DNA of 33,800 nt from Candidatus Kaiserbacteria bacterium. Its GTDB lineage: Bacteria; Patescibacteriota; Minisyncoccia; Phycocordibacterales; UBA2100. The stretch is taken from NCBI GenBank assembly GCA_016204805.1, contig JACQKA010000051.1, forward strand, positions 1 to 33,800, read 5' to 3'. Below are positions 1-33,800 of the stretch, one piece after another. The notes under the pieces are model-generated. The model saw only the letters and a list, made by a program, of their open reading frames with translations, did not search any database and had not been told where the DNA came from. The position numbers and the translations under genes were made by a program. Numbering within the stretch: position 1 is the stretch's first letter; each line of letters opens with the position of its first letter.

Positions 1-141
1 ACGATCTCGACGGCTCATTCTCCGCGCTCAAGAAAAAACTCGCAGCTCACCACGGGCTTCGCAAAGATCGCCGCTACAAAGTGATCTCGGAATTGCTGAA
101 ACGCGCCCGCTAATCTAGCAACCCGTTTCTTTCTTTAAACC
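1..141. repeat. Left copy of a perfect terminal inverted repeat (reverse complement of 33660-33800)
   Basis: Base-by-base comparison: position i pairs with 33801-i for i=1..141; first mismatch at 142/33659. Confidence 0.97.
3..113 (+). CDS. 3' end of an unidentified CDS (DLDGSFSALKKKLAAHHGLRKDRRYKVISELLKRAR*), partial
   Basis: Open frame from the window edge to TAA 111-113; basic C-terminus. Confidence 0.5.
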   Translation, partial: DLDGSFSALKKKLAAHHGLRKDRRYKVISELLKRAR

Positions 142-430
142 GAACAAATGATAGCTTGACTACCGTGCCGGCGGGCACGGTCGAACCGCATGCAATCGGC
201 GTACCTGCAATGTCGGTCACTTGGGCATGGTAACTAATAGAGATATTGGGATTGAGAAGACGGTGCACACAACCAGATACTGCACCTGGCGTTCCTTGTT
301 TGTTACAGAGATTAACGGTCGGGGCTGTATTCCAAAGCACATTTTCAGCATGTGCGTACGAAACAAAAGAAAAGACCGACGCGCAAAGTAACAGTGAGTA
401 TACAAGGACTGGATATGTGGATCGCATCAT
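110..430 (-). CDS. Secreted protein, apparently truncated at its C-terminus where the terminal inverted repeat begins
   Basis: Signal peptide-like N-terminus (VLVYSLLLCASVFSFVSYAHA); last residues FKERNGLLD are encoded inside the inverted repeat. Confidence 0.6.
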   Translation of the reverse strand: MMRSTYPVLVYSLLLCASVFSFVSYAHAENVLWNTAPTVNLCNKQGTPGAVSGCVHRLLNPNISISYHAQVTDIAGTPIACGSTVPAGTVVKLSFVRFKERNGLLD

Positions 431-840
431 ATGGCTACATGACCTAAAGCGCCGCCGTTGTGAAGGCGCCGGTAATAACGACTAATAATAATGACTAAGA
501 GCATGCCCGCAACGGAACCCCAGAGGACGCTTACATTCGGCTCACGAATGACCGGCTGACTTGTTCCCGTTCCGTCGAATCCGGCGGCGGCGGCAAGTAG
601 TGATTCCACGCGCGCTTCGGTGAGATCCGCACCGGTTACGTTCGCGTTGTATGCTTTCTGCGCAAGCACATCGACGAATTGTTCGAATTGGGTCGCATCT
701 ATATCAGCAGAAATATCTCCAGACAAAAGCACCGCGCGAATCTCATCGCGGTATTCTTCTGGGATCGACGGTGCCGCGAGCACGACAAATGGGAACGAGA
801 CGAGAACGCCCGACGCAACTAATGCTGTAATGCGATACAT
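427..840 (-). CDS. Hypothetical secreted/membrane-anchored protein
   Basis: Signal peptide from MYRITALVASGVLVSFPFVVLAA and a C-terminal TM segment (VLWGSVAGMLLVIIISRYY). Confidence 0.7.
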   Translation of the reverse strand: MYRITALVASGVLVSFPFVVLAAPSIPEEYRDEIRAVLLSGDISADIDATQFEQFVDVLAQKAYNANVTGADLTEARVESLLAAAAGFDGTGTSQPVIREPNVSVLWGSVAGMLLVIIISRYYRRLHNGGALGHVAI

Positions 841-887
841 GCATACAGTATATGCGCCATTCCCTGCCCATCCACTGTGCATAGTGG

Positions 888-916
888 AAAACGCGCGCCT
901 GCAAGGCGCGCGTTTT
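888..916. terminator. Bidirectional hairpin terminator after rpsJ
   Basis: aaaacgcgcgcctgcaaggcgcgcgtttt. Confidence 0.75.
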
Positions 917-937
917 CCTTTCTTGCCTTGGTTTGGA

Positions 938-1282
938 TTAACTCATCTTCACGTCAATGGACACTCCCGAAGGAAGGTCAATATTTGTGAGAGCTTCTAT
1001 TATCTTTGGGGTGGGGTTGAGGATATCGATCACACGTTTGTGAACACGCATCTCAAACTGTTCTCGTGCGTCCTTGTGGACGAAGGTCGAGCGGTTCACG
1101 GTGTATTTCTTGATATCGGTAGGGAGCGGGACGGGACCAACGACAGAAGCATTCAATCGAGCGGCAGTGTCGATAATCTGCTTTACCGCGCCATCGAGTA
1201 CGCGGTGTTCGTATGCTTGTACGCGAATACGCAGGCGACTGGTATCGCTGACCGCTACCTTCGCTTTCTTTTTAGCTGCCAT
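938..1282 (-). CDS. rpsJ: 30S ribosomal protein S10
   Basis: RLRIRVQAYEHRVLDGAVKQI ... VGPVPLPTDIKKYTVNRSTFVHKDAREQFEMRVHKR. Confidence 0.97.
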   Translation of the reverse strand: MAAKKKAKVAVSDTSRLRIRVQAYEHRVLDGAVKQIIDTAARLNASVVGPVPLPTDIKKYTVNRSTFVHKDAREQFEMRVHKRVIDILNPTPKIIEALTNIDLPSGVSIDVKMS

Positions 1283-1341
1283 AGTCAGTGCCCCAACTTA
1301 CCCAAATTTTTCCCCTAAGTCAACGTGCGTCCCCAAGTTTT

Positions 1342-2541
1342 TTAGGCAACGATCTTGGTCACAACTCCTGCGCCGACTGTCTTGCCTCCTTCGCGGATAG
1401 CAAAACGCTGTTGGTCTTCGAGCGCGATGGGGCCGACGAGCTTCACCTTGAATTTCACGGTATCGCCCGGCATGACCATCTCCGTCCCTTCTGCGAGCGT
1501 TACTTCACCGGTAACGTCAGTTGTACGCATGTAGAACTGCGGCTTGTAGCCGGTGAAGAACGGCGTGTGACGGCCTCCTTCCTCTTTCGAGAGAATATAC
1601 ACTTCACCTTCGAAATCGGTGTGCGGGGTGATGGAACCCGGAGCACAGATAACCTGACCGCGGTGTACGTCTTCCTTTTTCGTACCGCGCAGGAGGACGC
1701 CAGCGTTGTCGCCTGCCTCGCCGTGGTCGAGTGATTTGTTGAACATTTCGATGCCGGTCACAGTCGTCTTTGCCGTCGGTTTGATACCGACGATCTCGAC
1801 TTCAGCACCAGTCTTGATCTCACCGCGCTCGATTCTACCGGTAACGACAGTACCGCGGCCTTCGATCGAAAAGATGTCTTCGATAGGCATGAGGAACGGC
1901 TTGTCTTTCTCACGCTTCGGCATCGGAATGTATTCATCCAATGTCTTAACGAGTTCGAGGATTTTCTGTGCCCATTCGTCAGACACTGTAGTTGCCTCGA
2001 GCGCTTTGAGTCCTGAACCGCGGATGACGGGGATGTTCTTGCCGTCGAATTCGTATTTGGTAAGGAGTTCGCGCACTTCCTCTTCGACGAGGTCGATGAG
2101 GTCTTTGTCGTCCACCATGTCGCACTTGTTAAGGAACACAACGATCTTCGGCACGCCAACCTGGCGGGCGAGAAGAATGTGTTCGCGCGTTTGAGGCATG
2201 ACACCATCAGTCGCAGCAACCACGAGAATCGCACCGTCCATTTGGGCGGCACCCGTGATCATGTTCTTGATGTAGTCAGCGTGACCCGGGGCGTCGATGT
2301 GGGCGTAGTGCCTGTTCGGCGTCCAGTACTCCGAGTGGTGGAGCGAGATGGTAATACCGCGAGCCTTCTCTTCCGGTGCGGAGTCAATTTTGTCCACACC
2401 TTCCACACGCGCGCCATATCCCTGATCCTTCGACATGTCGAGGACGTGGAGGATGGAGGCGGTGGTGGTCGTCTTGCCGTGGTCGACGTGGCCGATAGTG
2501 CCAACGTTCAAGTGCGGCTTCGATCGATCAAAATCTGCCAT
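1342..2541 (-). CDS. tuf: Elongation factor Tu
   Basis: [50 protein letters not shown]; full length. Confidence 0.98.
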
Positions 2542-2778
2542 ATAGCAATGAGTCGCCGTGGCTTAGAGAAGGGAGAGCGCGAGAACACTCTATCCTTTCC
2601 GCAAACCACTGGCGCGATTTACGTTTAATAATCGCCCTGTTAATTGCGCAAACGAAAAACCGCTTGCGCGTTTTCCTATACTATCAAACTGTGGCGCGAG
2701 CGCAAGGTTTTTTACTGCACTACCCGCCAATCCCATAGATGCCTGCGCTCCTAGCTGTTACCACCAAGTTCCACCCAA

Positions 2779-4029
2779 TCACGTCTCTCTAAAATTAGGC
2801 TGGATGTCCACGGTGGCTGTTTTTGTACGGGTGACGCCATTGAGGTCAACACAGATAAGTGAGTAGGTAGTGCGGGCGGTGATAGGTGACGAGGTCTTGC
2901 CGCCGATCAATGAAAAGAATGAGGTGCCCAGAGAGAGTTGTGCGAAGGAGTCGCCGTTCGTGCCAGATACTGGCAGGCATGAGGTGACGTTGTCTGCGCT
3001 CCATACCACCTGCACGGTCTTGCCACGGCCGACGAGTGACGGGACAGAGAGACGGAGGTCGGCGGACGGTACCCCTAATGACGGGGTCGTGCCAGGGGGG
3101 ACGAATGTGAATTCACTGACGCCTCCAGATGTCGTGCAGTCAGGATCGTTGTTGTCTACTTTGCCATCGCCGTCGTTGTCGAAATTATCGGAGCACTGAC
3201 CTGTTTGTTGTTGCGCTGTTGATTGTTGCGCTAATCCGGTGCAGGAGAATGATATTGACGCCCAATCTGATGAACGCCCGCCGCTATCTTCAGCCAATAC
3301 TTTTACAGTGTTTGCACTGCTTGTTGTGTGCGTCATGATCGCTGTTTGTATCGTATCGGATGACACATATCCTGATGACGGTACGAATGCATCAACTGAA
3401 CCATCATTGTTCCAATCAACACCATAGCGTATCTGGTCGCTGTCGGGATCAGTGGATTGCATCGTGATCGAATGAGGAATGCCTACCGTACATTGACCAA
3501 TTGATGCGAGGGTCGGCGTATTGGGACCACTGCCATCATCTTCAGATGCGGTGACGGGGGGGCTACCGGATTGGGCGGGAACTTGCAAGCAGTACGAGTA
3601 GCAAGTCGCGTGAGGACAGCTTCCCCATAAGCAGAGCCCCGTCCCAGGAGTGGAGCATGTGCATCCGTTTTCTGCTGGCGATACAGATAACCCAATTGCG
3701 CCACTGGCCGGCACCGCGACAGAGCACCCGGTGCGAGAATACCCTGCTGGACATGAGGCGGTACAGGCGCCGTACGCAGCAACGAGTTCACATGATGCCA
3801 CCGCCGTACCGTATTGAGGTGATATAGAAATAGTGTGCTTCTCGTCGAGTGGACCGCCGGTTTCGTAATCACATGGAGCGGAGAATCCTGATATGATGCC
3901 GCATCCGATGCTGGTTATTTTCGAATGTATAGCGCCAAATTGCGCGTACGCCGTTACTGCAGATGTGAGAAGAACGATCACTGCAAAAACAGCGATCATA
4001 CTTCCTCGCATAAAAATGGATTTACTCAT
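2779..4029 (-). CDS. Secreted multidomain surface protein (Cys-rich, PKD-like region, Ca-binding DNDGDGKVDNNDPDC motif, C-terminal Ig-like domain)
   Basis: N-terminal signal segment; DNDGDGKVDNND loop; C-term LSVPSLVGRGKTVQVVWSADNVTSC...PNFRET. Confidence 0.75.
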   Translation of the reverse strand: MSKSIFMRGSMIAVFAVIVLLTSAVTAYAQFGAIHSKITSIGCGIISGFSAPCDYETGGPLDEKHTISISPQYGTAVASCELVAAYGACTASCPAGYSRTGCSVAVPASGAIGLSVSPAENGCTCSTPGTGLCLWGSCPHATCYSYCLQVPAQSGSPPVTASEDDGSGPNTPTLASIGQCTVGIPHSITMQSTDPDSDQIRYGVDWNNDGSVDAFVPSSGYVSSDTIQTAIMTHTTSSANTVKVLAEDSGGRSSDWASISFSCTGLAQQSTAQQQTGQCSDNFDNDGDGKVDNNDPDCTTSGGVSEFTFVPPGTTPSLGVPSADLRLSVPSLVGRGKTVQVVWSADNVTSCLPVSGTNGDSFAQLSLGTSFFSLIGGKTSSPITARTTYSLICVDLNGVTRTKTATVDIQPNFRET

Positions 4030-4120
4030 AAAGTAAATATATGTTGTAAATAACGGAAAGTATAGTTAGAAGTGTTTATAACTTTTCTCTGTCCTGCCAT
4101 TCATAATTATCGCATGGTGA

Positions 4121-4975
4121 TTACCACTGGATAATTACAACGCCACTTTGCGCGGCGGCACCCGTGCCGCCGCCACGTCCAAAACTGTAACCAAGGAGGT
4201 TGGAATACTCTCCTTGTGATGAGCCACCTGTGACCGATGCGCTACCCCAAGCACAGCCAGCGTTACTGCCACTACCACCGATAACGCCTAGATCTGCGCC
4301 GGAAGTTGACCCGCCGGTTCCACCCACAGTACTACCGCTCGCAAACCCACCGCTTGCTGTCACACCCACAAAAGAAGACGTGCCGCCAGTTGCCCCGGAA
4401 CTACCTCCTACGCCAACCACAACTGGCACAGCGGCCCCCGGGGTGAGACCAGTCACCCATTTTGTTGCAGTGCCACTTCCACCTCCACCCCCAACACAAC
4501 CGAAGGTGGGGCCACCTCCGCCTCCACCGATAAGGATAGCTTTAACCGACGTTACTCCACTCGGCACAGTGAATGTGCCTGATGCAGTGAAAATTTGCGC
4601 AGAGATACCGGCATTGGAACTCCCGCCACCACTGGTGGTTGTAGCGATTGCTTGCCAAGCGCCTCCACTATTCTTAAATTCCATCGTTCCCACATTATCG
4701 CGAATGCCATATCCTCCCGCTCCAGCCGTCGTGCCAAAGTTGAGGTAGCCGCCGACAGTCGAGATAATCGCATTGCCAAATACCGCGAGTGAGTTCACAC
4801 CGAGCGCGGCATTTTTTGTCTGATCGGTGGTGCCGACGTTGATCGGCGCTGATACGTTGCCGTTCGGTGCTGTCTGTGTGGGACCGGTCCACGCGAATGC
4901 GACGACTGAAGAAAATATCGCGCCGATCGCAAAAATTGTAATTCCGGATATTGATTTTCGTATCATATATATCAT
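4121..4975 (-). CDS. Secreted glycine-rich protein resembling phage tail-fibre glycine-rich domains
   Basis: Signal segment; FTASGTFTVPSGVTSVKAILIGGGGGGPTFGCVGGGGGSG ... SGVVIIQW. Confidence 0.75.
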   Translation of the reverse strand: MIYMIRKSISGITIFAIGAIFSSVVAFAWTGPTQTAPNGNVSAPINVGTTDQTKNAALGVNSLAVFGNAIISTVGGYLNFGTTAGAGGYGIRDNVGTMEFKNSGGAWQAIATTTSGGGSSNAGISAQIFTASGTFTVPSGVTSVKAILIGGGGGGPTFGCVGGGGGSGTATKWVTGLTPGAAVPVVVGVGGSSGATGGTSSFVGVTASGGFASGSTVGGTGGSTSGADLGVIGGSGSNAGCAWGSASVTGGSSQGEYSNLLGYSFGRGGGTGAAAQSGVVIIQW

Positions 4976-4985
4976 TAAGTATACA

Positions 4986-6995
4986 TTAAAACTCCTTGAA
5001 CCTCGGCGTTGTCCTCACCTGCGCTGATTGGTGGAGACTGGTACCGCCACCCCCCGTACAGTCGAGCGTGAAGGTGGTAGCGGTGGTGATGACTCTGCTC
5101 GTTCGAGTGCCTGAGGTACCGGTCCAACTGTCGCCGTTGGTACCCGTTACGGTGCAGGCAGTGGTGTCTTGGGTTCCCCACTGTACAGAGACAGTGGAGC
5201 CGGGGCGAACGAGGGTCGGTGTCACTTTAATGGCGAGACCGTTACCGAGTGTGCCGATTGGATTCGGTGGTGGTACACAGGCACCGGATGAGCAGAGGTA
5301 GGAGCAGGTTTCCGGTACGCCGGATATAGTATCTACGCCGCATGACACATCGCGATAGTGTTTGACATTCGCAGAACAGTAGTAGCCGTAGGTTCCTGAG
5401 CATGCGTAGTTTGCAGAGAAACTGATCCATCCGAGGTTGGTATCTCCCCAGGCATAACCGATGATCTGGGTGTTATTGACGAGCGTGAGCCCATAGCCAG
5501 TGCCGGAAAGCGATATCCATCCATCCCATCCGCCTGCTTGTGAGTCGCTGTATGAAAGTGCCCGTGCCCAGCCGACGATGTTTGAGCCTGATACCGTGGC
5601 GTTCGATGCTGTCGTGCCGCTACCTGCGGGGAATCCAGAGAGACCGCCGAATTGTATCCATCCGACGTTTTCACTCCATGCATAGCCAGTGATGGAGCTA
5701 CCCGCGAGAGTAAGGCCATAGACAGAAGATGCACAAGTGCCACTGTCACCGCTATTCAGCGATATCCATCCGATAGTGTCGGACCATGCCCAGCCGGTGA
5801 TGTTGCCGCCGTTTGGACCGGTGGGACACGATGCGGTTGCGACGGTGCTGTCTTCATTCGAGTATGCGCTATCACCTACGGCGTTGGTGGCTTTCACGCG
5901 GTAGTAGTAGGTGGTGCCGGTAACTACTGCACTATCGGTGTAGTTCAAGACGTTGCCGACGGTTTGGTAGAGCGTGATTGGTGTGGGAGATGTGCCTCGG
6001 TATATTTTGTAGTTGGTGATGGCGGAGCCGCCGTCGCTACTCGATGCAGTCCAGGTGAGAGAGATCTGTTCGATGCCGCCGGAGGCATCGAGATTTTGTG
6101 GGGCAGTGGGAACCGTAGTGGGTGGGATGGGAGTGTAGGTGATGACAATGATGCCGGGGCGACCGGCACCACCGGTTCCCAACGAGGCTCCACCGCCTCC
6201 GGCGCCATAGAGTCCCCCAGTAGCACCCGCACCGGCGCATCCGGTATTCCCGCCACCGCCACCACCTGAACCATGCGAGGCATCCCATTCGGTGCCAGGG
6301 CTTCCTGCCGTTGCAGTGCCTCCACCGGCACCTCCTGCACCAGCATCACCGGAGCCGCCGGTTGATGAAGAGCCGTTGTTCCCATTGCCCGTAGAACCTC
6401 CAGCCCCGCCACCGCCACCACCTTTATTGCACAAGCCGGCTCCGTTCGCGCTTGTGCCACCACTATTTTTGATTGAGCCAATACCGCTCGCGACGCCGCT
6501 CGCCGCAGCGCCGCCTGAGCCACCAGTTCCGTTTTGGGGTGCCGTAGTTCCCCCCTTGGCTCCCGCCACCACCGCCGTATCCATGGTGCTCGCACAATTA
6601 GAAGTCGAATTGCAGAAATATGTATCGCCCGCGATGTCACCGACCGCGTATGTGATGCTTGCGCCAGCGGTCAGGGATACATTGACCGATTTCGAGTATG
6701 CACCGCCTCCGCCTCCGCCTAAGCCGTTACCAGCGGTATCAGTGGCTCCCGAGCCTCCACCACCAATGACTTCAATAGTATTGTTTGCTGAATTCCAATC
6801 AACGGGCACCGTCCATGTTGTGCCGGAAGTGAGAAAGATGACCGTTGGACCGACGGCTTCCGCTTTTTGTGGAATAAGTGACACTACACTCCACGGAGAG
6901 AGTGCCGCGAACCCGAACACACCCAACACGAGCGCGATAAAAGCCACAGCCTCTACTGCAGTTGTGCTGATTTTTTTTATCATGTTATTGTGCAT
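4986..6995 (-). CDS. Secreted surface protein: glycine-rich domain, fibronectin type III, GWAWS...GWIS repeats, C-terminal Ig-like domain
   Basis: WTVPVDWNSANNTIEVIGGGGSG; PTAPQNLDASGGIEQISLTWTASSSDGGSAITNYKIYRG (FN3); four GWAW/GYAW...GWI repeats. Confidence 0.8.
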   Translation of the reverse strand: MHNNMIKKISTTAVEAVAFIALVLGVFGFAALSPWSVVSLIPQKAEAVGPTVIFLTSGTTWTVPVDWNSANNTIEVIGGGGSGATDTAGNGLGGGGGGAYSKSVNVSLTAGASITYAVGDIAGDTYFCNSTSNCASTMDTAVVAGAKGGTTAPQNGTGGSGGAAASGVASGIGSIKNSGGTSANGAGLCNKGGGGGGAGGSTGNGNNGSSSTGGSGDAGAGGAGGGTATAGSPGTEWDASHGSGGGGGGNTGCAGAGATGGLYGAGGGGASLGTGGAGRPGIIVITYTPIPPTTVPTAPQNLDASGGIEQISLTWTASSSDGGSAITNYKIYRGTSPTPITLYQTVGNVLNYTDSAVVTGTTYYYRVKATNAVGDSAYSNEDSTVATASCPTGPNGGNITGWAWSDTIGWISLNSGDSGTCASSVYGLTLAGSSITGYAWSENVGWIQFGGLSGFPAGSGTTASNATVSGSNIVGWARALSYSDSQAGGWDGWISLSGTGYGLTLVNNTQIIGYAWGDTNLGWISFSANYACSGTYGYYCSANVKHYRDVSCGVDTISGVPETCSYLCSSGACVPPPNPIGTLGNGLAIKVTPTLVRPGSTVSVQWGTQDTTACTVTGTNGDSWTGTSGTRTSRVITTATTFTLDCTGGGGTSLHQSAQVRTTPRFKEF

Positions 6996-7359
6996 GTTGC
7001 AGGGACGCCAACACCTTGAGTTTGTCAGCTTCGGAAAGCACAATGCGCTCTTCTCCATTATCAATACGCTCGGCGAGCGACTTGAGCACTTTGAGTTTGT
7101 CCTCTTCTTTTATACTCGCGCCATTCGATTGGGCGGACAGGCTGGCAAGTATCTCTTCTTTTGTCTTCATGGTCTGTTCAGCGGAACGTGTGGGGATGAA
7201 GCGTGCGAGAAGCGCACGGCCTTGTGTCGCATTCAAAAGCCATAGTACGAAAATAAATCCAAGCACGCCCGCGATCACGACACCGGATATCGGCGTGATG
7301 TTCGCATTCTCATCGAGCATGCGCTCGATCCACGATTTAACTGGCACATTAGGATCCAC
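6985..7359 (-). CDS. Single-TM hypothetical protein, 3' end overlapping the start of the next gene
   Basis: TPISGVVIAGVLGFIFVLWLLNA TM segment; overlaps the 6995 start. Confidence 0.65.
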   Translation of the reverse strand: MDPNVPVKSWIERMLDENANITPISGVVIAGVLGFIFVLWLLNATQGRALLARFIPTRSAEQTMKTKEEILASLSAQSNGASIKEEDKLKVLKSLAERIDNGEERIVLSEADKLKVLASLQHAQ

Positions 7360-7421
7360 GTAATTAAGTATAGCCCCCCATTCCAGGGACTACTGTTTAT
7401 CGTGTGGAAAACAAATGTATT

Positions 7422-7558
7422 TCCTCGACGCAACCACTTCGTCAGCGACATTTCTAGGGACAACGGCATAGTGATCGAACTCCATCGTCGAATTGGCGCG
7501 GCCTTCGGTCATGGAACGGAGGGTTGTCGTGTAGCCGAACATTTCGGAGAGCGGTGAT
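7422..7558 (-). pseudogene. Duplicated fusA 3'-end fragment (about 44 codons)
   Basis: Minus strand encodes [45 protein letters not shown], identical to the C-terminus of the complete EF-G at 8155-10305. Confidence 0.93.
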
Positions 7559-7579
7559 GCCTTTCCGTGCAAAACCAAT

Positions 7580-7608
7580 TTGACAAGTGGTATCCGTACG
7601 TATAGAAT
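7580..7608 (+). promoter_or_regulatory. Sigma70-type promoter for the toxin-antitoxin operon
   Basis: TTGACA (7580-7585), 17-bp spacer, TAGAAT (7603-7608); 10-bp palindrome ATATTAATAT at 7614-7623 is a possible operator. Confidence 0.65.
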
Positions 7609-7637
7609 GTTTTATATTAATATTAGATTGTAACATC

Positions 7638-7868
7638 ATGGCTAATCTTTCGGTGTCAATTGACGGAGAAACTGCGCAACGACTTGAAGCTGAAATCGCA
7701 CAGGGTGATTTCCAGAGCAAATCCGAGCTCGTTAAACGTGCAATTACGGAGTACATGCGTGAGCTCGCCTATCAGCGTATCCTTCAGAGTCGGCGTGAAT
7801 ACATGGAGGGTAAGTACTTTCTGATTAAGGGCCCTGCGAAGGATCATTTTCGCAAGATGCGCATATGA
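7638..7868 (+). CDS. Ribbon-helix-helix (CopG/ParD-like) antitoxin
   Basis: MANLSVSIDGETAQRLEAEIAQGDFQSKSELVKRAITEYMREL; stop overlaps downstream ATG (ATGA). Confidence 0.85.
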   Translation: MANLSVSIDGETAQRLEAEIAQGDFQSKSELVKRAITEYMRELAYQRILQSRREYMEGKYFLIKGPAKDHFRKMRI

Positions 7869-8209
7869 TTCAGATTGCAATCACTCCTTCCCTTGACCAC
7901 AAAGTGAGAAAAATTGACCCACTGCTCCGCGAGGAAGTATTTGATGTGATCGATAAACTTAAAGATCAGAAAAACCACAAGTCTCTCAAGGTTCATAAAC
8001 TGCACGGAAAAGCGAAGGGCTTGTATGCTGCTTCAGTCGATTACCAACATCGACTTATTTTCCAGTGGGTACAGCAAAACCGAATCCTGCTCTTGGATTT
8101 TGGGAATCATTCTGTGTACGAGTGGGGCTTATTCTCTGTCCGCATCAGTGTGCTCTACTTCCTACTCGCCACTACTTCATCCGCGACATTTCTGGGCACA
8201 ACAGCGTAG
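7865..8209 (+). CDS. RelE/ParE-superfamily toxin
   Basis: Position after RHH antitoxin; LREEVFDVIDKLKDQKNHKSLKVHKLHGKAKGLYAASVDYQHRLIFQWVQQNRILLLDFGNHSVYE is a RelE-like core; C-terminus overlaps fusA antisense. Confidence 0.8.
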   Translation: MIQIAITPSLDHKVRKIDPLLREEVFDVIDKLKDQKNHKSLKVHKLHGKAKGLYAASVDYQHRLIFQWVQQNRILLLDFGNHSVYEWGLFSVRISVLYFLLATTSSATFLGTTA

Positions 8210-10305
8210 TGGTCGAATTCCATCGTAGAATTGGCGCGACCTTCGGTCATGGAACGGAGGGTTGTGGTGTATCCGAACATTTCAGAGAGCGGCACGTGCG
8301 CGGTAATGACCTTGAGCCCGCCGGTGCGATCGTCTATGGATTGCACCTGTCCGCGCTTGCCGTTCAGATTGCCCGTAACATCTCCCATGAATTTGTCCGG
8401 TGTAACAACTTCTATCTTCATGATAGGCTCGAGCAGTGCGAGTTTTGCCTGACGAGTTGCCTCCTGGAGTGCCTGTGATGCGCAAATCTTGAAAGCGATT
8501 TCTGACGAATCCACATCGTGATACGAACCGTCGTATAGCTCCACCGAAATGTCGACGAGTGGGTACCCGGCCAAGACGCCGCGGTCCATCGCTTCACGAA
8601 TGCCTTTCTCAACTGCCGGAATGAATTCGTTCGGGATGACGCCTCCTTTGATGTTGTTGATGAATTCGAAGTGATCTTCACGCTTTATGTTCGCCGGCTT
8701 TTTCTTTTTTCCGTCTTCAACGACCGGTTCGAGCGGCTTTACTCGTATTTTTACATGTCCATACTGACCGCGACCTCCTGTCTGTTTTATGTATTTGTTT
8801 TCTACGTCAGCAGTGCCGGTGATCGTTTCGCGATATGCCACCTGCGGCTTGCCGAGCGTCGCTTCCACATTGAATTCTCGCCGCATGCGATCAGTGATGA
8901 TATCGAGGTGGAGTTCTCCCATGCCGGATACAATGGTGTCGCCGGTCTCTTCATCGGTTGAAACACGGAATGTCGGGTCTTCGTCTCCCAATTTCGCAAG
9001 CGCCATGCCCATTCGCTCCTGATCGCCCTTCGTCTTGGGCTCGATGCGTGCGGAGAGGACCGGTAAGCGGAATTTGATCTCTTCAAGAATGATGGGGCTC
9101 TTTTCGTCGCAAATCGTGTGCCCGATCTTTGCGTTTTTCGCGCCGACCAAGGCCGCGATCTCTCCGGTAAATACTTTTTTTATCTCTTCCCGCTTATCCG
9201 CCTGCAAGCGCACCATGCGGCCGACGCGTTCTTTCGTGCCATTCGATGCGTTGTATACATAACTGCCCGCCTCGAGCGTGCCGGAATAGACACGGAAGAA
9301 CGAAAGCTGGCCGACGAACGGGTCGGTCTGTAACTTGAAGATGAGCGCTGAAAACGGCTCTGCATCATCCGGCTTGCGCACTAATCCCTCTCCGGTGTCG
9401 GGGTGTTTGCCTTTCGCCGGCGGCAGATCGAGCGGATTCGGCAGATAATCGACAACGCCATCTAATACCAGCTGGACGCCTTTGTTCTTGAGCGCGGAGC
9501 CGCAGAATGTCGGGAAAATTTTATTTTCGATGACCGCCTTGCGCAGGGTCTTTTTGAGCTGATCCATCGGAGGTTCTTTGCCTTCGAGATACGCGGTCAT
9601 CATCGCTTCATCGTGCTCGACGATGGCTTCAATGAGCTCGGCACGGTATTTTTCTGCATCCGTCTTCAAGTTTGCTGGGACTTCGCCCATAATGATGTCA
9701 CGCCCCATCTCGCCTTCGAAACGAACCGCCTTCATAGTGAGCAAATCGACAACGCCTTCCATCGCGTCTTCTTCGCCAAGCGGTATCTGCATACGCACGG
9801 CGTTTTTCGAAAGCCGATCGCGGATCATCGCGAAACAGCGTTCGAACGATGCGCCGGTGCGGTCGAGTTTGTTCACGAAACAGAGGCGCGGCACTTGTGC
9901 GTCTTCGGCATAGCGCCAGTTCGTTTCCGTCTGCGGCTCGACGCCCGCAACGCCATCAAACACGACGATCGAGCCGTCCAAGACACGCATGGAACGCTGG
10001 ACTTCAGATGTAAAATCGATGTGTCCGGGCGTATCGATAATATTGAAACGGTGTTTGAATGCAGTGTCCGCGCCCATGTATGAGGGGTTCCAGAAACACG
10101 TGATGGCGGCGGCGGTGATGGTGATACCGCGCTCGCGTTCCTGTTCCATCCAGTCGGTAACGGTGTTCCCCTCGTGGACTTCGCCGATCTTGTGGCTCTC
10201 ACCAGTGTAATACAAAATACGCTCCGATGTGGTCGTCTTTCCCGCATCAATGTGGGCGATAATCCCAAAATTTCTTACTTTCTCCAGAGGGTAATCGCGA
10301 TTCAT
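8155..10305 (-). CDS. fusA: Elongation factor G
   Basis: VRNFGIIAHIDAGKTTTSERILYYTG, IIDTPGHIDFTSEVQRSMRVLDG, NKLDRTGA; complete. Confidence 0.98.
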   Translation of the reverse strand: MNRDYPLEKVRNFGIIAHIDAGKTTTSERILYYTGESHKIGEVHEGNTVTDWMEQERERGITITAAAITCFWNPSYMGADTAFKHRFNIIDTPGHIDFTSEVQRSMRVLDGSIVVFDGVAGVEPQTETNWRYAEDAQVPRLCFVNKLDRTGASFERCFAMIRDRLSKNAVRMQIPLGEEDAMEGVVDLLTMKAVRFEGEMGRDIIMGEVPANLKTDAEKYRAELIEAIVEHDEAMMTAYLEGKEPPMDQLKKTLRKAVIENKIFPTFCGSALKNKGVQLVLDGVVDYLPNPLDLPPAKGKHPDTGEGLVRKPDDAEPFSALIFKLQTDPFVGQLSFFRVYSGTLEAGSYVYNASNGTKERVGRMVRLQADKREEIKKVFTGEIAALVGAKNAKIGHTICDEKSPIILEEIKFRLPVLSARIEPKTKGDQERMGMALAKLGDEDPTFRVSTDEETGDTIVSGMGELHLDIITDRMRREFNVEATLGKPQVAYRETITGTADVENKYIKQTGGRGQYGHVKIRVKPLEPVVEDGKKKKPANIKREDHFEFINNIKGGVIPNEFIPAVEKGIREAMDRGVLAGYPLVDISVELYDGSYHDVDSSEIAFKICASQALQEATRQAKLALLEPIMKIEVVTPDKFMGDVTGNLNGKRGQVQSIDDRTGGLKVITAHVPLSEMFGYTTTLRSMTEGRANSTMEFDHYAVVPRNVADEVVASRK

Positions 10306-10591
10306 ACCCGGTTAGTGAAATTTCAGCTTGCCCGTGCTTCTGATTGCACGTTTTTGAATAATGCCCAACATCAGATGAACTACAGATTGTTTATTACCAT
10401 GAGTATGCCCGGATGCGCCGTGCAGGAGGTGATATGCGCTTTGTGATGCGTATTTCATGGCATTTTTTACATTGATTGTTTGTGTGGGCATACTTGAGCT
10501 GAAATTCTACTACCGGGCATATACAAAAAGAAAGCGCCGAGGCGCTCCCCTACAATAGCCGAAGCATAAAGAATTGCAACACACATCACAC

Positions 10592-10620
10592 GAAAAAGCC
10601 GGACCTGGGTCCGGCTTTTT
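10592..10620. terminator. Hairpin terminator
   Basis: aaaaagccggacctgggtccggctttttg. Confidence 0.85.
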
Positions 10621-10621
10621 G

Positions 10622-10813
10622 CTATTCAAGCTCGCGAATGCGCCGTATGTATCGCTTGCGCATGGCAATGAATTCACTATCGCCCTCACGCGGTTCGGGA
10701 TCGTTCTCCATCGCGTGGATATCGTCCCAACTCATGTTCCGCACGAGATGTTCATATGCGGCTCGCGCCTCGTCGAGCGTCATCTCTTCCAACAGTTTCT
10801 CGAACAGTAGCAT
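10622..10813 (-). CDS. Small hypothetical acidic protein
   Basis: 63-aa ORF followed by a strong terminator. Confidence 0.5.
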   Translation of the reverse strand: MLLFEKLLEEMTLDEARAAYEHLVRNMSWDDIHAMENDPEPREGDSEFIAMRKRYIRRIRELE

Positions 10814-10900
10814 CGCTATCCCCTTTTCACATCAGACTGCCGGGGACTATATCCTTACAAGATGCCACTGACAAGCGTGCATCGTCATGTGCTACCATAG

Positions 10901-11260
10901 GTGCGTATGGGAAACGAAAAAAGCGGTAAACCAAATCCCTGGGGACAAAATAATGAAGCTGTGGACGCAATCCTAAAGGAAGAACAACGGGCAGCCGATG
11001 AGAAGTCAAAAAAGATCGCCGAGTATACGGAAAAATTAAAGTCCATTGTCCGCGAGGGCAATGAGGGTGCCGTGAAGATCGCGCTTGATGAAATTCTCGC
11101 GCCGATGAATAAGAAGGAGTTTCCGGACTATCACGTTAGAAAGGGTTTTGTACAAACCATTCTCCATGAGGCTGAAAAACGGTACGGGGGAACATCAGAA
11201 GTGGTCGAGCGCCTCCATGAACGACTTGACCGCTTTGTTGAAGAAACGTGGGGGTTATAG
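10901..11260 (+). CDS. Hypothetical cytoplasmic protein (GTG start, or ATG at 10907)
   Basis: 119-aa charged ORF in the rpsG-fusA gap. Confidence 0.65.
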   Translation: MRMGNEKSGKPNPWGQNNEAVDAILKEEQRAADEKSKKIAEYTEKLKSIVREGNEGAVKIALDEILAPMNKKEFPDYHVRKGFVQTILHEAEKRYGGTSEVVERLHERLDRFVEETWGL

Positions 11261-11316
11261 GATACGCGATGCTCTTGTGAATGCATAACGAGGCGCACGA
11301 GAAAAACACACCGAGC

Positions 11317-11440
11317 GCAGTGTCGTATTTTTGAGATGCAATACGAGGCGCGGAGCAAAAAAACCGCGAGCAATACAAACGTATTGTGAGCGGTATTTTT
11401 GCGAACGCAACGACGTAGTGCGCTCAAAGTACGACGCTGC
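11317..11440 (-). repeat. Long imperfect hairpin immediately after the rpsG stop (family A)
   Basis: Outer arms gcagtgtcgtatttttgagatgca / tgcgctcaaagtacgacgctgc; apical stem accgcgagcaatac-aaac-gtattgtgagcggt. Confidence 0.75.
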
Positions 11441-11901
11441 TACCAGGCGAAATGGGCGAATGCTTTGTTCGCCTCCGCCATCTTGTGCATGTTGTCGCGC
11501 TTAGCGACTGCCTCTCCTTCGCCTTTCTTTGCGGCGAGGATCTGTTCGGCGAGTTTGATTGCCATAGGTGTGCCTTTCTTGGTGCGTGCGGCATCGCGCA
11601 TCCAGCGGAGCGCGAGCGCAAGCTGGCGTTCGGGGCGGACCGGCATCGGCACCTGATAGTTGGCGCCACCGACACGGCGTGAGCGCACTTCCATTGCAGG
11701 TTCGATGTTTTTGATAGCTGCTTCGAGTACCGTAACCGGATCACCTTCTTTTTTGAGCTGTTCCATCATGTCGTAGACGAGGCGGCGTGCGGTGTCTTTC
11801 TTGCCGCGCTCCATCATATAGTGCGTGAGTTTTGAAACGAGAACTGAGCCGTATACCGGATCCGGCTGGATTTTGTGCTTTCGTTTGATAGGGCGTCGCA
11901 T
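11440..11901 (-). CDS. rpsG: 30S ribosomal protein S7
   Basis: MRRPIKRKHKIQPDPVYGSVLVSKLTHYMMERGKKDTARRLVYDMME. Confidence 0.97.
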   Translation of the reverse strand: MRRPIKRKHKIQPDPVYGSVLVSKLTHYMMERGKKDTARRLVYDMMEQLKKEGDPVTVLEAAIKNIEPAMEVRSRRVGGANYQVPMPVRPERQLALALRWMRDAARTKKGTPMAIKLAEQILAAKKGEGEAVAKRDNMHKMAEANKAFAHFAW

Positions 11902-11908
11902 GGTAGTT

Positions 11909-12319
11909 TTAGTTCTTTGGACGCTTAGCTCCGTAACGCGAACGACCGCGGCGGCGGGCGTCGACACCGGCGGCGTCGAATTTACCGCGCACGATAGTGT
12001 AGCGGAGACCGACGTCCTTTACACGACCGGAGCGAACGAGCACGACCGAATGTTCCTGCAATGTGTGCTTTTCGCCGGGAATGTACGCGGTGATTTCCAT
12101 GCCATTCGTGAGACGCACGCGGGCGATCTTGCGGATAGCGGAGTTCGGTTTGCGGGGGGTCTTGGTCGTTACTTTTGTGCAAACACCGCGCTTGAACGGT
12201 GACGGATAGAATGACGGACGGTTTTTGAGTGTATTGAAACCGCGTCCCAGCGCGATCACTTTTGATCGCCTCGCGACGCTCTTGCGACTCTTTCGTACCA
12301 ATTGATTGATTGTGCTCAT
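11909..12319 (-). CDS. rpsL: 30S ribosomal protein S12
   Basis: [20 protein letters not shown] ... [59 protein letters not shown]. Confidence 0.98.
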
Positions 12320-12472
12320 GTAAAAATGATGCCCCGTCAGGGCTTAAGAAATGTACTATGCATCGAGCGGGGATGCAAGGAACAACCGAATAAGAGGTAT
12401 GGACAAAACCTATAGTGTGTGAGAGTATATTTCCTAGTATTTTCTGCATCAAGAACATATGGGAGACCAGAC

Positions 12473-12844
12473 ATGACTACATTTCCAACGAATAAAGCAA
12501 AGGTGAGTGTGCTTAAGCAGTTCATAGCCCAAACAAAATCGGGGCAACTGCAGTGGAAGTTTGAGGGTAACCCCGACAGGTGCGGCTACAATTTCTCTGC
12601 CATATTCAGAACAATGACTGTGGATGGCGAGACATTGACGCTTATACACCACCCTGACCTTGATTCTTTCGATGATCCTCAATATACCTTGAGTATTGTA
12701 CGCGATGGTTCAGCTACCCTAATTGACAATGAGAGTGTCACTGCTTGGTGGTTGTATAGCGCCGGCTTGGTTAGGAAACTATTTAGGACTGTGCAGAAAG
12801 TTTCCATACAAAAATACCAAAAGAGCCTGGAGGTGCGCACGTAA
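12473..12844 (+). CDS. Hypothetical protein
   Basis: ORF from MTTFPTNKAKVSVLKQF followed by a terminator. Confidence 0.6.
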   Translation: MTTFPTNKAKVSVLKQFIAQTKSGQLQWKFEGNPDRCGYNFSAIFRTMTVDGETLTLIHHPDLDSFDDPQYTLSIVRDGSATLIDNESVTAWWLYSAGLVRKLFRTVQKVSIQKYQKSLEVRT

Positions 12845-12871
12845 AGAAGTAGGCCCGATGCATGTCAATGT

Positions 12872-12900
12872 GCGGCTCTCGTTTTTGAGAGCCGCTTTTT
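12872..12900 (+). terminator. Rho-independent terminator
   Basis: gcggctctcgtttttgagagccgcttttt. Confidence 0.85.
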
Positions 12901-12949
12901 ATCTGAGTTACTTTAAGAAATACTTCGCATTCCTAGCGTTCATACTCGA

Positions 12950-13582
12950 CTAAACCCCTACCAATGCCCGTGCGACCCACTGCACCATGGGACCGATTCC
13001 CCCACCGATAAGCATCACAAATAGGATGACCGCGCCAAATCCGAGGAGCGGATTGTATTCGAGCCACATGCGAAGTTTTTCCCACTGCATTGCAAACGCC
13101 TGCGGAAGCACTGCTGATAGAATTTTCGAACCATCAAGCGGCGGGATCGGAATGAGATTGAATACCGCCAGCGCAACATTGATGACTATAATGGAGAACG
13201 CGAGACCAACAACCTCTTCAGGAATCACCCCACCTATTGCGCGTAGGATAAGCGCGAGTCCGAGAGCGATGCCGAAATTCGCCATGGGGCCGGCACCGGC
13301 GACGAGCGCCTCCGCCCACACGCCGCCGCGTTTCAGATTATATGGGTTGTACGGCACCGGCTTTGCCCACCCGAACAGAAACGGCGAGTGCGTCAGGATG
13401 AGAATGGCGGGGAGAAAGATGGAGCCGAACGGGTCCAAGTGTTTGAGCGGGTTGAGCGTAAGCCGCCCCTGCAAACGCGCCGTGGGGTCGCCGAGAAAGT
13501 TCGCCATGTAGCCGTGCGAGACTTCGTGGAGCACGACCGAAAACACGAGTGCGATGATACCAAAAAAGATCTCTATCTGCAT
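12950..13582 (-). CDS. Site-2-protease-like M50 metallopeptidase, membrane
   Basis: VVLHEVSHGYMANFLGD (HExxH) and LNLIPIPPLDGSKIL (NPxxxLDG-type) motifs. Confidence 0.9.
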   Translation of the reverse strand: MQIEIFFGIIALVFSVVLHEVSHGYMANFLGDPTARLQGRLTLNPLKHLDPFGSIFLPAILILTHSPFLFGWAKPVPYNPYNLKRGGVWAEALVAGAGPMANFGIALGLALILRAIGGVIPEEVVGLAFSIIVINVALAVFNLIPIPPLDGSKILSAVLPQAFAMQWEKLRMWLEYNPLLGFGAVILFVMLIGGGIGPMVQWVARALVGV

Positions 13583-13692
13583 GAGGATATCCTAACATAA
13601 CAAGATGCCCTTTCCCTCTGCGAACAGCACGTCACCCTGCCTGTGTGTTGCCGCTAACAGGCATCTGTGTTAGATTGTCGCAACGTAACAGT

Positions 13693-13935
13693 ATGGCGAA
13701 AGTATGTGCAATTACCGGCAAGCGTTCCCGCGTGGGTGGCGGGTATTCGAACCGCACCCGCGCGACGCAATTCAATCCTACCGGCAAGCGCCGCCGCCAG
13801 GTCAACCTCACCACCAAGAAGATCTTCGTCCCCGAGCTCAACAAAACAGTCGTCGTGACGATTTCCACGAAAGGTCTCAAGACCATCCGCAAGAACGGCG
13901 CATACGCGACGCTCAAAAAGGCGGGGCTAATTTAA
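13693..13935 (+). CDS. rpmB: 50S ribosomal protein L28
   Basis: MAKVCAITGKRSRVGGGYSNRTRATQFNPTGKRRRQVNL. Confidence 0.9.
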   Translation: MAKVCAITGKRSRVGGGYSNRTRATQFNPTGKRRRQVNLTTKKIFVPELNKTVVVTISTKGLKTIRKNGAYATLKKAGLI

Positions 13936-14095
13936 TTTGCTTCGCTCCTTGTTTTATCCCGACAGTGCTTTGCTTTTTCAAAGCAAAGTCTGCGGGATCA
14001 TTTAAAACATAGTCGCACCACCAAGAGTACTTCCATTTTTCTAAGGGCATATCCTTAAGAAAAATTGGTCGTTTCACTCCTTGTTTTAAATGAAA

Positions 14096-14119
14096 AACCC
14101 CTCGAAAAAACGAGGGGTT
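14096..14119. terminator. Hairpin terminator
   Basis: aacccctcgaaaaaacgaggggtt. Confidence 0.8.
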
Positions 14120-14125
14120 CAGATC

Positions 14126-14407
14126 TTAGTAGCAATCCCAATGTCCGTGTTCGGACGAATAGAAGCAATCCCGAGGCGGTTGACGATACCGATATGGATC
14201 GCATCGGTAATCCTGCGGATGGTCATAGCAGAATTCGTTCCAGCTACGGCGTTGATCGTAACGGTCGTGGTGCCGACGACGCCCGCCTTTGCCGACACAC
14301 CCGACGCCATTCAGACAGATCTCGAATCCACCACCAGCGGAAGCCGGCTGTGGAAGTGCCCAGAGTGACAAGGCACCGATTGCCAGTGCAACAATGAGCG
14401 ATCTCAT
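14126..14407 (-). CDS. Small secreted Cys/Arg/Tyr-rich protein
   Basis: MRSLIVALAIGALSLWALPQPASA signal peptide; AGGAGG-type SD upstream (caaaggaggctcac). Confidence 0.7.
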   Translation of the reverse strand: MRSLIVALAIGALSLWALPQPASAGGGFEICLNGVGCVGKGGRRRHHDRYDQRRSWNEFCYDHPQDYRCDPYRYRQPPRDCFYSSEHGHWDCY

Positions 14408-14478
14408 GTGAGCCTCCTTTGCTCGTTTGCTCAGTTTTGGGTTCCTATTTCCCCGCCCCCGAGCATAGCACAAAAAGA

Positions 14479-14504
14479 ACAGCCCCCGAATGAACGAGGG
14501 CTGT
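14479..14504. terminator. Hairpin terminator
   Basis: acagcccccgaatgaacgagggctgt preceded by an A-tract. Confidence 0.7.
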
Positions 14505-14531
14505 GAAGTCTGTATGCAAGCGTGGGGTACT

Positions 14532-14855
14532 TTAGTACGGATAGCCGGGTCGCTGGTGAACGACACCGTTTTCCGCACGAAGCATCCAGCAAGGACGGTC
14601 TACTTTGACCCACCCACGCCCCGTGAACACGTAGCAACATTGTGGGCGCGGGCCATAGAACTGCCGACCCCATCCATACACATTTGGCTCGCGCGGCATG
14701 GGTGGTGGCAGTGGACGGTACTGCGGAGGCGGTACTGCGTGACGTGGCGGACCGATGTAATAGCCGCCGCCCGTGCGCGGATAGTACTGCGCTTCCGCCG
14801 GCACTGCGGCAACGCAGAGCATTGTCAGCGAAAGTAACACAATAAACCCCTTCAT
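14532..14855 (-). CDS. Small secreted Pro/Tyr-rich protein
   Basis: MKGFIVLLSLTMLCVAAVPAEAQ signal peptide. Confidence 0.7.
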   Translation of the reverse strand: MKGFIVLLSLTMLCVAAVPAEAQYYPRTGGGYYIGPPRHAVPPPQYRPLPPPMPREPNVYGWGRQFYGPRPQCCYVFTGRGWVKVDRPCWMLRAENGVVHQRPGYPY

Positions 14856-15014
14856 CAATAGTCTCCTCTGCTCGGGTTTCAATTCCTAAAGGCCAGCTTA
14901 CCTCTGTTTATATTATATCACGTCATGTACAAAATGCAAGAGCTCTGTGTGTTTTGACTTCTCTAGTAGCTCCTATAAACTACGACAAGTTTCAACCCTG
15001 GATGGAGAATTATC

Positions 15015-15308
15015 ATGACTCGATTTTTCGCGATTGCTTCGATGTTCGCATTCTTTGCGGCGGCTCCGGCCTTCGCTCAACAGACACCTTCATGCGATTC
15101 GTTCCCCTTGGGGATCGAGCGCATCAGCAAAGCCGAGAATATCAGCCAAATCGACGACGTGATGGTCGAGTTCGGATCGATGAACCGCCTCGGCGAAGAA
15201 GGTCTGCAGTCGCTCTTTAACGGCGACCTCGATGTCGCGAAGAAGATAGCGACTGAAATCCTCATGGGCGTGCAGACCCAGGTGTGCGGACTTTCGACAC
15301 CTCAGTAA
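15015..15308 (+). CDS. Small secreted protein
   Basis: MTRFFAIASMFAFFAAAPAFAQ signal peptide; followed by a terminator. Confidence 0.75.
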   Translation: MTRFFAIASMFAFFAAAPAFAQQTPSCDSFPLGIERISKAENISQIDDVMVEFGSMNRLGEEGLQSLFNGDLDVAKKIATEILMGVQTQVCGLSTPQ

Positions 15309-15316
15309 AAATAAAA

Positions 15317-15350
15317 CACCCCAGTCCACGCGACTGGGGTGCGTTTTTTC
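15317..15350 (+). terminator. Rho-independent terminator
   Basis: caccccagtccacgcgactggggtgcgttttttc. Confidence 0.88.
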
Positions 15351-15374
15351 ATTAAGCTACGTTATACTGTTTGT

Positions 15375-15971
15375 ATGCATACATACGAAGCGAAGAAATT
15401 TACTCTTCCCTCTCTCGAGGGTATTTCGGAAAAGCAGATAGCCGTGCACCTCGGACTGTACGAAGGTTATGTAAAGCACATCAATCTATTACGTAATCAG
15501 ATAGCCGACCTGTCACAACAGGATGCGGAAAAATATGGGTTCGCTATCGAATCGGTGCGCCGTCGCATGGGTTTCGAATTCAACGGCATGCGCATGCACG
15601 AATTCTATTTTCCCCAGTGGGAAGGCGGGGCAACGCCCGAACCGCGCGGAAGTACGCTCGACGCTGCGCTTTCAGAAAAATACGGTTCGTGGGATGCATT
15701 CATCGCACATTTCAAAAAAGTCGGCATGAGCCGCGGGAGCGGATGGTGCACGCTCGCATGGGACAAATCGGGTAAAACGCCGCACATCTGGTGGACCGTC
15801 GATCATGAATTGGGCACGCTCGCGAACGTGGAGGTACTTCTCGCGATGGACATGTGGGAACATGCATACATGGTGGATTATGTCCCTGCAGAGAAAGCGA
15901 AGCACATTGATGCATTCTTAAAAAATCTCAATTGGTCTGTGGTTGAGAAACGTTTCGCACAAGCACAATAG
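15375..15971 (+). CDS. Superoxide dismutase, Fe/Mn family
   Basis: FTLPSLEGISEKQIAVHLGLYEGYV, GMRMHEFYF, GSGWCTLAWD, LLAMDMWEHAYMVDY. Confidence 0.92.
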   Translation: MHTYEAKKFTLPSLEGISEKQIAVHLGLYEGYVKHINLLRNQIADLSQQDAEKYGFAIESVRRRMGFEFNGMRMHEFYFPQWEGGATPEPRGSTLDAALSEKYGSWDAFIAHFKKVGMSRGSGWCTLAWDKSGKTPHIWWTVDHELGTLANVEVLLAMDMWEHAYMVDYVPAEKAKHIDAFLKNLNWSVVEKRFAQAQ

Positions 15972-17382
15972 CCACGACTGCCGCGTACACAAACACGACA
16001 ATCCACGCCGAAAACACCGGAATTTCGATCGCGCCGAACGGCACCGCCGCAAACCATTGTGTCATGCGGACTACATATAAAAGCAGTACATATGCGGGAA
16101 TACCAACAATGAAACCGAGTGTCGCATTCAGTGCGCCCACAACACCTGCGATAAACGAAGTTATCATCGCAAGCGGTATCGCCGGCAACACCAGAAGGTT
16201 CGCGGGTAACGATATGACAGAAAGCAGACCCATCTGATAGACCAAAAGCGGCAGAACCGCCGATTGTGTACCCAGTGTGGCGGCCGCAATGGAACGCAAT
16301 TCAAACCGCGTCGGAACCCATCGCAGATACGTTTCAAAGAAAGGCGCGGTGTGCACCAGTCCGATCGTCGCGAGTACGCTCAATTGAAATCCCGGGTCGT
16401 AGAGCAGTGTATGCGGATTCCATAACACCATGGCTAGTGCCGTAAGCGCGAGCGCGCGATCAACCGCATACATACGAAGCGACACGACCGCAAAAAGCGC
16501 GAGGCCGGCCATTGCGCCCGCGCGGATACTGGTCGCTGATGCACCCGTCATCACGACAAACGCAAGAATGATACTGATACCAAACACAAAACGCGCCCAG
16601 CGCGAAGTCCCACGAACCAGCAGCATCATCGCACCCACGATGAGTGTCATGTTGTACCCCGACAGTACAATGATGTGCACGAGTCCGGTGCGACGAAAAT
16701 CGTCGGTGAGTTCTTTCCCCAGCGAACGCTTGTCCCCCACCGTGATGCCGCCCGCGAGCCCAGCATACGGTTGGGGCAACCCACTTTCCAATCCAGAAAG
16801 ATAGGATTGTTTGATGCTGAATAATGTGCCGCGCACACTCCACGGCGCGATCTGTATACGCTCGACTTCTGCGTGCGGCATTTCAAATGCAATACCTTGC
16901 GCGGCGAGATAATGCGGATAGTCAAATATTCGGCCGCCACTTCCTTCAAAAGCTTCGGGGCGGCTCAAAACACCGCTAACACGCACCATGTCACCGTACG
17001 TAAACGTCGCCGGTAATGAAACAGGGACGAGTATGTGCGGAGTGCGACCGTATCCACCGGGCGCGACCGTAAGCCGCACGGTCGTATCCCGCTTGTCTGG
17101 TTCAGCCACGACGCGCCCCGTAAACAACATGCTCTGTCCTACTAATTGGTCCAGAGGACTCTCTGAACGCGTATCTGCAATGTATACACGAGTGGCGCCA
17201 ATGCCTAAAGAAATTAAAAAGATCGCGACTACTGCGGCAAACCGGCGCGGCGATGATGCCCATATCACAATACCCAGTTGCAATAGAAAAAGCGGTAAGG
17301 CGATACCGATCGGCATCAATTCCGCTCCGGCAATACCCAAAAAGAATCCGACAATTGCTGCCCAAAAATACATACCGGACAT
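15928..17382 (-). CDS. ComEC/Rec2-family DNA-uptake channel protein
   Basis: GHIIVLSGYNMTLIVGAMML-type competence domain (LVHIIVLSGYNM), GITVGDKRSLGKELTDDFRRTGLVH, multiple TM segments. Confidence 0.9.
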   Translation of the reverse strand: MSGMYFWAAIVGFFLGIAGAELMPIGIALPLFLLQLGIVIWASSPRRFAAVVAIFLISLGIGATRVYIADTRSESPLDQLVGQSMLFTGRVVAEPDKRDTTVRLTVAPGGYGRTPHILVPVSLPATFTYGDMVRVSGVLSRPEAFEGSGGRIFDYPHYLAAQGIAFEMPHAEVERIQIAPWSVRGTLFSIKQSYLSGLESGLPQPYAGLAGGITVGDKRSLGKELTDDFRRTGLVHIIVLSGYNMTLIVGAMMLLVRGTSRWARFVFGISIILAFVVMTGASATSIRAGAMAGLALFAVVSLRMYAVDRALALTALAMVLWNPHTLLYDPGFQLSVLATIGLVHTAPFFETYLRWVPTRFELRSIAAATLGTQSAVLPLLVYQMGLLSVISLPANLLVLPAIPLAMITSFIAGVVGALNATLGFIVGIPAYVLLLYVVRMTQWFAAVPFGAIEIPVFSAWIVVFVYAAVVAIVLVRNVSQPQTN

Positions 17383-17398
17383 CGCTAGAACGTAGCAA

Positions 17399-17424
17399 AA
17401 AAGAGGTGTCGGTGCACCTCTTTT
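17399..17424. terminator. Hairpin terminator
   Basis: aaaagaggtgtcggtgcacctctttt. Confidence 0.8.
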
Positions 17425-17914
17425 AGAGTGGCGTACATCCGCGCCGGCGAGACATCGCGTCAAAGGCAGAAATAATGCTATCCAACTCTGCGAACGATGT
17501 GACGTGGAAATCTGCTTCTGCCCACCGCACGACCGTCGGCCGCAAAGTCTGCACTGTCACCATGCCGAGATGTTTGCCTGCACCTAGTTCAGCATTGGGG
17601 TTATCACCCACAACCATAATGCGATGCGGTTGTAACATACGCCGCGACATGATGCTCTTGAAAATGGATTCCTTATCACCGATCGTATCGATATGAACTT
17701 CTGCAAAATGATGTGCGATACCTACGCGAGCGATCTTCTGTTGCTGCACTTCCGTATCACCTGCTGTAACGAGAATCTTCTCCTGCGTTAGCGATGCTAC
17801 GTGGTGCATGTCGCCGTACGTATAATCGAAACCCGGCACATCGCCTGTGCTATAGACTGGCGTATTGAAAGAGCATCGATCAAGATCGAAAATGATGCAC
17901 TTGATGTCGTGCAT
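17423..17914 (-). CDS. HAD-superfamily hydrolase
   Basis: CIIFDLDRCSFNTP motif I; RIMVVGDNPNAELGAGKHLGM motif IV. Confidence 0.8.
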   Translation of the reverse strand: MHDIKCIIFDLDRCSFNTPVYSTGDVPGFDYTYGDMHHVASLTQEKILVTAGDTEVQQQKIARVGIAHHFAEVHIDTIGDKESIFKSIMSRRMLQPHRIMVVGDNPNAELGAGKHLGMVTVQTLRPTVVRWAEADFHVTSFAELDSIISAFDAMSRRRGCTPL

Positions 17915-17977
17915 GGACGTTTCCTCTCTGTCTGCAAAAAGAATAGCAGATGGGTGCGGTGGCGCAAAAATTAAGAC

Positions 17978-18304
17978 CTATGTTTTCGGCTTGTCTAATT
18001 TATTGAGACGCAATCCTTTGAACAGGACGAAATATACTACTGCAGTGACAATGAGCAGGTTGATGAGGTTGTTCGCGAAACTACCGACTTTTATGACACC
18101 GATGGTCATTTCAGAAAGTTTGAGCGAAGAGCCGGCGAAGGTGCCGATGAGCGGATTGATCACGTCATCGACGAGCGACGTGACCGTTTTCGTCACCGCG
18201 CCGCCGATGATGAAACCGACAGCAAGCCCCACCACTCCACGCTCGCGAATAAAATCCAAAAATCCACTGAAAGCAGTCCTCTGTACTTGTATGAGAGTAT
18301 CCAT
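17978..18304 (-). CDS. mscL: Large-conductance mechanosensitive channel
   Basis: FIRERGVVGLAVGFIIGGAVTKTVTSLVDDVINPLIG. Confidence 0.92.
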   Translation of the reverse strand: MDTLIQVQRTAFSGFLDFIRERGVVGLAVGFIIGGAVTKTVTSLVDDVINPLIGTFAGSSLKLSEMTIGVIKVGSFANNLINLLIVTAVVYFVLFKGLRLNKLDKPKT

Positions 18305-18338
18305 ACAAAGAGCATATCAAAAATGTGCAAACAAAAAA

Positions 18339-18362
18339 GGGCGGGTCTCGAAAGACCCGCCC
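18339..18362. terminator. Hairpin terminator
   Basis: gggcgggtctcgaaagacccgccc with flanking A-tract. Confidence 0.85.
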
Positions 18363-18383
18363 CTGTCGTTTGGTGCAACGCTA

Positions 18384-19388
18384 TTAGTGCTTCGCTGCAC
18401 CATTCGGCGATTGATTGACCTTGTCACCCACAATGACCGCTTCACGGAGCTGGGCACCGATGTCATTCAGTGCACCCGGCGAATGCGGCACGATGAGTGT
18501 GTTCGACTTCGCCTGCGCACCGATCTCTCGGAGCGTGTCGAAGTACTGGGTCATCATGACGAACTGCGAGAGATCAGCTTCGCTCGCCTCCGGCATGGCC
18601 TTCTTTAGCTCTTCGAAAGCCTGACGACGACCCTTGGCAATCTCGACCATCTGCTTGCCAGTGCCTTCGCCCTGTAGCCGCTTGCTCTCCGCTTCGCCTT
18701 CCGCGTGCTTGACTTTGAGGATCTTGTCGGCCTCGCCACGCTCCGCAGCCGCCTTCTTCTCACGCTCGGCGGCGTTGATGTCGTTCATCGCAGACTGGAC
18801 CTTGCCATCGGGCACGACCTTCTTCACCATCGCACGAACGATGGTATAGCCGAAGTCTTCGAGAGTCGCCGAGAGGCTATTCTGCACCTCCAAGCCTATC
18901 TCTTCTTGCTGTTCAAATACCTTGTCGAGCTCGAGCTTGGGCACTTTCGCCAGGATGACCGCGAGCACATAGGTCGTAAACTGCTCGTTGAGGTTGGTCA
19001 GCCGGTAGTGAGCGTCGTACACCTTGTCGGGATTGATGCGGTACTGCACCGACGTGTGCACGACGACCGACACCTTGTCTTTGGTGATGGTCGTCACCGG
19101 AACGTCCAATTCCTGCTGACGCATGCTCGGCCGCGCAACGATCTGATCGATGAGCGGAACCCGCCACCGCAAGCCCGGCCGTTTGATGGTCCGGAATTTT
19201 CCAAAGCGTTCGACAATGGCGACAGTCTGCTGTTTTACCTTGAACCAGCCGTAACAAACTGTCAGGAACACGAATAGTCCGAGAACTACCCAACCGATTG
19301 TTTCGAACGACAGTAGGGATGAAAGCCAATCCGAGGATTGGTCACCCACTGCTGGGTATCCGTACTGATCGACAACACGAGGATTCAT
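18384..19388 (-). CDS. SPFH/Band 7 (stomatin/HflK-like) membrane protein
   Basis: QQTVAIVERFGKFRTIKRPGLRWRVPLIDQIVARPSMRQQELDVPVTTITKDKVSVVVHTSVQYRI. Confidence 0.93.
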   Translation of the reverse strand: MNPRVVDQYGYPAVGDQSSDWLSSLLSFETIGWVVLGLFVFLTVCYGWFKVKQQTVAIVERFGKFRTIKRPGLRWRVPLIDQIVARPSMRQQELDVPVTTITKDKVSVVVHTSVQYRINPDKVYDAHYRLTNLNEQFTTYVLAVILAKVPKLELDKVFEQQEEIGLEVQNSLSATLEDFGYTIVRAMVKKVVPDGKVQSAMNDINAAEREKKAAAERGEADKILKVKHAEGEAESKRLQGEGTGKQMVEIAKGRRQAFEELKKAMPEASEADLSQFVMMTQYFDTLREIGAQAKSNTLIVPHSPGALNDIGAQLREAVIVGDKVNQSPNGAAKH

Positions 19389-19483
19389 TTCAACTCTCCT
19401 TGTTTAGTTTTCAACGACTGTGTTGGAGGCCCGTGGGCGAACCAACATGCCGGCGGGTATTTTAGGACATTTTCCTATTGCTG

Positions 19484-19891
19484 TCAATTGCCGCGATCCA
19501 TCGCGGCGTTCGCGAGGGCATCGGCTTCGGCGTTGTTTTCACGCGGGATATATATGAAGCGAATGTTCGGAAAGCTTTCCATAAGCTTCCAGACCTTTTC
19601 GGCCTGCGGACGCAAGGTGGGTTCTTTTATTTTCCAATTACGCGATATCTGCTCCACCACCAATTTGCTGTCCATGCGTACTTCGGTTGGGAGCGTTTCG
19701 AGGCAGAGCTCTTTTGCCTTCGCGAGCGCATGAATGACGCCTTCATATTCCGCCCAGTTGTTGGTTTGCTTGCCTAAAAATTCAGAAAGTTCTGCTTTCT
19801 TCTCCCCATTGTGATAGATGACCGCGCCAATGCCGGCTGGCCCGGGATTGTTACGGGAACCACCGTCAGTGTAAATGATTACGTCTGCCAT
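19484..19891 (-). CDS. Ribonuclease HI family protein
   Basis: IIYTDGGSRNNPGPAGIGAVIY, NNWAEYEGVIHAL, RMDSKLVVEQI, PRENNAEADALANAA. Confidence 0.94.
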   Translation of the reverse strand: MADVIIYTDGGSRNNPGPAGIGAVIYHNGEKKAELSEFLGKQTNNWAEYEGVIHALAKAKELCLETLPTEVRMDSKLVVEQISRNWKIKEPTLRPQAEKVWKLMESFPNIRFIYIPRENNAEADALANAAMDRGN

Positions 19892-19919
19892 ATATTTGAA
19901 AGCGCCCCCTATTGTAAAT

Positions 19920-20044
19920 CGGAATGCAGTAAAAATCGATGGGATGCGAGGCGCGAGCGAGGAGCGAACCGAGCCATATTGAATATATGGTGAGGAAGCG
20001 AAGGAGTCCGCAACGAAGCAGCTCGCGATTTTTACTGCATTCCG
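19920..20044 (-). repeat. Long hairpin element with 19-bp perfect arms, overlapping the 3' end of the 20032-20667 CDS (family A)
   Basis: Arms cggaatgcagtaaaaatcg (19920-19938) and cgatttttactgcattccg (20026-20044). Confidence 0.92.
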
Positions 20045-20667
20045 GCCGGCATCGAGGAGAGGGTGCGATACGCATGCGCCATTGCGATAACCGTCACCGG
20101 TATCGAGACGAGAAGGCCAACTCCGAGCAAGATGAGCCCTACTACGTTCGCAGCTATGGCCGCGAGCATCAAGAGGAGCACCGCCCAGAAATGTTCTTTG
20201 TTGATAGCAAAACTTGCCTTCACCGCAGCGAACGGTGAGAGCCCGCGATCGATGACGAGGAATGGTGCGAACATCAAAAGGACGCTCGCGATGATGCCGG
20301 GGATGACGAGGAGCGCGAAGCCTATCAATTCAATAATGGTGAGCAATATCGAAGTGCCAAGATATCGCCAATATGCGTGCGGTGCCCAGAGGTCAGAGAT
20401 TTTTGCCGATTCGACTTGCGCATCTGCTTTGAGACTCCATGCGATAACCCCCATACTCACGAAGATCTGCACAACAAAGAAGTCCAATACGTTAAAGATG
20501 AATGAGGTGAACGCAACGCCACCGTCGCCCGCGCTTTGAGCGATGCCGCCCGAAACCGCAGAAACTCCGAATACGACGATTACCGAACCGATCAAAAACC
20601 AGGGACGCTTCAAAAACGTCGCCCACCCGTGACTAAATGACGCGTGCACTAATTCTGTTGCTTTCAT
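20032..20667 (-). CDS. Multipass membrane protein
   Basis: MKATELVHASFSHGWATFLKRPWFLIGSVIVVFGV; several TM segments. Confidence 0.75.
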   Translation of the reverse strand: MKATELVHASFSHGWATFLKRPWFLIGSVIVVFGVSAVSGGIAQSAGDGGVAFTSFIFNVLDFFVVQIFVSMGVIAWSLKADAQVESAKISDLWAPHAYWRYLGTSILLTIIELIGFALLVIPGIIASVLLMFAPFLVIDRGLSPFAAVKASFAINKEHFWAVLLLMLAAIAANVVGLILLGVGLLVSIPVTVIAMAHAYRTLSSMPAGMQ

Positions 20668-20729
20668 ATATCTATCGTAGCGTATCGCAATGACTTTTCC
20701 ACTGTGCCCTGCGGATAACTCTCCGCTTC

Positions 20730-20877
20730 GGGGCACATGTATTTTGGAGAGCGCTCGCCTAATCCGGCGGGCGGCTCGCTCATCCTCGTCGCGCACCTGT
20801 CAAGGTACTTCGCTTCGCTTCGACCTATGACAGGTCCAAGCTGCGCTCCTGCGGGCTCTCCAAAACACATGTGCCCC
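20730..20877. repeat. Long nested hairpin (outer 23-bp arms with one mismatch, inner 8-bp arms)
   Basis: ggggcacatgtattttggagagc ... gctctccaaaacacatgtgcccc; inner acctgtca ... tgacaggt. Confidence 0.9.
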
Positions 20878-20887
20878 TTCGCTCCGT

Positions 20888-22543
20888 TCATACGGCACTA
20901 CGCACGATATCAACGAGACGGAGGGCGATACTGTTCCGGAACATGTCGCGTTCAATAGTGGCGAGGGCGTCGATGCGGTTCCCGACGCGCGGAACCTCTG
21001 AAAATCCATCTGGAGTGCGGAAGAAATCAAAGCCGCGGAGCGTTTTCGATCCCGTGCGGAAGAACAGCTCCGTATGCGTCTGTTCTTTGCCGAATATACG
21101 CACGCTCTCTATAGTAAGCGACGACAAGCGGAACACCGGCTTGGGGTTGCCAACCCCGAACGGTCGCATCGTCGCGAGGGCTTCGACCAACCGATCAGAG
21201 ACGTGTGTGGGATCGATCTCGGCGTCGTGTGGCGGCGTCTGTACGATTTCCTTGCGCAAATCTTCGGCGGCTTTTTCAAAAATTTCCGGCAGATGATGCA
21301 CCTGCTCGAATGACACAGAAAAACCGCCGGCCATCGCGTGCCCACCGGCCTCTTCGAGTGTGGCGTCCACCTGTGCCGCGCGGAATAATTCGACAAGATT
21401 GATGCTACCGTCGGAACGACACGAACCTTTGAGAACGCCATTGCCGTCTCTCCCCCACAGACACACGACGCCGCCACGATCTTCCATGAGTGAATTCGCG
21501 GCAAGTCCTAAGAGCGCCGGTTTCCATTCTGGATTGCCGAGGACGGTGACCGATGACGATGGAAACCGTTCGGCCGCGAGATGCTTTGCTTCTTTGACGA
21601 GACTCGCGACCGTGCCTTTGCGCTGAGAGTTCAAGCGCTCCAATTCACCCGCAAGCGCTTCGGCCTCTCCGGAATCGCGGGTCGAGAGCAGACGGAACGC
21701 CAATTCCGGTTTATCCATCCTCGATGCAGCATTGATGCGCGGCGCAATAGAAAAACCGATGTCGTCTTCGGTGATGGCTGATTGGTTGAGCCGTAATTTT
21801 CGGCACAGCGCGAGAAGCCCCGGCCGCGGCGATTTGCGTAATACCGTAAATCCGAAACGGGCGAGCGCACGGTTTTCCCCAACAAGCGGCACCATGTCGG
21901 CAACTGTTGCGATCACGACCATATCCAAAAGCCACTTTTCCCACCCAGGAACATTCGTAAATGTTGCGATGTCACGCTCCCGCCCGCGAATAAGAAGCGC
22001 CTGCGCTAGTTTGAACGCGACCGCGGCGCCACAGAGATGCGGAAATGGGTATCCTGCGCGCTTGGGATTTATGACGATAGAGTCCGGCAATGTCTCCGCC
22101 AGTTCGTGGTGGTCGGTCACGATGACATCGAGTCCAAGCGAACGCGCATGAGCAACGCCATCGAACGCTACGGTGCCTACATCGACAGTGATGATGAGCG
22201 ACACACCACGGCTCGCGAGCGTATCGATCGCTTGCGTATGGAACCCATAGCCTTCGTTGTGGCGGTGCGGGATATACACTTCGAAATTACTGTATCCGAT
22301 CTTTTGAAAGGTGTCGTGCAAGACCACCGCCGCGGGAATCCCATCGCAGTCAAAGTCCGCGTAGATCGCTATACGCTCGCCTTTTTCGAGCGCGGCAAGT
22401 ATTCGATCCACGGCATGACCCATATCGGCAAGCAAAAACGGATCGTGCGTATCACGCCCATAATCCGGTTCCAAGAAATGACCGCGTTCGTCCTTGCCGA
22501 TACCCCGAGCCGTGAGAAGCGTGTCGATGAGCTTGGCTATCAT
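20888..22543 (-). CDS. recJ: Single-stranded-DNA-specific exonuclease RecJ
   Basis: IAIYADFDCDGIPAAVVLHDTF, VDVGTVAF, VIVTDHHELAETLPDSIVINPKR, GGHAMAGGFSV. Confidence 0.95.
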   Translation of the reverse strand: MIAKLIDTLLTARGIGKDERGHFLEPDYGRDTHDPFLLADMGHAVDRILAALEKGERIAIYADFDCDGIPAAVVLHDTFQKIGYSNFEVYIPHRHNEGYGFHTQAIDTLASRGVSLIITVDVGTVAFDGVAHARSLGLDVIVTDHHELAETLPDSIVINPKRAGYPFPHLCGAAVAFKLAQALLIRGRERDIATFTNVPGWEKWLLDMVVIATVADMVPLVGENRALARFGFTVLRKSPRPGLLALCRKLRLNQSAITEDDIGFSIAPRINAASRMDKPELAFRLLSTRDSGEAEALAGELERLNSQRKGTVASLVKEAKHLAAERFPSSSVTVLGNPEWKPALLGLAANSLMEDRGGVVCLWGRDGNGVLKGSCRSDGSINLVELFRAAQVDATLEEAGGHAMAGGFSVSFEQVHHLPEIFEKAAEDLRKEIVQTPPHDAEIDPTHVSDRLVEALATMRPFGVGNPKPVFRLSSLTIESVRIFGKEQTHTELFFRTGSKTLRGFDFFRTPDGFSEVPRVGNRIDALATIERDMFRNSIALRLVDIVRSAV

Positions 22544-22562
22544 CGCACCATTCTATCAGAGT

Positions 22563-22684
22563 AGGACGTGCACACACGGCGCATTTCTTCGTTGCGCTTC
22601 ACGAAATATCGCTCACCATACGTGCAGTATGCCTCGCAATATTTCGCTTGCGCGCCTTGAACTGCATCCGTGTGAGCACGTCCT
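22563..22684 (+). repeat. Long hairpin element between recJ start and upstream gene (family A)
   Basis: Arms aggacgtgcacacacgg / ccgtgtgagcacgtcct (one mismatch); inner cgaaatatcgctcaccatacgtgcagtatgcctcgcaatatttcg. Confidence 0.88.
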
Positions 22685-22701
22685 GTACCAAAGAGTTCAT
22701 T

Positions 22702-23229
22702 TTACAGTCGTAGCACTCCATCATCTTCCGATTCGCCGACGAACCGCACTTCTGCGATCGCGCGCGAGCGGGTGAAGAAACTCGCAATGCAGGGGCCTAT
22801 CAGAAACGGCGCGGCGACAGGTATCCATGGAATCAATGTATATAACATGGCTATATAACTCCCCTGCGCGGTTTCGAACATAGGCACCACGATAGTCTGG
22901 AGTTCTTCGACCGCGAGCGCAGGGTTAGAGTAGAAAGAAACTCCCCACCACAGGATGTACATCATGCCCGGCACCGCAAGAAACACGATGCATATCCCGA
23001 CACAACCCGTCACCGTCAATGCCGTTTTTGCCCAACGCGCATACAGGAACGCCGCGATGCCTGCAATGATGGTTAAAGGAAGGATGCTGAACACGATATT
23101 CGCCGTCGTGGGTTCCAAAAGATAATTCATGCCGGACTGCACCGCGAAACTCTCCGCAGATTGGATGCCGAATGGGAGCAGGAATGTCTGTATGACATTG
23201 ACGATAATGGCGGTCGCAAATAACTTCAT
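22702..23229 (-). CDS. Multipass membrane protein
   Basis: Four hydrophobic segments. Confidence 0.7.
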   Translation of the reverse strand: MKLFATAIIVNVIQTFLLPFGIQSAESFAVQSGMNYLLEPTTANIVFSILPLTIIAGIAAFLYARWAKTALTVTGCVGICIVFLAVPGMMYILWWGVSFYSNPALAVEELQTIVVPMFETAQGSYIAMLYTLIPWIPVAAPFLIGPCIASFFTRSRAIAEVRFVGESEDDGVLRL

Positions 23230-23263
23230 GTATTCAGTATACCTCCTATGCTATCCTACCCGT

Positions 23264-23671
23264 ATGCAAGACTGCTTATTCTGCAAGATCGTCGCGGGCA
23301 CGATACCTTCACACAAGATCTACGAGGGTGAGCATACGTACGCCTTTTTGGACATCCGACCCGTGCATATTGGTCACACACTCGTGGTACCCAAAAATCA
23401 CACTGAAGACATTTTCTCCATCGAAGCCGCTGATTGGCGCGCGGTCAATGAAGTCGTTCGGAAATTGGCACCCATCATTAAAGAGGCGACGGGGGCGGAC
23501 GGTGTCAACATTATCATGAACAACAAGAAATCCGCAGGACAGCTCGTCGACCATGCGCACGTCCACATCGTGCCCCGTTTTGCGGACGACGGTATGAAAG
23601 GACTGCCACAGCGCGACGAGACGCCACAGGCACTATCCAAAATGCGCGGAAAGATCGTAACATTGATCTAG
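23264..23671 (+). CDS. HIT-family protein
   Basis: MQDCLFCKIVAGTIPSHKIYE ... GQLVDHAHVHIVPRF (HxHxH). Confidence 0.94.
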   Translation: MQDCLFCKIVAGTIPSHKIYEGEHTYAFLDIRPVHIGHTLVVPKNHTEDIFSIEAADWRAVNEVVRKLAPIIKEATGADGVNIIMNNKKSAGQLVDHAHVHIVPRFADDGMKGLPQRDETPQALSKMRGKIVTLI

Positions 23672-23694
23672 AGCATGTTTCGAAACATGCTCTA
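23669..23694. terminator. Perfect palindrome shared by two convergent gene ends
   Basis: tagagcatgtttcgaaacatgctcta; overlaps both stop codons. Confidence 0.6.
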
Positions 23695-25272
23695 GGAACA
23701 GCTCTGCTGAGAGAAGCTCGCAGATCCCGAAAGAAATCCGTCATTACAATAGCGAATCTGCTGATATGCTTCGCAGGTCTCTCCTGTAGGTGGCGCAGTA
23801 ACCGAATAGAATGCAGCTGACGCGCCGTGGTCAACGGTCTTGCCATCAAGAGTACAGGAAGCCGCGGTTGATGCTGAACAGCTTGCATATTGGTACGAGG
23901 CGCTACCCGCCAATGTGCCGTCAGTACAAAGCCGAGTTTGCGAGAATTGTGAGCAGGAGTTGCCGAACGGCACTGTTTTCTGTGAATAGTACGCACCGGA
24001 CGTATTGTGCGCCGTGTATTTTCCATCCAATAGACACCACCGCGTGCCAGTCGGGGCGCATACTGAATATTGATTCGCCGCAGTGCCGCTCAACACCCCA
24101 TCGGTGCAGGTGCGTTCTTGCCCCAAGCTCGAACATGACGACCCGGCCGCCACCGAGCGCGCTGTATAGAAGGTGTATTTTGCCGCGTGCGCAATCGTGA
24201 CGTTGTCGAGTGTGCATGTTTTTGCCGGAGTAACCTGACAGCTCGGATATTTGTACGTGACAGATCCGGATAGATAGCCATCAGTGCACACGCGGGTCTG
24301 TTTGTAATTGTTACACGACTGATCGTACGCCACACGTTCAACTTGATAGAAATCGCGCTGTGCGCTATGTGCAATCGTTGTCGATGCGGTGCTCGACGCG
24401 ACGACGATACATGACGCCGCTCCCTGCGCCGTACAATTCGTATATTGATATTCAAAGTTGCCGGAAAGTGTGCCGTCATTGCATGTCCGCACTTGCGAAA
24501 ATGCCGCGCAATTCTGTCCAAACAACACGGTTGATTGTTTGTAGAGTGTCGGGGTGTTGCCGTGCCCAATCGATGTTCCATCCGGAAGGAGGCACGATCG
24601 GCCGGTTGTCGGCGATGTACAGCTAAGAAAGCCGTACGTTGCATCGCCGCCCAAGACCCCGTCGACACAGGTTCTCACACCGCCTTGGCATGCAGCGCCG
24701 TATGCAACGGTCCCGGTAAGAAAGAATGTGCGCGTTTCGCCGCTTTGCATGGCAGTGCTACCGAAGTTGCATGATTTAAGTGTGGCCGTTGGAGGCGGGG
24801 GTGTCGTTATTGGCGGCGGCGTAGTCATGCTGCACACGCGCGCGATCGCTGCACGCGTGCCGGGACCGACGGTGCCGTATCCAGTCGTTGCGGCAGTGCC
24901 GGAAGATACGACTGCATTTTTTGCCTGCCAACGCTGGACTGCACGCTCGGTCGCAGGGCCAAAATAGCCGGTTATGAGACCTTCGGGATATACCGCCGTA
25001 TCCGCCGCGAGAAATCTCTGTAGCTCGGTCACATCTGCACCAGATACTCCGACAGAAAGCGCGCGATACAGGTTCGGGCATGCGGCGCTACCGGGAGCGC
25101 CCGTGCTCGTGCCGGCTTTTTTCGCCGCGATCTGCTGTTCGAGTACAGCTATCTGCTGCGTCAATGTCTGAATGAGTGCTTTAAGTTCATCAATGGTCTG
25201 CGCATGCGCAATACCGAAACTGAAAACCACAAGAGCGGCCCCGCATGCAGTTGCGATGATACGCTTCTTCAT
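23692..25272 (-). CDS. Secreted protein: coiled coil, peptidoglycan-binding domain and six tandem 4-Cys repeats
   Basis: Signal peptide; VTELQRFLAADTAVYPEGLITGYFGPATERAVQRWQ; repeats C-x(n)-FY-V-C-Q-R-C-DG-LSG-Y-SC. Confidence 0.85.
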   Translation of the reverse strand: MKKRIIATACGAALVVFSFGIAHAQTIDELKALIQTLTQQIAVLEQQIAAKKAGTSTGAPGSAACPNLYRALSVGVSGADVTELQRFLAADTAVYPEGLITGYFGPATERAVQRWQAKNAVVSSGTAATTGYGTVGPGTRAAIARVCSMTTPPPITTPPPPTATLKSCNFGSTAMQSGETRTFFLTGTVAYGAACQGGVRTCVDGVLGGDATYGFLSCTSPTTGRSCLLPDGTSIGHGNTPTLYKQSTVLFGQNCAAFSQVRTCNDGTLSGNFEYQYTNCTAQGAASCIVVASSTASTTIAHSAQRDFYQVERVAYDQSCNNYKQTRVCTDGYLSGSVTYKYPSCQVTPAKTCTLDNVTIAHAAKYTFYTARSVAAGSSCSSLGQERTCTDGVLSGTAANQYSVCAPTGTRWCLLDGKYTAHNTSGAYYSQKTVPFGNSCSQFSQTRLCTDGTLAGSASYQYASCSASTAASCTLDGKTVDHGASAAFYSVTAPPTGETCEAYQQIRYCNDGFLSGSASFSQQSCS

Positions 25273-25331
25273 GCTCTTCAGTATACCCTGTGAAATTCAA
25301 TGCAAGGCCACCTGTGGATTTCAAGCAATTT

Positions 25332-26780
25332 CTATAGAGAGCATCCGAGTGATTGGTAGTACTGTTTAGTTGCAACCTTAAGTCTGTCGGGCATGAATTG
25401 CTGCCATAGGGAACTTGATGCGAAAACGTTGTATATACTGCAGATGCTTTCACCGTTCGTCATCACCCATTGGCCAGCGTGGCATGTAAGCAACGGCCCT
25501 GCGATCGCTGCGCATGCTTGCCCCGGACATGGGTCTCCATAGAGTGTCAAACCCTCGTGATAGGTCGTACTCGCAAAGACGCATGACGTGTTATTCGAGT
25601 TGGTCGTTGATTCGGTTTTGCACTCACCTGTATAGAGTAATGTTGCGCTAGCGGCTTTCATCACGCAGGTATTCGAGTATGTTCGAGGACCTGGGGTCGG
25701 CACCATGCATGCCGGGGTGGAACGGCGACATGCTGGTTCAGGCGGCTGGCCGCATACGGGGGTGTATTCCTGCGTACACACGGTTCCCCCTCCGGTATCG
25801 CCCTCTGCGGTTACTTTCACTTTCGTGCTCATATACCCCATGTTGCCCTTGTCGTCGCGCACAATGATGATAACCGCATACGTCCCTGCGGTGCTGTACG
25901 TATGCGTGAATGTTGAGGTCTGCACAAACGCATCTGAGAATGCTGTTGCGGTAAGCATGCGATCTGCGGCTTCATCACCCCACGAAATGCGGTAACTAAG
26001 CGTGCCATTCTCTGGATCGGATGCGGATACCGTCCATGTGCCGGTTTCATTCACGATAAGTGTCGTCGGGCCAGAAAATCCCGATATGACCGGTGGCTTG
26101 TTTTCAGTAAATGGGTGAACATCAGTCTTACATTCGCCTCCGTAGATCACCTTCGCATCGTCGGCAGATGCCGCACAGCGATTGCTGTACGTCGTCGGAA
26201 CAGGGTTGCATGGCGTTGTTATACACTGCACTTGTTTGAGCGCGCACACTGGTTTGGCATCTGTTCCACAGGTGGGCGGTGTTGTACTGCCACTGCACCA
26301 CTCCTTGATCCGCTCCCGTGTACGCGGGCCGAATACACCCCACCCTTGTGCGACATCGCCGGCTATCACGAGGCCATGTTTCGCCTGCCACTCACCAATA
26401 GCTTTCCGTGTCAGAGTGCCATAGAAGCCGGTTGGTATCTCATTAAAGAATCCTTCTTTGGCCAGGAAGTCCTGCAGATCCTGTGCAAAGGTGCTCTGGG
26501 TGCCATAGGTAGGGAAGGTTTGCGCTTCGAGGAGACGTTTGCAGATGTTGTGGCGCCATTGGTCCGGTACGACCGGATGTGACCCATCGGTCACGGTGTT
26601 GCCGCTCAATACCTGTTCCACTTTTCTAATGATACTTGCATCAACACCAAAGGAGGTCAGTAACGTGGTGATGCTACTGATCTGCGCATCAGTTAATACC
26701 GCGGCCGAGGTCGGTGCGGGAGCGATATATACGATAAGCATCGCCGCGAGCACTATTCCACCAATAAAACGTAAGTGCAT
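25332..26780 (-). CDS. Secreted protein: peptidoglycan-binding domain, two Kazal-like Cys domains flanking a PKD-like domain
   Basis: FAQDLQDFLAKEGFFNEIPTGFYGTLTRKAIGEWQ; CGTDAKPVCALKQ..TTYSNRCAA..GEC; FSGPTTLIVNETGTWTVSASDPENGTLSYRISWGDE; CTQEYTPVCGQ..RTYSNTCVMKAA..GEC. Confidence 0.82.
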   Translation of the reverse strand: MHLRFIGGIVLAAMLIVYIAPAPTSAAVLTDAQISSITTLLTSFGVDASIIRKVEQVLSGNTVTDGSHPVVPDQWRHNICKRLLEAQTFPTYGTQSTFAQDLQDFLAKEGFFNEIPTGFYGTLTRKAIGEWQAKHGLVIAGDVAQGWGVFGPRTRERIKEWCSGSTTPPTCGTDAKPVCALKQVQCITTPCNPVPTTYSNRCAASADDAKVIYGGECKTDVHPFTENKPPVISGFSGPTTLIVNETGTWTVSASDPENGTLSYRISWGDEAADRMLTATAFSDAFVQTSTFTHTYSTAGTYAVIIIVRDDKGNMGYMSTKVKVTAEGDTGGGTVCTQEYTPVCGQPPEPACRRSTPACMVPTPGPRTYSNTCVMKAASATLLYTGECKTESTTNSNNTSCVFASTTYHEGLTLYGDPCPGQACAAIAGPLLTCHAGQWVMTNGESICSIYNVFASSSLWQQFMPDRLKVATKQYYQSLGCSL

Positions 26781-26885
26781 ATGGTATGTGTCGTGGTTAT
26801 TTATAAAGACGACCGAAGCCGCCGGATATTACCGTCAATGTAGCACGCTAAAATGATTGTGACGTGATTCTTCACACCTGCCTGT

Positions 26886-28004
26886 TCAGAGCATCTTGAT
26901 GCCGGGGAGCGTGCCGTTCGTAAGAAATTCAAGAAGGGCACCGCCCGCGGTCGACAAAAACGTAAATTTCTCTTCGATGCCGAGCGCGTCGATGGTCGCG
27001 ATGGTATCGCCGCCGCCCACGACCGTGTGCGCGGATGAGCCGGCGATCGCCTGCGCAACCGCTTCGGTCCATTCGTCATAGCCGTCTTCGTAAAGGCCGG
27101 TCGGCCCGTTCCATAGCACGAATTTCGCCGTCCGGATAACGCGCGCAACTTCAGCGAATGAATCGGGACCGATGTCGACTATCTTGTCTCCCGACGTCAC
27201 ATCAGCCGCTTTCTTGACGCGAGCCTGATGCTGTTCATTTTCAACGGTGACATCGCTCGGGATGATGAGATGCGGGTGGCTCATCACGTCCGCTCCGGGA
27301 ACACCCTTCGAAATGACTGAGCGGCCAACCGGGAATCCCCGCGCCCTGAGAAGATCGTTCGCAATGGCACCGCCGATAAAGACCGCGTCATAGATATCCA
27401 AAAGCTTCTTGATGAGCGGCTCTTTGGTTTCAAATTTCGCACCGCCGACGATGACCAACGATGGCGAGGTGGGGTTGAGTGCATCAGAAAGATTATCGAA
27501 TTCATCAGCGAACAGGAGCCCTGCGTAACCGGGTATATAACGCGGGACGCCAACGATCGATGCGTGTTCGCGATGCGATACCGAAAAGGCATCGTTGACG
27601 TAGAGGTCGCCGAACTTCGCGAGTTCCTGTGCAAAGGCAGGGTCGTTTGCCGTCTCTCCCGGATGTTGGCGCACGTTCTCGAGGAGTATCACATCGCCCC
27701 CCTTCATGGCATCCGCCGCCATGTGTGCTTCCCGCCCAACGATATCTTTGATGAATACGTGGGGCAAAAGCGGCTTCATCGAACGGGAAATGGGTGCGAG
27801 TGAATCTTTGGGATCGCGCCCCACATGCGCACAGATGATCACCTGTGCGCCATGGTCGCGGAGATACGCGATGGTCTTGATCGCTTTGCGTATACGGAAA
27901 TCATTCCGCACGAGCGTATCCCCCATCGGCACGTTGAATTCGGAACGCACGAGAACGCGCAATCCCTTAAGATTTTTTGGTGGGATATCGGCAACGCGCT
28001 TCAT
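26886..28004 (-). CDS. pgk: Phosphoglycerate kinase
   Basis: LRVLVRSEFNVPMGD, GDVILLENVRQHPGE, NDAFSVSHREHASIVG, VVGGGDTIATI. Confidence 0.96.
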   Translation of the reverse strand: MKRVADIPPKNLKGLRVLVRSEFNVPMGDTLVRNDFRIRKAIKTIAYLRDHGAQVIICAHVGRDPKDSLAPISRSMKPLLPHVFIKDIVGREAHMAADAMKGGDVILLENVRQHPGETANDPAFAQELAKFGDLYVNDAFSVSHREHASIVGVPRYIPGYAGLLFADEFDNLSDALNPTSPSLVIVGGAKFETKEPLIKKLLDIYDAVFIGGAIANDLLRARGFPVGRSVISKGVPGADVMSHPHLIIPSDVTVENEQHQARVKKAADVTSGDKIVDIGPDSFAEVARVIRTAKFVLWNGPTGLYEDGYDEWTEAVAQAIAGSSAHTVVGGGDTIATIDALGIEEKFTFLSTAGGALLEFLTNGTLPGIKML

Positions 28005-28750
28005 ATCTTGGAAAGTGCATCATAGAGCGCCGGCAATTTTTCCCTATCGACACTCATGCGGCCAAACAGAAATCCGTTCACCTCGCTCTCTTTCACCATT
28101 GCGACCGCACTTTCTTCGTTCAAAATGGCCCCGCCGTAGAGGATCGGTATCTGAAGCGCAATTTTTTCATATTTTTCCCACAACAATTTACGGATGAAGA
28201 TGGTCATTTCATGCATCGTACGCGCGTCCATCGGTTTTTCAGCACCGATTGCCCACACGGGTTCGTATGCTATGATTATTCGTTTCGCGAGCGTTTTTGG
28301 TACGTCGGTCAGTGCCGCAGTGAGTTGCTGTTTTATGGTGTCGAGATGCGAACCTTCGTGATCACGGACGCTTTCACCGATGCAGATGATGGGGCCGAGA
28401 CCGGCCGCAAACGCGGAGGCAACTTTTTTGCGCACATCGTCATCCGTTTCGCCTATCTTGCGCCGCTCCGCGTGCCCGATGATCGCATACGACGCACCGA
28501 CGCTCTTGGCCTGCACTGCGGACACATCGCCGGTGAATGCACCGTGCGCTTCGGCATGGATATTCTGCGCCGCAAAGACGATGGAACGGCCTTTATAATC
28601 TCCGGCGAATGTGTGGAGAAAGAATGCGGGTGGCGCGACAATCGTATCGATGCCGCTCGCGCGCGCCGACGCTTTTTTTATCGTTTCAAAAACCGCTTTC
28701 GCTTCTGCGAGCGTATCCGGATACATTTTCCAATTGAGTACGAACAACAT
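28001..28750 (-). CDS. tpiA: Triosephosphate isomerase
   Basis: MLFVLNWKMYPDTLAEAK, YAIIGHAERRKIGETDD, IIAYEPVWAIG, ILYGGAIL. Confidence 0.96.
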   Translation of the reverse strand: MLFVLNWKMYPDTLAEAKAVFETIKKASARASGIDTIVAPPAFFLHTFAGDYKGRSIVFAAQNIHAEAHGAFTGDVSAVQAKSVGASYAIIGHAERRKIGETDDDVRKKVASAFAAGLGPIICIGESVRDHEGSHLDTIKQQLTAALTDVPKTLAKRIIIAYEPVWAIGAEKPMDARTMHEMTIFIRKLLWEKYEKIALQIPILYGGAILNEESAVAMVKESEVNGFLFGRMSVDREKLPALYDALSKI

Positions 28751-28751
28751 A

Positions 28752-28885
28752 CCCGCACACCTATCAGCGCCTTGCGGCCTGGCCGCGGCGCTTTCCAATA
28801 AAAACACTGTGTTGTATATACATATTCATATATGTATCAGCCCAAGAAGTAGATTTCATCGCTTAGGCGCTAATAGGTGTGCGGG
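28752..28885. repeat. Inverted repeat just upstream of tpiA (20-bp arms, one mismatch)
   Basis: cccgcacacctatcagcgcc / ggcgctaataggtgtgcggg. Confidence 0.9.
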
Positions 28886-28924
28886 CATGCAGGCATTGTA
28901 GCATGCGAGGAATGTTGCATCGAC

Positions 28925-29050
28925 GACACGGCAATGGATGAGGTCTAAACGAGCAGCGCGCATCCATGCGGGAACCAGTGGCGCAGTGGTGATACATACC
29001 CAAGCCGCCACTGCTGTTAGGCTCGTGAAGACCTGCGTCCTTTGCCGTGC
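28925..29050 (-). repeat. Long structured inverted repeat immediately after the 29056 CDS stop
   Basis: Outer gacacggcaatggatgaggtctaaacgagc / gctcgtgaagacctgcgtcctttgccgtgc; inner perfect cagtggcg / cgccactg. Confidence 0.75.
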
Positions 29051-29055
29051 TCACA

Positions 29056-30528
29056 TTACTGCTCCCGCCACATGACGAATTTGAAATCAGTAGTTGCATT
29101 AGGTGTGAACGGGGGCGGGGAAAATGCGAGCAAACGATCATAGGTGTCGATACGATTATTATAGCCAGAGCAAAAAGTGCCTCCACATGTCCATTTCGTA
29201 CCTACGCGTCCGTTTGAGACCACCGAACCGAAAGTGGTGAGTTGTGATTGTGTCACATATGAACTATATGCCGAGGGCACAGCATGTGAACCGCTCGACG
29301 TATAATAATTTCTTCCTAAATAGCCGGACTGCGCGACGAAGATGCCGCGCATCGTCATGGTGTCCGGAGAAACAAGCGGTATCAAAACCGACCGTTCGGC
29401 AATCGCGGTCAATCCACTCGAGCCGGTGCCTGAATTATAGGTAATGTCGTTGTTGACGATGATATCCGGCGTATAGCTTCCCACATCCGCAGCAACTACG
29501 GTCACTTTGCTACCCACAACGCCCTGGAGCCAGACTTTCGCCTGCGCAAAGATCAGCGGGCAACCAGATGGCAGTGTATATCGTCCCTGGTACGTCTCGT
29601 TCGAGATGATATCGTAATCATTCATCCACACCGTTGGATTATCGACATGTACGCTCTGGACTCCCGTTGTGCCGGTGACACGATAGACGTCAATGGTGTC
29701 ATCGGATCGGAGCACAATGCGGAAGCCACGCTGATCCGTGCCCCCCACCGATGCAAAAGTGCCACCCTGCTGTACGCCAGCAACTTTCACTAATGTGGGA
29801 GCGAGTAAGATGCCCGAGGTGTTTGCGTAGCCTTGGAGTGTCGCGAAGTTGGTTGCGATGCCGGCAAAATCGAAATTCGGCACGGGATATTGCCATAACG
29901 CCGAGCCGGAACCGGCCCCCCACACGCCTGCCTTGCTTTGGTTTGGACTGCATCCGAAACTCGACGTGCACGTCCACGTGGAAACAGCGCTACGCACCGT
30001 CGAATTATTGGTGCCGTCCATACGGATACCGCCGTTTGAAAAGTATGGGCCGGTGATCACGCGATCAGCACCTGCCCACACGTTCGCATTGAGTAGGTTC
30101 GAATATTCTGCGACTGAAGGACGCATGTAGCGCGCGATGAGCGTGCGCTTGAAACGCGTATCGGCATTCGATGTGCCTTGTGAATTGATGTCAACCGACT
30201 GCACGATGCCGCACGCGCTGTTCCCTGTTATTGAGATCGATGCCGACCCTATAGTGCCGCCTTCGGGATCATCCACGGTGTATGTATACGGCCCCGGTTG
30301 GCCAGTGCCGTTGGTGAGGTTGTTCGGATTATGCGCCAAGAACCATTTGTAATATTCAAGTCCGGCCTCTGCGATATTGAGTGCCTGTTCGCGCGCATAT
30401 TTAGCACGGCCGACATTCGACTGCACCAAGAGGTAACTTGCAAGCATAGTCACGACCATGGCAAAGACGCCCATATACACCATGACGAGCATGACCGTAA
30501 CTCCTTGGGTGTTTTTTTTCATAGTCAT
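29056..30528 (-). CDS. PilX-like type IV pilus assembly protein
   Basis: KKNTQGVTVMLVMVYMGVFAMVVTMLASYLLVQSNVGRAKYAREQALNIAEAGLEYYKWFL. Confidence 0.8.
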   Translation of the reverse strand: MTMKKNTQGVTVMLVMVYMGVFAMVVTMLASYLLVQSNVGRAKYAREQALNIAEAGLEYYKWFLAHNPNNLTNGTGQPGPYTYTVDDPEGGTIGSASISITGNSACGIVQSVDINSQGTSNADTRFKRTLIARYMRPSVAEYSNLLNANVWAGADRVITGPYFSNGGIRMDGTNNSTVRSAVSTWTCTSSFGCSPNQSKAGVWGAGSGSALWQYPVPNFDFAGIATNFATLQGYANTSGILLAPTLVKVAGVQQGGTFASVGGTDQRGFRIVLRSDDTIDVYRVTGTTGVQSVHVDNPTVWMNDYDIISNETYQGRYTLPSGCPLIFAQAKVWLQGVVGSKVTVVAADVGSYTPDIIVNNDITYNSGTGSSGLTAIAERSVLIPLVSPDTMTMRGIFVAQSGYLGRNYYTSSGSHAVPSAYSSYVTQSQLTTFGSVVSNGRVGTKWTCGGTFCSGYNNRIDTYDRLLAFSPPPFTPNATTDFKFVMWREQ

Positions 30529-31091
30529 CTTAGATTACGCAGCGTTGCGCTCGAACGGAGGGTGAGTTCGTTCGGTAATTTTTCCGGGCTCACGTTCACG
30601 ACCGTATCGAGCCGCACGAAACGCACGTCTGTCACTCTGCTCATGTCGACGATCGGCGTACCCGAAGCATTATAGAACTGAAATTCGTTGATTCCCTGCA
30701 TATTGTTGCGGACGTATGCCGAGACAGTCGTGATGGTTTCGAGCGCCGTGTATACCGGTGGATCGCCGGAAGGGTCGATAACGCCTTGTTTGAGATCGGT
30801 ACCTTGAATGAAGAAGCGGACTTTTTCGAGGAAGGGATCGCTGTCGATATCCGCATAGAATGTGAGCGAGCTCGTGCTCATGGCGATGATGGGATACGCG
30901 CCGTCGCTCCCATAATTCGCTTCGCGAATCGTATGTACCACATTCTCGATCCCGCGGCGTGCTTCGGAAACCGCCTGCGCCTGTTCAAGCGTATAGGTAT
31001 TGGCACGATAGAACGACAAGATGGAGCCGACTATCGCCCACATAGCCGCGAGAAACACGCTGATCCACACCAGCATCTCAATAAAGGTCAT
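30525..31091 (-). CDS. PilW/GspJ-like prepilin (true start probably further upstream)
   Basis: RRGMTFIEMLVWISVFLAAMWAIVGSILSFYRANTYTLEQAQAVSEARRGIENVVHTIREA. Confidence 0.8.
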   Translation of the reverse strand: MTFIEMLVWISVFLAAMWAIVGSILSFYRANTYTLEQAQAVSEARRGIENVVHTIREANYGSDGAYPIIAMSTSSLTFYADIDSDPFLEKVRFFIQGTDLKQGVIDPSGDPPVYTALETITTVSAYVRNNMQGINEFQFYNASGTPIVDMSRVTDVRFVRLDTVVNVSPEKLPNELTLRSSATLRNLR

Positions 31092-31122
31092 GCCGCGCCG
31101 CTGGTTACAACGAACCGTTCCG

Positions 31123-31193
31123 CCGACACACCCTTCCAAAAGACTAAGGCTTGGGCAAATGCCCTCGAGTGGTCTTTTGGAAGGGGGTGTCGG
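31123..31193. repeat. Hairpin with 22-bp arms (one mismatch) between prepilin genes
   Basis: ccgacacacccttccaaaagac (31123-31144) / gtcttttggaagggggtgtcgg (31172-31193); apical gggcaaatgccc. Confidence 0.93.
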
Positions 31194-31222
31194 CTCCGCT
31201 CTTGCATAGATAGGAGTCATAC

Positions 31223-32956
31223 TTAATTCAAAATCGCCGACGAGCGTGACGCTCCGGAAACGTTCACGTTGGTAATGGTCTGCGGCGCATAGCCTGAAGC
31301 GGATACATCGATCGAATACGTATCGGCTGACAGCCCCGAGAAGAACGCTTGTCCGCAACTGCTACTCGTCTTGGTCGTGTCATACCCTGTCTTGTACACC
31401 CGTATTGTTGCATCCGGGATCATCGCACCACCGGCATCGCGGACATCAACAAGAAGCGAGTTCGCCGTGTGTGGCGTGAAATACAGGAGCGTCGTCATAT
31501 TCGAGTTAGGCGCGAGCGCGCGCGGTTGTGGTTGACAACTCTCGGCAATATCGTAGCCGATGCCAGTGCCATTCACTGTAATAGTGTAGGTATCGTTTTC
31601 GAGCGATGAGAACATAACCGAACCGCCTACATCTGATGCCGATGTCTGATCGTATTTGTAGATAGGGTTGCCGCTACCGTCTGATCCAATCATTTTATTA
31701 CCACTCATCGTGAATTGAATGTTCCCGAGCGGTTCCGGTCCACGGTCGTAGACGATGTCCCATGAATCGACCGAGGGTGTCGCGCTGGTGTCAGTGGTCG
31801 AGAGCACTGCGCGCAACCGGATGCTCGGATACGTCGTGGTCGAAATACCGGACAAGTTGAGCGGACTCGCCGTGAAGCCGGTACTGTTCCCCGGCAGGGC
31901 CGCATCCGGAATCAATGTGGGACTGCCAGCGCTTAAGTAATAGACTGAATACGCTACGCTTGTGGACGCCGGTTTGGTATCCGTCCAACGTGCCGTTTTC
32001 CATGTGTATAGATACGTGGGCGCGAGGTCGTTCGATTGCACTTCCCCGCTCGCGGGATACGGCACAGGACCGGTCAAATGTGCATCGCCACCGGAAATCG
32101 TCACATTGGTTGTCGTTGCTGTTTTGGATGAGTCGCTGAACAGATCTTCCCACGTGAGTGTTTCGATCGCCTTGTATGTGCGAACGGTCTTCTGTGCTAC
32201 GAGGTCAATCGAGAACGTCGCCGAGGTGGTCTGATTATTCGACACCGTGAGATTGCCTGGATTCGGATTCGGATTCTGCCCGCTCGCAGGATATGTCTGC
32301 GCACTGTTGTAGCCGCTCTTTGAGACCGCAATCTGATAACCGCTCGCGGCGGGAGCGCCGATAAATACGGTCGTGCCGTCAACATCGGTATACGATGTGA
32401 TATCGACTGCGGGACTCGTGCTCGCGTTTACGATGCGCACCTGCGCGGACGGGACTGGTTGTGAATCCGCATTGACGACTGCAATCGCGATGGTGCCGCC
32501 GGGAACGGACTGTTCCACCCCCACGGGAGATGCGCGGGAAACAAGCGCGATGGTGCGTGTCCCTGTTTTAAGGTTGGTCCATGACGTCTCGACCTTGATC
32601 TCTTTCGAGTCAGCGATATTCCCGTTCGTATCAACACCACCAAGCCCGTCTTTCGGATCGTCAAAATAACGGATGAGCGTGCGGCGCGTATAATTGACTC
32701 CGTTCAGCGCTACCGTCTCTGTCTGCGGAATACTGCCTGCCGGAATACCACCCACGACCGCCATGCTCTCGTAGGGAAGCGATCGGATGTACTCCATCTG
32801 TTCCTGCGCGAGCGCAGTTGCACCGATGCGCGCCTTGTTGTTGGAGACGAGGTCGATCGACAATTGGAACGCCGCGTACACCCCCATGAAAATGAGGAGC
32901 ATCAGGGCGATGCCTACAATGGTGTCAATGAGTGAGGCCCCGCGCATACTATTCAT
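31223..32956 (-). CDS. PilV-like prepilin with carboxypeptidase-regulatory/Cna-B-like domains
   Basis: RGASLIDTIVGIALMLLIFMGVYAAFQLS prepilin N-terminus; IAIAVVNADSQPVPSAQVRIVNAST and LLVDVRDAGGAMIPDATIRVYKTGYD domains. Confidence 0.8.
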   Translation of the reverse strand: MNSMRGASLIDTIVGIALMLLIFMGVYAAFQLSIDLVSNNKARIGATALAQEQMEYIRSLPYESMAVVGGIPAGSIPQTETVALNGVNYTRRTLIRYFDDPKDGLGGVDTNGNIADSKEIKVETSWTNLKTGTRTIALVSRASPVGVEQSVPGGTIAIAVVNADSQPVPSAQVRIVNASTSPAVDITSYTDVDGTTVFIGAPAASGYQIAVSKSGYNSAQTYPASGQNPNPNPGNLTVSNNQTTSATFSIDLVAQKTVRTYKAIETLTWEDLFSDSSKTATTTNVTISGGDAHLTGPVPYPASGEVQSNDLAPTYLYTWKTARWTDTKPASTSVAYSVYYLSAGSPTLIPDAALPGNSTGFTASPLNLSGISTTTYPSIRLRAVLSTTDTSATPSVDSWDIVYDRGPEPLGNIQFTMSGNKMIGSDGSGNPIYKYDQTSASDVGGSVMFSSLENDTYTITVNGTGIGYDIAESCQPQPRALAPNSNMTTLLYFTPHTANSLLVDVRDAGGAMIPDATIRVYKTGYDTTKTSSSCGQAFFSGLSADTYSIDVSASGYAPQTITNVNVSGASRSSAILN

Positions 32957-33042
32957 ATGCTTATTGTAGCGCGTAAATTTCTGTTATATAACAAAATGCT
33001 TGCATGCTGAAGGCCACACCAGTGGATATACGCTTTGTATAA

Positions 33043-33075
33043 GGTAAGCCGCCCATCCATAACAGGGGCGGCTTT
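33043..33075 (-). terminator. Hairpin terminator downstream of the TrpR-like gene
   Basis: aagccgcccatccataacaggggcggctttttac. Confidence 0.7.
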
Positions 33076-33124
33076 TTACGTTTGTTCGATTGCAGCACAT
33101 ACACATAAAACCAGTTTTCATGCG

Positions 33125-33144
33125 TGGCTTCATATATGAAGCCA
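33125..33144. promoter_or_regulatory. 20-bp palindrome, downstream copy
   Basis: tggcttcatatatgaagcca. Confidence 0.85.
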
Positions 33145-33159
33145 GTGCCCCATTGTGGG

Positions 33160-33618
33160 CTACGTATATTTTCCGTATGAATTAAGTTTTTTCTTGGGTG
33201 ATGGCCACAGCAAAAAATGAAGCGGGTACTTTCTTTTCATCCACGCGTACGAAAATGGTTCGAGCGGTCCCTTGAGAGCGCGCCGATCAAATTCCTTTTT
33301 CATTTCTTTAATGGCCGTTTCAAATCCCGGGAATTGATCTTCAAGCCATCGTTCTACGCGCCATATAGTTGCCCTGCTTACCCGCAAGGTTTTCTCAATG
33401 GATCTATGTGATGCTCCTTCCATGAGCATTCGAGCAATGATGATGCGCCGCCCAAGCATGATACGTTCGCTCGGAGTTAGGAGGTCTCGGAGAAACATCT
33501 TAACTGCGTCTCGTCCCTTGATAACACTTGCTGCTGTATACAATGTATCGAGCGTTGCGATGGTTTCCTTTTTGCTTAATGCACGAGGTCTCATTTTCAT
33601 ATAGGAGAAGTGTACCAT
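33160..33618 (-). CDS. TrpR/YerC-like HTH regulator
   Basis: FLRDLLTPSERIMLGRRIIIARMLMEGASHRSIEKTLRVSRATIWRVERWL; start may be internal (MKMRPRAL at 33600). Confidence 0.88.
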   Translation of the reverse strand: MVHFSYMKMRPRALSKKETIATLDTLYTAASVIKGRDAVKMFLRDLLTPSERIMLGRRIIIARMLMEGASHRSIEKTLRVSRATIWRVERWLEDQFPGFETAIKEMKKEFDRRALKGPLEPFSYAWMKRKYPLHFLLWPSPKKKLNSYGKYT

Positions 33619-33622
33619 AGAA

Positions 33623-33648
33623 AAGTGGCTTCATATATGAAGCCACTT
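33623..33648. promoter_or_regulatory. 26-bp perfect palindrome upstream of the TrpR-like gene, upstream copy of the shared 20-bp core
   Basis: aagtggcttcatatatgaagccactt. Confidence 0.88.
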
Positions 33649-33659
33649 GGGGAATTGAA

Positions 33660-33800
33660 GGTTTAAAGAAAGAAACGGGTTGCTAGATTAGCGGGCGCGT
33701 TTCAGCAATTCCGAGATCACTTTGTAGCGGCGATCTTTGCGAAGCCCGTGGTGAGCTGCGAGTTTTTTCTTGAGCGCGGAGAATGAGCCGTCGAGATCGT
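33660..33800. repeat. Right copy of the terminal inverted repeat
   Basis: Reverse complement of 1-141. Confidence 0.97.
33688..33798 (-). CDS. Same 3' partial CDS as 3-113, in the right inverted repeat
   Basis: Identical sequence on the minus strand. Confidence 0.5.
   Translation of the reverse strand, partial: DLDGSFSALKKKLAAHHGLRKDRRYKVISELLKRAR

What the first reader, a model, noticed from the sequence alone, without database searches (positions are those of the whole stretch)
7422..8310. Toxin-antitoxin module wedged at the 3' end of fusA with a duplicated fusA terminus (gene-end capture)
Seen: complete fusA ends at 8155. Immediately beyond it lies a plus-strand RHH antitoxin/RelE-like toxin pair (7638-8209), and beyond that (7422-7558) a second copy of the last ~44 fusA codons in the same orientation. 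Established: integrative elements that target gene 3' ends (tRNA genes, guaA, prfC) can restore the target with a carried copy and leave the displaced end behind. Here no integrase is visible and the cargo is only a ~600-bp TA pair. Inference: a minimal selfish or addictive cassette entered by homologous or site-specific exchange at the end of an essential translation gene, using the conserved fusA terminus as homology.
Basis: partly seen in the sequence, partly recalled or inferred. Interest (0 to 1): 0.85.

Follow-up and report, generated by a model that had tools for sequence, protein, structure and literature searches.

The report
Toxin cassettes landing at gene ends
In these tiny uncultured bacteria, small toxin-antitoxin cassettes have repeatedly landed just behind an essential translation gene, supplying it with a new, foreign tail and leaving its old tail behind as a fossil, which shows how such genes can slip into vital gene clusters without visible mobility genes.

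Summary
fusA (minus strand, 8155-10305) is followed by a convergent RHH/HigB-like toxin-antitoxin pair (7638-8209), then a second copy of its last 45 codons (7418-7554). The two ends differ at 19 nt in 17 codons, all synonymous, so they come from two fusA lineages; this is not a decayed local duplication. It recurs. In the same family at least six more genomes carry fusA-end fragments just downstream, always on the fusA strand (0 in reversed controls), often with unrelated TA modules between them, sometimes serially (G072, G082, G061). Other families show it too (HepT/MntA in G246), as do other genes (rpsJ with MazE/Doc, rpsG, rplC). In G082 the fusA body matches G085/G087/G069 but the last ~30 codons match G076, and native-type ends lie downstream: direct evidence of end replacement. 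Best reading: TA cassettes carrying a short foreign gene terminus insert by homology at that terminus, restoring the gene and displacing the old end. This works like the displacement arrays described for Vibrio T6SS effector-immunity genes, but at housekeeping genes. No integrase is seen; the enzymology is inferred. In passing: a covarying GTAG-hairpin element flanked by duplicated gene or tRNA termini.

The parts
8155..10305 (-). fusA (EF-G), complete, 716 aa; receives the insertion at its 3' end
   Evidence: ORF; Pfam EF-G domains; nearest relative G008, 82% aa
8156..8292 (-). repeat copy 1: functional fusA terminus (last 45 codons plus first two bases of the stop codon)
   Evidence: direct repeat, 86%; codon comparison
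7418..7554 (-). repeat copy 2: displaced fusA terminus; 45/45 aa identical, 19 synonymous nt differences; stop codon position reads TAC
7555..8154 (.). inserted interval between the displaced terminus and the fusA stop codon
   Evidence: no second copy of this DNA in the genome
7580..7608 (+). promoter-like site TTGACA-17-TAGAAT upstream of the antitoxin (consensus match only)
   Evidence: 1 found, 1.5 expected in shuffles
7638..7868 (+). ribbon-helix-helix antitoxin, 76 aa, overlapping the toxin start by 4 nt
   Evidence: Pfam RHH_1 1.9e-6 on the 93-aa ORF 7587-7868; few relatives
7865..8122 (+). HigB/RelE-like toxin, canonical part (86 codons)
   Evidence: Pfam HigB-like 8.4e-6; homologues in 54 of 195 related genomes, own genome included; alignment
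8123..8209 (+). 28-residue C-terminal extension of the toxin past the natural stop position, antisense to the fusA end from 8155
   Evidence: all 19 homologues stop at about this point
6985..7359 (-). small ORF downstream, taken as native flank; comparable small ORFs followed by WSDTIGW proteins lie downstream of fusA in G011 and G027
   Evidence: judged by eye; no Pfam hit
938..2541 (-). rpsJ (938-1282) and tuf (1342-2541): far side of the variable fusA-tuf accessory region

Best explanation
A TA cassette entered at the 3' end of fusA together with a short foreign fusA terminus. Recombination used the conserved last ~30-180 bp of fusA as homology, either by single crossover of a small circle or by homology-facilitated illegitimate recombination of a linear fragment. 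The reading frame was restored with a donor or hybrid end, and the recipient's own terminus was pushed behind the cassette as a non-coding fossil. Repeats of the process build arrays (fusA | TA | old end | TA | older end). SHOWN: the duplicated end and its purely synonymous divergence; recurrence with unrelated cargo; end replacement in G082; enrichment for TA cargo. INFERRED: RecA-type homology rather than a dedicated recombinase, natural transformation as the route, which copy in this window is native, and addiction or selfishness as the reason TA cargo is retained.
For: (1) 17 of 45 codons differ, all synonymous. With 25-35% of random changes synonymous the chance is about 2e-8 to 6e-11, so both copies evolved as working fusA ends; they are each other's closest relatives (86%, against 77% or less to other genomes). 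(2) Same-strand downstream fragments in 7 of 116 loci, all 7 in the window's family, 0 in reversed sequence; L119, outside that family, was added. A shorter regex gives 17 on the fusA strand, 0 on the other strand, 0 reversed. (3) TA families at the fragments: Phd/ParE, RHH/MazF, MazE, RelB/YafQ-like, ParE-like, HTH-Fic, HepT/MntA, and MazE/Doc at rpsJ. (4) TA enrichment 5/7 against 3/45, p = 4e-4. (5) G082: informative sites favour clade-mates over G076 59:10 upstream but 4:8 in the last 30 codons (p = 4e-4), and the displaced ends (VADEMVASRK, VADEIVASRK) are of the clade-mates' type; sister G085 runs fusA straight to tuf. (6) Fragment starts vary (10 to ~59 codons from the stop), as expected without a fixed crossover site. 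(7) Patescibacteria are reported to keep homologous recombination genes and natural competence (PMC12455944).
Against: No other genome of the same genus is held, so neither the donor nor the empty site is known for this window. Fragments are always short (60 codons or fewer of 716), which classical HFIR from long donor DNA does not predict; this is why a short carried terminus is preferred, but no such free cassette has been seen. Boundaries cluster loosely near codons -10 and -45, which could mean a preferred site. The stop codon of the copy reads TAC although nothing else has decayed. Contigs are MAG assemblies without read support.
Confidence: 0.6

Rival explanations
1. A dedicated site-specific system (tyrosine recombinase or Y1/REP transposase acting in trans) inserts cassettes at the termini of conserved genes and carries a compensating gene terminus, as integrases do at tRNA genes.
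For: In the same genomes GTAG-tagged hairpin elements are followed, at GGGG|T (the T was part of the search pattern), by a second terminus of the neighbouring gene or tRNA (21 of 40 above the 95% null). The hairpin covaries. Y1 transposase genes occur in 51 of 68 family genomes and 5 times in G000. Hairpin-type fusA junctions repeat the same codon (-10) in several genomes.
Against: No recombinase gene in the fragment-bearing intervals examined. The window and the TA-type fragments have no hairpin at their 5' boundary. TA-type boundaries vary.
Confidence: 0.2
2. Classical homology-facilitated illegitimate recombination with long donor DNA: crossover anywhere in fusA, non-homologous joint near the end.
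For: Proposed for Vibrio T6SS arrays and described in several transformable species and E. coli (PMC5361080, PMC3240628); yields the same topology.
Against: Predicts long as well as short remnants and long conversion tracts; remnants are all 60 codons or fewer and in G082 the foreign tract is confined to about the last 30-45 codons.
Confidence: 0.1
3. Decayed remnant of a second, once complete fusA brought in with the TA and later deleted except for its end.
For: Two fusA matches occur in a few genomes (G184, G281, G023).
Against: All fragments are short C-terminal pieces; no intermediate lengths were found; G023, the most contaminated of the three, has two near-identical copies.
Confidence: 0.04
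4. Assembly artefact: two strains' fusA ends joined in one contig.
For: MAG with 4.67% contamination; no reads available.
Against: The same structure with different cargo in many independent assemblies; decayed older copies; a chimera at conserved sequence would be expected to collapse rather than duplicate the end.
Confidence: 0.05
5. Local tandem duplication of the fusA end followed by TA insertion.
For: Simple topology.
Against: 19 differences, all synonymous; in G082 the displaced end belongs to another lineage than the current end.
Confidence: 0.01

Closest known systems
Vibrio cholerae T6SS effector-immunity displacement arrays (and Rhs orphan 3' ends)
   Same: Incoming module anchored by homology replaces the end of a gene; the old 3' end and its partner gene are pushed downstream; serial events make arrays; HFIR proposed (PMC5361080).
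   Different: There the displaced gene is itself the toxin and the cargo its immunity gene; here the displaced end belongs to an essential translation gene and the cargo is unrelated TA modules of many families.
Integrative elements in tRNA genes, guaA, prfC (from general knowledge)
   Same: Gene 3' end restored by an element-borne copy, displaced copy left at the far end.
   Different: No integrase, no fixed core, cargo of about 600 bp, several cargo families.
Casposons at the archaeal EF-2 gene
   Same: The EF-2 gene (archaeal EF-G homologue) is the commonest target of thaumarchaeal casposons, with tandem insertions (PMC6563490).
   Different: Casposons are self-synthesising transposons with a Cas1 integrase; none is seen here.
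Integron TA cassettes
   Same: Arrays of small cassettes, often TA, separated by recurrent sequences (from general knowledge; integron comparison also made in PMC5361080).
   Different: No attC or IntI was seen, though neither was searched for with a dedicated model; the recurrent border is a fusA end.

Membership tests
Gene-end displacement array (HFIR type, as in T6SS EI/Rhs) | complete gene, foreign cargo, then displaced 3' end of the same gene, same strand | tested here: met
Gene-end displacement array (HFIR type, as in T6SS EI/Rhs) | current and displaced ends derive from different lineages | tested here: met
   window: all-synonymous divergence; G082: polarity shown
Gene-end displacement array (HFIR type, as in T6SS EI/Rhs) | serial insertions forming arrays | tested here: met
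   met in relatives G072, G082, G061; the window holds a single unit
Gene-end displacement array (HFIR type, as in T6SS EI/Rhs) | one homologous and one non-homologous junction | tested here: inconclusive
   no donor or empty-site genome of the same genus held
Restoration-type integrative element | duplicated gene end with the reading frame restored | tested here: met
Restoration-type integrative element | integrase gene in the element | tested here: not met
   only the TA pair lies between the repeats
Restoration-type integrative element | fixed crossover core at the gene end | tested here: not met
   fragment starts vary from 10 to about 59 codons before the stop; hairpin-type junctions do share codon -10
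Type II toxin-antitoxin module | antitoxin and toxin of known families in overlapping order | tested here: met
   RHH_1 1.9e-6, HigB-like 8.4e-6 (just under the family cut-off), 4-nt overlap; toxin homologues
Type II toxin-antitoxin module | intact toxin C-terminus | tested here: not met
   natural stop position reads TGG; 28-aa extension
Type II toxin-antitoxin module | toxicity neutralised by the antitoxin | not testable with these tools
   needs an assay
GTAG REP/RAYT hairpin element as the agent here | GTAG hairpin at the junction | tested here: not met
   none in the window; present at other junctions in relatives

The most novel reading that the evidence does not exclude
Patescibacteria have an undescribed gene-terminus insertion system: TA cassettes and covarying GTAG-hairpin elements are placed at the start or end of essential genes (fusA, tuf, rpsJ, infB, dnaG, dnaE, tsaD, tRNAs), each with a compensating foreign copy of that terminus, building arrays like an integron but anchored in housekeeping genes.
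Probability: 0.22. Interest if true: 0.9.

Novelty: new variant of a known kind. Interest (0 to 1): 0.72.

Why it matters
It gives a concrete, repeatable route by which small cargo without mobility genes enters the most conserved operons of streamlined genomes. It ties TA modules to a landing site that every relative has and that cannot be lost. Gene-end fossils become a readable record of past transfer, so donor, order and age of insertions can be inferred by sequence alone in uncultured bacteria. It also warns that the ends of universal marker genes such as EF-G can be foreign.

Tried and rejected
Local duplication with decay: rejected, all differences synonymous. Assigning native and foreign copy in the window itself: no relative close enough. 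Recombination test in G061: sliding identity suggests a foreign end, but the informative-site test was not significant. The hairpin as the agent of this insertion: none in the window or at the TA-type junctions. A second copy of the cassette in the genome: none. rpsG as an equally frequent site: only one of 197 order genomes had a second match. Rfam on hairpin loci: only tRNAs and one chance-level hit. Papers on TA or islands at fusA: nothing relevant among the 15 of 101 and 12 of 17 papers listed.

Full report
1. The observation. fusA lies on the minus strand at 8155-10305. A 137-nt direct repeat pairs its end (8156-8292) with 7418-7554 at 86%. The copy keeps fusA's orientation and the same 45 residues; 17 codons (19 nt) differ and every difference is synonymous, including Ser TCG/AGT. 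Random decay would give this with odds of about 2e-8 or less, so the two ends diverged as working parts of two fusA genes. They are each other's closest relatives (86%; next best 77%, G008), so both come from close relatives. Between them sits a plus-strand RHH antitoxin and HigB-like toxin, convergent with fusA. The 19 toxin homologues aligned end about 86 residues in; here that stop position reads TGG and the frame continues 28 residues, in part into the antisense of the fusA end. A promoter-like site precedes the antitoxin (a consensus match only). The interval occurs once in the held genome.

2. Surroundings. The window is one contig of a 748-kb genome whose named relatives are Patescibacteria, mostly Kaiserbacteria; nearest held relative G008, 82% in fusA. 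Order on the minus strand: rpsL, rpsG, fusA, [TA, old end], a small ORF, secreted-looking proteins, tuf, rpsJ. The fusA-tuf interval is variable in the family, from near contact to many kilobases.

3. Recurrence at fusA. A family scan with the 45-residue end found extra copies downstream of fusA in other genomes. With fetched loci, 7 of 116 had downstream fragments, all on the fusA strand, none in reversed sequence: G000, G061, G084, G032, G082, G072, G034. Two further genomes of other families, G275 and G246, came from the order scan, and L119 from a general test. Fragments start 10 to about 59 codons before the stop.

4. Cargo. Between or beside the fragments: G072, Phd/ParE then RHH/MazF then MazE; G034, a RelB-like ORF plus YafQ/ParE; G082, a ParE-like toxin then a RelB/YafQ-like pair; G061, an HTH-Fic protein and Phd/ParE; G084, Phd plus RelE-like (by similarity, not run through Pfam); G246, a HepT/MntA fusion; G275, an unknown gene pair. 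TA modules lie within 2.5 kb in 5 of 7 fragment loci and 3 of 45 others (p = 4e-4). Counting the short remnants found later, 6 of 12 against 2 of 40 (p = 0.001). These tests are one-sided, use TA queries taken partly from the fragment loci themselves, and treat related genomes as independent, so they are indicative.

5. Not only fusA. A general test of 1542 ORF ends also found rpsJ duplicated around a MazE/Doc pair in G087, rpsG in two genomes (one with a PaaX-like gene) and rplC in one. These loci are centred on fusA, so translation genes are over-represented.

6. Polarity. In G082 the fusA body is closest to G085, G087 and G069, up to 0.92 identity until about 40 codons from the end; the last 30 codons fall to about 0.7 and become closest to G076. 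Informative sites: 59:10 upstream, 4:8 at the end, p = 4e-4 (several end lengths were tried, p 0.0004 to 0.0012). The ends left downstream (VADEMVASRK, VADEIVASRK) are of the body's own clade type. So the current end is foreign and the displaced end is native. G061 looked similar but its test was not significant. For this window polarity cannot be decided.

7. Mechanism. The topology demands a new end joined to fusA and an old end left behind. A short carried terminus recombining at the conserved end explains short fragments, variable boundaries, foreign ends, arrays and cargo diversity. Patescibacteria are reported to keep recombination genes and competence (PMC12455944). Homology-facilitated illegitimate recombination was invoked for a very similar array logic in Vibrio T6SS clusters (PMC5361080) and is known in transformable species and E. 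coli (PMC3240628). Whether the agent is RecA alone or a trans-acting recombinase is open.

8. A second signal. Ten-codon fusA remnants in several genomes are preceded by a hairpin GCCTGCCCCGTAG...CTACYGGGG. Pattern searches found it in 12 of 68 family genomes and, with a slightly looser pattern, 41 of 397 order genomes, with zero hits for the reversed pattern. In 21 of 40 copies the sequence after GGGG|T repeats the terminus of the gene on the other side (null 5%, p about 2e-17 on an independence assumption): starts of fusA, tsaD, dnaE, dnaG, and the end of infB, with tRNA-Asn and tRNA-Thr 3' halves. At the nucleotide level the signal is weaker, 8 of 40 above the 99% null, as expected if the copies diverged at synonymous sites. 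tuf ends follow the same form. The stem covaries at six pairs. It resembles GTAG-tagged REPs (PMC3733652); Y1 transposases are common in the family. G000 has one at tsaD, none in this window. It is a related but separate observation and the basis of the novel case.

9. Verdict. The finding is real and is one instance of a recurrent process. It is a new variant of gene-end displacement; the mechanism is plausible but unproven.

Noticed in passing
L214 (G000:C27:20926-20959) and loci L215-L253: GTAG-tagged hairpin element (GCCTGCCCCGTAG..CTACYGGGG|T) with covarying stem, followed by a second copy of the neighbouring gene or tRNA terminus in 21 of 40 copies.
   Followed up: partly
L236, positions flanking the element: A perfect 37-nt direct repeat flanks the hairpin, unlike the diverged repeats elsewhere; possibly a recent insertion with a true target duplication.
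   Followed up: no
L206 (G134), L207 (G052), L199 (G072, 5178-5698), L208 (G176, 8861-9350): Other TA modules or single TA genes sit between rpsG and fusA or right behind fusA without a detected gene-end fragment at that spot.
   Followed up: partly
L183 (G026:C22), downstream of fusA: A nucleotidyltransferase (MntA-like) ORF and a second small ORF that looks HepT-like by eye behind fusA, followed by two hairpins that flank two pieces of a fusA end.
   Followed up: partly
window 7418-7420; L158 fragment: In both this window and G032 the stop codon of the displaced fusA end reads as tyrosine although the rest of the end is well kept.
   Followed up: no
L140 (G084:C30): Next to fusA-end fragments: an ORF that looks like a reverse transcriptase and a repeat-rich ORF resembling a diversity-generating target; not tested against any library.
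   Followed up: no
G063:C30 end, G275:C4 start: Contigs break inside fusA-end sequence, so assemblies may hide further copies.
   Followed up: no
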